From Nitratireductor arenosus (GTDB taxonomy: Bacteria > Pseudomonadota > Alphaproteobacteria > Rhizobiales > Rhizobiaceae): a stretch of 64,000 nt of DNA. The stretch spans positions 842,001 through 906,000 of the forward strand of contig NZ_WPHG01000001.1 of the NCBI RefSeq assembly GCF_009742725.1. The letters run 5' to 3'. The translations under genes and the position numbers were made by a program. The notes beneath the pieces are model-generated. The model made no database searches, was not told where the DNA came from, and was given only the letters and a program-made list of their open reading frames with translations. Positions 1 through 64,000 of this stretch are shown here, one piece after another; position 1 is the first letter of the stretch, and each line of letters opens with the position of its first letter.

Positions 1-2
1 GC

Positions 3-647
3 CGCGAGGACGAACTCCTGCTCGACCTCTTGACGCCGCTCGTGAAATCCTGGCCCTCCGAATATTGTCTTGAGGCCAACAAACACGCGATCCAGGTGCT
101 GGGTGGTTATGGCTATACGCGCGACTATCCGGTCGAGCGGCTTTATCGCGACAACCGGCTGAACCCGATTCACGAAGGCACGCACGGGATCCAGGGCATG
201 GATCTCCTTGGCCGCAAGATCACGCAAGCCGGTGGTGCCGGCGTCAGGACGCTGGCCGAGCGCGTCATGGCCGACATTAAGATGGCGCATACGCTGGACG
301 GGCTCGCCGGCTTCGCCGAGACGCTGGCCACTCATCTCTCCGAAACGGTCGCCACCACCGGCAGACTTGCCCACGCCGTCGGGAAAAATCCGCGGCTGGG
401 GCTTGCCAATGCGACGATCTATCTCGACATGCTCGGTCATGTCGTGATCGCCTGGATGTGGCTGAGGCAGGCGGTGGCCGCCGTCGGAAAGCGCGCGAAC
501 GGCGACGGCGATCCCGACTTCCTCGACGGCAAACTCGCCGCCTGCCGTTATTTCTTCGCGCATGAACTGCCGGCCACGCGCGTCAAGCGCGACCTTCTCG
601 ACAGTCTCGACGACACGACGCTGTCAATGAAACCCGACTGGTTCTGA
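3..647 (+). CDS. Acyl-CoA dehydrogenase, C-terminal part (5' end outside window)
   Basis: The reading frame is open from base 3, so only the last ~214 residues are present. The segment [14 protein letters not shown] followed by HEGTHGIQ is the classic C-terminal signature of flavin-dependent acyl-CoA dehydrogenases, the Glu of EGT being the usual catalytic base. About 150 further residues follow. This long helical extension is typical of the ~590-residue DmdC/FadE-like subgroup rather than of short-chain enzymes of ~380 residues. The role would be alpha,beta-dehydrogenation of an acyl-CoA (fatty acid, or a methylmercaptopropionyl-CoA-like substrate). The substrate cannot be told from this fragment. 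Confidence 0.88.
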
Positions 648-696
648 ACGTCTTGGCCGAGCGCCCGTAGGAGCCGCCTCAAAACCCGCCTCGGCG

Positions 697-1944
697 TTAC
701 GCCCGATGCGGGAAGTCCACCACGAACCGCGCCCCGCCGCCCTCCGGCGTTTCGAGCCGCACGCTCGCGCCGTGATGATTCGCGATCTGGCGCACGAGCG
801 ACAGACCGAGCCCCCAGCCGCCCGCCGTCTCGCTGCGGCCGGCCGGCCGGTAGAACGGCTCGAACACCCTTGCGCTTTCGCTCTCCGGAACGCCCTTGCC
901 ATGATCCTCGACGCTCAACCGGACAAACTCCGGCGTCTGCACCACACTGGCCGTCACCGGGCGGGCGCCGTGACGCAGCGCGTTCTGCATAAGATTGCGC
1001 ACCAGACGAGTGATCAGGCGCGGCTCGCCGGTGATCTGCGCCGGCCGGCCGCCGACCGAAACCTGCTGGCGCGCGCCCTCTTCCGTGACCAGTGCCAGCA
1101 GATCCAGCGTCTGGCTGTTTTCCAGCCGCTCGAGATGGGCGAGCCGGCTTGCCAGCAGAATCTCGTCGACCAGTTCGTCGACCTCGGCCAGGTTGCGAAC
1201 GATTTCCTGCTTGGTGGTCTCTGCCGGCGAACGCTCGTAAAGGTCGATTGCCATGCGCAGCCGGGCGAGCGGCGAGCGCAGTTCATGACTGGCATTGGCG
1301 AGCAGGCTGCGGTGGGCGAGGATCAGACGCTCGATCTGGGCCGCTGCGCGGTTGAAGCTTTTTGCCACGGCGGCGACCTCGTCGCGGCCGCGATCGTCGA
1401 CGCGCGTCATCAGCGCCCCCTCGCCCCAGGCGTCGACCCCCCGTCGCAGCCGTTCCAGACGCCGCGTCAATTGCCGCACGACCGGGTAGGCAGCGATACC
1501 GATCACGCCGGCGATCAATGCCAGATAGGCGATCGGATTACGGCCGGAAGGTCCGAACGGCCTGTCCATGCGCGCGGCCAGCGCGCGCCCGTCAGGAAGC
1601 CGCATGACGAAGACATGTCCATCCTCGCGCCGCGCGTGCCGACCGTGCCGGTCCAGCACCACCGCGTCGATCGGCGCGCCGGCGCGAGCCAGAACGAGGC
1701 CGTCCCGGTCGAACAGGGTAAGATCGGTATCGAACGTCTCGGAAAGACGTCTTAGCGTCGCCGCGATTTCCTCCGGCCTGCCGTCGGCTGGCAGGATCGC
1801 CGCCACGAACAGGTCACGCTGGGCGCGCCAGCCAGTGTCGCGTTCGTCCAGGCCGATACGCACAACGACGGCGCCAACGACCGCCACGACCGCGAGGCTC
1901 GCCAGCAAGGTCAGGTATATCTTGAGAAAAAGACTGCCGCGCAT
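697..1944 (-). CDS. Sensor histidine kinase, CpxA/RstB-like
   Basis: A 415-residue inner-membrane kinase. A first membrane segment lies at about residues 7-29, a ~105-residue periplasmic sensor follows, and a second segment is at about 137-158. A HAMP linker comes next, then the HisKA box with the phospho-accepting His in NASHELRSPLARL. The ATPase domain shows the N box (NLMQNALRHG), G1 (DHGKGVP) and G2 (GWGLGLSL). It lies 30 bases downstream of the OmpR-type regulator gene on the same strand, and behind a Spy/CpxP-like gene. That set resembles the envelope-stress Cpx system. The periplasmic ligand is not known. Confidence 0.9.
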   Translation of the reverse strand: MRGSLFLKIYLTLLASLAVVAVVGAVVVRIGLDERDTGWRAQRDLFVAAILPADGRPEEIAATLRRLSETFDTDLTLFDRDGLVLARAGAPIDAVVLDRHGRHARREDGHVFVMRLPDGRALAARMDRPFGPSGRNPIAYLALIAGVIGIAAYPVVRQLTRRLERLRRGVDAWGEGALMTRVDDRGRDEVAAVAKSFNRAAAQIERLILAHRSLLANASHELRSPLARLRMAIDLYERSPAETTKQEIVRNLAEVDELVDEILLASRLAHLERLENSQTLDLLALVTEEGARQQVSVGGRPAQITGEPRLITRLVRNLMQNALRHGARPVTASVVQTPEFVRLSVEDHGKGVPESESARVFEPFYRPAGRSETAGGWGLGLSLVRQIANHHGASVRLETPEGGGARFVVDFPHRA

Positions 1945-1974
1945 GAGCCGATTCCGGTCGAGACAACGAGAAAA

Positions 1975-2673
1975 CTAGATATCGTCCTGGTAGCGCGCGA
2001 AGACGTAGCCGGCCCCACGCACGGTGATCAGCCGGCGCGGATGTTTCGGATCAGCCTCGATCGCGGCGCGGATGCGCGAAACATGCACGTCGATCGATCG
2101 GTCGAACGCCTCAAGTTCCTCGCCGCGCGTCATGTCCATGAGCTGGTCGCGCGACAGGGTCCGCCCAGCGTTCCTGGCCAGCGTCAGGAGAAGGTCGAAC
2201 TGGTGGCTGGTCAACCTGCTTTCGGTCCCGTCGAGCCGCACCGCACGCGAGCCCGGATCGATCTCCAACCGCCCGAAGCGCAGCACGCGCTCGGCGCCGG
2301 TCCCGCCGCCATGGCGCCGGCGCAGGATCGCCTTGAGTCTAGCCAGCAATTCGCGCGGGTTGAACGGTTTCGGCAGATAGTCGTCCGCACCGAGCTCGAG
2401 CCCGACGATACGGTCGGTCTCCTCGCCCTTCGCCGTCAGCATCAGCACCGGCACATCTGACACGGCGCGGATGCGTCGGCAGGCCTCGAACCCGTCGACG
2501 TCCGGAAGCATGATGTCGAGAATGACGGCGTCGGGTGCCCGCCTTTGCAGGTCGGACAGCCCTTCCGCCGCGGTTTCGGCTGTCCGCACGTCAAATCCGT
2601 TTCCGGCCAGATAATCAGCCAGCATGGCGGACAGGCGGGTATCGTCGTCGACGATCAACACCTGTTCCGTCAT
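1975..2673 (-). CDS. OmpR-family response regulator, CpxR/RstA-like
   Basis: A 232-residue two-domain regulator. The N-terminal receiver has the acidic pocket (IVDDD), the phospho-acceptor Asp in ILDIMLPDVDG, the LTA threonine and the KPF lysine. The C-terminal winged helix ends in the usual IRTVRGAGY-like hairpin, here ITVRGAGYVF. GGAAGGAA stands 8-10 bases before the ATG. It sits between the Spy-like gene and the kinase gene on the same strand, so it is the partner of that kinase. It may bind the GTAAA-N5-GTGAA repeat seen upstream of the Spy-like gene. Confidence 0.93.
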   Translation of the reverse strand: MTEQVLIVDDDTRLSAMLADYLAGNGFDVRTAETAAEGLSDLQRRAPDAVILDIMLPDVDGFEACRRIRAVSDVPVLMLTAKGEETDRIVGLELGADDYLPKPFNPRELLARLKAILRRRHGGGTGAERVLRFGRLEIDPGSRAVRLDGTESRLTSHQFDLLLTLARNAGRTLSRDQLMDMTRGEELEAFDRSIDVHVSRIRAAIEADPKHPRRLITVRGAGYVFARYQDDI

Positions 2674-2715
2674 GCCCGGCTTCCTTCCATGACCACCGGC
2701 CCCAAAGCCGTTCCG

Positions 2716-3258
2716 TCAGCGGCGATGATGCTTGCCGCGCTTCTCGATATGCTCTGCGAGCTTGGCGCGCTGCTCCGGCGTCAAAACCTCGGCGGCGTCG
2801 AGCATTGCCGCCGTCATCTTGCGCGAGGCTTCGTCCATCGCCTGCACCCGCTCGCCACGCAGCTTTTCGGCCGCCTCGCGATCGATGGTCGGCGCGCTGA
2901 TGATATTGACTATATCCTTGCGCGTGTCACGGAATTCGCGGATCATCGGCCGCAATTCGGCGCGCGCGGCGTCGATAATTTCCCACAATTTGTCCTGCTG
3001 CTCGTCGGTCGCGCCAATCTCGTCAAGCATGTGACCCATCCGCCGTTCCATGATGAAACCACCCATGCGGGCCTTCAGGACCTGGCCGCCCATGTGTCCG
3101 TCCGAAGCCCCGAAACCGCCACCGGCCGTCGCTACAAGGCCGGTCCCGGCGATCGCAGCCAGCGCCAGCCCGCCCACGATCGCACCGCGCATCCAGCCGC
3201 CCGAGCGCGGCGTGCCGCCGTTGATCGAATCGTCGAAATGATGATTGTCGTCTTGCAT
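2716..3258 (-). CDS. Spy/CpxP-like LTXXQ periplasmic or membrane-anchored protein
   Basis: 180 residues. A single hydrophobic segment at about residues 23-45 acts as signal or anchor. The remainder is highly helical and charged and carries an LTPEQ motif near the C terminus (LTPEQRAKL) and a related ATDEQQDKL. These LTXXQ repeats define the Spy/CpxP/CnrX group of periplasmic chaperone or metal-sensing proteins. As first gene of the set with the response regulator and kinase, it probably acts as their output and modulator, as CpxP does for CpxA. A His-rich C terminus (GKHHRR) and an early HHFDD patch could bind metal, which is only an inference. Confidence 0.82.
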   Translation of the reverse strand: MQDDNHHFDDSINGGTPRSGGWMRGAIVGGLALAAIAGTGLVATAGGGFGASDGHMGGQVLKARMGGFIMERRMGHMLDEIGATDEQQDKLWEIIDAARAELRPMIREFRDTRKDIVNIISAPTIDREAAEKLRGERVQAMDEASRKMTAAMLDAAEVLTPEQRAKLAEHIEKRGKHHRR

Positions 3259-3340
3259 GGTCTTGATCCTCTGTTCGGCAGCATCATCGCTGCGATGGGA
3301 TCAGACTAGGCCGCCAACGTTTCGCTCCTTCCCGGCCAAT

Positions 3341-3355
3341 GTAAAGAAATGTGAA
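3341..3355. promoter_or_regulatory. CpxR-box-like direct repeat upstream of the Spy-like gene
   Basis: GTAAA-GAAAT-GTGAA matches the enterobacterial CpxR box GTAAA-N5-GTAAA at nine of ten fixed bases. It lies 83-97 bases upstream of the Spy-like start codon, in the gap between that gene and the cyclase gene. The match is seen in the sequence. Its use by the regulator encoded just downstream is an inference. Confidence 0.45.
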
Positions 3356-3377
3356 GCCGCATCGTGCCCGTGCGGGC

Positions 3378-4778
3378 CTATCGCGATACCCGACCGCCGC
3401 CGGCCTCCAGGATCGGCACCGTGTCGAGCGCGGGAAGCGACAACACCATGACATCGACCTCGTTGTCCATTCCCTCGACCGCCACGCGGCGCGGCGCAGC
3501 GCTGAACCGCCCGTCGTAACCCTGCTCGATCCCCAGCCGCCAACTCGCGGCTTCCACGATGCAGACGCTCCCGAGATGCTTGTTCAGCTTTTCGAGCTTC
3601 GCCGCAAGGTTGACAGGCGAGCCGATCACGGTCATCTCCAGACGTTCGTCGCGCCCGACCGTTCCCCAACTGACGGGGCCGGAAGCGACGCCGATACCGA
3701 TTTCGAGCGGGCCGCCGCAACCGGCAAAGTCAGGCTCCAGCAACCAACTGCGCGCGTCGCGCAGGATCGCCTCCGCCGCCCTCAATGCGTCGGCGGCTAA
3801 GGTTTCGCTGATCCGCCCAAGCCCGAAGCCGGCCAGGATGCCGTCTCCGATGAACTTGTCGATGACGCCGCCCTCGGCATGGACGAGCGGAAGTACGCGA
3901 CCCTGATAGGCGGCAAGAATGCGCATAACAGTGTCGGGGTCGCATCGTTCCGCGATCTTGGTGAAGCCGCGAATGTCGACGGTCAATACCGCCACGTGCT
4001 GGCGCTCGGCCTTGCCCGGCACCAGCCTTTCGTTCGCAAAGCGGATGTTGCGGGCGACCGGCGCGTCGAAGAAGCGCGCGAACTCAGCGGCGGCAATCCC
4101 CTCCGTCATGGCGGTAACGAGGAAATTGCGCGACCCGTTCACCGCCAAGGCCAGCACCGCCGTGACCAACAAGATGGACAGGAGCTTGTCGATCTCAGCG
4201 CCGATCAGGATTGAATTCGAGGTCAGGTAGTCGACGTAAGAACGCGTGAGCATGCTGTCATGGGGATCTATGCGCGTGACATACACCATGATCGCGGCCC
4301 AGCCGGCCATCGCGGCAAAGCCTGCGAACAGCACGAATTTCGGGTTGAAGCGCAGCGCACGGATGGCGATGAAGATGAAGACGTAAAGCAGGGCCGGGGC
4401 CTTGAGGACAAAAGTCGCCGGTTGCTCGTACTGGATGTGGAAGCTGACCATCAGCCCGTAGAGCAGGGCGAAATCGAAAATGATGGAAACATAGCTCGCC
4501 CAGTCCGGCGGCTCACGAAAATAGCACCATACGATGCCGATCAACGACAGCGCGAGATAGGTGGCGAGCACATAGGGTGCGATCGCCATCGCGCCGTCGG
4601 GATGTGTTTTGGGCGAAACGGCGTAGATCACGCAGAAAATCGCGATGATGGTGAGCTGGATCGACCGCAACAGAAGCTCGTTGGCCCAGTCCCGCTCGCG
4701 AATCCGGTCGTGGATGCGCGTCGGAAGCGAGGACAGGTCCGGTGTGGAGAGAAATGTTCGGCGCGCGTCGCTCAGCAA
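3378..4778 (-). CDS. Membrane-bound class III adenylate/guanylate cyclase-like protein
   Basis: 466 residues from a TTG start with GGGAG 8 bases upstream. The N-terminal ~240 residues hold about six hydrophobic segments. The C-terminal ~190 residues form a class III nucleotidyl cyclase domain: metal-binding Asp in LTVDIRGFT, second Asp in FIGDGILAGFG, and the IG-PVNLAAK segment. Two positions differ from canonical cyclases. Ser replaces the usual adenine-recognising Asp (TVIGSPVN), and Lys replaces the transition-state Arg (AAKLE for AARLE). Activity and nucleotide choice are therefore uncertain. It lies between the carD terminator and the Spy-like gene, probably as a single transcript. Confidence 0.85.
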   Translation of the reverse strand: MLSDARRTFLSTPDLSSLPTRIHDRIRERDWANELLLRSIQLTIIAIFCVIYAVSPKTHPDGAMAIAPYVLATYLALSLIGIVWCYFREPPDWASYVSIIFDFALLYGLMVSFHIQYEQPATFVLKAPALLYVFIFIAIRALRFNPKFVLFAGFAAMAGWAAIMVYVTRIDPHDSMLTRSYVDYLTSNSILIGAEIDKLLSILLVTAVLALAVNGSRNFLVTAMTEGIAAAEFARFFDAPVARNIRFANERLVPGKAERQHVAVLTVDIRGFTKIAERCDPDTVMRILAAYQGRVLPLVHAEGGVIDKFIGDGILAGFGLGRISETLAADALRAAEAILRDARSWLLEPDFAGCGGPLEIGIGVASGPVSWGTVGRDERLEMTVIGSPVNLAAKLEKLNKHLGSVCIVEAASWRLGIEQGYDGRFSAAPRRVAVEGMDNEVDVMVLSLPALDTVPILEAGGGRVSR

Positions 4779-4895
4779 GGTCCGAACTCCCGGAAAACCG
4801 ATCCTGGTCGCAAGTGATCTTACAGCCGATCCGCTTCACCGGAGTTCACATCGGTGCGGGTATCCGTGATCGGCGCGGTGCCTCCGCCCGGAACG

Positions 4896-4929
4896 AAATA
4901 AGCCCGGTCGGATCCGACCGGGCTTATTT
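4896..4929. terminator. Rho-independent terminator after carD
   Basis: A perfect 34-base inverted repeat, 17+17, with A-rich and T-rich ends (AAATAAGCCCGG ... CCGGGCTTATTT). It lies between the carD stop and the start of the cyclase gene, both on the minus strand, so it ends the carD transcript and separates the two units. Confidence 0.85.
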
Positions 4930-4951
4930 GGAAAAGCGCGAGAAGGAGGGC

Positions 4952-5524
4952 TTAAGCTGCTTCTTCCTGTTCGGAATCCTCATTGTCGGCCTTGGCGCCG
5001 CGACGCGGACCCTTGGCAAGATTGGCCTCGATCAGGCGAACCGCCTCGGTCTCCGACATCTTGTTGACGGCGGCGATTTCGCGCGCCATGCGGTCGAGCG
5101 CGGCCTCGTAGAGCTGGCGTTCCGAATAGGACTGTTCCGGCTGGTTCTCGGCACGATAGAGGTCGCGCACCACTTCCGAAATCGAGATCAGATCGCCCGA
5201 ATTGATCTTCGCGTCGTATTCCTGCGCGCGGCGCGACCACATGGTGCGCTTGACGCGCGCGCGGCCCTGCACGACCTTCAATGCACGCTCGACATAATCG
5301 GTTTCGGCTAGCTTGCGCATGCCTACCGACGTGGCCTTGGCGACCGGCACTTTCAGCCGCATCTTGTCCTTCTGAAAGTCGATCACGAACAGTTCCAGCT
5401 TATGTCCGGCAACCTCCTGCTCCTCGATCGCGACAATCTGTCCCACGCCGTGCGCGGGATAGACGATGAATTCCGCGGTCTTGAAGCCCTGGCGGCTTGC
5501 GCTTTTCTTCTGCTGGGATGCCAT
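4952..5524 (-). CDS. carD: CarD-family RNA polymerase-interacting regulator
   Basis: 190 residues starting MASQQKK, with AAGGAG 6 bases before the ATG. An in-frame extension upstream looks non-coding. The N-terminal part (FIVYPAHGVGQIVAIEEQEVAG) is the CarD/TRCF RNA polymerase beta-interacting Tudor-like domain. The helical C-terminal part contains the conserved RRAQEYDAKINSGDL segment that touches the upstream edge of the transcription bubble. CarD stabilises open complexes, often at rRNA promoters. Gene order helicase-S4-fdxA-carD is common in Rhizobiales. A 361-base gap separates it from fdxA and a strong terminator follows, so it probably has its own promoter. Confidence 0.95.
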   Translation of the reverse strand: MASQQKKSASRQGFKTAEFIVYPAHGVGQIVAIEEQEVAGHKLELFVIDFQKDKMRLKVPVAKATSVGMRKLAETDYVERALKVVQGRARVKRTMWSRRAQEYDAKINSGDLISISEVVRDLYRAENQPEQSYSERQLYEAALDRMAREIAAVNKMSETEAVRLIEANLAKGPRRGAKADNEDSEQEEAA

Positions 5525-5885
5525 ACGCCCTAAACTCCTTGTTTGCGGCTCCGGCTTTTGTGCCGGATTCCTGCCCCGAACGACGAAATGACGTCCGAAA
5601 CCCTGATAGGGGCGCAAAAAGTAACGTTTCCGGCAAACGGAAGGCGATCGGCGCACAGGCGTTTAACCTGGCCAAGTCGCCTCGGACCGGAAACTGTAAG
5701 CACCTTTCGATGATTAAGGTTTTTGCGCCATCAAAAGACGAGGTAACGCCTGTAGGATGGTCACTTCTAACACAATTATGCGAAAGAATCAACAACTTGC
5801 CGCAACAGCGAACGGCTCCGTCAACCTTATGCTTAAGGCTGCAAAACGTTAAGTCGGCGAATTCACCGCATCGGCAGGCGCGCGC
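5525..5885. other. Intergenic region between fdxA and carD
   Basis: 361 bases, AT-richer than its surroundings, with no convincing gene on either strand. On the minus strand, reading toward carD, a weak candidate promoter can be drawn as TTGTTG, 17 bases, TGTTAG at roughly 5770-5800. I would not rely on it without transcript data. Confidence 0.4.
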
Positions 5886-6224
5886 TCAGTCGCCTTCGCC
5901 CGGTTCGGAAGAAAAATACTTCTCGAACTTGTTGTCGACGCCGTCGAACTCCTTGCCGTCGGCCGGCGGCTCCTTCTTGGCGGTGATGTTCGGCCACTTC
6001 TCGGCGTAATCGGCATTGACCTTAAGCCATGAATCGAGGCCCGGCTCGGTATCCGGCTTGATCGCGTCGGCGGGGCATTCGGGTTCGCACACGCCACAGT
6101 CGATACACTCGTCCGGATGGATGACGAGCATATTTTCGCCTTCATAAAAACAATCGACCGGACAGACCTCGATACAGTCCATGTATTTGCACTTGATGCA
6201 ATTGTCGATGACGACATAAGTCAT
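5886..6224 (-). CDS. fdxA: Seven-iron ferredoxin FdxA
   Basis: 112 residues beginning [17 protein letters not shown]. Cysteines at 9, 12, 17, 21 and 25, then 40, 43, 46 and 50, give one [3Fe-4S] and one [4Fe-4S] centre in the pattern of the Azotobacter/rhizobial seven-iron ferredoxins. The usual acidic ~50-residue tail follows. It is a small cytosolic electron carrier. It sits downstream of the S4 protein gene on the same strand (131-base gap). The start was placed at the conserved MTYVV, because ten extra in-frame codons upstream do not match the family. Confidence 0.95.
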
Positions 6225-6354
6225 GAAGGCACTCCGGGGCCATTCGGCCTGCAACGTTTGCCGGTGAGGTAGCGCCTTTGCAGTAGCCGTGCAAGAGGCG
6301 CCTTGTCGCCAATCAGGGACCCTGCGGAATGGTTTTGCGCGGACCGCTGGGGCG

Positions 6355-6732
6355 CTAGGGTTCGCCGCGCCACTTGTCCATGGCGCGCCGCTCCTTCTTG
6401 GTCGGGCGACCGGCGCCGGCTTCGCGAAAGGCGGCCGCGACCGGCTTTTCGACTACCACCGGTTTCGGCGTCATGTCCTCGTAAAGGAGACGGGCTTCCA
6501 CGGCCGGTCCGCGCCGCGTGCCGGTATCGAGTATTCGGTAGACCAAAATATCGCGCGTGCGGGCGATGGTCAGCACGTCGCCGGCGCGGATCAGGTGTGC
6601 GGCCTGGCCAACTTTCTCGCGATTGACCCGGACACTTCCCGACTGCACAAGCTTCGCCGCCAACGAGCGCGATTTGGCCACGCGGGCGTAGAACAGCCAT
6701 TTGTCAATACGTTGGCGCTCGGGCCCGGCCAT
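6355..6732 (-). CDS. S4-domain RNA-binding protein (Hsp15-like)
   Basis: 125 residues. The S4 fold begins immediately ([24 protein letters not shown]) and continues through the VRVN motif, the usual RNA-binding surface. The C terminus is basic. Related Hsp15 proteins bind stalled 50S subunits carrying peptidyl-tRNA. The start codon lies 3 bases after the stop of the helicase gene, so the two are co-transcribed and perhaps translationally coupled, consistent with a shared role in RNA or ribosome handling. Confidence 0.88.
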
Positions 6733-6735
6733 GGT

Positions 6736-9700
6736 CTATTTCTTGAGCTGCTCCTTGAGCGCGGCCAGTTTGGCGAACGGCGAATCGGGATCGACGCGAT
6801 CCCGCTTCTCCTCCCGGCGGGGCGTGAAATGCGGCTTGTCCTTGCCGCCGCCACGCCATTTGCCGCCTCCCCTGCGACCGGGCTTTCCGGTCCCGTCGCC
6901 ATCGCCGCCGCCCTGGGGGCGCCCGGCCTTCGCCTGCCCTCCCTTGGCAGGCTTGTCGGATCGTGGCTTGCCGCCCTCCTCGCCCGCCGCGGGGCGGTGT
7001 CTGCGCGCATTGCCGTCGCGGCCGGAGCGGTTGCGATGCCCGCCGATGCGGCCCGGGCGCCAGAGCGTCACCAGCTTCGGTTCGTCCGGCTCCGCGTCGG
7101 CCGTCGGCCGGGTTCCGCTCTCATCCGCCGGAACGGCTGGCTCGACGGTGCCGACAGTCTCCGCGGTCTGACCTTCACCTGGCGCGGCGGCGTCGGAAAC
7201 CTGGCGTCCGGCGTCGGCGGCCGCGACCGGCTCAGCCGTTTCGCGTTCGACGGCTTCCGGCGCGGCAACGGGCGCGCTTGCTACTTGTTCACCACCGCCC
7301 GCAACCGCCAATGTCTCGCCGGCGGCCTCGGGCGCGGTGTCGCTCACGGCAACTGGGGTTGCCTCTGGCGCAACGGCAACCGCCTTGGACTGGCCTTCGA
7401 CCGCATCGGAGCCGACATCGGCACCGTTCGCGTCCGCCACCGGCGCGGTCGGCGCCTGGCCGCTGGTCGCGTCGGCTTGCGCCGCGGCGGAAGCCTTCGC
7501 GGCGGCTTCGGCTTCGTGCGCATCGAGCCGCCCCTTGACCTCTTCGGCCGGCTTGGCCTCGCCGCGATAGCCGAGGCCCTTGAGAATCTCGTCCATGTCT
7601 TCTGCGGTCGCGCCGAGGATCGACATCATCGCCGGCGTGACCAAGAAGGCGTTGCCGTCGAAACCGCCATCGGGCCGCGATCCGGTGCCCGGCCGCCAAG
7701 CGAGCGCGGGACGGATCAGATCGGCCAGACGCTCGAGAATGTCGATGCGCACCGCGCGCCGTCCGAGCAGGCGGAAGCCCGCAAGGCGATAGAACTCCTT
7801 TTCGAAGGTCGGTTCGATCACCAGCGAGGTACGTCCGGTAGCAAGCCCATGGACGACATCGCCGAAACCGGGCTTGTCCTTGCCGTCGTTTTGCAGCGCC
7901 CACAACAGCGTCACCAACCCGGCCGGGCCGGGTTTCAGCAACGCCGGAACGAAGATGTGATAGGCGCCGAAACGCACGCCGAGCCGCCGCAGCGCGCCGC
8001 GCGCCTCCTGATCGAGCCCACGTATCTCGTCGGCGACCTCGCGGCGGGCGATCACACCGAGATTTTCAACCAGGCGGAAGGCGATGCCGCGGGCGATGCC
8101 GGAAAGCTGTTCGGCGTCGCGCAAATCGACCAGCGGCTTGAGCAGGCTTCCGATCTGGAAGGCGACGAAACGCTCGATGCGCGCCGCGATCTTGTCGCGT
8201 GCCGGACCGGTCACCTGCTCGTCGGCCAGGAGCACCGCGCGCGGACGCAGAATATCTTCGCCGGCCACCAGCGTGGCCACCGGCGCGCCGATCCATCGCA
8301 CGACACCGTCCGACCCGAGGGCGAGATCGCCATTGCCGGTCGCGGCGAAGCGTTCAGCCCGGGCCTCGAATTCCTGCGCCAGCGCCTTTTGCGCGGCCGC
8401 CTTCACCGCGCGGGCATCCTCGCCGCCGGCCGATTGGTCGGCGGTAAAGCGGAAGCCTTGCAATTCGCCGACATGATGGCCCTCGACGAGGACTTGTCCG
8501 GACGGATTGATTTCAGCGTCAAGCATCGTGTTTTCTCTCAACCGCTTCATGAGCACGGATGTCCTGCGGTCAACGAAGCGTTTCGTCAACCGCTCATGTA
8601 ACGCATCGGACAGCCGGTCCTCGATCTCGCGCGTTTTTTCCTGCCAGTGTGCCGGATCGGCAAGCCAGCCGGGACGATGGGAAACGAAGGTCCAGGTGCG
8701 TATCTGAGCGATGCGCTGCGACAGCGCGTCGATCTCACCTTGGGTGGTGTCTGCCCGGCGCACCTGTTCGGCCATATAGTTTTCGTCGACATGGCCGCGG
8801 CGCACGAGGTCGGTATAGATCGTGCCGATCAGATCGGCGTGCTGGGCCGGCGCGATCCTGCGATAGTCCGGCAGCGCGCACACGTCCCACAATGCCGCGA
8901 CGCGCTCGCGCGTCGTCGCCAGATCGCAGATGTCGGCATCGCGGATCACCGTCTCCAACGCCTGCTGGTCGACCGCCGGCGGCGCCCGGGTCAACCCCTC
9001 GACCGGCGCCAGGGTCTCGATCGACCGGCGCAGCGCCTCGAGATTGGCGAAGTCGAATTCGGCCGTGCGCCATTGCAGCACCCTGACCGGCTCGAAATCA
9101 TGCGCCTCGATCTTTTCGGCCAGTTCCTCGTCGAACGGATCGACCTGGCCCGTCACCCCGAACGTTCCGTCGCGCATGTGACGACCGGCGCGCCCGGCAA
9201 TCTGGCCAAGCTCGGCGGCGGTGAGTTGACGGTACTGATAGCCGTCGAATTTGCGGTTTTGCGCGAAGGCGACATGGTCGACGTCGAGATTGAGCCCCAT
9301 GCCGATCGCGTCGGTGGCGATCAGATAGTCGACGTCGCCCGACTGATAAAGCGCGACCTGCGCGTTGCGCGTGCGCGGGCTGAGCGCGCCGAGCACGACG
9401 GCCGCTCCCCCGCGCTGGCGGCGGATCAGCTCCGCGATCGCATAGACCTCGTCGGCAGAGAAGGCAACGATCGCCGTGCGCGGCGGCAGCCGCGTGATCT
9501 TCTTGGACCCCGAATAGGCAAGGTGCGACATGCGCGGCCGGGTCACCACCGACAGGCCCTTGAGCAGCTTTTCCAGGATGCCGCGCATCGTGGCCGCGCC
9601 AAGAAGCAGCGTTTCCTGCCGGCCGCGCAGATGCAGGATACGGTCGGTGAAGATGTGGCCACGTTCCAGATCGCCGGCGAGCTGAACCTCGTCTATCGCC

Positions 9701-10005
9701 ACGAAGGCGGCGTCGGTCTGGCGCGGCATAGCCTCCACCGTGCAGACCGAAAAGCGGGCGCCGGGCGGCTGGATCTTCTCCTCGCCGGTGATCAGCGCGA
9801 CATTGTCGGCGCCCACCTTTTCGGCGACCCGGCCGTAGACCTCGCGCGCCAGAAGCCGCAGCGGCAGGCCGATGACGCCGGTTTCGTGCGCAACCATGCG
9901 CTCGATGGCGAGATGGGTCTTGCCGGTATTGGTCGGTCCGAGAATCGCGGTCACGTCGCGCCCAGACAGAATCAGGGGACCATGCTGTTTCGGCTGGATA
10001 TTCAT
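6736..10005 (-). CDS. Suv3-type DExH RNA helicase with long disordered tail
   Basis: 1089 residues from MNIQPKQHG. Walker A is GPTNTGKT (residues 23-30), the DExH-box variant is DEVQ (105-108), and motif VI is QIAGRAGRH (about 280). A Suv3-like C-terminal region follows. The last ~275 residues are unlike an enzyme: first an Ala/Glu/Pro/Val-rich acidic stretch, then a Gly/Arg/Lys-rich basic stretch (GRRGGGKWRGGGK), and finally a conserved-looking DPDSPFAKLAALKEQLKK helix. Mitochondrial Suv3 partners an exoribonuclease in RNA decay; a similar bacterial role is inferred. The frame stays open upstream to 10260, but the extra 85 codons do not resemble helicase sequence. Confidence 0.9.
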   Translation of the reverse strand: MNIQPKQHGPLILSGRDVTAILGPTNTGKTHLAIERMVAHETGVIGLPLRLLAREVYGRVAEKVGADNVALITGEEKIQPPGARFSVCTVEAMPRQTDAAFVAIDEVQLAGDLERGHIFTDRILHLRGRQETLLLGAATMRGILEKLLKGLSVVTRPRMSHLAYSGSKKITRLPPRTAIVAFSADEVYAIAELIRRQRGGAAVVLGALSPRTRNAQVALYQSGDVDYLIATDAIGMGLNLDVDHVAFAQNRKFDGYQYRQLTAAELGQIAGRAGRHMRDGTFGVTGQVDPFDEELAEKIEAHDFEPVRVLQWRTAEFDFANLEALRRSIETLAPVEGLTRAPPAVDQQALETVIRDADICDLATTRERVAALWDVCALPDYRRIAPAQHADLIGTIYTDLVRRGHVDENYMAEQVRRADTTQGEIDALSQRIAQIRTWTFVSHRPGWLADPAHWQEKTREIEDRLSDALHERLTKRFVDRRTSVLMKRLRENTMLDAEINPSGQVLVEGHHVGELQGFRFTADQSAGGEDARAVKAAAQKALAQEFEARAERFAATGNGDLALGSDGVVRWIGAPVATLVAGEDILRPRAVLLADEQVTGPARDKIAARIERFVAFQIGSLLKPLVDLRDAEQLSGIARGIAFRLVENLGVIARREVADEIRGLDQEARGALRRLGVRFGAYHIFVPALLKPGPAGLVTLLWALQNDGKDKPGFGDVVHGLATGRTSLVIEPTFEKEFYRLAGFRLLGRRAVRIDILERLADLIRPALAWRPGTGSRPDGGFDGNAFLVTPAMMSILGATAEDMDEILKGLGYRGEAKPAEEVKGRLDAHEAEAAAKASAAAQADATSGQAPTAPVADANGADVGSDAVEGQSKAVAVAPEATPVAVSDTAPEAAGETLAVAGGGEQVASAPVAAPEAVERETAEPVAAADAGRQVSDAAAPGEGQTAETVGTVEPAVPADESGTRPTADAEPDEPKLVTLWRPGRIGGHRNRSGRDGNARRHRPAAGEEGGKPRSDKPAKGGQAKAGRPQGGGDGDGTGKPGRRGGGKWRGGGKDKPHFTPRREEKRDRVDPDSPFAKLAALKEQLKK

Positions 10006-10400
10006 GGAATGGCAATCAGGCCCTTCGCGCCAATGCCCCGCCTGTTGCCGTTTGGTGGTTCCGGCGCCAGGCGCTGTGGGCGAATTGAAGGCGGTTTTCG
10101 CCAGCAAGACATAGGGACTTTCACGCCCGAACACAATCGGCAAGCGGCGGCGGGCACGCCGCCGCAATTGGAACGGGACTGGAACGAATCGGCGACGAAT
10201 CGCTGACTCGGCCTGATTCAGGTTTTGTTCCTTGCCCCCATATGGTGTCGCCCCAACCACCGGACACCAGATCGTGATTCAGCCGCTTTGCCGGTGTTGC
10301 GTACACCGTCGGCCATGAGACTTGGCCTCAGGGCGCAGCCGGTGCAGGATGCGACCTGTCGGCCAAACGGCTGCAGGACGGATCCGGGGTGGAGCCGGAC
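10006..10400. other. Intergenic region between helicase and DUF922 genes
   Basis: 395 bases separating divergent genes, so both promoters should lie here. The clearest structure is a perfect hairpin at 10144-10165 (9-base stem, GGCA loop) about 140 bases upstream of the helicase start. No T run follows on either strand, so it is not a standard terminator. No additional gene was recognised. Confidence 0.5.
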
Positions 10401-10997
10401 ATGCGCGGGCACCGTCGTAATACAGCAGTATCTGGGACACCGCCGCGATGGCTGCTTGCGGCGGCTTTGCTGCTGGTCGCGATCGCGCCAAGCGCGAGCT
10501 GGGCGGGCGACGACACCCGGATCACCCAGCGCTATTATTTCATCAGCGGCCGCTCCCACGCCGAACTGCTCGCCTCGGTGCGGCGCAACGCGCCCCGCGC
10601 CGGATCGGCCTACGGCATCGGCTTCATCGATTTTTACCCGCGCTACACGCTCGCGCCGACCGCCAAGGGCTGCCGTATCGACAAGGCTGAGGTCGGTCTA
10701 AGGATTGTGCTGCGCCTGCCGCGCTGGAACGGGGCCAAGGACACACCTCGTTCGGTGAGGCGGCTCGCCGACCGTTTCGAGCGCGCGATCAAGGCGCATG
10801 AGTTTCAGCATGTCCGCATCGCCAAGCGCCACGCAAGCCGCATGGCGCGCCAGCTTGCACGACTCAAACCGGCCGGAGATTGCCGGAAATTGCGGGACAC
10901 CGCGCAAGCCCTGATCGACCGCCACAAGCAGGCGCATCGCGCCAGCCAGGCCGCCTTCGATCGGCGCACCCGCAAGGCCATAAAACGGCTTCTCTAA
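10401..10997 (+). CDS. DUF922-type putative secreted zinc protease
   Basis: 198 residues from an ATG with GGAG 6 bases upstream; a GTG 12 bases earlier is possible. Residues 1-34 form a signal peptide (WLLAAALLLVAIAPSASWA). The mature part carries HEFQH at 133-137, an HExxH zinc-protease motif, embedded as usual for the DUF922 family, and one Cys pair. It is predicted periplasmic or secreted. No substrate is known for the family. It is divergent from the helicase and tail-to-tail with phaB. Confidence 0.8.
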   Translation: MRGHRRNTAVSGTPPRWLLAAALLLVAIAPSASWAGDDTRITQRYYFISGRSHAELLASVRRNAPRAGSAYGIGFIDFYPRYTLAPTAKGCRIDKAEVGLRIVLRLPRWNGAKDTPRSVRRLADRFERAIKAHEFQHVRIAKRHASRMARQLARLKPAGDCRKLRDTAQALIDRHKQAHRASQAAFDRRTRKAIKRLL

Positions 10998-11049
10998 CAC
11001 CTCGCAGGCGCGCAAGACTGGGCTCTCAGGCGAAATCCAGCCTCAACCT

Positions 11050-11772
11050 TCAGGCGAAATATTGTCCGCCATTGGCGGTAATCGTCGAACCGGTGATGAA
11101 GCCGGCATCGTCGGATGCGAGGAAGACCACGCAGCGTGCGATCTCGGCCGCTTCGCCGAGGCGTCCGACCGGAATTTGCGCGATGATGGATTCGCGTACC
11201 TTCTCCGGCACGGCCATAACCATGTCGGTCCCGATATAGCCGGGGCAGATCGCGTTGACGGTAATGCCGTTGCGCGCGCCTTCCTGGGCCAGCGCTTTGG
11301 TGAAGCCGAGATCGCCGGCCTTGGACGCGGAATAGTTGGCCTGGGCGAACTGACCCTTCTGACCATTGATGGAGGAGATGGTGATGACGCGGCCGAATTT
11401 GCGCTCACGCATGCCGTTCCACACCGGATGTGTCATATTGAAGACGCCGTTGAGATTGGTGTTGATGACGTCGGTCCACTGGTCCCTGGTCATCTTGTGG
11501 AACGGCGCGTCGCGGGTGATGCCGGCATTGTTGACCAGGATGTCGACCGGCCCGAGATCGGCCTCCACCTGGGCGATGCCGCCCGCGCAGGCCTCGTAAT
11601 CGGCCACGGACCATTTGTAGACCGGAATCCCGGTCTCGGCGTTGAAGCTCTGCGCCGCTTCGTCATTGCCGGCATAGTTGGCCGCAACCGTGCAGCCAGC
11701 CTCCTTGAGCGCGACGGCTATTGCCGCCCCTATGCCGCGTGTTCCTCCTGTGACGATCGCCGTTCTGGCCAT
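11050..11772 (-). CDS. phaB: Acetoacetyl-CoA reductase (NADPH)
   Basis: 240 residues, a classical short-chain dehydrogenase: TGGTRGIG nucleotide loop, NNAG, catalytic Ser and the YSASK active site (Tyr about 150). The overall sequence is recognisable as PhbB/PhaB (KWSVADYEAC, FHKMTRDQW, NGQKGQFGQ-like NGQKGQFAQ). It reduces acetoacetyl-CoA to (R)-3-hydroxybutyryl-CoA, the second step of PHB synthesis. It lies 129 bases downstream of phaA on the same strand. The polymerase gene phaC is not in this window. Confidence 0.95.
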   Translation of the reverse strand: MARTAIVTGGTRGIGAAIAVALKEAGCTVAANYAGNDEAAQSFNAETGIPVYKWSVADYEACAGGIAQVEADLGPVDILVNNAGITRDAPFHKMTRDQWTDVINTNLNGVFNMTHPVWNGMRERKFGRVITISSINGQKGQFAQANYSASKAGDLGFTKALAQEGARNGITVNAICPGYIGTDMVMAVPEKVRESIIAQIPVGRLGEAAEIARCVVFLASDDAGFITGSTITANGGQYFA

Positions 11773-11901
11773 TTTGTTCTCCTCCTTGGCGGCGGAGGGG
11801 CAAGCGGGTCATGGTGGCTGGCGAAATCGGGGTCGGAAGCCGCTTCGCTCTTCTTTTTTCCGCAGATCCCGCGCGCCGCTCCCTGTTCCCTGTTATGTTG
11901 C

Positions 11902-13089
11902 TCAGTTCATCGCTTCCACGCACATGGCGACCCCCATGCCGCCGCCGATGCACAATGTGGCTAGGCCTTTTTTCGCCCCACGCCGCTGCATTTCGTGAAC
12001 CAAAGTGTTGAAGATGCGCGCGCCGGACGCGCCGATCGGATGGCCGATCGCGATCGCGCCGCCATTGACGTTCACGATATCCGGGTTCCAGCCCATATCC
12101 TTGTTGACCGCGCAGGCCTGCGCGGCGAAGGCCTCGTTCGCCTCGACCAGGTCGAGATCCTCGGCCTTCCAGCCGGCCCGTTCCAGCGCCTTGCGCGAGG
12201 CCGGGATCGGGCCTGTACCCATGACCTTCGGGTCGACGCCGGCGGTTGCCCACGACACGACGCGCGCCAGCGGCTTGACGCCGCGCCGCGAAGCCTCTTC
12301 CTCGCTCATCAGCACCGCGGCAGCCGCGCCGTCATTGATTCCCGAGGCATTTGCCGCCGTGACGGAACCCTCCTTGTCGAAGGCCGGCCGCAGCTTCTGC
12401 ATGGCCTCGATGGTGGCACCATGGCGGATATATTCGTCGGCATCCACTACGATGTCGCCCTTGCGCGTCTTGATCGTGACGGCGACGATCTCGTCCTTGA
12501 ACTTGCCGGCTTTCTGGGCGGCCTCCGCCTTGTTCTGCGAGGCGAGCGCGAACCGATCCTGATCGTCGCGGGTAATCTGGAACTGGCGCGCCACGTTCTC
12601 CGCCGTCACGCCCATGTGATAACCGTTGAAGGCATCCCACAATCCGTCCTTGATCATGGTGTCGATCATGGCGTAGTCGCCCATCTTGACGCCGGCACGA
12701 AGATGCTGGCAGTGCGGCGACAACGACATCGATTCCTGTCCGCCCGCGACGATGATCCGGGCGTCTCCGGTAGCGATCTGCTGCATGCCGATCGCGATCG
12801 CCCTGAGGCCCGATCCGCATACCTGGTTCAGCCCCCAGGCGCTGGTTTCCTTGGGCATGCCGGCGGCCATCGACGCCTGACGCGCCGGGTTCTGACCCTG
12901 GCCGGCCGTCAGCACCTGGCCGAGGATCACCTCGTCGACCTCGGCCGGCTCCACGCCGGCACGCGCCAAAACTTCCTTAAGCACGACCGCGCCGAGATCG
13001 TGCGCGGGCGTATTGGCGAACGCGCCGTTGAAGGAACCGACCGCCGTGCGCGCGGCGCTGGCAATGACGATGGAGGGCGAAACGGACAT
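11902..13089 (-). CDS. phaA: Acetyl-CoA acetyltransferase (beta-ketothiolase)
   Basis: 395 residues from [20 protein letters not shown], with GGGAGA before the ATG. Active-site Cys 91 lies in [11 protein letters not shown], the His in [12 protein letters not shown], and the second Cys in TLCIGGGMG. It condenses two acetyl-CoA to acetoacetyl-CoA, the first step of PHB synthesis, and also works in the reverse, degradative direction. It forms an operon with phaB and is divergent from phaR. The shared 235-base gap contains a candidate PhaR-type site. Confidence 0.96.
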
Positions 13090-13212
13090 CTTGGTCTCCC
13101 TGTGTGCGGGGCATATCGCAACTTTGTTGCCCTTAGCATGGCGCGAGTCAAATTCGAAATGTGTCGCGGGGCGCATCCGCCCCGGCAAATGCCCCGCCGA
13201 TCCGGACGCTGT

Positions 13213-13225
13213 TTCCTGCAGTGCA
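13213..13225. promoter_or_regulatory. Candidate PhaR-type operator between phaA and phaR
   Basis: TGCAGTGCA at 13217-13225, continuing into CAAA at 13226-13229. Read on the minus strand it is TTTGTGCACTGCA. The bdhA promoter carries TTTGTGCATCGCA, so 11 of 13 bases are identical. TGC/GCA-rich targets are known for PhaR of Paracoccus. Binding here is inferred from the shared core and the position between phaA and phaR. Confidence 0.5.
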
Positions 13226-13324
13226 CAAATCGCTTTTCATTGATGCGGTTTTGCGCATATCCTGAAATATGCGACATGTCGCGACCGCTGACGAAGCATC
13301 GTTTCGGCAATCTGGGAGGTTCGC

Positions 13325-13939
13325 GTGCCTGGCAAGGACGATCCGGTGATCATCAAGAAATACGCCAACCGTCGCCTCTACAATACAGGCACATCCACCT
13401 ATGTGACGCTCGAGGATCTGGCCGAAATGGTCAAGCGCGGCGAGGATTTCACCGTTCAGGACGCCAAGTCCGGCCAAGACATCACCCATCCCGTGCTGAC
13501 ACAGATCATTTTCGAACTCGAAAACAAGGATGGGCAGAACATGCTGCCCGTTTCCTTCCTGCGGCAACTGATCTCGTTTTACGGCGACCAGATGCAGATG
13601 ATCGTGCCGAGTTTCCTCGAGCAGTCGATGTTCGCCTTCGCCAAGGAGCAGGAACGGTTCCGCGAACAGATGAAGGATGCCATCGGTAAGGCTCCGATGG
13701 ACATGATGGGCATGTCGACGCCAATGAAGGCGATCGAGGAACAGACCCGCCGCAACATGGAAATCTTCCAGAACGCGATGCGCATGTTCACGCCCTTTCC
13801 CGCGACCGTGTCGCAGGAAGGGCCCGAAACATCCGAACAGGCAGCGTCCAAAACGGAGGAAGCGACCGACGATCTGCGCGACCTGAAGGAACAGATCGCC
13901 GCCATGCAGCGCAAGATCGATTCAATGGACAAGGGCTGA
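13325..13939 (+). CDS. phaR: PHB synthesis regulator PhaR
   Basis: 204 residues from a GTG with GGGAGG 5 bases upstream. The N-terminal ~60 residues (IIKKYANRRLYNTGTSTYVTL) are the PHB/PHA accumulation DNA-binding domain. The next block (VLTQIIFELE...MLPVSFLRQLISFY) is the PHB-binding region, and a coiled-coil tail follows (DLKEQIAAMQRKIDSM). PhaR (AniA in Sinorhizobium) represses phasin and other PHB genes when no free polymer surface is available and leaves DNA when it binds polymer. Its divergence from phaAB is the conserved arrangement. Confidence 0.97.
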   Translation: MPGKDDPVIIKKYANRRLYNTGTSTYVTLEDLAEMVKRGEDFTVQDAKSGQDITHPVLTQIIFELENKDGQNMLPVSFLRQLISFYGDQMQMIVPSFLEQSMFAFAKEQERFREQMKDAIGKAPMDMMGMSTPMKAIEEQTRRNMEIFQNAMRMFTPFPATVSQEGPETSEQAASKTEEATDDLRDLKEQIAAMQRKIDSMDKG

Positions 13940-14170
13940 ACCTCCCCGACTGGTTCGACGGCGATCGCAAAACCCTCTTTCAAATACTGCTTTGTGCGGC
14001 ACCACGGCGGCGGGCGCCCCCGCTTCGGTGGCCGTGCCGTCTGCGACGATGGCGGACGACCGCACCGACCCGACCCCTCCCGATCGGTGAAACTATTTCG
14101 ACCGAACGCTCCGTACAGAACCGGCGGCGGGTCCAATATAGCTGTCGGCACATGGAAACGGGAGAGCCCC

Positions 14171-14602
14171 ATGAGCGACCTGAAACTCGAAACCGCCAAC
14201 ACCATCATCGAAACCGCCTTTGCCAAGGGGGCGGAGACCGGTCTGAAACCGCTCGCCGTCGCCGTACTCGACGCCGGCGGGCACCTCGTCGCCTTCCAGC
14301 GCCAAGACCTGTCCTCGCTGATGCGTTTCCAGATCGCGTTCGGCAAGGCCTATGGCGCACTCGCCCTGGGCATGGGCACGCGCGCCGTGGATACGATGGC
14401 TCGCGAGCGGCCGCATTTCATGGCCGCGCTATCGGATGTCGCCGGCGGCCGCCTCGTTCCGGTACCCGGCGGCGTTCTGATGCGCGACGGTTCCGGCCGA
14501 CTTATCGGCGCGGTGGGCGTTTCCGGCGACACGTCCGACAATGACGAAGCCGCCGCGGTCGCCGGCATCGAGGCCGCCGGCCTCGTCGCGGATGGCGGCT
14601 GA
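14171..14602 (+). CDS. GlcG/HbpS-family (heme-degrading-like) protein
   Basis: 143 residues from an ATG with GGGAGAG upstream. The sequence pattern (LAVAVLDAGGHLVAFQRQD, GKAYGALALGMGTR, GGRLVPVPGGVLMRDG, GAVGVSGDTSDNDE) is that of the GlcG/HbpS fold, a profilin-like domain. Some members bind or degrade heme and others lie in glycolate or diol operons. No signal peptide is visible, so it is probably cytosolic. There is no functional operon partner here; the convergent membrane-protein gene ends 4 bases away. The biochemical role is unassigned. Confidence 0.8.
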   Translation: MSDLKLETANTIIETAFAKGAETGLKPLAVAVLDAGGHLVAFQRQDLSSLMRFQIAFGKAYGALALGMGTRAVDTMARERPHFMAALSDVAGGRLVPVPGGVLMRDGSGRLIGAVGVSGDTSDNDEAAAVAGIEAAGLVADGG

Positions 14603-14606
14603 GGGA

Positions 14607-15008
14607 CTAGTGAAAGCTGACGTCGCGGCCGGCCGAGCGGATCGACACCGAAAACCCGGCGATCAGATCGACCAGCGTGATCACCATCAGGATGAAGAAC
14701 ACCGAGTGCGCGGCGCCGCGCACCAAAAGGAACTCGACCAGGAAGGCGACGAAGACGAAAGTGGACAACAGATGATCGACGACCGACGCGTTCGAGGTGC
14801 GGGTCGATTTCATGATTTCCAGGAACAGGAACACCAGCCCGATCACGATCATCAGATCGCCGAGCGTCATGGCGAAAACGCCGCCCGACATCATGGCGAG
14901 CGAGAATATCTCCTGCGCCCAGGGATCGTCGCCGCCGCCGAACATGCCGGCAAGGCCAAGATTGTAGAGAATGAAGGGAATGATCAGCAGGGGGGCGATG
15001 CCCAGCAT
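14607..15008 (-). CDS. Small four-helix membrane protein, function unknown
   Basis: 133 residues, nearly all hydrophobic, with four predicted membrane segments at about 3-22, 34-63, 82-97 and 102-122, linked by a short polar loop (MKSTRTSNASVVDHL). I do not recognise a named family. It lies just downstream of rpmF on the same strand, but the rpmF terminator separates them, so it is probably a separate unit. Confidence 0.65.
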   Translation of the reverse strand: MLGIAPLLIIPFILYNLGLAGMFGGGDDPWAQEIFSLAMMSGGVFAMTLGDLMIVIGLVFLFLEIMKSTRTSNASVVDHLLSTFVFVAFLVEFLLVRGAAHSVFFILMVITLVDLIAGFSVSIRSAGRDVSFH

Positions 15009-15113
15009 GGCGCGGCTCCGTTGCGGAAAGACCCCTTCGTGTCACCACCACACGACCGGCGTCAAGACGATCATGCCGCCGCGACGCATCGCTTGCACCC
15101 ATGCAGACGCAAA

Positions 15114-15135
15114 AAGACCGGCCGGAGCCGGTCTT
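15114..15135 (-). terminator. Rho-independent terminator of rpmF
   Basis: Stem AAGACCGGC / GCCGGTCTT with a 4-base loop. Read on the minus strand, the stem is followed by a run of T (TCTTTTTGC). It lies 25 bases beyond the rpmF stop codon. Confidence 0.8.
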
Positions 15136-15160
15136 CGACATGCGGCGCGAAAGAAAAGCC

Positions 15161-15343
15161 TCAGCTTTCCTTGGGCTCCAGCACCTGGCGACCGCGATAC
15201 ATACCGGTCTTCAGGTCGATATGATGTGGGCGCCGCAATTCGCCGGAATTGCGATCCTCGACATAGGTCGGTGCCTTGAGCGCATCGGCGGCGCGACGCA
15301 TGCCGCGCTTCGACGGCGAAGTTTTTCGTTTCGGTACAGCCAT
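15161..15343 (-). CDS. rpmF: 50S ribosomal protein L32
   Basis: 60 residues: [18 protein letters not shown] at the N terminus is the diagnostic L32 start, followed by the rhizobial-type ending. It is a component of the large ribosomal subunit. The zinc-ribbon cysteines found in some L32 proteins are absent, as in other Rhizobiales. It lies downstream of mtgA on the same strand with a 164-base gap and its own terminator, an arrangement common in Rhizobiales. Confidence 0.97.
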
Positions 15344-15507
15344 GGACCTGCTCCATCACTCAAATCAATGCCCGCCGCGCCCTTCAGGAAAGGACCGTAT
15401 TTCGACAGGTCAACATCTGGAAAGTCGCGTGCCTATACACGCTGCCACGGCACTTGACCAGTCGAAACCGTCACTTTTTTTCGCGCGGCGCCGCAGCCCT
15501 GCCCCGC

Positions 15508-16209
15508 CTAGCGCACGCATCCGATATAATCGCCGGCGCCCGCCGCGCGCTTTTCGATGATCGAGGCGAGCCGGTTCAGCCCCTTGCTGGGTTTGGCCGG
15601 GTTTCGCTCGACCGGATTGGGTAGGGTGACGGCGAGAAGGGCCGATTGGCGGCGCGTCAGCTTGCCGGCCGAGCGGTTGAAATGATGTTGAGCGGCCGCC
15701 TCGGCGCCATAGACGCCCGGAGCCCATTCGACGATGTTGAGATAGATCTCCATGATGCGCTTCTTTGGCACGATTGCGTCGAAAACCAGCGCGAGCGGCG
15801 CCTCAATCGCCTTTCTCAGCAGAGACCGGCCGTGCCACAAAAACAGGTTCTTCACCGTCTGCATGGGAATAGTGGAGGCCCCGCGCGTCGGCTCCCCCGA
15901 CAGGGCATCGTCGATGACCACGTTGAGTTCGCCCCAGTCGATGCCGCGATGGGAACAGAACTGCCCGTCTTCCGACATCATCACCGAGTGGATAAGCACC
16001 GGCGCGATGTCCTCGATCGGCACCCAGCGCCGCTGGTATGACGTGCCCGTCACCAGATCCCGGACCATCAGCGTCGAGACCGGATGGATTGCCGGCCAGA
16101 CATAAAGCAGCGACAGCGCCAGCGGTAGCAGGGCGATCGCCATGCAGGCCGCGACCACGCGCCGCAGCCATGTCGTCCATCTCGATTTGCGCCGTTTGCG
16201 CCGTGCCAT
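15508..16209 (-). CDS. mtgA: Monofunctional peptidoglycan glycosyltransferase
   Basis: 233 residues from an ATG preceded by GGAGGAG. A basic N terminus ([10 protein letters not shown]) leads into a single membrane anchor at about 17-38. The GT51 domain follows with the catalytic Glu 80 in MMSEDGQF, the GASTIPMQ motif and [10 protein letters not shown]. It polymerises lipid II into glycan strands at the periplasmic face; there is no transpeptidase domain. It is divergent from the prenyl diphosphate synthase gene, which supplies precursors of the undecaprenyl carrier, giving a loose functional link. Confidence 0.95.
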
Positions 16210-16369
16210 GCGCTCCTCCGCCAGCGGCCGCTTGTCCGGACTCCGGGCCGGATCAACGTTGTCTAGCGCACATAAATCGGCGCTACCATCCATGGAACCG
16301 CGGGCGCCCCTGCGGATTGCCGCGGCCGATGGACTTGACCGCGCGCGAAATTGTCGCCATCGCACCCTC

Positions 16370-17287
16370 ATGACGACCGAGCTTTCCGCCCTGTTCGAAC
16401 AGAGCCTCGCCATGCGCGCCGAAACCGTCGAGTCGGTGCTGCGCGGGCTTTTCGACGATCGCGCGCGCAACGGCGAGATAGCGCGGCCGCCCCGGCTGAT
16501 GGCCGCGATCCGGCACGGCGTTCTCAATGGCGGCAAGCGCCTGCGTCCCTTTCTGGTCATGGAAAGCGCGGCCCTGTTCGGCGCAGCACCCGAGGCGGCG
16601 GCCCATGTCGCGGCGGCGCTGGAATGCGTGCATTGCTACTCGCTGATCCACGACGACCTGCCGGCGATGGACGACGACGATCTGCGACGCGGCCAGCCGA
16701 CCGTGCACCGCGCCTATGACGAAGCGACCGCCATTCTTGCCGGCGACGCGCTTTTGACGACAGCCTTCGATATCCTGTCCAGCAGCGATTTCGAGCTCGC
16801 CGACACGACACGCCTGATCCTGGTACGGGGTCTGGCGCGCGCCGCCGGCATCGGCGGCATGGTTGGCGGACAGATGCTCGATCTGGCCGCCGCCGCGGCC
16901 CCGCCCGACGAAACGGGGGTCATCACGCTGCAGGCCATGAAGACGGGGGCGCTGCTGCGTTACGCCTGCGAGGCCGGCGCCGTCGTCGCCGGCGCGAGCG
17001 CGGCCGATCGGGAGCGCCTGTCCGAATTCGGCGCGGCTGTCGGTCTCGCCTTCCAGCTCGCCGACGACCTGCTCGACCTGACCTCCGACGTGGCGACCCT
17101 CGGCAAGGCCGCCGGCAAGGACGCCGGCGCCGGCAAGGCGACGCTTGTCGGCCTCAACGGACCGGCCTGGGCGCGCCGCCAGCTCGATGGCCTGATCCTG
17201 CAGGCCGAAACGCTGCTTGAGCCGTTCGGCGCCGACGCCGCGATGCTGACGGCGGCGGCGCGTTTCATCGCCGACCGCAAATCTTAG
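16370..17287 (+). CDS. ispA: Farnesyl/geranylgeranyl diphosphate synthase
   Basis: 305 residues. The first Asp-rich motif is DDLPAMD at residues 95-101, with the two extra residues typical of bacterial type farnesyl diphosphate synthases. GGKRLRP (54-60) and the second motif ADDLLD (about 228) complete the trans-prenyltransferase site. It condenses IPP with DMAPP/GPP, most likely giving farnesyl diphosphate; product length cannot be read with certainty. The start is a conserved-looking [11 protein letters not shown], because the long upstream frame lies inside mtgA. ispG follows 3 kb away. Confidence 0.9.
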
Positions 17288-17405
17288 CGCGCTCGGGCTG
17301 AGCAATCCGGTTTCCTGACAAGGCGGATATTCGAACGCGAGCCGGCCCTTCGCATTCGGCTCGATTGACGCCCACCCCGAGTTGCATTGCCCGGTCAGCA
17401 CAGCG

Positions 17406-17420
17406 TTAAGCTGAATTTAA
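17406..17420. promoter_or_regulatory. Perfect CtrA box upstream of the hybrid kinase
   Basis: TTAA-GCTGAAT-TTAA is an exact TTAA-N7-TTAA, the binding consensus of the alphaproteobacterial cell-cycle regulator CtrA. It lies 52 bases before the probable ATG. It overlaps a small palindrome TGAATTTAATTCA (17412-17424), and TTCAATTTGAA follows at 17430-17440. Regulation by CtrA is an inference from the motif and location. Confidence 0.5.
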
Positions 17421-17471
17421 TTCAACGCATTCAATTTGAACCATCTGTCTGAGTGCGGAGTGGACGTGTCG

Positions 17472-20003
17472 ATGTCCTCAAAGATTACGCGCGCCTATAT
17501 GCGCGGGCGCCTCTATACGGTTCTGATCAGTTTCGTCCTGGCGGTCGCCGTCGGCACCGGCTTCATTTTGTGGAAACTCGAAAACGCCAAGATCGACGTC
17601 AAATTCGGCGCGGTGATCGGCTATATGGCCGAAGCCACCAGCGACGTCATCTACCAGTCGCTACGACTGGAACATCTGAGCGCCAATCTGCAATCGCAAG
17701 CGCGAAACGGTGTGACCGTGACCATGGCGCCGGCCCCCGGTCCGACCCCGCTCGGGGCGGCCGGGCCGGCCGATGTCGACGCCGTTCACGCCGAGCTGGC
17801 CGCGGCTCTCAAGCGGCTGGAGCACGCCTACGACACGTTGGAGAGGTCGTCCGGCGCCGAGCGCCAGATGCTCGAAAGCCGCCGTATCGCCATCGCGGAG
17901 GATGGCGACGCGATCCAGGCGCCGCTGGAGCGCATCGACACCGTCTTCGACGCCATCGCCGGCCTCCGGGTCCCGGCGGCCATCCGCCAGGTCTGGGAAG
18001 ACACCGGCAACGGCGTGTCGCTGAAAGCGGAAATCCGCCAGGTGCTGACGCTCGCCAACCGCCTGGAGATTTTCTCCGATTATACCGCGCCGAGCGCGCA
18101 GCGCGTCTTCCGCGAGCTGCAGCAATTGGCCAACCGCACCATCAAGCCGCATCTGGCGCTGATCCAGGACGATCTGCACGAGGACATGGCCTACAGCTAC
18201 ACCACCTTACAGTGGTTCATGGTCCTGGTCGGGCTCACCATCGTGCTGGCGAGCGCACTGGTTGGCCTGCGCGTCCTCGATCCGATGATGCACAAAGTAG
18301 CCACCACGCACGAAAATCTGCGCGAGGCGCATGAATCGATCGAGGCCGCCCTCAAACGAGCCGAATCCGCCGACCGGGCCAAGTCGGAGTTTCTGGCCAA
18401 TATGAGCCACGAGATCCGCACGCCGATGAACGGTGTGCTCGGCATGGCGGAACTGTTGTCGCGCTCGGAGCTGGACAAGCGCCAGGCGATGTTCGTCGAC
18501 GTGATCTTGAAGTCGGGTAGCGCGCTCCTGACGATCATCAACGACATTCTCGATTTTTCCAAGATCGACGCGGGACAGCTCGAACTCGACCCCGCGCCCT
18601 TCCGTCTCGGCGAAGCGATCGAGGATGTCGCCACGCTCGTTTCGGCTCGGGTCGCCGAAAAGGACCTCGAGCTGATCGTGCGCGTCGATCCGCATCTGCC
18701 TTCCTCCGTCACTGGCGATGTCGGTCGTTTCCGCCAGATCGCCACCAACCTCGTCGGCAATGCGGTGAAATTTACCGAAAAGGGCCACGTACTGGTCGAC
18801 GTTTCGGGCACCGTCGAAAAGGGCGTAGCCAGCGTGACGGTACGGGTGGAGGACACCGGCATCGGCATTCCCGAGGCCAAGCTCGCCTGCGTTTTCGACA
18901 AATTCGCCCAGGTCGACGCCTCATCCACGCGCAAGCACGAAGGAACCGGACTCGGCCTCGCAATCGCCTCACGCCTCGTCGAACTGATGGACGGCGAAAT
19001 CGCGGCTGAAAGCGCGCTCGGCAAGGGATCAGCCTTCTGGTTCACGATCAGACTTCCGGTCGACGAGGCCGACATCGGCAACAAGCCCGTTCCCTACGAC
19101 GTCTCCGGCGCCCGGGTTCTGATCGTCGACGACAACCCGATCAATCGGGACATCCTGTCCGAGCAGATGCACAGCTGGGGTTTCGAATGCGCTGCCGTCG
19201 AAAGTGGCGAAACCGGGATCGCCTTCCTGAAAAGGGCATCGGAACTTGGCGCGCGGGTCGATTGCGTGGTGCTCGACTACCAGATGCCGGGTATGAACGG
19301 CGTCGAGACGGCGCGCGCGATCACCACCGATCCGGCCACCGCCGCGATCCCGATGCTGCTCTTGACCTCCGTGGATCAGTCCGATGTCAGCCGGCTTGCC
19401 ACCGAATGCGGCATCGCCGCGCAATTGCCCAAGCCGGCCCGCTCCTCCGCGCTGCTCGAAGCGCTGGTCTCGGTGTTGCAATCCGCCCGCGCAGCCGCCG
19501 CGATGCCCGAGGAAATGCCGGTCACGCTGAATTCCCGCGTGCGGACCAACCTCGTTCCGGCCCAGGCCGTCGAGCGCCGCATCTCGGTGGCCTCGCTCAG
19601 AAAAGCCCCTGATCTCGACGTACTGGTGGCCGAGGACAACGAAGTCAACCAACTCGTCTTCCGGCAGATTCTCGACGGTCTCGACCTGTCCTACCGCATC
19701 GCCTCCAACGGCCGCATGGCCGTCGATATGCACCGGTCGTTGCGCCCCAAGGTAATACTGATGGACGTGTCGATGCCCGAAATGAACGGGCTTGAGGCGA
19801 CGCGAACCATCCGCAAGGCCGAGGCGGGAACGGGTGAACACACCCCGATCATCGGCATCACCGCCCATGCGCTCAAGGGCGATCGCGACAAATGCCTGGA
19901 AGCAGGGATGGACGACTATCTGTCCAAGCCGGTATCGCCGAACAAGCTGTCGATCAAGATCGAGACCTGGCTGCGCGGCGGCGACATGGCCCGCACCGCC
20001 TGA
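17472..20003 (+). CDS. Hybrid sensor histidine kinase with two receiver domains
   Basis: 843 residues from the ATG; a GTG 6 bases earlier has better spacing from GGAG and is possible. Membrane segments lie at about 9-29 and 245-265 and enclose a ~210-residue helical periplasmic sensor. HisKA has its His at about 313 (NMSHEIRTPMNG), followed by a full ATPase domain (GTGLGLAI). Receiver 1 has its phospho-Asp at about 602 (LDYQMPGMNG). Receiver 2 has it at about 765 (MDVSMPEMNG). There is no PAS or Hpt domain, so a separate phosphotransfer protein is needed. No partner gene is adjacent. It is convergent with ispG. Confidence 0.93.
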   Translation: MSSKITRAYMRGRLYTVLISFVLAVAVGTGFILWKLENAKIDVKFGAVIGYMAEATSDVIYQSLRLEHLSANLQSQARNGVTVTMAPAPGPTPLGAAGPADVDAVHAELAAALKRLEHAYDTLERSSGAERQMLESRRIAIAEDGDAIQAPLERIDTVFDAIAGLRVPAAIRQVWEDTGNGVSLKAEIRQVLTLANRLEIFSDYTAPSAQRVFRELQQLANRTIKPHLALIQDDLHEDMAYSYTTLQWFMVLVGLTIVLASALVGLRVLDPMMHKVATTHENLREAHESIEAALKRAESADRAKSEFLANMSHEIRTPMNGVLGMAELLSRSELDKRQAMFVDVILKSGSALLTIINDILDFSKIDAGQLELDPAPFRLGEAIEDVATLVSARVAEKDLELIVRVDPHLPSSVTGDVGRFRQIATNLVGNAVKFTEKGHVLVDVSGTVEKGVASVTVRVEDTGIGIPEAKLACVFDKFAQVDASSTRKHEGTGLGLAIASRLVELMDGEIAAESALGKGSAFWFTIRLPVDEADIGNKPVPYDVSGARVLIVDDNPINRDILSEQMHSWGFECAAVESGETGIAFLKRASELGARVDCVVLDYQMPGMNGVETARAITTDPATAAIPMLLLTSVDQSDVSRLATECGIAAQLPKPARSSALLEALVSVLQSARAAAAMPEEMPVTLNSRVRTNLVPAQAVERRISVASLRKAPDLDVLVAEDNEVNQLVFRQILDGLDLSYRIASNGRMAVDMHRSLRPKVILMDVSMPEMNGLEATRTIRKAEAGTGEHTPIIGITAHALKGDRDKCLEAGMDDYLSKPVSPNKLSIKIETWLRGGDMARTA

Positions 20004-20042
20004 CAGTGCGGGACGCTTCCCGCGTCCCGTGCCGGCGCCGCC

Positions 20043-21296
20043 CTATTCGGCCGCGTCGGTGCCGGCACGGCCGAACCGGCGCTCGACATAGTCGGCGACC
20101 ATTTGTTCGAATTCGGCCGCGATCGCCGGACCGCGCAGCGTCGCCGCCTTGCGGCCGTCGATGAAGACAGGCGCCGCCGGCGTCTCGCCGGTACCGGGAA
20201 GCGAGATGCCGATATCGGCATGCTTGGATTCACCCGGTCCGTTGACGATACACCCCATCACCGCGACCTTCAGCTCCTCCACGCCGGGATATTTGTCGCG
20301 CCAAACCGGCATGTTTCGGCGCAGATCGGCCTCGATCTTCTGCGCGAGTTCCTGAAAAACGGTCGACGTCGTGCGGCCACATCCGGGACAGGCTGCCACC
20401 ACCGGCACGAATTGCCTGAAACCCATGGTCTGCAGGAGTTCTTGCGCCACCTGCACCTCCCGCGTGCGGTCGCCGCCCGGCTCCGGCGTCAACGAAATGC
20501 GGATCGTGTCGCCGATCCCCTGCTGCAAAAGCAGGCCCATCGCCGCCGCCGACGCCACCACGCCCTTGGTGCCCATGCCCGCCTCGGTCAGACCAAGATG
20601 CAGCGCATGGTCCGAGCGGCGCGCCAGCTCCGCATAGACGGCGACGAGATCCTGAACCTGGCTCACCTTGGCCGACAGGATGATCCTGTCGGGCCCGAGC
20701 CCGATCTCCTCGGCGAGTTCGGCCGACAACAGTGCCGACTGCACAATCGCCTCGCGGGTGACTTCCGCCGCCGTCCTCGGTGAGCCGGCCCTCTGGTTCT
20801 CGTCCATCAGCCGGGTAAGCAGTTCCTGGTCGAGCGAGCCCCAATTGACGCCGATGCGCACCGGCTTGTCGTGCCGGATCGCCATCTCGACGATATCGGC
20901 GAACTGACGGTCCCGCTTTTCCCTGAAGCCGACATTGCCGGGATTGATCCGGTACTTCGCCAGCGCCTCGGCGCAGCCCGGATGGTCGGCGAGCAGCTTG
21001 TGGCCGATATAGTGGAAGTCGCCAATCAGCGGCACCTCAATGCCGAGGCGCGCCAGACGGTCGCGGATTTTCGGGACTGCGGCGGCGCTTTCGTCGCGGT
21101 CGACCGTGATGCGGACCAGCTCCGAGCCGGCGCGATGCAGCGCGGCCACCTGCGCGACTGTGCCGTCGATGTCGGCCGTGTCGGTGTTGGTCATCGACTG
21201 CACCACGACCGGCGCTTCGCCGCCGACGAGGACGGAACCGACCGTCACGCCGACCGATCGGCGACGCGGCAGCGGGGAGGAAAGATAGCCGGTCAT
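20043..21296 (-). CDS. ispG: 4-hydroxy-3-methylbut-2-enyl diphosphate synthase (flavodoxin)
   Basis: 417 residues. Family hallmarks are [23 protein letters not shown], the [4Fe-4S] ligands CPGCGRTT plus [10 protein letters not shown], and the C-terminal ADIGISLPG segment. It reduces MEcPP to HMBPP, the penultimate step of the non-mevalonate isoprenoid pathway, and feeds the prenyl diphosphate synthase encoded nearby. It is divergent from bdhA across a 222-base gap. The start was placed at [12 protein letters not shown], with GGAG 10 bases upstream. Confidence 0.95.
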
Positions 21297-21431
21297 GGCC
21301 GGGCTCCATGGGGAATTGCTGTTGATATCGAGTTGGCGAAGCGGCACGGCGATGTCAACCGCGTCGGCCGATGATCCTTATCACGAAAATCGTGAAGGCA
21401 GGCGACTGGAAATGCCGGTTCCGCCGCGCCA

Positions 21432-21448
21432 TTTGTGCATCGCACAAA
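21432..21448. promoter_or_regulatory. Palindromic candidate PhaR operator upstream of bdhA
   Basis: TTTGTGC-ATC-GCACAAA, a perfect 7+7 inverted repeat 71 bases before the bdhA start. A second TGC/GCA-rich stretch (TGCTAATGCATCGCAGCA) follows at 21452-21469. The left 13 bases match the phaA-phaR site except at two central positions. The gene context (PHB synthesis and 3-hydroxybutyrate use) makes PhaR the natural candidate, though this is not proven. Confidence 0.55.
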
Positions 21449-21518
21449 GTTTGCTAATGCATCGCAGCATGACGCGCAAGACAACGAAGTCAATCGAACA
21501 CGCAAGGAGATTCGACCC

Positions 21519-22301
21519 ATGAGCCAGCGCAAGACCGCCCTCGTCACCGGGTCCACGTCGGGCATCGGCCTCGCCATCGCCGAACGGTTTGCCACAGACG
21601 GCTTCAACGTGGTGCTGAATTCCTACACCGACGACGGCCAGGATCACGCGCTCGCCGCCGAACTGTCGGAAAGACATGCGGGCGCGGTGGTTTACATCCA
21701 GGCCGACATGTCGAAACCCGACCGGTGCCAGGCGCTGGTTGCGGCCGCCGCCGAGCGTTTCGGCACGGTCGACGTGCTCGTCAACAATGCCGGCATCCAG
21801 CATGTCGCCCCGGTCGAGGAGTTCGCGCCGGAGAAATGGGACGCGATCATCGCCATCAACCTGTCTTCGGCCTTCCACACCATCGCCGCCACCGTGCCGC
21901 TGATGAAGAAGGCCGGAACCGGGCGCATCGTCAACATCGCCTCCGCGCACGGCCTCGTCGCCTCGCCTTTCAAATCGGCCTATGTGTCGGCCAAGCACGG
22001 TATCATGGGCCTGACCAAGACGGTGGCGCTCGAACTCGCCACGCACAGGATCACCTGCAACGCGATCTGCCCCGGCTATGTGCTGACCCCGCTGGTCGAG
22101 GCGCAGATTCCCGACCAAATGAAGGCGCACGCCATGGACCGCGAAACCGTCATCCGCGAGGTCATGCTCGACAGGCAGCCGACCAAGGAATTCGCCACCG
22201 TCGAGCAGATCGCCGCGACCGCCGCCTTCCTCGCTTCCGACGCCGCCGCCCAGATCACCGGCACGCATATATCGGTCGATGGCGGCTGGACGGCCGCGTG
22301 A
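21519..22301 (+). CDS. bdhA: 3-hydroxybutyrate dehydrogenase
   Basis: 260 residues from an ATG with AAGGAGA upstream. Short-chain dehydrogenase with TGSTSGIG, NNAGIQHV, catalytic Tyr 155 (YVSAKHG), and the BdhA-typical NAICPGYVLTPLVEAQI and SVDGGWTA ending. It oxidises (R)-3-hydroxybutyrate to acetoacetate with NAD+, the step that follows PHB depolymerisation. It is followed 36 bases later by a patatin-like gene on the same strand. It should feed acetoacetate toward the thiolase, and its promoter shares a palindromic core with the phaA-phaR region. Confidence 0.95.
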   Translation: MSQRKTALVTGSTSGIGLAIAERFATDGFNVVLNSYTDDGQDHALAAELSERHAGAVVYIQADMSKPDRCQALVAAAAERFGTVDVLVNNAGIQHVAPVEEFAPEKWDAIIAINLSSAFHTIAATVPLMKKAGTGRIVNIASAHGLVASPFKSAYVSAKHGIMGLTKTVALELATHRITCNAICPGYVLTPLVEAQIPDQMKAHAMDRETVIREVMLDRQPTKEFATVEQIAATAAFLASDAAAQITGTHISVDGGWTAA

Positions 22302-22337
22302 ACCGGCCGTGCGCTGGCGACGACGAGAGTTGGACCG

Positions 22338-23465
22338 ATGACTAAAAAAGGCGACGGGGCGGAGCGCAAGTCGGTCAATGTCGCGCTTCAGGGCGGCGGC
22401 TCGCACGGCGCCTTCAGCTGGGGTGTGCTCGACTGCCTGCTCGAGGACGGCCGGCTCGACATTGCCGCGATCTCCGGCACAAGCGCGGGCGCGATGAACG
22501 CCGTCGCGCTCGCCGACGGCTGGGTCCGGGGCGGTGCCGACGGCGCGCGCGCCAAGCTGCACGACTTCTGGCGCGCGGTCGCCCGCAAGGGCCGCTTCAG
22601 CCCGGTCCAGCGCATGCCGTGGGATGTGGCGCTCGGCAATTGGTCGGTGGAAAACACCCCCGGCTATCTGTGGTTCGAAGCCATGTCGCGCACCGTGTCG
22701 CCCTATGCCGCCAACCCGCTCAACATCAACCCGCTGCGCGACGTGGTCGAACACGAAATCGATTTCGACCGCGTGCGCGCCTGCGACGCGATCCAGCTCT
22801 TCGTGTCCGCCACCAATGTCCATACCGGCAAGCTGAAAGTGTTTTCCACCGCCGATCTGTCGCTCGACGTGGTCATGGCCTCGGCCTGCCTGCCGCAGAT
22901 GTTCCAGGCGGTGACCATCGACGGCACCCCCTATTGGGACGGCGGTTATGGCGGCAATCCGGCCCTTTACCCCTTCTTCGAGGCGAACCGGGTCGAGGAC
23001 CTGCTTCTGGTTCAGATCAATCCGGTCACCCGCGACACCACGCCGGTCACCGCGACCGAGATCCAGAACCGCATCGACGAAATCACCTTCAATGCCGCGC
23101 TTTTGAGCGAGTTCCGCGCGATCGCTTTCGTCAAGAAGCTGATCGCCACCGGCAAGCTCGGCCACGGCGACTATCGCGACATCCGTATGCACCGCATCGA
23201 TGCCGACGAAGCGCTGAAAGGTCTGACGGCGGCCTCCAAGGTCAATGCCGAATGGGCTTTCCTGGAATATCTGCGCGATCTCGGCCGTTCCGCCGCCCAG
23301 GACTGGCTGGACGAGAATTTCGATGCCGTCGGCGTGCGTCAGACCCTGCCGATCGAGGAGGAACTCGACAAGGCCCCGCTCGGACACCCGCGCGCCCTCG
23401 GCCACAGGGTGCGCGAATTCCTGGCCGGACGGCCCAGGCCGGCGGCCATGCGCGATCAGGGCTGA
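22338..23465 (+). CDS. Patatin-like phospholipase/esterase
   Basis: 375 residues. It shows the oxyanion loop GGGSHGAF, the nucleophile Ser 49 in GTSAG and the Asp 201 of DGGYGGN, the patatin Ser-Asp dyad. No signal peptide is visible, so it is cytosolic. It is co-directional with bdhA at 36 bases, very likely one operon. Families with this fold hydrolyse acyl esters of lipids. The pairing with bdhA suggests a link to PHB granule or hydroxybutyrate-ester turnover, but this is inference. Its last 10 bases overlap the convergent TetR gene. Confidence 0.85.
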   Translation: MTKKGDGAERKSVNVALQGGGSHGAFSWGVLDCLLEDGRLDIAAISGTSAGAMNAVALADGWVRGGADGARAKLHDFWRAVARKGRFSPVQRMPWDVALGNWSVENTPGYLWFEAMSRTVSPYAANPLNINPLRDVVEHEIDFDRVRACDAIQLFVSATNVHTGKLKVFSTADLSLDVVMASACLPQMFQAVTIDGTPYWDGGYGGNPALYPFFEANRVEDLLLVQINPVTRDTTPVTATEIQNRIDEITFNAALLSEFRAIAFVKKLIATGKLGHGDYRDIRMHRIDADEALKGLTAASKVNAEWAFLEYLRDLGRSAAQDWLDENFDAVGVRQTLPIEEELDKAPLGHPRALGHRVREFLAGRPRPAAMRDQG

Positions 23466-24061
23466 AGGGCGAGACCGACCAGTCGCACCAGCCGGCGCGC
23501 CGCCGGCGCCCATTCATCCGGCCCCTCGACGCGAGCCTTCATGCCCTCGATCCCGTCGAGCAGGAGGCCCGCCAACGTGTCGGCCGTAAAGCCGCGTGCC
23601 TCCAGGTCGACGGAACGCGCGGCCGCCTCGGCGGCGAGCGCCGTGGCGATGACGGCGATGAAGCGGCGGCGCCATTCAGCCATTTCAACCGCCGCCAAAC
23701 TGTTCTTGGCATCGAGGATTTCCGCGCCGTGCGGTGCTTCGAAAAACACCCGCATCATCGAAAACAGACTTTGCTCCAGACCGTCCATCAGCCTGGCCTC
23801 GATATCGCCGTCGCCGTTCAGGGCCCGTTCCAGCACCAACGTCGATTCGGCGAACTTCCGCGCGGCGATCGCCCGGTAGATGTCGCCCTTGTTCTTGAAG
23901 TCGAGATAAAGCGCCGGCCGCGACAGATCCGCCGCGCGCGCGATGTCGTCCATGGTCGTGCGCTGGAAACCATAAGCGAGAAACACCTTGACCGCGCCCT
24001 CCACGATGCGCTCGCGGCGTGCCTCGTCCGCGCCCTGCGCCGTCTTCAAATCCCGCTTCAC
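23456..24061 (-). CDS. TetR-family regulator, divergent from Mo-hydroxylase genes
   Basis: 201 residues from a GTG ([10 protein letters not shown]); a TTG at 24094 would add 11 residues. The N-terminal helix-turn-helix is clear ([41 protein letters not shown]). The ligand domain is unclassified. The gene is divergent from iorA-like/iorB-like genes with a 125-base gap, the usual position for an autoregulating repressor that controls the neighbouring operon. A TGAC-N15-GTCA inverted repeat lies at the promoter. Confidence 0.85.
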
Positions 24062-24094
24062 AACGATACCCGGAAGTCCCCGCAACCAAATCAA

Positions 24095-24123
24095 TTGACA
24101 AAATAACAGAAAACGTCAGTATG
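24095..24123 (+). promoter_or_regulatory. Candidate promoter and TetR operator of the Mo-hydroxylase operon
   Basis: TTGACA at 24095-24100, 17 bases, then AGTATG. The -35 is perfect and the -10 is poor. TGAC (24096-24099) and GTCA (24115-24118) form an inverted repeat spanning the spacer, where a bound TetR dimer would block RNA polymerase. Assignment is by position only. Confidence 0.4.
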
Positions 24124-24186
24124 TCCAATGGCGCCCTCGCCTCGACGAGGCCCGAAAGGCACTGGACGACAACGAAGGGTATCCCC

Positions 24187-24651
<465 letters not shown>

Positions 24652-24654
24652 GCC

Positions 24655-26931
24655 ATGGCCAATCTCGGAAAGATCGCCCGGCGCACCTTCCTGATCGGCG
24701 CCGCCGCCATCGCCGGCGGTGTGGCCGTCGGCTATTATGTCTATCGCCGCCCCTATCCCAACCCGCTCGAGAACGAACTCGCCGAGGGTGAGGCGACGTT
24801 CAATCCCTATGTCAAGATAGGCGCCGACAATACCATTACGGTGATCGCGCCGCGCGCCGAGATGGGCCAGGGCGTGGCGACAACGCTGGCCGCCCTTGTG
24901 GCGGAGGAGCTTGACGTCGATCTGGCAGCCGTCACCGTCGAGCACGGCCCGGCCTCCTATGCCTATTACAATTCCGAGATGCTGGCCGAGGGCGGACCGT
25001 TCCCGTTTTTCGAGGAAGGCGTGGTCGCCGAGCTGATGCGCGGCGGCATGGGCGCCTTCGGCAAGTTTCTCGGCCTCCAGGGTACCGGAGGATCGTCGTC
25101 GGTGCGCGACGGTTTTGACAAGATGCGCACCGCCGGCGCCGTCGCCCGGCAGATGTTGCTTGCCGCGGCCGCCGAAAGGCTGGAGGTGCCGGCGGATGAG
25201 CTTGCGACCGCGAACGCCACGATCACCCACGAGGCATCGGGCCGCACGCTTTCCTATGGCGAGGTCGCGGCACAGGCCGCGCGCCTGGACCCGCCCTCCG
25301 ATCAGCGCCTGAAACAGCCGGCCGACTGGCGCCTGCTCGGCAAGTCGCAACCGCGCACCGACATGCACGCCAAGGTAACCGGCGCACCGATCTTCGGCGT
25401 CGATGTCAGCCTACCCGACATGCTTTACGGCACCGTCAGGATGAGCCCGCGCTTCTGGGTCGAGCCGGTCAAGGCCGACCTCAGCAAGGCCGAAAAGATG
25501 CCCGGCGTCGTCAAGATCGTGCCGATCGACACCAGCTACGGCCATGGTTTCGGCGTCATCGCCGAAAACACCTGGGCCGCCTTCCGCGCCGCCGAGGCGA
25601 TCGAGGTCGAATGGGGTGAGGCAGACTATCCGCAAGACAGCGCCGCGATGTCGGCCTTTCTGCGCGATGCGCTTGCCGCCGACACGGGCGATGCGCTGCG
25701 CGACGACGGCGATGTCGACACCGCGTTTGCCGACGCGCCGCACGACAAGGTCGTGGAGGCCGAATACGAGGTGCCCTTCCTGGCCCACGCCTGCATGGAG
25801 CCGATGAATGCGACCGCGCGACTGAAGGATGGCCTGCTGGAGGTCTGGTCGCCCAACCAGATGCCGACCATCACCCGTCAGCTCTGCGCCGACGTGGCCG
25901 GCGTCGACACCGAAGATACCCGCGTGCACACAACCTTTATGGGCGGTGGCTTCGGCAGGCGCGGCGAGATGGATTATTCCATGTTCGCTGCCCTGCTCGC
26001 CAGGGAAACCGACGGCCGGCCGGTCAAGGTCATCTGGACGCGCGAGGAGGATATCCGTCACGACACCTACCGCCCGGCGGCGATGGGGCGTTTTCGCGCC
26101 CGCCTCGGCGCCGATGGACTGCCCGAGGCGGTCGACATGAAGATCGCCTCGCCATCGACGATCGCCAGCACCTTGCGGCGCACCTTCCCCTCGCTCTCGC
26201 CGCTGGGACCCGACAAGACGATCGCCGAAGGCGCGTTCGACCAGCCCTACACCATCCCCGATTATCGGGTGGCGGCGGTCAAGGCCGATACCGGCGTGCC
26301 GGTCGGCTTCTGGCGTTCGGTCGGCAATTCCTTCAACGGCTATTTCCACGAATCCTTCCTCGACGAGGTCGCGGCCGCAGGCGGCCTCGACCCGGTCCAG
26401 ATGCGGCTGACGCTGATGGCCGACCATCCAGCCGCCGTCAAAGTGGTCGAGAAGGCGGCCGCGCTCTCCAACTGGGGTGAAACCCTTCCCGCCGGCCGCG
26501 CCAGAGGCTTCGCCTTTACGCTTTCCTTCGGAAGCTGGGTCGCGGAAGTCGTCGAGGTCGCGGAAACCGACGCCGGCATCCGCATCGAAAAGGTCTGGAT
26601 CGTCGCCGATGTCGGCACCGCGCTCGATCCCGGCATCATCGAGGCGCAATTGACGTCGGGCGCGGTCTTCGGCCTGTCCTCGGCGATCGGCCAGGAAATC
26701 ACCTTCACCGACGGCATGGCCGAGCAGTCGAATTTCCACGACTACGACGCCATGCGCATCCACCAGTGTCCGGCCTTCGAGGTGGCGATCCTGCAGAACT
26801 ACCACAAGATGGGCGGCGTCGGCGAAATCGGCACGCCGCCCGCCGTGCCGGCGCTCGCCAATGCCGTCTTCGCATTGACTGGCAAGCGAATTCGCTCGCT
26901 GCCGCTCACGCGCGAGGTCGATTTCGCATGA
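24655..26931 (+). CDS. Molybdopterin subunit of periplasmic Mo-hydroxylase (IorB-like)
   Basis: 758 residues. It begins with a Tat-type signal (RRTFLIGAAAIAGG, Arg 9-10), so the folded heterodimer is probably exported, carrying the small subunit along. It has the GGGFGRRGEMDY cofactor-binding motif and the catalytic Glu 724 in GGVGEIGTP. The two-domain arrangement is that of isoquinoline 1-oxidoreductase beta or membrane-linked aldehyde dehydrogenase. It hydroxylates an N-heterocycle or aldehyde; the substrate is unknown. The next gene, a diheme cytochrome c, overlaps its stop by ATGA and is the likely electron acceptor. Confidence 0.92.
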   Translation: MANLGKIARRTFLIGAAAIAGGVAVGYYVYRRPYPNPLENELAEGEATFNPYVKIGADNTITVIAPRAEMGQGVATTLAALVAEELDVDLAAVTVEHGPASYAYYNSEMLAEGGPFPFFEEGVVAELMRGGMGAFGKFLGLQGTGGSSSVRDGFDKMRTAGAVARQMLLAAAAERLEVPADELATANATITHEASGRTLSYGEVAAQAARLDPPSDQRLKQPADWRLLGKSQPRTDMHAKVTGAPIFGVDVSLPDMLYGTVRMSPRFWVEPVKADLSKAEKMPGVVKIVPIDTSYGHGFGVIAENTWAAFRAAEAIEVEWGEADYPQDSAAMSAFLRDALAADTGDALRDDGDVDTAFADAPHDKVVEAEYEVPFLAHACMEPMNATARLKDGLLEVWSPNQMPTITRQLCADVAGVDTEDTRVHTTFMGGGFGRRGEMDYSMFAALLARETDGRPVKVIWTREEDIRHDTYRPAAMGRFRARLGADGLPEAVDMKIASPSTIASTLRRTFPSLSPLGPDKTIAEGAFDQPYTIPDYRVAAVKADTGVPVGFWRSVGNSFNGYFHESFLDEVAAAGGLDPVQMRLTLMADHPAAVKVVEKAAALSNWGETLPAGRARGFAFTLSFGSWVAEVVEVAETDAGIRIEKVWIVADVGTALDPGIIEAQLTSGAVFGLSSAIGQEITFTDGMAEQSNFHDYDAMRIHQCPAFEVAILQNYHKMGGVGEIGTPPAVPALANAVFALTGKRIRSLPLTREVDFA

Positions 26932-27539
26932 CCGTTCTGGCGAGATTGCTGACAGCAGCTGTCATCACGATGCTGGCGGCAAGCCCCGTCCACGCGCAGG
27001 ATGCGCCGGCCGTCGACGACGATGCGATCGCCGTCGATCGCGAAAAGGGCCTGCCTGAATGGGACAAGATCGTCGCCGTCCTGTCGCATCCGCGCTGCGC
27101 CAATTGCCATGTCGAGGATGCCTATCCGCGCTGGTCCGGCGCGCATTACGGCACGACGCGCATCCACGCCTTCAACATTTCCCGGGGCGAGGATGGTTCG
27201 GGCTTCGGCAATGCCGCCCTGCGCTGTACCTCGTGTCATTTCTCAAGCAATTCCAGCAAGTTGCACGGACCGCCCGGCGCACCGCTGTGGCATCTCGCGC
27301 CGGCGGAAATGGCCTGGTGGCAAAAGTCGTCGGCTGAGATCTGCGCCCAGATCAAGGATCCTGAGCGCAATGGCGGGCGCACGCTCGACGAGGTGGCGAC
27401 GCATGTCCGCGACGATCCGCTGGTCGGCTGGGGCTGGGTTCCGGGGCCCGGCCGCGAACCCGCGCCGGGATCGGCCGATGAGACTTTCCGGGCCATCGAA
27501 CGATGGGCCGCGGCCGGCGCCCCCTGTCCCGCCGATTGA
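26928..27539 (+). CDS. Diheme c-type cytochrome, electron acceptor of the Mo-hydroxylase
   Basis: 203 residues. The signal peptide (residues 1-23) ends at AHA/QD-like VHAQ. Two heme sites, CANCH at 57-61 and CTSCH at 100-104, are visible, with several candidate Met/His ligands. The start ATG overlaps the stop of the Mo subunit (ATGA), showing translational coupling. It would receive electrons from the [2Fe-2S] subunit in the periplasm. It does not match a small class I cytochrome c closely; the region after the second heme is rich in Trp and Pro. Confidence 0.85.
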   Translation: MTVLARLLTAAVITMLAASPVHAQDAPAVDDDAIAVDREKGLPEWDKIVAVLSHPRCANCHVEDAYPRWSGAHYGTTRIHAFNISRGEDGSGFGNAALRCTSCHFSSNSSKLHGPPGAPLWHLAPAEMAWWQKSSAEICAQIKDPERNGGRTLDEVATHVRDDPLVGWGWVPGPGREPAPGSADETFRAIERWAAAGAPCPAD

Positions 27540-27733
27540 ACACCCATCATCGGGACCGATCCGGTCAATCGACAAAAGTGACTTTTTTCGCGGGAACAAT
27601 TGCGGTACACAACCGCCGCCGGGAGAAGGTGGATAACCCTCGCCGATTGAATCCGGCTGCTTCAGAGACCACATGAGCCCAGCGCCCCGACATCCGGCGC
27701 GCCGATGGCGGAACGTTTGCGCGGGAACCACGC

Positions 27734-28873
27734 ATGCCCAGGATCAGATTTCACAAGCTCGCCGCGATCGTGGTGCTCGCCGCAACTGCGGGCTGGATTC
27801 TGACCGGTGAATTCACCTCGGTCGGCAGCGCGATCCCCGAGCCCGAAGCCCCGCCGGCGCAGGACAAGAAGGCTGCGGTCGAGACGCCTCTGCGCACCGT
27901 AGCCGTGGTCGTGCCGCCGCGCGCCATGCATGCCCGCACCATCCGCGTTTCGGGAACGACGGAAGCCAACAAGCACACCAAGCTGGCCGCCCGCGTGGGC
28001 GGCATCGTCTCCGACCTGCCGGTCGACAAGGGCAGCCCCGTCAGGGAGGGCGACCTGATCATGCGGCTCGACGCGGAGGGCAAGGTCGCCGCCGTGGAGA
28101 TGGCGAAGGCCATGCTCGCCCAGCGCGAGGCCGAGGCCAAGGCCGCCGAGCGGCTGGCCAAATCGGGTAATATGGCCAAGCTGCGGCTCGACAGTGCTCA
28201 TACCGCGCTGGCACAGGCCCGTTCGCAGCTGGAGGCGGCGGACGCCGAGCTCGCCCGCAACGAGGTCCACGCCCCTTTCGCCGGCCTTGTCGACCGTGTC
28301 CCGGTCGAAAAGGGCAGCGCCATCATGCAGGGTGCGGAAATCGCGACGGTGCTCAGCCTCGATCCGATCCTGGCAGTCGGCCAGGTCAGCGAACATGACC
28401 TCGCCGAACTCGAGATCGGCAACACCGCCGAGGTGAAGCTGGTGAACGGCAAAAGTCTGGAAGGCACACTGCGTTATATCAGCCGCGAGGCATCGCCCCA
28501 GACGCGCACCTTCCGCGTCGAGATCGCGATCGCCAATCCGGAGTTAGAGATACCGGCCGGCATGACCGCCGAGATCAGCCTGCATGCCGACAAGGTGCAA
28601 TCGGTCTTCCTGCCGCGTTCCGTCGTCACGCTGTCGGAAACCGGCGATCTCGGTGTGCGCATCGTCACGCCGCGCAACATCGTCGATTTCGTGCCGATCG
28701 ACCTGATCGACGACACCCCCCAAGGTCTGGTGCTGGGCGGCATTCCCGACGACGCGCGCATCATCGTCGCCGGCCAGGATCTGGTGAAGACGGGCGACGC
28801 GGTCAACGCCGTGGAAGCCGATGCCGAAACGGTCAAACGCCTGGTCGGCCAGTTGGCCGGCCCGGTCAACTGA
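27734..28873 (+). CDS. RND efflux periplasmic adaptor (membrane fusion protein)
   Basis: 379 residues. The N-terminal hydrophobic segment (about 9-24) is not followed by a lipobox Cys. The lipoyl/barrel-sandwich halves are at about 80-110 and 175-205, separated by an Ala-rich helical hairpin (AKAMLAQREAEAKAAERLAKSG). Beta-barrel and membrane-proximal domains follow. It links an inner-membrane pump to an outer-membrane channel. The pump gene starts 10 bases after its stop. No TolC-type gene is present in the window, so an outer-membrane partner must be encoded elsewhere. Confidence 0.92.
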   Translation: MPRIRFHKLAAIVVLAATAGWILTGEFTSVGSAIPEPEAPPAQDKKAAVETPLRTVAVVVPPRAMHARTIRVSGTTEANKHTKLAARVGGIVSDLPVDKGSPVREGDLIMRLDAEGKVAAVEMAKAMLAQREAEAKAAERLAKSGNMAKLRLDSAHTALAQARSQLEAADAELARNEVHAPFAGLVDRVPVEKGSAIMQGAEIATVLSLDPILAVGQVSEHDLAELEIGNTAEVKLVNGKSLEGTLRYISREASPQTRTFRVEIAIANPELEIPAGMTAEISLHADKVQSVFLPRSVVTLSETGDLGVRIVTPRNIVDFVPIDLIDDTPQGLVLGGIPDDARIIVAGQDLVKTGDAVNAVEADAETVKRLVGQLAGPVN

Positions 28874-28883
28874 CGGTCGCGAC

Positions 28884-31800
28884 ATGGGCATTGTCGACTA
28901 CGCCATTCGCAATGCGAGACTGACGATCTCGATCCTGCTGTTCTTCCTGGTGGCGGGCACGATGGCCTATCAGGCCATCCCCAAGGAAGCCGAGCCGGAC
29001 ATCCAGATTCCGATTATCTATGTGAGCATGACCTATCAGGGCATCTCGCCGGAGGATGCCGAACGCCTGCTTCTGCGGCCGGTCGAGACACGGCTGAAAT
29101 CGATCAGCGGCATCAAGGAAATGCGGTCGAGCGCCTATCAGGGCGGCGGCAACGTCGTGGTCGAGTTCCAGGCCGGCGCCGACCTCGACAAGGCGCTCGA
29201 GGACGTGCGCAACAAGGTCTCCGACGCCGAGCAGGACCTGCCCCAGGGCGTCGACGAGCCGAGCGTCAACGAGGTCAATATCTCGGAATTCCCGGTCCTT
29301 GTGGTGACGTTGTCAGGCGACGTGCCCGAACGCGCGCTGACGGCCGCGGCGCGCGAGCTGCGCGACCGCATCGAGGAAGTCACCGGCGTCCTCGACGCGG
29401 CACTGCGCGGCGCGCGTGACGATCTGGTCGAGGTCATCATCGATCCGGTGAAACTGTCGTCCTACGGATTGCGGCTCGACCAGTTGATCGCCGCCGTCAA
29501 CGCCAACAATTCGCTCGTCGCCGCCGGCGCGCTCCAGGGCGATCAGGGTCGCTACGCGGTCAAGGTGCCGTCCCTGATCGAGACGGTGGAGGACGTCGCC
29601 AACCTGCCGATCGTCGCCGACAGCAACGCGGTGGTACGTGCCCGCGATCTCGCCACCATTCGCTCCACCTTTAAGGACGCCGAGACGATCACCCGGCTCA
29701 ACGGGCGGCCCGCGATCGCGATCGAAGTGTCCAAGCGCACGGGCGCCAATCTGGTTGAAACTGTCGACAAGGTGAAGGCGGTCGCCACCCAGTTCCAGCA
29801 GATCCTGCCCGAGGGCGCGACAGTCTCTTTCAGCCAGGACAAGTCGACCGTTATCCGCCAGCTCCTCGGTGATCTCGAAAACAGCGTGTTGACCGCCGTC
29901 ATCCTGGTTTTCGTGGTCATCCTGTACGCGCTGTCCGGGCGCGCCTCGATGCTGATCGGCCTGGCGATCCCTGCATCCTTCCTGATGGGCATCATGTGGC
30001 TGTCGCTGGCCGGCTACACGGTCAACATCGTGGTCCTGTTTTCGCTGATCCTGGCCGTCGGCATGCTGGTCGACGACGCCATCATCGTGACTGAATTCGC
30101 CGAGCGGCGCATGACGGAGGGCATGCCCAAGGCAGAAGCCTTCTCGCTGGCCGCAAAGCGCATGGCCGGCCCGGTGGTGGCCGCGACGGCGACGCGCGTG
30201 GCCGCCTTCTCGCCGCTCTTGTTCTGGCCCGGCATCGTCGGCGAGTTCATGAAATACATGCCGATCACGCTGATCGTCACGCTATCGTCGTCGTTGATCT
30301 ACGCCTTGGTCTTCACGCCCGCGCTCGGCGCGCTGTTTGCAAAGCCGGTGATCGAGGAAGAGCATCGCGACGGCTGGTATATGCGTTTCGTGCGACGCGC
30401 CGTACGCCACCCCTTCATCGTCACCTTCGCCTCGCTCGCCGCGCTGGTCGCCGTGCCCTATGCCTACGGCACCTACGGCAAGGGGGTCGAATTCTTCCCC
30501 AATGTCGAGCCGGAATACGGCCTTCTCTACGTCCATGCCCGCGGCAACCTCTCGCTCGAAGAGCAGGACGCGCTGGTGCATCAGGCCGAAGAGCGCATCC
30601 TCGGCTGGCCCGGGATCGAGACCGTCTATACCCGCGTCGGCAGCGTGCGCGGCGGCGGGGCCGAAGTCGACGAGGATGTGGTCGGCGTCATCCAGTACGA
30701 ATTCCTCGACTGGCGCGAGCGCAAGCCGGCGAGCGCCATCCTGGAAGACCTGCGCGTCGCCATGACCGGTATCCCCGGCGCCGAGATCGAGGTGTCGGTG
30801 CCCGACGCCGGCCCGCCGACCGGCAAGGCGATCCAGGTCCAGCTTTCCGCCAACGACCCGTCCGGGCTGGACGAGGTCGCCGGCAAGACGGCGGCCATGC
30901 TCGCCACCATTCCCGATGTGATCGACATCGGCGACGGCCTGCCGCCGCCCGGCATCGACTGGGAGATCCAGGTCGACCGCACCAAGGCGGCACAATACGG
31001 CATCGGTCCGGGCTCGGTGGGCACCGTGGTCCAGCTCGTCACCACCGGATTGAAACTGTCGGATTATCGTCCGGCGGGCGCCGATGACGCCGTCGATATC
31101 CGGCTGAGGCTGCCGGAGGACCGGCGCACGCTCGCCACGCTCGACCAGTTGCGGGTGGAGACGGCGCAAGGCTCGGTGCCGATCTCGAACTTCGTCAGCC
31201 GCGAGCCGGCGCTGCGCACCGGCATTCTGACCCGCATCGATGGCGTGCGCACCGTCACCGTCGACGCCGGCATCCGCGAGGGCGTTCAGGCCGATGCCGT
31301 GCGTCAGAAGGTGATCGCCAATCTCGAGGCGATGGATCTCGACGCCAGCGGCATCCGCTGGAAGCTCGCGGGCGAGGACGAGGAGCAGAAGGCAGCGGGC
31401 GAGTTCCTGTCGAAGGCGTTCGGCGCCGCGATCTTCTTGATTTTCGTGGTCCTGCTCGCCTTGCTTAACAAGTTCATGTCTGTCGGCCTGGTTCTGTCGG
31501 CAGTGGTGATGTCGACCATTGGCGTCTTGCTCGGGCTGTTGATCATGGGCCAGCCTTTCGGCGTGGTCATGACCGGCATCGGCATCATCGCGCTGGCCGG
31601 CGTCGTGGTGAACAACAACATCGTTTTGATCGACACGTACGACCGCCTGCGCCACGAGGGCTGGGACAAACTCGATGCCGTGCTGCAGACCTGCCGCGAG
31701 CGCGCCCGGCCGGTCGTGCTGACTGCGGTGACGGCGATCCTCGGCGTTTTGCCGATCGCCTTCGGTGTCAATTTGGAACTGATGAACCACGAAACCACCT

Positions 31801-32051
31801 ACGGCGCGCCGTCGACGCAATGGTGGATCGCGCTGTCGAGCTCGATCGTCTTCGGCCTCGCCTTTTCCACCGTGCTGACACTGGTGGTCACCCCATCGCT
31901 GCTGATGATCTTCACCCGCAGCAATGATTCCAAGGTCTCCGCTTTCCTCAATCGCATCTTCCGTCGCCGCAGCGGAAGGAAAGAGGCCGAGCCGACGGCC
32001 GGAAAACCCGACGTCGACCTGACATCGGGCTATCCAAAGGCGGCGGAGTAG
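28884..32051 (+). CDS. RND-family efflux pump, AcrB-like
   Basis: 1055 residues, normal for a trimeric HAE1/AcrB-type pump. It starts MGIVDYAIRNARLTIS with a first membrane helix, has the proton-relay Asp pair (D397, D398 in GMLVDDAIIVTEF) and the second-half NNNIVLIDTYDRL region, and two large periplasmic loops. Substrates may be drugs, solvents or metabolites and cannot be read off. It forms a two-gene operon with the adaptor. No dedicated regulator is adjacent. Confidence 0.93.
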   Translation: MGIVDYAIRNARLTISILLFFLVAGTMAYQAIPKEAEPDIQIPIIYVSMTYQGISPEDAERLLLRPVETRLKSISGIKEMRSSAYQGGGNVVVEFQAGADLDKALEDVRNKVSDAEQDLPQGVDEPSVNEVNISEFPVLVVTLSGDVPERALTAAARELRDRIEEVTGVLDAALRGARDDLVEVIIDPVKLSSYGLRLDQLIAAVNANNSLVAAGALQGDQGRYAVKVPSLIETVEDVANLPIVADSNAVVRARDLATIRSTFKDAETITRLNGRPAIAIEVSKRTGANLVETVDKVKAVATQFQQILPEGATVSFSQDKSTVIRQLLGDLENSVLTAVILVFVVILYALSGRASMLIGLAIPASFLMGIMWLSLAGYTVNIVVLFSLILAVGMLVDDAIIVTEFAERRMTEGMPKAEAFSLAAKRMAGPVVAATATRVAAFSPLLFWPGIVGEFMKYMPITLIVTLSSSLIYALVFTPALGALFAKPVIEEEHRDGWYMRFVRRAVRHPFIVTFASLAALVAVPYAYGTYGKGVEFFPNVEPEYGLLYVHARGNLSLEEQDALVHQAEERILGWPGIETVYTRVGSVRGGGAEVDEDVVGVIQYEFLDWRERKPASAILEDLRVAMTGIPGAEIEVSVPDAGPPTGKAIQVQLSANDPSGLDEVAGKTAAMLATIPDVIDIGDGLPPPGIDWEIQVDRTKAAQYGIGPGSVGTVVQLVTTGLKLSDYRPAGADDAVDIRLRLPEDRRTLATLDQLRVETAQGSVPISNFVSREPALRTGILTRIDGVRTVTVDAGIREGVQADAVRQKVIANLEAMDLDASGIRWKLAGEDEEQKAAGEFLSKAFGAAIFLIFVVLLALLNKFMSVGLVLSAVVMSTIGVLLGLLIMGQPFGVVMTGIGIIALAGVVVNNNIVLIDTYDRLRHEGWDKLDAVLQTCRERARPVVLTAVTAILGVLPIAFGVNLELMNHETTYGAPSTQWWIALSSSIVFGLAFSTVLTLVVTPSLLMIFTRSNDSKVSAFLNRIFRRRSGRKEAEPTAGKPDVDLTSGYPKAAE

Positions 32052-32096
32052 CAGGCCGGGGCGGACGATCAAGTACCGGTTCTCCTCGAGCGCTCG

Positions 32097-32121
32097 GGAA
32101 CCACCAGACCCTTCGCGCATT
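32097..32121 (+). promoter_or_regulatory. Candidate EcfG (general stress) promoter of the DUF3309 gene
   Basis: GGAAC (32097-32101), 16 bases, CATT (32118-32121). The EcfG consensus in alphaproteobacteria is GGAAC-N16/17-CGTT, so eight of nine fixed bases match. It ends 33 bases before the start codon. Use is inferred. Confidence 0.35.
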
Positions 32122-32154
32122 GATGTGTGTTAGCCACGCATTGGAGGGAGCATC

Positions 32155-32313
32155 ATGACGCTCGGCACAATTCTCATCATCATCCTGATCCTGATCCTGA
32201 TCGGCGCGGTCCCCGCTTGGCCGCATTCGCGCGCCTGGGGTTACGGCCCGTCCGGTCTTGTCGGCGTGATCCTGGTGGTGATCCTCGTCCTGGCCCTTCT
32301 CGGCCGGATCTGA
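32155..32313 (+). CDS. DUF3309-type small membrane protein
   Basis: A 52-residue peptide starting MTLGTILIIILILILIGAVP, then a central AWPHSRAWGYGPSG block and a second hydrophobic segment to the end. The poly-Ile/Leu helix, the P-W-P-H-S-x-x-W-G-Y-G-P-S-G centre and the total length are those of DUF3309. GGAGGGA lies 6 bases before the ATG. Such peptides sit in the inner membrane with two helices. Several are stress-induced, which would fit the EcfG-like promoter just upstream. Confidence 0.88.
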   Translation: MTLGTILIIILILILIGAVPAWPHSRAWGYGPSGLVGVILVVILVLALLGRI

Positions 32314-32337
32314 TCCGGCTTGCAGCCGTCTCTCGTC

Positions 32338-33294
32338 TCAGGCGGCTCGCCGGCGCGGGCCGTCGAGACCGAGATCGTCTATCGCCTGGCCGATCGCTGC
32401 GGCCGGTTCTGTGACCGGCTCCGGCCCGACCAGTCGGGCGAAACGGCTTCCGTCCAGCGAATGCGGCGTGCGCCATAGATAAGACATCGCCGCCACCTCG
32501 CGCAAAAGCGGCATGAACAGTCCGCCGGCGCGCACCAGCGTCCAAGGCACGCCGCGCCGCGTGAGCGGACGGCCAACAGCCCTTTCGGTCGCTGTCTTAA
32601 AGTCGACGCCGGTAAGAGTGTGGCCAGCAAGATGAAAACGCTCGAAGGTGGAAAACCCGGCGCGCCGCTCGGCGAGCATGACGAAGGCACGAGCCAGATC
32701 CGGCAGATAGGCGAAGGCGTGCGGCACGTCCATCGGGCCCGGCCACGTGAAGATATTTTTGCGCAGCTTGGCGAGGATGAAGATGTCGAGCCAGCTTTCC
32801 GGTCGGTGTCCGCCGTAAAAATCGCCGGCGCGCAGCACGATCGTGCGCACGCCGCGCTCGCGAGCCCGTGCCGCGAACAGTTCCTCCATGGCGATGCGGA
32901 TGCGCGCCTTCGGCGTCGAGGCGACCTGGGGCGCGTCCTCCTTCATGCCGATCCCGATTTCGTAGCCGAAATTGTAGACATTGCCCGGCACCATGTGCGT
33001 CGCCTCCGCCTTTTCAGCGGCGAAGATGACGTTTTCGGCCATCGGCAACACTTTTTCCTCCCACTCCGTATAGGCCGGGTTGAGCGCGTTGAGGACAACG
33101 TCGGCGCCAAGACAGGCCGCCGCCAGCGCCTCGCGATCGAACGCGTCCGCCTGCACGGCTTCGACGCCCGGCGCCAAAGCCGTTCCCTTGGAACCCCGCG
33201 CCACGCCCTTCACCCGCCAACCGGCATCCAGGAAAGCACGGGCGGCCGCGTCACCGATGCGCCCCGCCGCGCCGAGAATGACGATTGTCTGCAT
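32338..33294 (-). CDS. NAD(P)-dependent epimerase/dehydratase-like (extended SDR)
   Basis: 318 residues from MQTIVILGAAGRIGDAAARAF, with AAGGGAG 6-8 bases upstream. The GAAGRIG Rossmann loop is clear. The rest resembles extended or atypical SDR proteins that act on sugar nucleotides or as NmrA-like sensors. A typical YxxxK pair is not obvious (the nearest is FYGGHRPE), so catalysis is uncertain. It is divergent from a LysR gene, across 107 bases carrying two matched inverted repeats, which suggests LysR-type control. Confidence 0.75.
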   Translation of the reverse strand: MQTIVILGAAGRIGDAAARAFLDAGWRVKGVARGSKGTALAPGVEAVQADAFDREALAAACLGADVVLNALNPAYTEWEEKVLPMAENVIFAAEKAEATHMVPGNVYNFGYEIGIGMKEDAPQVASTPKARIRIAMEELFAARARERGVRTIVLRAGDFYGGHRPESWLDIFILAKLRKNIFTWPGPMDVPHAFAYLPDLARAFVMLAERRAGFSTFERFHLAGHTLTGVDFKTATERAVGRPLTRRGVPWTLVRAGGLFMPLLREVAAMSYLWRTPHSLDGSRFARLVGPEPVTEPAAAIGQAIDDLGLDGPRRRAA

Positions 33295-33331
33295 GTGAAG
33301 CTCCCTTGTCATGTCGGGAGTAAGGTGCTTT

Positions 33332-33387
33332 ATTCTTCCTTGAATTGAAATTTGCCATCAATGCAGTTCAATTATTCGAAAATGAAT
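33332..33387. promoter_or_regulatory. Paired ATTC-N6-GAAT sites between the SDR and LysR genes
   Basis: ATTC-TTCCTT-GAAT at 33332-33345 and ATTC-GAAAAT-GAAT at 33374-33387. Both have the same half-sites and spacing. They are 42 bases apart, about four helical turns. The second extends to TATTC-N6-GAATA and contains a T-N11-A LysR box. The gap lies between divergent LysR and target genes, the classic place for such tetramer sites. Confidence 0.6.
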
Positions 33388-33401
33388 ACACCCTTGAACC
33401 G

Positions 33402-34292
33402 ATGGCCGACGATCTCGATTGGAACCTGATCAAGAGTTTCGTGACGGTGGCCGAGACCGGCAGCCTGTCGGCGGCCGCCCGCACGCTGCGGGCAAGCCAG
33501 CCCACGCTCGGCCGGCACATCGCGGAACTGGAGCGTGCGCTCGGGGTGACATTGTTCCGCCGCGGCCGCGGCGGTTATGTGCTGAGCGAGAACGGCGCCG
33601 CGCTCCTCAACCGGGCTCGGGCCGTACGCGAACAGGCCGCGGCCTTGTCCCGGCTTGCGCTGGGCGCGAGCGAACAGGTCTCGGGAACGGTGCGGATCGC
33701 CGCCAGCGAGGTGATGGCCGCCTACGCCCTGCCGACGCTTGCCGCCGCACTGGCACTCGAGGAGCCGGGCATCGAGATCGAAATCGTCGCCTCCAATCAG
33801 GTCGAAAACCTGCTGCGCCGCGACGCCGATATCGCGATCCGCATGGTAAAACCCGCCCAGCTCGACCTTGTCGCGCGCAAGATCGCCGACATCCCGCTCG
33901 TCGCCTGCGCCGCCACGGCCTATCTCGAGCGCCGCGGCCGGCCGCAACAACCCGACGAACTCGTCGCCCACGACCTTGTCGGCTTCGACCGCGACACAAG
34001 CATCATCGAGGGTTTTGCCCGTTTCGGCGTCGAGGCCGACCGTCATGCCTTCCGCTTCCGCTGCGACAGCCAGATCGTCTATTGGCAGGCGATCCGCGCC
34101 GGCAACGGTGTCGGGTTCTTTCAACGGCCGCTGATCGACCGCGACGACGGTGTCGAGGCGTTGCTGCCCGGAATGCGGCTGCCGGTATTGCCAATGTGGC
34201 TCGCCATGCATCGCGACGTGCGCACGAGCCCGCGCATCCGCCGGGTCGCCGACTTTTTGCATGAGGGGCTGAAGCGCTACGCGGCCGAGTGA
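33402..34292 (+). CDS. LysR-family transcriptional regulator
   Basis: 296 residues. The winged helix-turn-helix occupies the N terminus (WNLIKSFVTVAETGSLSAAARTLRASQPTLGRHIAELE shape), followed by the two-lobed periplasmic-binding-like effector domain. The start was set at MADDLDWNLIKSF, since upstream in-frame codons cover the operator region. It probably represses or activates the divergent SDR gene through the two inverted repeats. The effector is unknown. The 3' end overlaps the convergent MFS gene by 16 bases. Confidence 0.92.
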   Translation: MADDLDWNLIKSFVTVAETGSLSAAARTLRASQPTLGRHIAELERALGVTLFRRGRGGYVLSENGAALLNRARAVREQAAALSRLALGASEQVSGTVRIAASEVMAAYALPTLAAALALEEPGIEIEIVASNQVENLLRRDADIAIRMVKPAQLDLVARKIADIPLVACAATAYLERRGRPQQPDELVAHDLVGFDRDTSIIEGFARFGVEADRHAFRFRCDSQIVYWQAIRAGNGVGFFQRPLIDRDDGVEALLPGMRLPVLPMWLAMHRDVRTSPRIRRVADFLHEGLKRYAAE

Positions 34293-35467
34293 GACGGCCC
34301 GCCTTGTGCGAATTCGGCTTTTCTGGCCAAGCCCGCCATCAGTACAACCAGCACCAGCAGCCCCGAAAGCACAGCGAAGATCGGCGCAAAACCGGTGTGC
34401 TCCCCGATGAAGCCGATCACCGACGGCGCCACCAGCAGCCCGGCATAGCCCATACTCGTCACCGTGCTCAGCCCGGCGCCGGCGGAAATGTCGTCCTGGT
34501 TGCCGGCGGCGGAAAAGGCGATCGGTACCATATTGGCGATACCGAGTCCGGACAGGGCAAAGGCGACGATCGCCAGCGCCGGATCTGGCGACCAGGCCGC
34601 CACCATCATGCCCGCCGCGGCGACAAGCCCCGAAACCCGCAAGGTCGCGACGGCGCCGAGCCGGTCGCGCACCATGTCGCCGGCGAACCGCATCAGCGCC
34701 ATCGTTCCGGAAAACCCGGCGAAGGCCAGCCCGGCGGTGGCAAGATCGGCGCCGCGCTCCTGGCGCAGATAAAGCGCGGCCCAGTCGAGAACCGCGCCCT
34801 CGGGCACCATGGAAAACAACGCGATCAGGCCGACCAGATAGACGAGCGGATTGCGCGGCAGGGAAAAACGCCTGCCGGACGCCACCTCCGGCGAGGCCTC
34901 GCCCGACAAATGCCGCGTGGCGACCAGCGTGGCCAGAAGCGCGATCGCGGTCACGACAAGCGCATGGCCGACATGACCGAGCGCGACGATGGCGAACCCG
35001 CCGAGCCCGCCGCCGACGAAACCGCCAAGGCTCCAGAAGCCGTGCGAGGACGACATGATGGCGCGGCCGAGCCGGCGCTCAACCGCCACCGCGTTGGCGT
35101 TCATCGACACATCGGTGCCGCCGATCAGCGCCCCGAACACCAACAGCGCCAGCGCTACGCTGGCAAGACCCGGCGCCAGCGCCACGCCTAAGAGGCCGAA
35201 CGAGCAGGCGAACGCCAGCGCGCGCACCACCGGCGTAGAGCCGTGCCGGGCGATAAGATAGCCGGCCGTGGGCATGGCGATAAGCGCGCCGGCGCCGAAA
35301 CCCAGGATCAGAAGGCCGAGCGTGAATTCGCTGATCTGCAGGCGGTCGAGCGTGACCGGAATCTGCGGCGCCCAGGACCCGACCAGAAACCCGTTGACCA
35401 GGAAGATCGCGGCGACCGCCCAGCGGCCGCGCCGCAAATCTTCGAAGGACGTCTCGGTTGCCGGCAT
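34277..35467 (-). CDS. MFS transporter, FucP/YbjJ-like
   Basis: 396 residues with about twelve membrane segments in two halves. Gly-rich helices GFGAGALIAMPTAGYLIARHG and the NANAVAVERRLG loop resemble the YbjJ/fucose-permease branch of the major facilitator superfamily. The start ATG has CAGGAGG 5 bases upstream. A perfect 22-base palindrome lies 24 bases before that, so it is probably controlled by a repressor, perhaps LacI-type. The substrate, possibly a sugar, is inferred only from this resemblance. Confidence 0.85.
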   Translation of the reverse strand: MPATETSFEDLRRGRWAVAAIFLVNGFLVGSWAPQIPVTLDRLQISEFTLGLLILGFGAGALIAMPTAGYLIARHGSTPVVRALAFACSFGLLGVALAPGLASVALALLVFGALIGGTDVSMNANAVAVERRLGRAIMSSSHGFWSLGGFVGGGLGGFAIVALGHVGHALVVTAIALLATLVATRHLSGEASPEVASGRRFSLPRNPLVYLVGLIALFSMVPEGAVLDWAALYLRQERGADLATAGLAFAGFSGTMALMRFAGDMVRDRLGAVATLRVSGLVAAAGMMVAAWSPDPALAIVAFALSGLGIANMVPIAFSAAGNQDDISAGAGLSTVTSMGYAGLLVAPSVIGFIGEHTGFAPIFAVLSGLLVLVVLMAGLARKAEFAQGGPSHSAA

Positions 35468-35491
35468 CGGCAGGCCTCCTGTTGCGCCGTG

Positions 35492-35513
35492 TTTTCTAAA
35501 TCGATTTAGAAAA
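35492..35513. promoter_or_regulatory. 22-base perfect palindrome upstream of the MFS gene
   Basis: TTTTCTAAATC/GATTTAGAAAA, an exact inverted repeat with a central CG step and AAATCGATTT core, which is the style of LacI/GalR-family operators. It lies 24 bases before the MFS start codon. No LacI-type gene is present in the window. Confidence 0.6.
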
Positions 35514-35587
35514 ACGTCAACCGACAGGTTCCGCCAACGATTGCGCCAGAACCTGCCGAGGCGGCGCGGCAGGACCGCCGCGACGCG

Positions 35588-36811
35588 CTACCGTTGCCGG
35601 TCGCGCGCCGCCAACGTGCGCAAACGCAGCGCGTTGAGACGGATGAAGCCTTCGGCATCCTTCTGGTCATAAGCGCCGCGATCATCCTCGAAGGTGACGA
35701 GCGCTTCGGAATAGAGCGATTTCGGCGAGCGCCGGCCGGTAACGATGACATTGCCCTTGTAGAGCTTCAGCCGCACCTCGCCCTCAACATCGTCCTGGCT
35801 CCTGTCGATCAGCGCCTGCAGCATTTCCCGCTCCGGCGAGAACCAGAAGCCGTTATAGATCAACTCGGCGTAACGCGGCATCAACTCGTCCTTCAGATGC
35901 GCCGCGTCGCGGTCGAGCGTCAGCGATTCCATCGCCCGGTGCGCCGCAAGCAGGATCGTGCCGCCCGGCGTTTCGTAGACGCCGCGCGATTTCATGCCGA
36001 CGAAGCGGTTTTCCACCAGGTCGATGCGGCCGATGCCGTTGGCGCGGCCGAGATCGTTGAGCGCGGTCAAGATCGCGGCCGGCGACATCGCCTTGCCGTC
36101 GATCGCAACCGCATCGCCCTTGACGAAAGAGATCGTGACCTCGGTCGCCGTGTCGGGCGCCTCCATCGGCGAGATGGTGCGCTGGTAGACATATTCGGGC
36201 GCCTCCGACCACGGGTCTTCCAGCACCTTGCCCTCCGAGGAGGAGTGCAGAAGATTGGCGTCCACCGAGAACGGCGCCTCGCCCTGCTTGTCTTTTGGCA
36301 CGGGAATCTGGTGTGCTTGGGCAAAGTCCAGCAACGCCGTGCGCGATTTGAACTCCCAGTCGCGCCACGGCGCGATCACCTTGATGTCGGGATTGAGCGC
36401 GTAGGCCGACAATTCGTAACGAACCTGGTCGTTGCCCTTGCCCGTTGATCCGTGCGCGACAGCGTCCGCACCGGTTTCCCGCGCGATCTCCACCAGATGC
36501 TTGGCGATCAGTGGCCGGGCGATCGAGGTGCCGAGCAGATAGACGCCCTCGTAAAGCGCATTGGCGCGGAACATCGGAAAGACGAAATCCCTCACGAATT
36601 CCTCGCGGACGTCCACGATGCGAATGTCTTTGATCCCCATCAGTTCCGCCTTGCGACGCGCAGGTTCCAGTTCGTCGCCCTGGCCGAGATCGGCGGTGAA
36701 GGTCACCACCTCCGCGCCGAGCTCGGTCTGCAGCCACTTCAGGATGATGGAGGTATCGAGGCCGCCGGAATAGGCGAGCACGACCTTCTTGACGTCTTTC
36801 CACTTGCTCAT
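35588..36811 (-). CDS. argG: Argininosuccinate synthase
   Basis: 407 residues, the family's usual length. It has the N-type ATP pyrophosphatase loop AYSGGLDTS at residues 13-21, then the conserved [27 protein letters not shown] and [13 protein letters not shown] motifs. It joins citrulline and aspartate using ATP in arginine biosynthesis. It is monocistronic; a weak stem (35525-35555) lies beyond the stop. The DNA is divergent from an exported unknown protein. Confidence 0.98.
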
Positions 36812-37106
36812 GGGATTTCTCGTCTTTCAAATTGCCGGCGCCGGACGGCAAAGCCGGATGCGCCCCTTGAAGTCGCTGCCCTTTTATCAGGAAAGCGCGG
36901 CCGGGCAAGGCTGTCGCCGCGCCTTCGGCCGCGGCGCCCTTGGTAGGCTGAGACGGCCATCCGACGCAGCTGTCGAGGCCCGGTTTGCGCCTGTTTCGCG
37001 ATCGGCTAATCTTTATCGGGCTCGAATCGGGAAGCGGGACACAACCTTGCCACACACTGACACACGCGCCACGCGGCGCCATCCGCGCGGCCGCCGGATT
37101 CGCGGC
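36812..37106. other. Intergenic region between argG and the next gene
   Basis: 295 bases holding the argG promoter side and the 5' region of the divergent unknown gene. GC-rich inverted stretches occur (CGCCGCGCC...GGCCGCGGCG near 36911-36932). No attenuator with a T run and no recognised riboswitch was seen. Confidence 0.4.
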
Positions 37107-37976
37107 ATGACGTTCGCGGGCGCCGCGCTGCTGGCACTGCTCGCACCGGTGGATCCGGCACCGGCAGCCGAACGCTGGACCGTCTCCCCGTTCGGCGCCA
37201 TCGCATACGCCCCCCCGCCTGTTGCCGCCCGCGGCGTCGAGGCCGTGCAGCTCGACTGCCGACAACAGCGCTGGACGCTGCTGTTGCGCGTTGCCGCCGA
37301 CACCGACACCCAGGCCCTGCCCGACACCGCCCGGCTGCGGATCGACCGATCCGATTTCGAGCTTACGCGCCTCTCCAGCGAGCGAGGTGTGGCGCTGAAG
37401 GTACCGCGCGAACTGCTCGATCCGCTGAAGAGCGGCGGCGAAATGTCGGTTGAAGTCGGGGAAGGCCTGACTGTCGTGCAAGCGCGCCTGTCGCTGCGCG
37501 GCTCGCGCAAGGCCATCGAAGCGGTCGCGCCGGAATGCTCGCCGCGCGACATGTCGGCCTATGAGGCGATCACGCTCGAACAGACCGGCGAGGCCGTCGA
37601 CACCGCAACGAAGCTGCTTGCCGACGAGATCGCGCGTTTCCGCGCCGCCGCCGGCTTTGCCCCACAGGTCCAGGCGCGGCGCGTCGATCTCGATGTGCAA
37701 CGCGCGCTTTTGGTCGCCAGCCTGTGCGGGGCGAGCTCCTATTTCGGCGACACCGGTTGCAACGTGACCGTACACGCCCGCTCGGACGCCATGACGGACT
37801 GGCGCGAGGTTTTCAACAGCGAGGGCGTGGCGCTTCATTGGGACGCTGACGCGGCGATCGACGGCTGGCCCAATCTGGTGACCCTGCCGCCGGGCGAAGA
37901 CGACGAATTCGTCTGGTTCTGGGACGGCGGCGGTTACGCGCTGCAGGTTCCGCCGGACCTCCGCGCGGCCGACTGA
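37107..37976 (+). CDS. Exported protein of unknown function
   Basis: 289 residues from the ATG. A TTG at 37047 would add 20 Arg-rich residues. A signal peptide is likely (MTFAGAALLALLAPVDPAPAA). The mature part is mixed alpha/beta with few Cys (ASLCGASS and DTGCNV) and ends DEFVWFWDGGGYALQVPP. I do not recognise a family. It is single-gene, divergent from argG and followed by the convergent TRAP-associated peptide gene. Confidence 0.6.
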   Translation: MTFAGAALLALLAPVDPAPAAERWTVSPFGAIAYAPPPVAARGVEAVQLDCRQQRWTLLLRVAADTDTQALPDTARLRIDRSDFELTRLSSERGVALKVPRELLDPLKSGGEMSVEVGEGLTVVQARLSLRGSRKAIEAVAPECSPRDMSAYEAITLEQTGEAVDTATKLLADEIARFRAAAGFAPQVQARRVDLDVQRALLVASLCGASSYFGDTGCNVTVHARSDAMTDWREVFNSEGVALHWDADAAIDGWPNLVTLPPGEDDEFVWFWDGGGYALQVPPDLRAAD

Positions 37977-38002
37977 CATCTGCTCCAGCCGGTCGCCTCC
38001 GG

Positions 38003-38170
38003 CTATCTGTCGCCTCGAAACAGCGAACGCCACATGTCGTAACCGGCCAGTCCGAGGCCAACCAGGCAAGCGACATAGAGATCGATCCGGTGGACCTTGA
38101 TGGCGATGATACCGAGGAACCCGGCCAGAAGCGCATAGGCGAGCAGGGCGAATATGCGATCAACGAGCAT
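38003..38170 (-). CDS. 55-residue membrane peptide at the end of the TRAP operon
   Basis: 55 codons plus stop: two hydrophobic segments (RIFALLAYALLAGFLGIIAI and DLYVACLVGLGLAGYD) joined by a short KVHRI loop, with MWRSLFRGDR at the C terminus. GAGGAGG stands about 7 bases before the ATG, and the gene starts 45 bases after dctM on the same strand. Hydrophobicity and the ribosome-binding site support translation. It would be a small inner-membrane subunit or accessory of the TRAP transporter. I know no named family, so function is inferred from position. Confidence 0.75.
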   Translation of the reverse strand: MLVDRIFALLAYALLAGFLGIIAIKVHRIDLYVACLVGLGLAGYDMWRSLFRGDR

Positions 38171-38215
38171 GATGGAGCCTCCTCGTTCCGCGGCCGAACC
38201 CGCGCTTGGCCATCG

Positions 38216-39568
38216 TCACCGCCCGTAGAACAGTTTTGGCAGCGCATGCACGATATCGGGCAGCACATAAAGCACGACCATGGTGATAAACACCATGAAG
38301 ACATAAGGCAGCGAGCCGGCGAAGATCTGCGTCAGGCGCACATGCGGCGGCGCGATGCCCTTGAGATAATAGGCCGACATCGCCATTGGCGGTGTCAGGA
38401 AGGACGTCTGCAGATTCAGCGCGATCAGGATGCCGAAGAACAACGGATCGATGTCGAACAACGGCAATAACGGCAGGAAGATCGGCACGAAGATGATGAT
38501 GATCTCGGACCATTCCAGCGGCCAGCCGAGCAGAAAAATGATGATCTGGGCCAGGATCAGGAACTGAAGCGGCGTCAGGTCCATGCCGATGACGAACTCG
38601 CGTACCACCTGTTCCCCCCCGAGATAGGAAAACACCGAAGCGAAGGTCCACGAGCCGACGAACAGCCAGCACACCATGGCCGTCGTACGCACCGTCAGAT
38701 AGACCGACTCGCGCAACCTGTCCCAGGTCAGTGCGCGATAGGCGGCGGCCAGAACGAGCCCGCCGAGCGCCCCGATCGCCGCCGCCTCCGAGGGTGTGGC
38801 CAGACCGAACAGGATCGCCCCCAGAACCGACAGGATGAGGATCGCCAGCGGAAAGAAGGATGTCAGCAACATCACGACCAGCCGTGTCGTCGGGATCGGT
38901 TCGTCTGGCTCTTCCGGGCGCGGGGCGAGCGACGGCTGCAGCGTGGCGCGGCCGACGATGTAGATCAGATACATTCCGGCCAGCAGGAAGCCCGGCAACA
39001 ACGCGCCGGCATAAAGCCGCACAATCGACACGCCGGAGGCCGCGGCATAGACGATCAGCATGATGGAGGGTGGAATCAGGATGCCGAGCGTGCCGCCCGC
39101 ACAGATCACGCCGGAGGCGAAACGCTCGTCGTAGCGCGCCCTGAGCATGGCCGGAAAGGCAAGCAGCCCCATCAGGGTCACGACGGCGCCGACGATACCC
39201 GTGGCCGTGGCGAATAGCGCACAGGTAATCAGCGCGGCGACCGCCATCGAGCCGGGCAGGCGGCGGCTCGCCACGCTCAGCGTCTCGAACAGCCGGTCGA
39301 CGATATTGGCCCGCTCGACGATGTAGCCCATGAACAAAAACAGCGGGATCGCGGTGAGCACGTCATTGGCCATCACCGAGTAGGTCTGGTTGACGAACAG
39401 GTCGAAGATGCGGTTGTCGACCAGCGTGCGCATGCGCTCGGCGTCGAAATAGGCGTAGTAACCGAAACCGATACCCATCGCCATCAAGGTGAAGGCGATC
39501 GGAAAGCCGAGCATGATCACGAAGATGAACAGGCCCAGCATAAGAATCGCGATTTGCGGATCGGTCAT
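38216..39568 (-). CDS. TRAP transporter large permease (DctM type)
   Basis: 450 residues, about twelve to thirteen membrane segments, with the DctM hallmarks IPLFLFMGYIVERAN, GTLGILIPPSI and FGLATPSEAAAIGALG. It is the sodium-coupled transport subunit. The sequence is nearest to the mannitol/chloroaromatic (FcbT3/TakM-like) branch. The start is at MTDPQIAIL, giving the 4-base ATGA overlap with the small permease gene, so the two are coupled. Confidence 0.94.
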   Translation of the reverse strand: MTDPQIAILMLGLFIFVIMLGFPIAFTLMAMGIGFGYYAYFDAERMRTLVDNRIFDLFVNQTYSVMANDVLTAIPLFLFMGYIVERANIVDRLFETLSVASRRLPGSMAVAALITCALFATATGIVGAVVTLMGLLAFPAMLRARYDERFASGVICAGGTLGILIPPSIMLIVYAAASGVSIVRLYAGALLPGFLLAGMYLIYIVGRATLQPSLAPRPEEPDEPIPTTRLVVMLLTSFFPLAILILSVLGAILFGLATPSEAAAIGALGGLVLAAAYRALTWDRLRESVYLTVRTTAMVCWLFVGSWTFASVFSYLGGEQVVREFVIGMDLTPLQFLILAQIIIFLLGWPLEWSEIIIIFVPIFLPLLPLFDIDPLFFGILIALNLQTSFLTPPMAMSAYYLKGIAPPHVRLTQIFAGSLPYVFMVFITMVVLYVLPDIVHALPKLFYGR

Positions 39569-40185
39569 GGGCGCCTTTCCTTCGGGGTGACGATGTCGAT
39601 CGCTTCGGAACCGTGCGCCAGAACCGAGCGGCCGGCCTTCTGCAACGTCGTCTCGAGTTCCTCGATGTCTTCTTCGCGAAGCGGCCATTCACCGGTGCGG
39701 ATCGTAAGCACGCAGCGGAAAACCTGTGCCACGCCCTGGAAAACCAGCAGGACGCCGGCCGCGATGATCACCGATTTGAACTGGAAGATCGGAACATTGG
39801 CCGGGCTCATGCTGGAGACTTCGAAATAGCGCCAGGACCGCCCGGCATATTTCCAGCCGGAAATGACCAGCGCCAGCACGCCAGGGAAGAAGAACAGGAA
39901 ATACAGGACCAGTTCGACCTTGGCTTGCGTCGCCGGCTTCCACAGCCGATAGACGAAATCGCCCCGTACGTGGCCGTCGCGCGACAAAGTGTAGGCGCCG
40001 GCCATCATGAACATGGTGCCATACATCATGTAGGACAGGTCGAACGCCCACGGTGTCGGCGCGTTGAGCGCGTAGCGCACGAAAACCTCGTAGCCGACCC
40101 CGAAAGTCATCACGAGCACGCACCATGCGAACACCTTGCCGAACCAGGCGGACAGTTTGTCGGCAAATCGGATATAGCTTTGCAT
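39565..40185 (-). CDS. TRAP transporter small permease (DctQ type)
   Basis: 206 residues with four membrane segments. The FVRYALNAPTPWAFDLSYMMYGTMFM and RDGHVRGD(F/I)VY segments are typical of the larger, FcbT2/TakQ-like DctQ proteins. The C-terminal ~45 residues are soluble and acidic. The start is at MQSYIRFADK. It overlaps dctM by ATGA. A 217-base gap with a GC-rich hairpin separates it from the binding-protein gene upstream. Confidence 0.93.
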   Translation of the reverse strand: MQSYIRFADKLSAWFGKVFAWCVLVMTFGVGYEVFVRYALNAPTPWAFDLSYMMYGTMFMMAGAYTLSRDGHVRGDFVYRLWKPATQAKVELVLYFLFFFPGVLALVISGWKYAGRSWRYFEVSSMSPANVPIFQFKSVIIAAGVLLVFQGVAQVFRCVLTIRTGEWPLREEDIEELETTLQKAGRSVLAHGSEAIDIVTPKERRP

Positions 40186-40307
40186 CGCCTTTTGCCCCGC
40201 TTCTATCCCCGCTCGCTTCGATGAGAAGCCGTGCGGACGTGACACGAGCGCTGACGGGCCGCGTCACGCACCAAGGCCGGTCGCCGTCGGGGTTGCGGGC
40301 GCGGCGC

Positions 40308-40337
40308 GCGGCGGGTCTCCAGTTCGAAACCCGCCGC
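40308..40337 (-). other. mRNA hairpin between binding-protein and permease genes
   Basis: A 9-base GC stem (GCGGCGGGT / ACCCGCCGC) with a 12-base loop and no T run. In solute-binding-protein operons such intergenic stems protect the upstream message from 3' decay, so the binding protein can be made in excess. That role is inferred here. Confidence 0.5.
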
Positions 40338-40402
40338 TTCCAACCTATACCACGTTCCCGATCCCGAACGGAGATCGGCCTCGGTTAGGTCTTGCGAGAC
40401 GA

Positions 40403-41527
40403 TCAGAGCTTACCCGGATAATAATGCTGGTAGGCCAGCCGGTAGTCCGGTGCGTTCTGCAGGCTGTAGAATACCACACGCTCGCACCAGACCTTCTGGC
40501 TTTCCACCACCTTGGCGAAGAACGGATCTTCCATCAGCGGCGGCAGGATCTCGTCCCAGGCGTCGAGCTGGGTCTTGAGCACATCGTCGGGTGTGCGCTT
40601 GACGTTAACGCCCGCCTCGTTCTGCAGCTTCTCCAGATCGGCGGAATATTGATTGAGAGCCAATGCGGTGTTTGCCAGATGCACGGCCTCGACGCCGTAT
40701 TTCAGGATCGCCTGGAGGTCGGGCGGCAGGCTTTCATATTTGTCCTTGTTGAAGATGAACTCGAAGGATTCGGAAGCCTGATGATAGGACGCAAGCATAT
40801 AGTTTTTGGCAACGTCCTGCGCCCCGAAGCGGCTGTCGGAGGTCGGGTTGTTGAACTCGAACGCGTCGATCACGCCGCGCTCCATCGCCGGCACGATCTC
40901 GCCGCCGGGCAATTGCGCCACCGCCGCCCCCATCGCCTGGAACAGATCGGCCGCCAGACCGACTGTGCGGTATTTCAGGCCCGCTACCTGATCGGCGCTG
41001 GTGATTTCCTCCTTGAACCACCCGAAAGGCTGCGCCGGCATGCCGAAGGCGAAGAAGCCGACAATGTTCAGACCCAGAACGTCCTGGGTGAGTTCGCGGT
41101 AAAGCTCGTGGCCCCCGCCATGGTACATCCACGCGATCATCTCGGTCGCATTGGCGCCGAAGACGGGTCCGGTTCCGAACAGCGAGGCGGCCTTGTTCTT
41201 GCCGTACCAATACACTGGAACCGTGTGCGCGGCATCCAGGATGCCGTCATGGCAGGCGTCCTGGACCTGGAAGGCGCCGACGACGGCGCCCGCCGGAAGC
41301 AGATCGATTTTCAGTCGCCCGCCGGCCATCTCCTCGACGCGTTCGACATATTGCTGGGCCATCTCCTGAAATATGTCAGAGGACGGCCAGGACGACTGCA
41401 TCTTCAACGTGATCGGCGCCTGCGCGAGAACGGCCGGAGCGGCCAGCGCGGTCGTCGCCGCCACGCCAGCACCGGCGATCGAGGTGTTTTTCAGAAAGTG
41501 CCGCCGCGAAATTTTGTCGGTCGTCAT
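40403..41527 (-). CDS. TRAP transporter substrate-binding protein, Tat-exported
   Basis: 374 residues with GGAGGAA before the ATG. The signal is a Tat signal: SRRHFLK (Arg 8-9), hydrophobic stretch, then LAAPAVLAQA. The mature DctP fold includes LKYRTVGLAADLFQAMGAA and LPGGEIVPAMERGVIDAFEF, where Arg and the GEI/GVIDAFE segments usually hold the carboxylate. It resembles TakP/FcbT1-type receptors for keto acids or aromatic acids. The ligand is not determinable. It is the first gene of the TRAP operon, with an AT-rich upstream region. Confidence 0.93.
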   Translation of the reverse strand: MTTDKISRRHFLKNTSIAGAGVAATTALAAPAVLAQAPITLKMQSSWPSSDIFQEMAQQYVERVEEMAGGRLKIDLLPAGAVVGAFQVQDACHDGILDAAHTVPVYWYGKNKAASLFGTGPVFGANATEMIAWMYHGGGHELYRELTQDVLGLNIVGFFAFGMPAQPFGWFKEEITSADQVAGLKYRTVGLAADLFQAMGAAVAQLPGGEIVPAMERGVIDAFEFNNPTSDSRFGAQDVAKNYMLASYHQASESFEFIFNKDKYESLPPDLQAILKYGVEAVHLANTALALNQYSADLEKLQNEAGVNVKRTPDDVLKTQLDAWDEILPPLMEDPFFAKVVESQKVWCERVVFYSLQNAPDYRLAYQHYYPGKL

Positions 41528-41955
41528 TTTTTCCTCCCTGATATGCGTATCGCGATGTTTCAGCAAAACAAGAATAATCTATATGAACATTTGCGCAATC
41601 CGGTGATTTTGATCAATTTTACTGCATCTGCGTCTAATACTAAAGTTTTAATTCCGAAAATGTTTTATCAAATGTTTGACTTGGCGGAACACTCGCAGCT
41701 TAGGAAGTGATCATCCGATTTTGCACTGCAAAAGCAGCGATGAATGGGGGATTACCACTTCGATTCAACAGCTTGCCGTCACGGTAGCCTGCGAACCCGG
41801 CTGCAGGGGTGGGCTGAACGGTGGCCGATATGAGCCTCACCCCGAGTTCACGCCGTGCGGAACCGGGAGCGCGTCACCGGTGGTCTTTTCGCGGCGCCGT
41901 CCGTCCTGTAGAACGCGATCTCGACAATGTGACAACGTTCCGGCGCCAGGTTCCA
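41528..41955. other. AT-rich intergenic region between TRAP and LysE genes
   Basis: 428 bases. 41545-41705 is strikingly AT-rich against the surrounding sequence and holds an 8-base direct repeat AAATGTTT (41658-41665 and 41670-41677) and an imperfect palindrome TCAAATGTTTGA (41668-41679). It probably contains the TRAP promoter and a regulator site. No regulator gene is adjacent. The right half (41710-41955) shows no recognised gene. Confidence 0.5.
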
Positions 41956-42594
41956 ATGTTCGCACCCGAATTTTCCGTCCTGCTGCAGTTCGCCGTCGCG
42001 ACCTTCATCATCGCGATCACACCGGGACCCGACATGACACTGTTTGTGGGTCGCGCATTGTCGGAGGGGCGCGCGGCGGGCCTCGCCTGCATGTTCGGCG
42101 CCATGACCGGCATCGTCATCCACACCTGCATGGTCGCGCTCGGCCTGTCGGCACTCATCGTCGCCTCGCCCCAGGCCTTTCTGGCGCTGAAGATCGTCGG
42201 GGCCGGCTATCTGGTCTGGCTTGCCTGGCAGGCGATCCGCAACGGCTCGGCCTTTTCGCCGGAGACCCGTGCGCGCAAATCGCGTTCGCTTTACCGCAAC
42301 TGGGCGACGGGACTGGGCATCAACCTGCTCAACCCCAAGATCATATTGTTCTTCATGACCTTCCTGCCGCAATTCGTTTCGGTGTCCGATCCGCACGCGT
42401 CGGGGAAACTGTTCTTTCTCGGGCTGATGTTCATTCCTCTGTCATTGCCGCTGACCATCCCCATGGTGCTGGCGGCCGACGGGTTTGCCGGGCTTTTGAA
42501 GAAAAGTCCGCGGGTGACGCGCCTGATCGACTATCTTTTCGCGGGTGTGTTTTCCGCTTTTGCGATCAAGATTCTGACTGCTCAGGCGCGTTGA
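41956..42594 (+). CDS. LysE/RhtB-family amino-acid exporter
   Basis: 212 residues, the family's normal size. Six membrane segments are predicted and ITPGPDMTLFVGRAL near residue 20 is the LysE signature. It exports an amino acid or related solute in a proton-coupled way. The start was placed at MFAPEFSVLLQ; the long upstream in-frame extension is not conserved-looking. Its 3' end overlaps the convergent membrane-protein gene by 29 bases. Confidence 0.9.
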   Translation: MFAPEFSVLLQFAVATFIIAITPGPDMTLFVGRALSEGRAAGLACMFGAMTGIVIHTCMVALGLSALIVASPQAFLALKIVGAGYLVWLAWQAIRNGSAFSPETRARKSRSLYRNWATGLGINLLNPKIILFFMTFLPQFVSVSDPHASGKLFFLGLMFIPLSLPLTIPMVLAADGFAGLLKKSPRVTRLIDYLFAGVFSAFAIKILTAQAR

Positions 42595-43042
42595 ATTCGG
42601 CCCGGTCGCGCCAGCGGCCGGCGCTTCGGCCGCAGAAGGCCCAATAGACGATACCTGCGACGATGCCGGCCCCGAGCAGGGACAGGATCGGCCTGTCGGC
42701 CAAGGATCCGGTATCAGCCATCCCCCCGCCATTCAGCAGGGCCGACACCGCGGCCGCGATCACCGCGCCGCAGACCGCGTAATAGAGCCATTCACGGCGG
42801 CGCGAAAACTCGCCGAACAGAATGGCCGCGATCGCGGGAATGAAGGCGTAGTAGGAGGCCAGCAGCGCCACGAACAGAACCGAGAAGAACCAGGCGCCGG
42901 GAGCACCGGAACCCTGTCCGAGTTCAGTCTGGGCCCGGCCAAGCAGGATCGCATGCAAGAACCCGCTCGCCGCCAGCGCGGCCGCCGCATAACCGACTAT
43001 GATGACCGCGAAGCGGACCAGCAGGACGAGGATGCGGATCAA
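42566..43042 (-). CDS. Membrane protein of unknown function, coupled to rlmN
   Basis: 158 residues with about four membrane segments (8-30, 52-75, 86-101, 121-140) and a polar C-terminal tail ([14 protein letters not shown]). The start overlaps the rlmN stop by 4 bases, so it is translated from the same message. I do not recognise a named domain. Nothing in it suggests an RNA role, so co-transcription may be incidental. Confidence 0.7.
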
Positions 43043-44274
43043 GCCTCGCCGTGCCCGGCGATCATCATCGCCTCGAGCGCCAGCCGTTCCGATTTCTTCA
43101 GCCGTTCGGATTCAGATTTAAGCTGCCCGCAGGCGGCGAGAATATCGCGCCCGCGCGGCGTGCGGATCGGCGAGGCGTAACCGGCCTGATTGACATAGTC
43201 GGCGAAGGTCTCGATCGTTTCCCAATCAGAACATTGGTAGTTCGAGCCCGGCCAGGGATTGAACGGGATCAGATTGATCTTGGCCGGAATACCCCTGAGC
43301 AACCGTACCAGCTCCTTGGCGTCGGCAAGCGAATCGTTGACGTCGCGCAGCATCACATATTCGAAGGTGATGCGCCGCGCGTTGGAAAGGCCCGGATAGC
43401 GTCGACAGGCTTCCAGCAGTTCCTTCAGCGGATATTTCTTATTGATCGGCACCAGCATGTCGCGCAGATCGTCGCGCACCGCGTGTAGCGAGATCGCCAG
43501 CATGACGCCGATCTCCTCGCCGGTACGGTAGATTTCAGGCACCACGCCAGAGGTCGACAAGGTGATCCGGCGTTTCGACAGGGAAAGCCCGTCACCGTCC
43601 GAGGCGATCAGCAGCGCCTTTTTCACATGGTCGAAATTGTAAAGCGGCTCGCCCATGCCCATCATGACGATGTTGGAAATCTTGCGCCCTTCCGCCGGCA
43701 CGATCGCCCCCATCGGCGTATCCCGCTGGGGAAAATCGCCGAGCCGGTCGCGCGCGGTCAGAAGCTGCGACAGGATCTCTTCGGCCGTCAGGTTGCGCAC
43801 CAGTTTCTGTGTACCGGTGTGGCAGAACGAGCAGGTCAGCGTGCAGCCGACCTGCGAGGAAATACACAACGTACCGCGGCCTTGCTCGGGAATATAAACG
43901 GTTTCGACCTCGACAGGGCGTCCGGCACCGCGTGGCGGAAAGCGGAACAGCCATTTGCGGGTGCCGTCGGCCGAGATCTGCTCCTCGACGATTTCCGGCC
44001 GCGCCACGGTGAAATGGCGACCGAGCGCGCCTCGCAAATCGCGCGAAATATTGGACATGTCGTCGAAATCGGACACGCCGCGCACATAAAGCCAGTGCCA
44101 CAGCTGCTGCGCGCGCATCCTGGTTTGTCGCTCGGGCACGAGCCCGCTGTCCACCAGGGTGGCGGCAAGCTCCTCCCGGGTCAGGCCGACCAGGGTCGGT
44201 GTGTCCGATTTTGCGCGTTCGGCGGCGAGAGCGTTGCGCGTCTCGACGGAGGTCAGATCGATCGTCAGGGCCAT
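43039..44274 (-). CDS. rlmN: Dual-specificity 23S rRNA/tRNA adenine-C2 methyltransferase
   Basis: 411 residues. The radical-SAM cluster is C144-x3-C148-x2-C151 (CTLTCSFC), with GMGEPL and the C-terminal catalytic Cys 382 (ILAACGQL). The pre-methylated Cys pair needed for the C2 mechanism is therefore present. It methylates A2503 of 23S rRNA and A37 of certain tRNAs. A TTG 9 bases upstream is an alternative start. It forms an operon with the following membrane-protein gene. Confidence 0.96.
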
Positions 44275-44472
44275 GGGCGTCAAAATATGGTCGGCTGATG
44301 CCGGTTTCCAGTTTCAGCGGCTTTATCAGAACCGCGCGCCCGCGTCATCCGCCTTGCGACTAGCGCTCTGCGGGCTGTAGAATCCTGATGAACGCTATCT
44401 CTTATCATGAACGTCTGCCCATGAGGTTTCAGCGTTCCTTGCAGTCGGCGGTGAGCTGGGAGGAAATGACTG

Positions 44473-44804
44473 ATGGGCCCCAGTCCGTTTCCCGATGATA
44501 ATCGCGACATTCCAGGTCCGGCGCGGCCGTGGTGCCCGCTTCGCGGCACCAATTTTCCTGGAACCCTGCTGATCGTTTTCACACCGGTTCGGGTTTTTGG
44601 TCGCACGCGGTGTTTCCTCATGCCGGGACGGCTATCCACATCTTTCAACGGCCAAACAGGCTGATAACCGACGGATTTTATTCCATTTGCCGAATTCCGA
44701 TGTATTTCGGTCTGGCGCTGGCGCCATTCGGCCTTGCAATCAAGGTGAACGCGCCGATCACTTGCGCGCTCGCGGCCGCTTCGGCCCTCGTCAGCGACTT
44801 CTGA
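44473..44804 (+). pseudogene. Decayed isoprenylcysteine/phospholipid methyltransferase-like gene
   Basis: A good ribosome-binding site (GGGAGG, 44458-44463) leads to ATG 44473 and MGPSPFPDDNRDIPGPAR, which resembles the DN-PGV-PP N terminus of ICMT-type membrane methyltransferases. The match then moves to a different frame. 44616-44804 encodes AGTAIHIFQRPNRLITDG and IPMYFGLALAPFGLAIK, the C-terminal SAM-binding core (family form: GPYRxSRNPMYLG). About 40 residues in the middle are missing and the C-terminal 30-40 residues are absent. Key positions are altered (F for P, I for N). A frameshifted, internally deleted relic is the simplest reading. Confidence 0.6.
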
Positions 44805-44895
44805 CAAAATCCGCCGTCAAGGGCTGCGGGTCCAGTCGCTCTTCGGCGAGGCCGTTTGCGGCTGCCGGCGCCGGACCTGCGGATGGATCTGATAT

Positions 44896-45507
44896 TTGCC
44901 GAGACCGAAAACCGACATCGCCGCCGTCCGGAAAAAACTCCTCGAGGCAGCCGAGCGCCACATCAAGGCCCATGGGCCGAAAAAGCTCACCGTGTCGGAT
45001 ATCGCCGCCGAATGCGGCATGTCGCAATCGAACGCCTACCGCTTCTTTCACAGCAAGCGTGATCTGCTCGAGGCGGTCGGCGAACGCTGGTTCGCGGAGA
45101 TCGAGCGCGAACTCGCCGACATCGCCGCCTCCCGCCAGCCCCCGGCCGAGCAGTTGGTGCGTTTCGTGGCGCGCCAGTACGAACTGAAGCGCGCCCGCTA
45201 CACCGAGGATCCGGAACTGTTTCGCGCCTATTTCGCGCTCGGCGCGGCCAACGCGTCGATCGTGGAACGCCATTTGAACCGCATACACGCCCAGCTTGAG
45301 GCGATCATGCAGCGCTGCGGTGAAAAAGGGTTGCTCGGCGGCCGCGAACCGGGCGAAGCGGCGAACCTCGTCGAGGCGATGACGGTGCGCTTCCGCGACC
45401 CCGGGCAGATCATGCGGTTTTACGAAGCCGACACACCTGGACGCGTGGCCGAGATCGCCGGACTGATCCTGGCCGGCTTGGCCCATCTGCGCAGGAACGC
45501 CGGCTGA
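44896..45507 (+). CDS. TetR-family transcriptional regulator
   Basis: 203 residues from a TTG; an in-frame stop lies two codons upstream, so this is the earliest possible start. The helix-turn-helix is KLTVSDIAAECGMSQSNAYRFFHSK at about 28-52, with Gln-Ser-Asn at the recognition helix. The C-terminal ligand domain is unassigned. It follows the decayed methyltransferase gene by ~90 bases on the same strand and may once have regulated it. It is convergent with the IalB-family gene. Confidence 0.88.
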   Translation: MPRPKTDIAAVRKKLLEAAERHIKAHGPKKLTVSDIAAECGMSQSNAYRFFHSKRDLLEAVGERWFAEIERELADIAASRQPPAEQLVRFVARQYELKRARYTEDPELFRAYFALGAANASIVERHLNRIHAQLEAIMQRCGEKGLLGGREPGEAANLVEAMTVRFRDPGQIMRFYEADTPGRVAEIAGLILAGLAHLRRNAG

Positions 45508-45538
45508 GCCGGCGAACCGCCTTCGGATAGGTCCGGTC

Positions 45539-46045
45539 TTATTTGCAGCTTGAGATGGATTGCAGCGCGGCGGTGATGCCGCGCAGCGAAAAGGCATAAT
45601 TGGTGTCGTTGCCGCGGCCAGACACCGCCTTGACCGACATTTCGGAGCCAGCCTTCATCGCGGCCACGAGCTGCGGCTCTTCCGCTGCGTTCTCCAGCCA
45701 AGCCGACTTGCCCTTGGTGAACAGCGAAAAGGAGCGGTCGCCCACCTTCACCGACACTTTCGAGTTTTCCCTGAAATTGTACGACGCGATGAACTGCGGT
45801 TCGTAAGCGATGTTCTGCCCCGGTTTCTGGCTGACGAAAAAGAAGATATCGCCATGGTCGAGCGAGGGTGGCTGCTTGTCGGTCGGCACCGACAACACAT
45901 AACAGACCTTTCCGCTTCCCGACTGGTAGGAATAGGTCCCCCAGGCATTGTGCTGTCCCACCTTCGTCGCGGTCTGCGCTCCGGCCGGTCCTGCCACCGC
46001 CAGAATGGCGGCTGCTCCCGCGAGGAACGAAATCAGTGCACGCAT
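45539..46045 (-). CDS. Invasion-associated locus B (IalB) family protein
   Basis: 168 residues. The signal peptide is residues 1-23 (MRALISFLAGAAAILAVAGPAGA). The mature part (VGQHNAWGTYSYQSGSGKVCYVLS, QNIAYEPQFIASYNFRENSKVSV) is the IalB/Omp fold known first in Bartonella, with a Cys pair at KVCYV and SSCK at the end. It is periplasmic. Despite the name, such proteins are widespread in free-living Rhizobiales and do not imply pathogenicity. Linkage with rlmN is seen in other Rhizobiales. Confidence 0.88.
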   Translation of the reverse strand: MRALISFLAGAAAILAVAGPAGAQTATKVGQHNAWGTYSYQSGSGKVCYVLSVPTDKQPPSLDHGDIFFFVSQKPGQNIAYEPQFIASYNFRENSKVSVKVGDRSFSLFTKGKSAWLENAAEEPQLVAAMKAGSEMSVKAVSGRGNDTNYAFSLRGITAALQSISSCK

Positions 46046-46393
46046 GTCGATACCATTTTTCCTGTGTTTGGCCTGTTCAACCCGTTGCCGGGCGCCCTTC
46101 GCGGGCCGCACTTGCCTTAATTTTAATTAATCGGAGTTACCAAAGAGTGAACCCGACCGACGATAATGCGCCCGTTTCCGCCGGTTCCGGCACAACCGCG
46201 CTCACGGCATATTTTGCGCCGAAACATCATGATTCAAGGAAAGAGCGCAGGAAAACGGCAACAGTTTGTCAGGCAAAGGCGTCCGACCCGGCCCGCCGCC
46301 GCGACACGCCTAAGGCCATATTGCGCCACAGCATCCGCACCCGTAGGGTCGTGACGGGCGGCTGTCGCCCGACAGGCGAAGACGGGGAGCAGA
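46046..46393. other. Intergenic region between IalB and sigma-factor genes
   Basis: 348 bases with both divergent promoters. An AT-rich stretch at 46116-46130 (TTAATTTTAATTAAT) fits a minus-strand promoter for the IalB gene, for example TTGGTA about 17 bases before AATTAA. A hairpin CGGGCG-N5-CGCCCG lies at 46355-46371, just before the sigma-factor ribosome-binding site. No convincing gene was found. Confidence 0.4.
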
Positions 46394-46978
46394 TTGCGCG
46401 ATCATGATCATGCGCCGCAGTCACAACATGCCAGCCTCATGGCGCGGGTGGCGGCCGGCCGCGACCGGAATGCCTACACGGCCCTGTTTGACCATTTCGC
46501 CCCGCGCATCAACGGCTTTCTGCAAAAGCAGGGCATGGAAACCGGCGCCGCCGAGGACCTGACCCAGGAGGTGATGGCGGTGATGTGGCACAAGGCGCAT
46601 CTTTTCGACCCGGCGAAATCCTCGCTCGCAACTTGGTTGTTTCGTGTCGCCCGCAACCGTCGCATCGACGGGTTGCGGCGCGACCGCTCCCATCTGATCG
46701 ATCCGCACGACCCATTTTTCCAGCCCGACCCCGCCGAAGCGCCCGATACGAGTCTCGACGGGCGCCAGCGCGACGAGCGAGTTCGCCTTGCGCTGGCCAG
46801 CGTGCCCGACGAGCAAATGGGCTTAATCAGGCTGGCGTTTTTCAATGGGCTCACCCACAGCCAGATCGCAGAGCGCACCGGACTTCCGCTCGGCACGGTG
46901 AAGTCGCGCATCCGTCTCGCCTTCGCGCGGCTGCGCCGGGCACTGGAAACCGATCCCAAGGTCGATGCCGACGGCTGA
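46394..46978 (+). CDS. ECF sigma factor without adjacent anti-sigma factor
   Basis: 194 residues from a TTG with GGGGAG upstream. Region 2 is clear (YTALFDHFAPRINGFL, DLTQEVMAVMWHKAH, TWLFRVARNRRIDGLRR). Region 4 is LTHSQIAERTGLPLGTVKSRIRLAFARLRRAL. The sequence is of the RpoE/ChrR-like branch, which usually has a zinc anti-sigma gene immediately downstream, but none is present. The next gene, DUF1232, is convergent 10 bases away. A small stem GACGGC/GCCGTC (46970-46990) spans both stop codons. Confidence 0.9.
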   Translation: MRDHDHAPQSQHASLMARVAAGRDRNAYTALFDHFAPRINGFLQKQGMETGAAEDLTQEVMAVMWHKAHLFDPAKSSLATWLFRVARNRRIDGLRRDRSHLIDPHDPFFQPDPAEAPDTSLDGRQRDERVRLALASVPDEQMGLIRLAFFNGLTHSQIAERTGLPLGTVKSRIRLAFARLRRALETDPKVDADG

Positions 46979-46988
46979 CAAAAGGCCG

Positions 46989-47360
46989 TCAGTCCTGTTC
47001 GTCGAGAAATTCCCGCGCCGCCTTGCGATGGGCAGGCTTGATATGGCCGCGAATCGCCGTCATTGCGGCCGTCAGCACGGCCATGTCGTCGGTGAAGCCG
47101 AACCCGACCAGAAAATCGGGGATCGTGTCGAGCGGTAGCACGAAATAGGCAAGCGCGGCGAGCAAAACGCCCCGCACGCGGGTCGGGGTCTTGTCGTCCA
47201 GCGCGCAATAATAGGCGGCGATCACCTCGTCCATGAACGGGATCTGGCGCGCCGCGCGCCGGACCGTACGGCGCAGATTGTCCCGCACACGCTGCCTGCG
47301 CCTGCCGTTTTCGGCGTCGCTGGCGGGGACCAGCATCTCGGCGATGCGATTATCGTCCAT
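46989..47360 (-). CDS. DUF1232 (YkvA-like) membrane protein
   Basis: 123 residues starting at the second of two adjacent ATGs; GGAG about 6 bases upstream supports 47360-47363. The core YFVLPLDTIPDFLVGFGFTDDMAVLTAA is the DUF1232 signature: a membrane-embedded segment with a D-x-IPD turn. The family function is unknown. It is convergent with the sigma-factor gene. Confidence 0.85.
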   Translation of the reverse strand: MDDNRIAEMLVPASDAENGRRRQRVRDNLRRTVRRAARQIPFMDEVIAAYYCALDDKTPTRVRGVLLAALAYFVLPLDTIPDFLVGFGFTDDMAVLTAAMTAIRGHIKPAHRKAAREFLDEQD

Positions 47361-47541
47361 CATGCTCTCCATCGCCGCAAATGTGGTGCCGTTTGCGCCG
47401 GCATGCAAGACCGACCGACATCCAGGAATCGCCGCGGACACAGACAAGCTAATGATTTCGCGATGATTTCTGGCTCAATATCGGCGTCGTCATCGTCGAA
47501 CCCGAGTGAAGCGCGCTGCGATCCATCGCGCGTTATCCGCG

Positions 47542-47853
47542 TCAGGATGGGCGGCTCCGGCCATCCGCGCAGGCATCGATCTTCCTGGCAAGCGTGATAT
47601 CAAGCTCGGTCAGGCCGCCCGCATCATGCGTCGAAAGCGCGATATCGACCGTCTTGTAGACGTTCGACCAGTCGGGATGGTGATCCATCTTTTCCGCCGC
47701 GAGCGCGACCCGCGTCATGAAGCCGAAAGCCTCGCTGAAGTTTCTGAACACGAAGCTTTTCTGGATCGCGTCCCGATCCGGAGCCCGTTGCCAACCTTCC
47801 AGGCTGGCGAGAGCCGCGGCAACTGCCGCCGCATCGAGTTTTTCGCGTGTCAT
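47542..47853 (-). CDS. phhB: 4a-hydroxytetrahydrobiopterin dehydratase
   Basis: 103 residues, the full-length size. HHPDW at residues 58-62 and STHDAGGLT are the pterin-4a-carbinolamine dehydratase signature. It recycles the oxidised pterin cofactor of aromatic amino-acid hydroxylases, or acts in molybdopterin-related pterin chemistry. No hydroxylase gene is in the window. It is divergent from the phosphatase gene, with 50 bases between the starts. Confidence 0.93.
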
Positions 47854-47903
47854 CGTCAAATCCCGTTCTGTCGGCTGCCGATTTTCATGATAACCCAGAC
47901 GCC

Positions 47904-48422
47904 ATGACCGCGCAGCCCCGCCATTCCGTCCTGTTCGTCTGTCTCGGCAATATCTGTCGCTCGCCGCTGGCCGAGGGCGTTTTCCGGCATGTGCTGGAAA
48001 ACCGTGGCGTCGCCGGGCGCTTTCTGGTCGATTCGGCCGGAACCGGTGGCTGGCATGCCGGTTCGCCGCCGGATCCGCGCTCGGTCGAGATCGCCGCACG
48101 GCACGGCGTCGACCTGACGGCGCAGCGCGCGCGTCGGATCGCGGACGAGGATTTCGCACGCTTCGACCTCGTGCTTGCCATGGACCGGAGCAACCGGGCC
48201 GAGCTGAAGGCGCGGGCGGGAGCGCAAAATCGCGATCGGGTCCAACTGTTGATGCACGTCGCGCTCGGCGACGAACGCGACGTGCCCGATCCGTATTATG
48301 GCGGCGCCGAAGGTTTCGAAACGGTCTACCGCATGATCCGGACGGCATCCGAGGCCTTGGCCGAAAAACTCGCCGTGCCCTGGGACGGGCTCGACAAGGG
48401 CCACGCCTCCTCAACGAGGTAA
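47904..48422 (+). CDS. Low-molecular-weight protein tyrosine phosphatase
   Basis: 172 residues. The N-terminal C13-x5-R19 loop ([14 protein letters not shown]) is the catalytic P-loop and the general-acid Asp is in PDPYYGG near residue 130. Such enzymes dephosphorylate phosphotyrosine on kinases for exopolysaccharide export or on other proteins. No such kinase is nearby. Its 3' end overlaps the convergent thpR gene by 97 bases, an unusually large overlap. Confidence 0.93.
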
Positions 48423-48922
48423 GGGCCGCCGCCCACCGATTCGCGCGAAGACATCAGCACGAAACGGCCGACCTTGAACGGCACCGTTGCGAAGTTTCCG
48501 CGCCCCGAAAGATAGGCCGCGAGTTCTTGAGGGGCTGCGTTGCGCAGGCGCGCCAGGGTCACATGCGGAGTAAACTTGCGCGGATCGGGCGACGCTCCAT
48601 GGCGCAGGCAAATCCGGTCGATCTCCGACTGCAGCGCGAAAAGCTCCGGCGACGACGCCACCCCGGCCCACAGTGCATGCGGCTTCTTGGACCCGAACGT
48701 GCCGACGCCCGACAGGTTGATCTGGAAACCCTGCCGACGGACCCGGTCGAGGCCGTTGACGATGTCGTCCGCGACGCGGCCAGGCACATCGCCGATGAAA
48801 CGCAGGGTGATGTGATAATTCTCGACGTCGACCCAGCGCGCGCCGGGCAGGCCGCCGCGCAGCAGGGAGAGCGAAAGGCTCGCATCGCGCGGTATCTCGA
48901 GGGCGGTGAAAAGTCGCGGCAT
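48326..48922 (-). CDS. thpR: RNA 2',3'-cyclic phosphodiesterase (2H family)
   Basis: 198 residues with GAGGAGG before the ATG. The two catalytic HxTL tetrads are present, HITL at residues 37-40 and HVTL at 120-123, spaced as in LigT/ThpR. It hydrolyses 2',3'-cyclic phosphates on RNA ends. The last ~32 codons overlap the tyrosine-phosphatase gene on the other strand and are beyond the minimal 2H fold, so the tail may be variable. Confidence 0.92.
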
Positions 48923-49014
48923 GGCTACCTCCTCGAATCGCTCTTCGGACCTCAGCGAATCATCGATTTGCCGCGCCGGCAAGCCCACAAGGCCGGGACT
49001 AGGTCAATTTAGCC

Positions 49015-49668
49015 TCAATCGAGACCGCCAGGCGCAGACTGCAAAGCGCCGAGTTCGTCCTCGACGACCGGCAGCGCAATTTCAACCATCCGGTCCACTC
49101 CTTCGGCATTGGGATGCATGCCGTCGGCCAGAAGCAGACCACCATTGGCCGCGACCCCCTCCATGAAGAACGGGATCAGCGCGATATCGTGCTTTTCGGC
49201 CAGACGCGGAAAGATGGCGTTGAACGCAGCGGCAAAGTCGGGGCCAAGATTGGGCGCCGCCAGCATGCCGGCAAGCACCACTTCGACCCCGCGTCCCTTC
49301 AGGCGGGCGATCATCGTATCGAGATTTTTCTCGGTGATCTCGGGCGGCAGGCCGCGCAGCATGTCGTTCGCCCCGAGTTCGAGAACGACGAGATCGGTAT
49401 CGTCCGGCACCGACCAGTCGAGGCGCGCCAAGCCGCCGCTGGTCGTGTCGCCGGAAACCCCCGCATTGGTCACGGCGACATCGTGGCCCTTCTTGCGAAG
49501 CGCGACTTCGAGCCGTTCGGGAAAGGATTCTCCCGGCGCGAGCTGGTAGCCCGCCATCAGGCTGTCGCCGAGCCCGACGATGGTTGTGGAGGCCGCGGCA
49601 ACGCCAAGCTGGACAAGCACGGCCAATCCACCGAACGTGAACGCGCGTAAGATTCCTTTGAAACCCAT
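49015..49668 (-). CDS. Periplasmic SGNH arylesterase/thioesterase (TesA-like)
   Basis: 217 residues. The signal peptide is about 1-26. The catalytic Ser 36 is in GDSLMAGY, block III is GANDML and the Asp-His pair is in DGMHPNAEG. It is a periplasmic esterase or lysophospholipase of the TAP/TesA type. It is divergent from a YbbA/YbbP-type ABC exporter, the same linkage as tesA-ybbA-ybbP in Escherichia coli, so the three probably act on a common lipid or ester. Confidence 0.92.
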   Translation of the reverse strand: MGFKGILRAFTFGGLAVLVQLGVAAASTTIVGLGDSLMAGYQLAPGESFPERLEVALRKKGHDVAVTNAGVSGDTTSGGLARLDWSVPDDTDLVVLELGANDMLRGLPPEITEKNLDTMIARLKGRGVEVVLAGMLAAPNLGPDFAAAFNAIFPRLAEKHDIALIPFFMEGVAANGGLLLADGMHPNAEGVDRMVEIALPVVEDELGALQSAPGGLD

Positions 49669-49756
49669 GCTGTATTTCCCATATGAGCCGGACGCGACCT
49701 GTCGGGCGCGCCCTGGGATTTCGCCTTGTCGCTTCACCATATAGGATGGCTTTTCC

Positions 49757-50452
49757 GTGACGAAAGCGGTTATCGAACTGAAGAACGTGTCACTCACGCT
49801 GGGCCGCGGGGCGTCGTCCGTTCACGTGCTGAAGGGCGTCGACCTCGAAGTCGCGGCCGGTGAGCGCGCAGGCATCGTCGGGCCGTCGGGGTCGGGAAAG
49901 TCCACCCTCTTGATGGTCATCGCCGGGCTCGAAAACGTCGATGCGGGTTTGGTCCATATCGCGGGCGAGGCGCTGGTGGGCCGCAGCGAGGACGAGATCG
50001 CGGCCTTTCGCGGCCGTAATATCGGCATCGTCTTCCAGTCCTTTCACCTCATTCCCAACATGACCGCGCTCGAAAACGTCGCCGTGCCGCTGGAGCTTGC
50101 CGGCCATGAGGATCCGTTCGCCCGCGCCGCGGCGGAATTGGAGGCGGTCGGGCTCAAGGACCGCGTCACCCATTATCCGGGCGAATTGTCCGGCGGCGAG
50201 CAGCAGCGCGTTGCGATCGCCCGCGCGCTCGCGCCGCATCCCAAAATCCTGATCGCCGACGAGCCGACCGGCAATCTCGACCAGACGACTGGCCGCCAGA
50301 TCGCCGACCTTTTGTTCGCCGAGGCGGCCGAACGCGGCATGACTCTGCTCCTGGTCACGCACGATCCCGCGCTGGCCAAACGCTGCGACAGACAGATCGC
50401 CATGCGTTCCGGCCGCATCGAGCCGGCACCGGCCCACGCCGTCTCCGCCTGA
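49757..50452 (+). CDS. ABC transporter ATPase, LolD/YbbA type
   Basis: 231 residues from a GTG. Walker A is GPSGSGKST at about 41-49, the signature LSGGEQQRVAIARAL and Walker B LIADEPTGNLD are intact. It belongs to the MacB/LolD branch that pairs with FtsX-like permeases and moves substrates within the periplasm rather than across the inner membrane. The permease gene starts 10 bases after its stop. Confidence 0.95.
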   Translation: MTKAVIELKNVSLTLGRGASSVHVLKGVDLEVAAGERAGIVGPSGSGKSTLLMVIAGLENVDAGLVHIAGEALVGRSEDEIAAFRGRNIGIVFQSFHLIPNMTALENVAVPLELAGHEDPFARAAAELEAVGLKDRVTHYPGELSGGEQQRVAIARALAPHPKILIADEPTGNLDQTTGRQIADLLFAEAAERGMTLLLVTHDPALAKRCDRQIAMRSGRIEPAPAHAVSA

Positions 50453-50462
50453 GGCCGCGCCG

Positions 50463-53012
50463 ATGAGCCTTGTCCGCACGCTCCGCCTCGCCACCCGCTT
50501 TTCACTGCGCGAAATGCGCGGCGGCCTGTCCGGTTTCATGATCTTTCTCGCCTGCATCGCGCTTGGCGTCGCCGCGATCGGGGGCGTCAACTCGCTGGCG
50601 CGCGCCATCACTTCGGGCGTGGCCAATGAAGGCCAGGTGCTTCTGGGCGGCGATATCCGCTTCGAACTGGTTCATCGCGAAGCGACGCCCGAGGAGCGCA
50701 CTTTCCTTGAGAGCTACGGCGCCATCGCTTCCAGCGCCAAGATGCGCTCGATGGCGCGGCTGCCCGACGGTTCCGACCAGACGCTGGTCGAGGTCAAGGC
50801 GATCGACGGTCTCTACCCGCTCTACGGCGCGCTGGACACCAGTCCGCAACTTGACCACGAGGCACTGTTTTCCGCCCGCAACGGTGTCCATGGCGCCGCC
50901 GCGCCGGCGCTCCTGTTCGAGCGGCTGGCGCTTGAGCCGGGCGCGCGGCTCAAGCTGGGCAACACCGAATTCGAGCTACGCGCGGTGATCGAAACCGAAC
51001 CCGACCTCGTTTCCGACGGTTTCGGCTTCGCGCCACGGCTGATGATTTCGCTCGACGGCCTGCGGGTCTCGGGACTGATGCAGCCCGGTAGCCTGGTCGA
51101 GCACGCCTACAAGCTGCGCCTGCCCGCGGCGACCGGCGAGGCCGGCATCCAGGCGCTTGCCGCGCAGGCGCGCGAGGCCTTTCCCGAAGCCGGCTGGAGC
51201 ATCCGTTCGCGGGCCAACGCCGCGCCGGCGCTGTCGTCCAACATCACCCGCTTTTCGCAATTCCTGACGCTGGTCGGTCTCACCGCGCTGGTGGTGGGCG
51301 GTGTCGGCGTGGCCAATGCGGTGCGCGCCTATCTCGACGGCAAGCGCGGCGTGATCGCGACGCTGAAAAGCCTCGGCGCCTCGAGCGGTCTGGTCTTTAC
51401 CGTCTATCTCGTGCAGATCATGATCATTGCCGCGCTCGGCATCGCCGCCGGACTGGTCATCGCCGTGGCGGTACCATTCTTCGCCGGCGCCGCGCTCGCC
51501 ACCGTCCTGCCGGTTCCCACCGAGGCGGCAATCTATCCGGGCGCTCTGGCGATCGCGGCGCTGTTCGGCCTGTTGGTCACGCTCGCCTTCGCGCTGCTGC
51601 CGCTCGGGCGCGCCCGCGCCGTGCCGGCCACCGCCCTGTTTCGTGAAATGGGGTTCGAGGCGCGCGGCCTGCCCGCTCCAGCCTATCTGGCCGCCACACT
51701 GGCGATCAGCGCCTTCCTGGCGGGACTGGCCGTGTGGTATTCGACCGACCGCCTCCTCGCCGCTTTGTTCGTCGGCGCCACGATCGTCACCTTCATCGTC
51801 CTGCGCCTCGTCGGGATGCTGGTACAGGCGCTCGCCCGGCGCAGCCCGCGCGTGCGCTCGACCGCGCTTCGCCTGGCGATCGGCAACATCCACCGTCCCG
51901 GCGCCTTGACGCCCTCGGTCGTGCTGGCGCTCGGCCTCGGCCTCACGCTCCTGGTCGCGCTGGCGCTGATCGACGGCAATCTGCGCCGCCAGATCGCCGG
52001 CAATCTTCCCGAAAGGGCGCCGAATTTCTTCTTCGTCGACATCCAGAACACCGAGGTCGACTCCTTCGCCGAACTCGTGCAGGCAGAGGCCGGCGACGGC
52101 AAGCTGATCCGCGTGCCGATGCTGCGCGGCCGCATCATGGAGTTCAACGGCGTCGACGTGCAGAAGATCGACGTCCCGCCGGAAGGCCGCTGGGTGCTGC
52201 GCGGCGACCGCGGCATCACCTATGCCAAGAATATTCCCGAGAACTCGACGCTCGCCGAAGGCGATTGGTGGGCGCCCGACCACGCCGGCGAGCCGCTGGT
52301 GTCGTTTGCGGCGGAGGAGGGCCGCGAGCTCGGCCTGAAACTCGGCGACACCATCACCGTCAACGTACTCGGCCGCAACATCACCGCCAGGATCGCCAAT
52401 TTCCGCAATGTCGAATGGGAATCGCTGGCAATCAATTTCGTCATGGTGTTTTCACCCAACACGTTTGCCGGCGCACCGCACGCATGGCTTGCGACGCTGA
52501 CAACGCCGGATACGAGCGCGCAGGACGAAGCGCGCATCCTCAACGCCGTCACCCGCGCCTTTCCGACCGTCACCACCGTGCGGGTGAAGGATGCGCTCGA
52601 CATCGTCAACCGGCTGGTCGGGCAACTCGCCACTGCGATCCGGGGCGCGGCCGCGGTGGCGCTGATCGCCTCGGTGCTGGTGCTTTCGGGCGCGCTCGCC
52701 GCCGGCAACCGCGCGCGCATTCACGACGCCGTGGTCCTGAAGACACTCGGCGCCACCCGCAGGACCCTGATGACCGCCTTTTCGCTCGAATACGGGCTGA
52801 TCGGCCTGTCGACGGCGGCCTTCGCCCTCGCCGCCGGCGGGGCGGCGGCCTGGTATGTACTGTCGCAGATCATGGGACTGCCCGCCATTTTCATGCCCGA
52901 GATCGCGCTGTCGACCATCCTGATCGCGCTGGTGCTGACCGTCGGTTTCGGCCTGATTGGGACCTGGCGGGTGCTCGGCCACAAGGCCGCGCCGGTGTTG
53001 CGCAATCTGTAG
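50463..53012 (+). CDS. FtsX-like permease, YbbP type
   Basis: 849 residues. An N-terminal membrane helix is followed by a ~220-residue periplasmic domain, a FtsX transmembrane bundle at about 265-390, further helices to about 500, a second periplasmic domain, and a final FtsX bundle at about 715-840. This duplicated ten-helix arrangement is that of YbbP. It works with the ATPase encoded 10 bases upstream and perhaps with the divergent esterase. The exported substrate is unknown. Confidence 0.92.
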   Translation: MSLVRTLRLATRFSLREMRGGLSGFMIFLACIALGVAAIGGVNSLARAITSGVANEGQVLLGGDIRFELVHREATPEERTFLESYGAIASSAKMRSMARLPDGSDQTLVEVKAIDGLYPLYGALDTSPQLDHEALFSARNGVHGAAAPALLFERLALEPGARLKLGNTEFELRAVIETEPDLVSDGFGFAPRLMISLDGLRVSGLMQPGSLVEHAYKLRLPAATGEAGIQALAAQAREAFPEAGWSIRSRANAAPALSSNITRFSQFLTLVGLTALVVGGVGVANAVRAYLDGKRGVIATLKSLGASSGLVFTVYLVQIMIIAALGIAAGLVIAVAVPFFAGAALATVLPVPTEAAIYPGALAIAALFGLLVTLAFALLPLGRARAVPATALFREMGFEARGLPAPAYLAATLAISAFLAGLAVWYSTDRLLAALFVGATIVTFIVLRLVGMLVQALARRSPRVRSTALRLAIGNIHRPGALTPSVVLALGLGLTLLVALALIDGNLRRQIAGNLPERAPNFFFVDIQNTEVDSFAELVQAEAGDGKLIRVPMLRGRIMEFNGVDVQKIDVPPEGRWVLRGDRGITYAKNIPENSTLAEGDWWAPDHAGEPLVSFAAEEGRELGLKLGDTITVNVLGRNITARIANFRNVEWESLAINFVMVFSPNTFAGAPHAWLATLTTPDTSAQDEARILNAVTRAFPTVTTVRVKDALDIVNRLVGQLATAIRGAAAVALIASVLVLSGALAAGNRARIHDAVVLKTLGATRRTLMTAFSLEYGLIGLSTAAFALAAGGAAAWYVLSQIMGLPAIFMPEIALSTILIALVLTVGFGLIGTWRVLGHKAAPVLRNL

Positions 53013-53115
53013 CTGACGGTAGGCGGCGCTAACCATTGATGAACCTTTTTCATCCGACGCAGGCCTAAAGTTCAAAAACCGGGCCTGTGCGACGCCCGGG
53101 CGCGGCGAACAGGGC

Positions 53116-53146
53116 TTGTTCTTGGCCTAAAGAATAATCATATTCT
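53116..53146 (+). promoter_or_regulatory. Promoter with overlapping palindrome, upstream of the BI-1 gene
   Basis: TTGTTC (53116-53121), 17 bases, CATATT (53139-53144). AGAATA-ATCA-TATTCT (53131-53146) is a perfect inverted repeat overlapping the -10, so a repressor could sit there. It lies about 97 bases before the start codon. Confidence 0.45.
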
Positions 53147-53242
53147 CCGCAGGCATGCTGGAGTCTCGCCAGCGGCGCCTGGGCGTATGACCGCGCGGTC
53201 CCGCCCGACACCGGACGAGACATGAGCAGTTAAGAGGAAAAC

Positions 53243-53986
53243 ATGGCTGACCTTCGCAACTACAATGCGCGTGTCGCATCGGCGCCCGCCCGCGCCGGCG
53301 CGGACATAGACGAGGGGCTGCGCGCCTACATGCTGAAGGTGTACAACCTGATGGCGCTCGGCCTTGCGATCACCGGGCTCGCCGCATGGGGCACCTTCAA
53401 CTTCGCCGTCGTCGACGGGCAGCTTACGGCCTTCGGGCAGCTCGTTTACGCCTCGGCCTTCCGTTGGGTCGTGATCCTGGCACCGTTGGCGATGGTGTTC
53501 TTCCTGTCCTTCAGGATCAACAAGATGAGCGTTTCGGCCGCACAGACGACGTTCTGGGTCTATGCGGGCCTTGTCGGCATGTCGCTGTCAACGATTTTCC
53601 TGGTCTATACCGGGACCAGCATCGTACGCACCTTCTTCATCACCGCCACCGCCTTCGGCGGTCTGTCGCTCTACGGTTACACGACCAAGCGCGATCTGTC
53701 GGCGATGGGCTCGTTCCTGGTGATGGGCCTGTTCGGCCTGATCATCGCCATGATCGTCAACATTTTCCTGGGATCGTCCGCGCTGCAGTTCGCGATCTCG
53801 GTGATCGGCGTGCTGATCTTCGCCGGCCTGACCGCCTACGACACCCAGCAGATCAAGGAAATGTACTATGAGGGCGATGGCGCCGAGGTGGCCGGCCGCA
53901 AGTCGATCATGGGCGCGCTGCGGCTTTATCTCGACTTCATCAACCTGTTCATGTTCCTGCTCCACTTCCTGGGCAATCGTGAATAG
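53243..53986 (+). CDS. Bax inhibitor-1/YccA family membrane protein
   Basis: 247 residues with AGAGGAAA before the ATG. It has seven membrane segments after a ~25-residue polar N terminus, and the signature GLTAYDTQQIKEMYYEG near the C terminus, where the Asp residues form the pH-sensitive leak gate in characterised members. In bacteria YccA-like proteins modulate FtsH. It is monocistronic, with its own promoter and a strong terminator. Confidence 0.93.
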   Translation: MADLRNYNARVASAPARAGADIDEGLRAYMLKVYNLMALGLAITGLAAWGTFNFAVVDGQLTAFGQLVYASAFRWVVILAPLAMVFFLSFRINKMSVSAAQTTFWVYAGLVGMSLSTIFLVYTGTSIVRTFFITATAFGGLSLYGYTTKRDLSAMGSFLVMGLFGLIIAMIVNIFLGSSALQFAISVIGVLIFAGLTAYDTQQIKEMYYEGDGAEVAGRKSIMGALRLYLDFINLFMFLLHFLGNRE

Positions 53987-54014
53987 CTCGGCCGGACAGG
54001 CACGATAGCGACGA

Positions 54015-54034
54015 GGGCGGCCCGGCGGCCGCCC
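54015..54034 (+). terminator. Rho-independent terminator after the BI-1 gene
   Basis: Stem GGGCGGCC / GGCCGCCC with CGGC loop, immediately followed by TTTTCTTTT (54035-54043). It lies 29 bases after the stop codon. Confidence 0.88.
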
Positions 54035-54094
54035 TTTTCTTTTGCCCGCCCGTCTGCTTGAGTTTCTGCCCCTTCGTCCGACAGCGCGTGATCC

Positions 54095-54667
54095 ATGCCC
54101 GACGTCGCCATCAGACCCGCCACCGTCTCCGACATCCCGGCCATAACCGCAATCTACGCCGACGCGGTGCTAAATGGCACGGCGAGCTACGAGCTCGAGC
54201 CGCCCGGCGAAGCGGACATGGCGGCTCGCTTCAAAGCCGTCAGCGAACCCGGATACCCCTATCTCGTCGCCCGAACCGGCGACGGCATCGTCGTCGGCTA
54301 CGCTTATGCGGGGCCGTTCCGCCCGCGTCGCGCCTACCGTTTCATGGTCGAGGATTCGATCTATCTCGCCCCGTCAGCACAAGGGCGCGGGCTCGGCCGC
54401 CTGCTGCTTGCCCGCCTGATCGAGGACACGACGGCATGCGGCTTTCGTCAGATGGCGGCTGTGATCGGCGACGGCGCCCGCAATCTCGGCTCGGTGAAAC
54501 TGCACGAGGCGCTCGGCTTCCGCCATGCCGGACAGCTCAAAGGCTCCGGCTTCAAGCATGGCCGCTGGCTCGACACCATTTTCATGCAGTTGGCACTGAA
54601 TGAAGGCGCCGACGCGTCGCCCGACCCGGACTCCCTTCCTGAGCGCAATTTCCGCGACGGGCTGTGA
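54095..54667 (+). CDS. GNAT N-acetyltransferase, phosphinothricin-acetyltransferase-like
   Basis: 190 residues. The pattern IRPATVSDIPAITAIYADAVLNGTASYELEPP-type N terminus, the acetyl-CoA loop AQGRGLGRLLL and the GFRHAGQLKGSGFKHGRWLD C-terminal block are those of the Pat/Bar branch. It acetylates a small amine, commonly methionine sulfoximine or related amino acids; the natural substrate is unproven. It is single, between the BI-1 terminator and the convergent DUF2794 gene. Confidence 0.9.
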   Translation: MPDVAIRPATVSDIPAITAIYADAVLNGTASYELEPPGEADMAARFKAVSEPGYPYLVARTGDGIVVGYAYAGPFRPRRAYRFMVEDSIYLAPSAQGRGLGRLLLARLIEDTTACGFRQMAAVIGDGARNLGSVKLHEALGFRHAGQLKGSGFKHGRWLDTIFMQLALNEGADASPDPDSLPERNFRDGL

Positions 54668-54702
54668 ACCGGTCACGACGCCATCCGGCCTGAAAGCGCT
54701 CC

Positions 54703-55092
54703 TCAGGCTTCCACCAGGCTGAGCCGCTTGTCGAAAACGCCGAGCACGCGCGTCAACTCGTGGCCGCGTTTCATGATCAGCCCGGTCGCGGCGACAACCG
54801 AATAGGCGCCCTGCTTGCGCGCCAGTTTCGGATTTTTCACGATCTGGAAAAGGGGCACCTCGCTGGCGCGTCGGAAGACGGAAAACACCGCCCGGTCGGG
54901 GAGGTGATCGATCGCGTAGTCACGCCATTCATTGGCCGCGACCATGCGGCCATACAGCCTCAGGATCTGGTCGAGTTCGCGTCGCTCGAAAGTGACGGGG
55001 CCTTCCTTTTTTCGATCCCGCCTCGCCTCGTGAAGCGGGATCAGGATAGCGGAACCGTCCGTATCCTCCGCGGAATCGGCGCGTTCGACCAT
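54703..55092 (-). CDS. DUF2794 family protein
   Basis: 129 residues with AAGGA before the ATG (MVERADSAEDTDG). The sequence FERRELDQILRLYGRMVAANEWRDYAIDHL and RRASEVPLFQIVKNPKLARKQGAY is the DUF2794 signature, a small soluble alphaproteobacterial protein of unknown function. In many Rhizobiales it lies beside the DUF1223 gene and acnA, as here. Confidence 0.85.
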   Translation of the reverse strand: MVERADSAEDTDGSAILIPLHEARRDRKKEGPVTFERRELDQILRLYGRMVAANEWRDYAIDHLPDRAVFSVFRRASEVPLFQIVKNPKLARKQGAYSVVAATGLIMKRGHELTRVLGVFDKRLSLVEA

Positions 55093-55493
55093 GGGCGATT
55101 TCCTTCCATGACAGTTTCGCGACAAAAGCGTCGCCCTTTCATGGGGGAATTGCAAGTCTTCGGGCAAAAATCTTGTATCATCAAAGACTTGACCTGAGCG
55201 ACAAACGCGTAGGCGGCGGTGGACGCAGCGGCTGCGGTCACGTTCGGGAACACGATGTCGAAATTGGTGATTGGCCGCCACATTCCTGCCGCGAATTATC
55301 CCGTTTCCGGCCCCAATAGATGGCGAACATTCACTCGTTGCCTGAGACGGTTCGGTCTGGCGCTGACACTGTAACCCCAAGCCCCCCGCCCACGGTGTCC
55401 TCGCTGGGCCGAACCAACCTCAGGCGGCAATTCCTTAAAAAGCGAACGCTTGCTAAAATCGGCCACTACGGCCGCGCGGTCGGCAACTCCACC
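55093..55493. other. Intergenic region between DUF1223 and DUF2794 genes
   Basis: 401 bases on a run of minus-strand genes, so it should hold the DUF2794 promoter. I see no clear -35/-10 pair, repeat or terminator. There is no convincing gene; the open frame at 55320 is the start of a non-coding antisense frame. Confidence 0.35.
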
Positions 55494-56255
55494 TCAGCCT
55501 TGCGGCGTGTCGAGGATCGCCGCGCCGATGATCGCACCGGGATTGCCGTCTTCGTCGAGCGACTGCAACAGCACCGCGCAGCCCGCTGCGCCGCGTTTCT
55601 TGAGTTCGCTCGCCGGAATCTCCACGCGGATTTCCTGCCCGCTCCACATGCCGACGGACTGGATGCCCGAGACGGCGTTCCAGTAGGTGACCGTCTTGCC
55701 GGCGTTTTCACCTCGCTTGATCTCGACCGGCGTGACCGGATCGAAAAACACCAGAAGCAGGTTCGCCTTGCGCGCGGTTCCGGGCGCAGCACCCGCCTCG
55801 ATGATCACGCTTTCGACACCCTCGGACAGGGAAAGATCGACCGTCAGCCCCTTGCCGGCATCTTTGAGCGAGCCGAGCGCCTTTTCGACCTTGCCTCGAC
55901 TGGCACCGTTCATGTGGACCCGGCCGTTGACGACCGCCTGGGGCGTATAGACCGACCGTTCGCCGAGAGCGCGCGCATATTCGCTTTGACGCCCGGTATT
56001 GTCCGCCGTCGCCATCGTGTCGCGCCAGCCGAGATAGTCCCAGTAGTCGACATGGTAGGCCAGCGCCACCACGTCGCCGCTGCGTGCCAGTTCGCCGAGA
56101 TAGGCATCGGCCTTGGGGCAGGAGTTGCAGCCCTGGCTCGTGAAGAGCTCAACGACACCGCGCGGCCGCGCCTGTTCTTCGCCCTTGGCGGCCGAAGCCA
56201 AGCCAAAGAACGCGGCGGCGGCGAACGCCAGCCTCAATCCGCGAAAGAGGTCCAT
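55494..56255 (-). CDS. DUF1223 secreted thioredoxin-like protein
   Basis: 253 residues. The signal peptide is about 1-24. It has GVVELFTSQGCNSCPKADAYL with a CxxC (43-46) as in thioredoxin folds, and YHVDYWDYLGWRD, the DUF1223 hallmark. A C-terminal beta-rich domain follows. It is predicted periplasmic. The redox role is inferred from the CxxC. It sits near acnA and the ccm genes. Confidence 0.85.
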   Translation of the reverse strand: MDLFRGLRLAFAAAAFFGLASAAKGEEQARPRGVVELFTSQGCNSCPKADAYLGELARSGDVVALAYHVDYWDYLGWRDTMATADNTGRQSEYARALGERSVYTPQAVVNGRVHMNGASRGKVEKALGSLKDAGKGLTVDLSLSEGVESVIIEAGAAPGTARKANLLLVFFDPVTPVEIKRGENAGKTVTYWNAVSGIQSVGMWSGQEIRVEIPASELKKRGAAGCAVLLQSLDEDGNPGAIIGAAILDTPQG

Positions 56256-56390
56256 CCGGTATCCGATCGTCTTGCGTCGGCGCCAATGCGCGGTTACCCA
56301 ACTCTTGAAGACTAGGCCGGCGAGAACTTCAACAGGAAGTCACGTTGCGGTGACCCTTTGCCGCCGTCGCGACGGTCCGAAGGTTAAGGT

Positions 56391-57056
56391 ATGACGAGCG
56401 CGCTTTTCGATCCGATCGATATCTATTGCGAACGCACCGGGCCGGAATTGTGGTCTGAACCGCTGAACGCGCTGACCAATCTGGCTTTCGTCGCGGCCGG
56501 TCTTTGGGGCCTGCGCGAGGCGCGACGCTGCGACGCCGGTCTCTTCGCGACCGTCCTGTGCTGGTGGGTGATAGCGATCGGCATCGGCTCGGGCCTGTTT
56601 CACAGCTTCGCCAACCGCCTCACCATCTGGGCCGACATCGTGCCGATCGCGACCTTCGTACTCGCTTACACGCTCTACAATCTACGCCATTTCCTGCGCC
56701 TGTCGCCGGCCTCGTCACTGCTAGCATTGGTAGCGTTTTACGCCGTGGCCGGCCTCGTCACGTGGCTGGTTCCGGACCAGCTGAACGCGGCGACCAACGG
56801 CACGCTGGGTTATTTGCCGGCTTTCCTGGCGCTCGTGTTCTTCGGCGCCTTGCTTGTCGTCCGCGGCCACCCCGCCGGTCGCTACAATCTCGCTGCGGCG
56901 ATGCTTTTCGTCGTCTCGGCAACGTTCCGCGCCATCGATCCCGATATGTGTTCGGCCCTGCCGATCGGCACGCATTTCCTATGGCACACCCTCAACGGGC
57001 TGATGCTGGGCGTGCTTCTGGCCGCCACGACGCGTTTTGCCGGCAACCGGCACTGA
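56391..57056 (+). CDS. Ceramidase-family (CREST) membrane hydrolase
   Basis: 221 residues with about six to seven membrane segments. CERTGPELWSEPLNALTNLAFV, GSGLFHSFAN followed by WADIVPI, and a C-terminal GTHFLWHTLNG supply the Ser, Asp and three His expected for the zinc-dependent alkaline ceramidase/CREST superfamily. No sphingolipid synthesis gene is in the window, so ceramide may not be the substrate. It is single, divergent from the DUF1223 gene. Confidence 0.88.
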   Translation: MTSALFDPIDIYCERTGPELWSEPLNALTNLAFVAAGLWGLREARRCDAGLFATVLCWWVIAIGIGSGLFHSFANRLTIWADIVPIATFVLAYTLYNLRHFLRLSPASSLLALVAFYAVAGLVTWLVPDQLNAATNGTLGYLPAFLALVFFGALLVVRGHPAGRYNLAAAMLFVVSATFRAIDPDMCSALPIGTHFLWHTLNGLMLGVLLAATTRFAGNRH

Positions 57057-57082
57057 CGGCGCCGACCTCCGGTCGGCCACCC

Positions 57083-57433
57083 TCAGTGGTGGGCCAGGAT
57101 ATTGACGAGGCGTCCGAACGGGTCGCGCACATAAAACCGCCGCACGCCCCAGGGCTCGTCGACTGGCCCGTATTCGGGTTTGAACCCGGCGGCGGTCAGC
57201 CGTTCAAGCGCGGCCTCGACGTCGTCGACCTCGATCGACAGGTCGGGCACCGGCGTGCCGGAACCGCCTTCGGACGCGAAGCTCACCTGCACGCGCGCCT
57301 CCTGCGGAGAACCATAGGTCGCGATCCAGCCATGGTCCATCAGTAGGTCGAGTCCCAACGCGTCGCCATAGAACCGGCCGGCGGCGGCGGCGTCCGGCGT
57401 GGCGATATTGGCGACGATACGTTTTACCTTCAT
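57083..57433 (-). CDS. VOC/glyoxalase-superfamily protein
   Basis: 116 residues from MKVKRIVANIATPDAAAAGRFY. Two beta-alpha-beta-beta-beta modules and a RRFYVRDPFGRLVNILAHH ending are typical of small vicinal-oxygen-chelate proteins. Possible metal ligands are His near 34 (DHGW) and Glu/His toward the end. The function is unassigned (glyoxalase, bleomycin-like resistance or other). It lies downstream of the acnA terminator on the minus strand... its stop faces the ceramidase gene. Confidence 0.82.
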   Translation of the reverse strand: MKVKRIVANIATPDAAAAGRFYGDALGLDLLMDHGWIATYGSPQEARVQVSFASEGGSGTPVPDLSIEVDDVEAALERLTAAGFKPEYGPVDEPWGVRRFYVRDPFGRLVNILAHH

Positions 57434-57462
57434 TTCAGCCCCCCGATCGGTCCGCTTGTCAA

Positions 57463-57497
57463 AAACGCCTCCCCGGCCCGCGGCAGGGGAGGCGTTT
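57463..57497 (-). terminator. Rho-independent terminator of acnA
   Basis: AAACGCCTCCCC / GGGGAGGCGTTT, a 12-base stem with an 11-base loop, ending in a T-rich arm on the minus strand. It lies 25 bases beyond the acnA stop. Confidence 0.85.
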
Positions 57498-57521
57498 CGT
57501 CTTTGTCGGTTTGCGGCGGCG

Positions 57522-60215
<2,694 letters not shown>

Positions 60216-60396
60216 GTGCGATCCCATCCTGGTCTGTTCGGCCAAAGCGGGAACGGACTCCTGTGGCATGCTGCGCAAAGGTGCGGGTACGGCCATTTCC
60301 GCTGTCCGCTCCCAGGCGTCACGTCCGTTCAAGGCGGCGGACGCCGGTTCGGCGCAAATTGGTTACCATGCCGACCGCTGGCACGGTTGCCGATCT

Positions 60397-60413
60397 CTTA
60401 GAGACTTTCTAAA
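60397..60413. promoter_or_regulatory. Irr-type iron control element between acnA and ccmA
   Basis: CTTAGAG-ACT-TTCTAAA on the plus strand (TTTAGAA-AGT-CTCTAAG on the minus). The ICE consensus is TTTAGAA-N3-TTCTAAA: one half is perfect and the other matches five of seven. It lies 182-198 bases upstream of acnA and 79-95 upstream of ccmA. Both genes encode iron or heme functions, the known type of Irr target in rhizobia. Confidence 0.55.
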
Positions 60414-60491
60414 CAGGTTTCCAGTCTGGGTGCGGGGAATTTTGCCGCACCGCATAGCCGGCCGGGCGCCGGAGGGAATGGCAGGGGTGGA

Positions 60492-61097
60492 ATGCGTCTG
60501 GTCGCCGACAACCTTGCCGGAGAACGCGGCGGCGAAACCGTCTTTTCCGGCATCGGCTTCACGCTTGGCGGCGGCGATGCGCTGGTCGTTACCGGACCGA
60601 ACGGCATCGGCAAGTCGACGCTGTTGCGCGCCGTGGCCGGCCTGCTGCCGCTGGCGGCGGGCCGTTTGGCGCTGGAAGGCGGCGGCGAAAAATGGCCGAA
60701 CCTCGCCTCGGCATGTCATTATCTCGGCCACCAGAACGCGATGAAGACGGCGCTGACGGTCACCGAGAACCTTGCCTTCTGGCGCGACTTCCTCGGCGAG
60801 GCGCATCTGCCGCTCTCCGATGCGCTCGACATGGTCGGCCTCGCCGATATCGGCCATCTGCCGTTCGGCTACCTGTCGACCGGCCAGCGCAGGCGCATCG
60901 CGATCGCCCGCCTGCTGGTCGCCTACCGCCCGGTCTGGCTGCTCGACGAGCCGACGGCCGGCCTCGACCGCGCCTCCGAGGCGCAGTTCGCCGACCTGAT
61001 GGCCGCCCATTGCGAGGATGGCGGCATGATCGTCGCCGCCACTCACCTGCCGCTCGCCTTGGAAAACGCGCAGCAACTGCGGATGGGGAGCGGGTAG
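60492..61097 (+). CDS. ccmA: Heme exporter ATPase CcmA
   Basis: 201 residues. Walker A is TGPNGIGKST, the signature STGQRRRIAIARLL and Walker B LLDEPTAGLD. It is the small ABC ATPase of cytochrome c biogenesis system I, releasing holo-CcmE from CcmCD. It heads a tight run of ccmB, an ACT protein, ccmC, ccmD and ccmG. ccmE, ccmF and ccmH are elsewhere, as usual in Rhizobiales. Confidence 0.95.
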   Translation: MRLVADNLAGERGGETVFSGIGFTLGGGDALVVTGPNGIGKSTLLRAVAGLLPLAAGRLALEGGGEKWPNLASACHYLGHQNAMKTALTVTENLAFWRDFLGEAHLPLSDALDMVGLADIGHLPFGYLSTGQRRRIAIARLLVAYRPVWLLDEPTAGLDRASEAQFADLMAAHCEDGGMIVAATHLPLALENAQQLRMGSG

Positions 61098-61143
61098 CCC
61101 GGATGCAGCACCTCGTTTTTCCAGCGTACGGGGGAGGCGCGCA

Positions 61144-61809
61144 ATGCTAGCGCTCTTCCGTCGCGATCTCAGGCTCGGCATCCGCGCCGGCGGCGGCGCG
61201 CTGGTCGGCATCCTGTTCTTCCTCGCCGTCGTCGCCGTCATTCCCTTCGGCGTCGGCCCGGATTTGAACCTGCTTGCCCGCATCGGTCCGGCAATCCTGT
61301 GGATCGGGGCGCTGCTCGCCGGCCTGCTCGGGCTCGACCGTCTGTTTCAAGCCGACCGGGACGACGGCGCGCTCGACCTGATGGTCCTGAACCGCGACCG
61401 GCAGATGCTGGCCCTGGCCATCTTTGTCAAATGCCTGGCACACTGGACGGCGAGCATCCTGCCGCTGGTGGTTGCCGCGCCTCTGCTCGGCCTGTTGATG
61501 AACATGTCGCCCGCAGGCATCGGCGCGGCGACGCTGACGCTTCTCTTCGGCACGCCGGCGATCGCCTTCATCGGCGCCACCGGCGCCGCCGTTGCCATCA
61601 GCCTGCCGCGCGGCGGGCTGCTGGTTTCCGTGCTTGTTCTGCCGCTGATGATCCCCGTTCTGATCTTCGGCGTCTCGGCCAGCTATGCCGCCATCGCCGA
61701 TCCCGACCCGTTTTTGCCGCCTTTCCTGCTTATGCTGGCCCTGACGTTGTTTTTCGCGGTGATCGGCCCCGTGGCAGCCGCCACCGCCTTGCGATGGGCG
61801 ACGGATTGA
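61144..61809 (+). CDS. ccmB: Heme exporter membrane protein CcmB
   Basis: 221 residues, six membrane segments, with GGGGGAGG before the ATG. FRRDLRLGIRAGGGAL at the N terminus and the PLMIPVLIFGVSA segment are typical CcmB. It forms the membrane part of the CcmA/CcmB/CcmC ABC-type complex that handles heme for cytochrome c maturation. It is 46 bases after ccmA and 6 bases before the ACT-protein gene. Confidence 0.95.
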   Translation: MLALFRRDLRLGIRAGGGALVGILFFLAVVAVIPFGVGPDLNLLARIGPAILWIGALLAGLLGLDRLFQADRDDGALDLMVLNRDRQMLALAIFVKCLAHWTASILPLVVAAPLLGLLMNMSPAGIGAATLTLLFGTPAIAFIGATGAAVAISLPRGGLLVSVLVLPLMIPVLIFGVSASYAAIADPDPFLPPFLLMLALTLFFAVIGPVAAATALRWATD

Positions 61810-61815
61810 CGCGCC

Positions 61816-62232
61816 ATGCCGGGCGAAACCAACCTTGAAACGCTGCTCGCCACGATGGCTCCCAGGCTGCATGACGAAGCTTTCGCCTACGTAACGATAA
61901 CGCCGGGAAAGCCCGAACCGGACGGACTCGAGCCGGTTCTGCGCTTCGAAGAACCGGAAGGCACGACGCTGGTCGTGCCGCGCCGGCAGGCGCTCCAAAG
62001 TGGCCTCGATCCCGTTTTTGCCTGCAAAATGATCACACTGGAGGTCCATTCCGCGCTCGAGGCGGTTGGCTTCCTGGCTGCGTTGTTGCCGCCTTTGGCT
62101 GCCGCGGGCATCGGCGTAAACCCGGTTTCGGCCTATTTTCATGATCATCTTCTCGTGCCGGCCGACCGCGCCGGTGAGGCGGTGGCGATCCTGGAAGGGA
62201 TCGCCGAAAAAGCGCGCGGCGGGCTCGGCTGA
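61816..62232 (+). CDS. ACT-domain protein inside the ccm operon
   Basis: 138 residues: an N-terminal ~65-residue beta-rich part (DEAFAYVTITPG ... TLVVPRRQA) and an ACT-like ligand domain (ITLEVHSALEAVGFLAALLPPLAAAGIGVNPVSAYFHDHLLV). The second part is the ACT_7/DUF2241 type. It is 6 bases after ccmB and 81 before ccmC, all on the same strand, so it is co-transcribed. ACT domains bind small ligands such as amino acids. A role in cytochrome c maturation is not known, so the placement is odd. Confidence 0.85.
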   Translation: MPGETNLETLLATMAPRLHDEAFAYVTITPGKPEPDGLEPVLRFEEPEGTTLVVPRRQALQSGLDPVFACKMITLEVHSALEAVGFLAALLPPLAAAGIGVNPVSAYFHDHLLVPADRAGEAVAILEGIAEKARGGLG

Positions 62233-62313
62233 CGGCAAATCCGCCCGCTGCAATCACGCTGCTTTGATTGACGTCGATTGCAGAGGCTACCGAGTGGAGT
62301 TATTGACAAGACC

Positions 62314-63087
62314 ATGAGCCAAACCGCGATTTCTTCCTCGCGCTGGATGGATCTGGCCAATCCGACGCGTTTTCTCGCCTTTGCCGGCGCGGTCATCCCA
62401 TGGTTGGCAGGCCTGGCCGTGCTCGTCATCGCGATCGGGCTTTATCTGGGTTTCACCGCACCGGAGGACTACCAGCAAGGCAGCACGGTCAGGATCATGT
62501 ATATCCACGTGCCTTTCGCCTGGCTGGCCATGATGTGTTATTCGGTGATGGCCATTTCCGCGCTCGGCACGCTTGTGTGGCGCCATCCGCTCGCCGACGT
62601 CGCCTTGAAGGCGGCCGCGCCGATCGGCGCCGTCTTCACCGCGTTAGCGCTTCTGACCGGCTCGATCTGGGGCAAGCCGATGTGGGGCACTTGGTGGGTC
62701 TGGGACGCGCGCCTGACCTCCGTCTTCGTATTGTTCTTGATGTATCTCGGCCTGATCGCGCTGACCCGCGCGCTCGACGATCCGGGGCGTTCGGCGCGCG
62801 CCGCCGCCATCGTCACGCTTGTCGGCGCCATCAACATCCCCATCATCAAATTCTCGGTCGACTGGTGGAACACATTGCACCAGCCGGCTTCGGTCTTCCG
62901 GCTCGACGGCCCGACCATCCATTCCAGCCTTTTGTGGCCGCTGCTAATATGCGCGGCCGGCTTCACCCTGCTGTTCTTCACCCTGCACCTGATGGCCATG
63001 CGCGTCGAAATCTGGCGCCGCCGGGTTATCGCCATGCACCGCATCAGCGCGCGCCGCGCCGACCGCAAGCAAGGGGCGGGAGCATGA
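62314..63087 (+). CDS. ccmC: Heme exporter/handling protein CcmC
   Basis: 257 residues, six membrane segments. The tryptophan-rich heme-handling motif is WGTWWVWDARLT (family form WGxxWxWD), with His in IHVPFAW and STIH-type IHSSLLW on either side. It delivers heme to CcmE in the periplasm. The start was set at MSQTAISSSRWMDLANPTRF. It overlaps ccmD by 4 bases (ATGA). Confidence 0.96.
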   Translation: MSQTAISSSRWMDLANPTRFLAFAGAVIPWLAGLAVLVIAIGLYLGFTAPEDYQQGSTVRIMYIHVPFAWLAMMCYSVMAISALGTLVWRHPLADVALKAAAPIGAVFTALALLTGSIWGKPMWGTWWVWDARLTSVFVLFLMYLGLIALTRALDDPGRSARAAAIVTLVGAINIPIIKFSVDWWNTLHQPASVFRLDGPTIHSSLLWPLLICAAGFTLLFFTLHLMAMRVEIWRRRVIAMHRISARRADRKQGAGA

Positions 63088-63257
63088 CCCACGCGCTCTA
63101 CGTCGCCGCCGCCTACGGGTTGTCCGCGCTTGCGATCGGCGGCCTGGTTGTATGGACGCTGTTCGACCAGCGCGCCCGCAAGGCCGAACTGGCCGTGCTG
63201 GAGGCGCAGGGCGTACGCCGTCGTTCCGACGCCAAGACCAAGGACGCATCCTCATGA
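63084..63257 (+). CDS. ccmD: Heme exporter protein CcmD
   Basis: 57 residues. One membrane helix (YVAAAYGLSALAIGGLVVWTLFDQR) is followed by a charged cytosolic tail (RARKAELAVLE), the CcmD pattern of about 50-70 residues. It stabilises the CcmABC complex with holo-CcmE. It overlaps ccmC by ATGA at its 5' end and ccmG by ATGA at its 3' end, so the three are translationally coupled. Confidence 0.93.
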   Translation: MTHALYVAAAYGLSALAIGGLVVWTLFDQRARKAELAVLEAQGVRRRSDAKTKDASS

Positions 63258-63832
63258 GCACCGGTTCCGTCACGCCGCCGCGCAGCAGCCGGCGCTGGAT
63301 GGTGTTCGTGCCGCTGGCTCTGTTCGTCGCATTGGCCGGACTTTTTCTGCTCCAGCTTCTGTCGGGCCGCGACGGCGCCACCATCCCCTCCGCGCTGATC
63401 GGCGCGCCGGCGCCCGAGACCGACCTGCCGCCGATCGAGGGAACCGAGATGCCCGGCCTGTCGAGCAAGGAATTCGCCGGCCGCGTGACGGTGGTCAATA
63501 TATGGGCGTCCTGGTGCGCGCCCTGTCGCCAGGAACATCCGCTGCTGATGCAACTGGCCCGCGACGAGCGGATCACGATCGCCGGGTTGAATTACAAGGA
63601 CGAAGCCGAGAACGCGCGTCGTTTCCTCGGCGAGCTCGGCAATCCCTACGCCGCCGTGGGCGCCGACGGCACCGGCCGCACGGCGATCAACTGGGGCGTC
63701 TACGGCGTTCCCGAAACCTTCGTGGTCGGACGGGACGGCACCATCCGCTTCAAACATGTCGGTCCGCTCAGCCCGCAAAGCCTGACCGGCGATCTCATGC
63801 CCGCGATCGAAAAAGCGCTCGCCGCGCAATAG
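63254..63832 (+). CDS. ccmG: Thiol:disulfide oxidoreductase CcmG (DsbE)
   Basis: 192 residues. A membrane anchor at about 14-35 is followed by a periplasmic thioredoxin fold with WCAPC (Cys 88 and 91). GVYGVPETF, with the cis-Pro loop, and the acidic groove are as in DsbE. It keeps apocytochrome c cysteines reduced for heme attachment. It is last of the ccm run; the terminator lies 50 bases beyond. Confidence 0.95.
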   Translation: MSTGSVTPPRSSRRWMVFVPLALFVALAGLFLLQLLSGRDGATIPSALIGAPAPETDLPPIEGTEMPGLSSKEFAGRVTVVNIWASWCAPCRQEHPLLMQLARDERITIAGLNYKDEAENARRFLGELGNPYAAVGADGTGRTAINWGVYGVPETFVVGRDGTIRFKHVGPLSPQSLTGDLMPAIEKALAAQ

Positions 63833-63885
63833 CCGCGCCTCACAGCATCAAGGCTGCAAGCGGCCGATACTGCCGACACCACTAA

Positions 63886-63910
63886 AAAAGGCGGCCCGAG
63901 GCCGCCTTTT
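63886..63910. terminator. Bidirectional terminator between ccmG and a convergent gene
   Basis: AAAAAGGCGGC-CCGAG-GCCGCCTTTT: an 8-11 base stem with A run and T run on the two sides, so it can end both the ccm transcript and the minus-strand gene beyond. Confidence 0.88.
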
Positions 63911-63932
63911 CGATTGGGAGCGAGGCTCCGTT

Positions 63933-64000
63933 CTATTCGCCGCCGCTCTTTTCGGCAGCTTCCGCGGCGGCCTTTTCGGCAGCCAGCGCCTGCGCGGCGG
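63933..64000 (-). CDS. C-terminal end of an Ala/Glu/Lys-rich protein (partial)
   Basis: Reading the minus strand gives AAQALAAEKAAAEAAEKSGGE and a stop at 63933-63935; the rest lies outside the window. The Ala/Glu/Lys helix is a common C-terminal tail of several ribosome-associated or structural proteins, so no assignment is made. The terminator just downstream (63886-63910) is correctly placed for this gene. Confidence 0.55.
   Translation of the reverse strand, partial: AAQALAAEKAAAEAAEKSGGE

Follow-up and report, generated by a model that had tools for sequence, protein, structure and literature searches.

A 64-kb window of the 4.8-Mb genome of Nitratireductor arenosus (the whole stretch of DNA that was analyzed) contains two similar TGC/GCA-rich motifs, one between phaA and phaR and one in front of bdhA, and raises the question of whether a single regulator, PhaR, acts at both. 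An earlier note on this DNA had proposed from these motifs a small regulon tying PHB synthesis to hydroxybutyrate use, possibly together with the patatin gene behind bdhA. From one common gap, phaR points to the right and phaA, followed by phaB, to the left; 8 kb beyond it, bdhA and the patatin gene run rightward, and the gap in front of bdhA is shared with the divergent ispG. The features are listed below, with operator scores from a matrix built on phasin promoters.

11050 to 11772, minus strand: phaB, acetoacetyl-CoA reductase (TIGR01829, 366.2 bits against a cut-off of 302.1).
11902 to 13089, minus strand: phaA by position and class, an acetyl-CoA C-acyltransferase divergent from phaR (TIGR01930, 475.2 bits against 240.55; ATG start).
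13212 to 13230, no strand assigned: candidate PhaR operator of the phaA-phaR gap, core TGCAGTGCA at 13217-13225, lying 108 bp before the phaR GTG (19.97 bits).
13325 to 13939, plus strand: phaR, PHB-responsive regulator (TIGR01848, 147.3 bits against 109.45; GTG start).
21431 to 21449, no strand assigned: candidate PhaR operator 1 of bdhA, containing TTTGTGCATCGCACAAA (23.71 bits).
21453 to 21471, no strand assigned: weaker candidate operator 2 of bdhA, core TGCATCGCA at 21458-21466 (10.27 bits).
21519 to 22301, plus strand: bdhA, 3-hydroxybutyrate dehydrogenase (TIGR01963, 383.7 bits against 307.05; ATG start).
22338 to 23465, plus strand: patatin-like hydrolase, 36 bp past bdhA on the same strand (PF01734, 71.4 bits against 27.7).

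The phaR of the window is the single TIGR01848 match in this genome, and its product carries the PHB_acc_N and PHB_acc domains, both above curated cut-offs (PF07879, 101.3 against 25; PF05233, 62.1 against 27). No relative of PhaR was detected among PDB sequences up to E = 1. For phaA, the narrower PhaA equivalog NF042967 scored below its cut-off. BdhA is 94% identical to its Nitratireductor alexandrii counterpart. A TetR-like gene (23456-24094), all of whose profile matches fell below curated cut-offs, lies past the patatin gene. Farther along the window, a ybhL leader (RF00520, 62.6 bits) was detected at 53150-53225 on the plus strand.

Direct reading of the window confirmed the two motif copies and their agreement at 11 of the first 13 bases: the minus strand at 13217-13229 reads TTTGTGCACTGCA, and positions 21432-21448 read TTTGTGCATCGCACAAA. 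The bdhA copy had been called a perfect palindrome; its two 7-base arms are exact inverted copies separated by a 3-base spacer (ATC), and it is not a strict palindrome. The bdhA promoter also holds a second core, TGCATCGCA, 22 bp downstream of the first and absent from the earlier note. Cores of the form TGCRNYGCA with AT-rich arms were found at 13217, 21436 and 21458, the fit of the arms being partial for one arm of the first site (TTTCC) and for both arms of the last. TGC/GCA-rich PhaR targets are known from other alphaproteobacteria, and both sites fit the published operator with its TGCRNYGCA core. Promoter scans found no sigma-70-like promoter at the phaA/phaR or bdhA site. From the sequence, we consider it highly likely that both motifs serve as operators for the PHB-sensing repressor PhaR, whose gene adjoins the first of them.

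It is very improbable that a common 9-base core fell at these sites by chance. The bare core is not enriched across the window (12 occurrences, inside the range of 2 to 19 for permuted palindromes), so the core alone is not significant and flanks and position count. The 13-mer with two mismatches showed no excess over chance in the window (9 against 12.6 expected), and a relaxed 15-mer occurred at 97 places in the genome against 75 for the reversed control; as these relaxed scans ran near background, only strong sites were used. Against a chance origin, three of the 12 cores sit in the phaA/phaR and bdhA promoters, together about 400 bp, and the cores recur across genera with permuted controls near zero. 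TTTGTGCANNGCA without mismatch occurred twice in the window, compared with an average of 0.045 across 200 resamples under a first-order Markov model, none of which had two.

The two strongest sites are also the two best matches in the 64 kb to a 19-bp matrix made from 43 phasin-promoter cores of the family's other genomes, the genome under study being excluded; since the training sites were picked by the strict core, strictness at the core is built into the matrix. The bdhA site ranked first (23.71 bits), the phaA/phaR site second (19.97 bits) and a site upstream of a TRAP transporter gene third (16.9 bits), so that three matches of at least 14 bits were seen against about 0.5 expected per 64 kb, a rate at which many single matches in the genome would be chance. 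The third site, TTTTGCACTGCAAAA at 41717-41735, lies between a DctP-type TRAP solute-binding gene (40403-41566, minus strand) and a divergent gene. Other matrix matches were found near proS (20.3 bits), near a small open reading frame read as DUF1127-like that had no NCBIfam match (21.1 bits) and in a TetR/aldehyde dehydrogenase region (16.7 bits). None of these four is claimed as a target.

The motif also has partners elsewhere in the genome. There are three copies of the exact repeat TTGTGCN3GCACAA in 4.8 Mb, one at bdhA, one in the gap that separates two phasin units and one ahead of mmgR; 0.17 would be expected, given the base composition of 162 kb of retrieved sequence. The mmgR small RNA was identified by Rfam (RF00519, 67.1 bits against a gathering threshold of 41) at L050:4003-4118, about 160.5 kb into contig C1, between hisN and an N-formylglutamate amidohydrolase gene, and it begins 25 bases past the repeat at C1:160502. 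Its site scored 29.86 bits, equal-best with a phasin site among 14 promoter regions of this genome. Of 12 distinct TTGTGCANNGCA places in the genome, eight are at phaA/phaR, bdhA, phasins (three), acetoacetyl-CoA synthetase, ppa and mmgR, and four are at other loci (C4:3381, C8:639459, C9:571114 and C9:656617).

The genome scan that the earlier note had asked for, over phasin, phaC, phaZ and related promoters, came out in its favor at the phasins and phaZ, but not at phaC. Twin cores stand directly upstream of three of the four Phasin_2 genes (on C8, C11 and the plus strand of C1). The fourth (C1:1130444, minus strand) has no core directly upstream, and the common pair precedes the adjoining upstream DUF445 gene. 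That phasin is in line with the DUF445 gene and with genes for an FMN-dependent dehydrogenase and a MaoC-type protein (L051:1059-4717, C1 at about 1.13 Mb); a second phasin runs divergently from this row, and twin PhaR-like cores occupy the gap between them. phaZ has TATTGCAATGCAGCAA about 99 bp upstream, the core upstream of the acetoacetyl-CoA synthetase gene acsA (TIGR01217) is weak (10.0 bits), and a core is present upstream of ppa. No core was found upstream of phaC, whose best matrix score was -0.76.

Recurrence was scored as a strict core within 250 bp upstream, with five permuted palindromes as control, in a family sample of G000 and 60 genomes, one per genus. Upstream cores were present at 25 of 38 bdhA genes (all matches, from 36 genomes including the one under study), or 24 of 36 once the genome under study and G016 were left out. 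They were likewise present at 25 of 29 phasins (the best-scoring, one per other genome, of 51 genomes with a match) and at 24 of 49 phaR genes (from 54 matches); permuted palindromes gave 0-2 in each case. The looser form YGCRNYGCR, counted without a permuted control, was upstream of 43 of the 49 phaR genes. As to whether the site serves phaR or phaA, the strict core was kept at two of four phaR loci without a phaA-like gene, a small set, and at 22 of 45 with one. For acsA (49 of 52 matches, 48 used), 8 of 48 had a core (permuted 0-2), five at -45 to -47, one at -24 and two beyond -160; as a family-wide target acsA is weak and was set aside.

In a second, named set (the best 80 of 582 loci, 79 used), which is rich in Mesorhizobium and hence non-independent, 46 of 79 bdhA genes had the core. 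In the family sample, 15 of the 27 bdhA cores were at -49 to -61, counted from the second codon. Among five plasmid-borne bdhA genes, a strict core was found in Sinorhizobium meliloti, R. leguminosarum and a Paracoccus (far upstream, at -204), and none in S. medicae and B. barranii. The bdhA promoters of some relatives likewise have two cores, spaced 19-23 bp. Across phasin and bdhA promoters of relatives, twin-core spacings of up to 40 bp were 19-23 or 29-31 bp, with none at 24-28 and single cases at 5 and 38, and many of the 23-bp cases stem from related Mesorhizobium. Such spacings, about two or three helical turns, suggest that binding takes place on a single face of the helix; published coordinates put the S. 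meliloti phaP1 and phaP2 pairs at 18 and 28 bp (PMC12542648), which argues against a strict spacing rule.

A variant with a longer spacer was seen outside the Hyphomicrobiales-like group. TGCN4GCA was upstream of bdhA in 16 of 36 named loci (L097, L104-L107 and L109-L141 less L111 and L138, from the best 80 of 582; permuted 1-2), and a spacer of 3 was present in 11 of the 36; spacers 1, 6 and 7 were likewise frequent there because of TGC repeats. One Pseudorhodobacter phaR region held mostly spacer-3 sites.

Since bdhA and ispG share a gap in this genome, where ispG is divergent and near, the operator could serve ispG instead of bdhA. Among the best 30 of 60 ispG matches, seven had an upstream core: 6 of the 12 whose locus includes bdhA and 1 of the 18 whose locus does not. 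The bdhA core is also retained in several relatives whose locus gave no ispG match (e.g., L064, L068 and L074). Control of ispG by this operator is accordingly very improbable, and the operator is better assigned to bdhA.

Whether the bdhA site follows the regulator was addressed in a sample of the order. The core was present at bdhA in 40 of 79 phaR-positive loci and in 1 of 11 phaR-negative ones (Fisher p 0.010, a value that ignores phylogeny and base composition). The negative set consists of three families and G016 and has a GC of 0.47 against 0.59 in the positive set, so that few families and AT-rich sequence confound the contrast. In the family sample, G016 had neither a phaR nor a phasin match and its bdhA lacked the core. 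The phaR-negative G121, which is 86% complete, had a core at bdhA. Of 34 phaR-positive families in the order sample, 20 had the core at bdhA at least once and 14 had it at no sampled bdhA.

A different regulator that also recognizes a TGC/GCA inverted repeat might control bdhA, the likeness to the phaA/phaR site being coincidental; the product of the TetR-like gene at 23456-24094 is one candidate. The TetR-like gene adjoins the bdhA-patatin pair, and bdhA promoters of Rhodobacterales often have a spacer of 4, unlike the published PhaR spacer. However, the bdhA site is the best match in 64 kb to a matrix built on phasins only, its exact repeat is common to phasin and mmgR promoters, and the core is rare at bdhA in the sampled genomes without phaR. 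We regard control by another regulator as unlikely and PhaR as the better candidate.

The suggested link to the patatin gene was borne out in that the two genes form a conserved pair. In 63 of 80 named loci (the best 80 of 582), bdhA is followed on its own strand by a patatin homologue, at a distance of up to about 320 bp in 62 of the 63 pairs and of 2185 bp in one. The motifs GxSxG and DGG/DGA were present in 60 and 62, respectively, of these 63 patatins. In the family sample, where loci are shorter, a patatin was seen past bdhA in 15 of 38. The patatin of the window matched only PlpD among PDB sequences at E of 0.01 or less, over residues 10-65, and had no additional Pfam domain at cut-off. 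On a Bradyrhizobium plasmid, a DUF3734-labelled gene, an acetoacetate decarboxylase gene and bdhA lie together.

The recurring arrangement makes the patatin gene behind bdhA a lead for a hydrolase of PHB mobilization, and we infer that it may be co-transcribed with bdhA and active in the PHB cycle. A broader reading, in which bdhA and patatin form a PhaR-controlled operon in many alphaproteobacteria, the patatin is a PHB-cycle hydrolase and PHB pre-loads its own degradation during storage, is tentative and somewhat doubtful. The enzyme might then be, for example, a 3-hydroxybutyrate-oligomer hydrolase or a granule-surface lipase between PhaZ and BdhA.

Taken together, operator-like sequences, their partners across the genome, their recurrence in relatives and their rarity at bdhA in sampled phaR-less genomes were observed, and binding by PhaR, repression and titration by PHB would carry over from relatives. 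The PhaR regulon here very probably covers phasins and PHB degradation, as judged from the sites, which suggests one switch for granule coating, depolymerization and hydroxybutyrate reuse. In the proposed sequence of events, PhaR would occupy TGCRNYGCA operators when PHB is absent and repress the phasins, phaZ, bdhA-patatin, mmgR and perhaps phaR itself. Once granules form, PhaR would be drawn to their surface and the operators vacated, and phasins would be made along with the enzymes for the later conversion of PHB to 3-hydroxybutyrate and acetoacetate. If PhaR represses bdhA and patatin too, granules would thereby pre-load their own degradation route. The proposed regulon thus gained support from genome-wide partners and recurrence, but it is not small. 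A tie to PHB synthesis found no support: phaC here has no site, and phbA of S. meliloti is reported to be unaffected by phaR (PMC12542648).

Known systems supply the mechanism. In relatives, PhaR is described as repressing phasin and depolymerase genes, as binding PHB and as being removed from DNA by it (PMC12542648), and PhaR of R. eutropha is reported to repress phaR. The Bradyrhizobium diazoefficiens USDA110 consensus, TGCRNYGCASMA, came from DNase I footprints and promoter alignment (PMC6201568); the 12-mer TGCATCGCACAA of the bdhA site is identical to the phaP5 site listed in that paper, whose main text names bdhA once, as background. PhaR is a phasin repressor in Rhodobacter sphaeroides and Paracoccus denitrificans, and its R. 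sphaeroides operator is CTGCNNNGCAG (cited in PMC12542648). Published PhaR sites have a spacer of 3, unlike the TGCN4GCA frequent in Rhodobacterales-like bdhA promoters.

In S. meliloti, gel shifts by PhaR at phaP1, phaP2, phaZ, SMa1961 and mmgR were lost upon mutation, mmgR was PhaR-repressed with its promoter bound by PhaR, and the phaR/phbAB region gave a weak shift; in the phaR mutant, the phbA promoter was unaffected and the phaR promoter was slightly lower, not higher (PMC12542648). In the main text of that paper, neither bdh nor acsA2, acetoacetyl-CoA synthetase or patatin gave a match, and a search of open-access main texts (PMC12542648, PMC6201568, PMC10888616 and PMC5596199) found bdhA nowhere among the targets of PhaR. 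The pSymB record of S. meliloti has one core about 42 bp before bdhA. PhaR (AniA) of S. meliloti shares with the system here its repressor family, the YGCRNYGCR core and AT-rich arms, and twin-site phasins, phaZ and mmgR, which are bound in S. meliloti (PMC12542648), are likewise predicted targets here. ppa is in the S. meliloti site list, where binding was not evaluated, and has a core here too; phbC of S. meliloti lacks a site, like phaC here (PMC12542648). The regulator, the operator type and the logic are thus already known, and, as far as the open-access texts go, what seems to be new is the bdhA-patatin pair as a predicted PhaR target that recurs widely. With it, the regulon of the storage polymer would reach the first enzyme to act on the monomer once released, and a directly testable set of targets follows.
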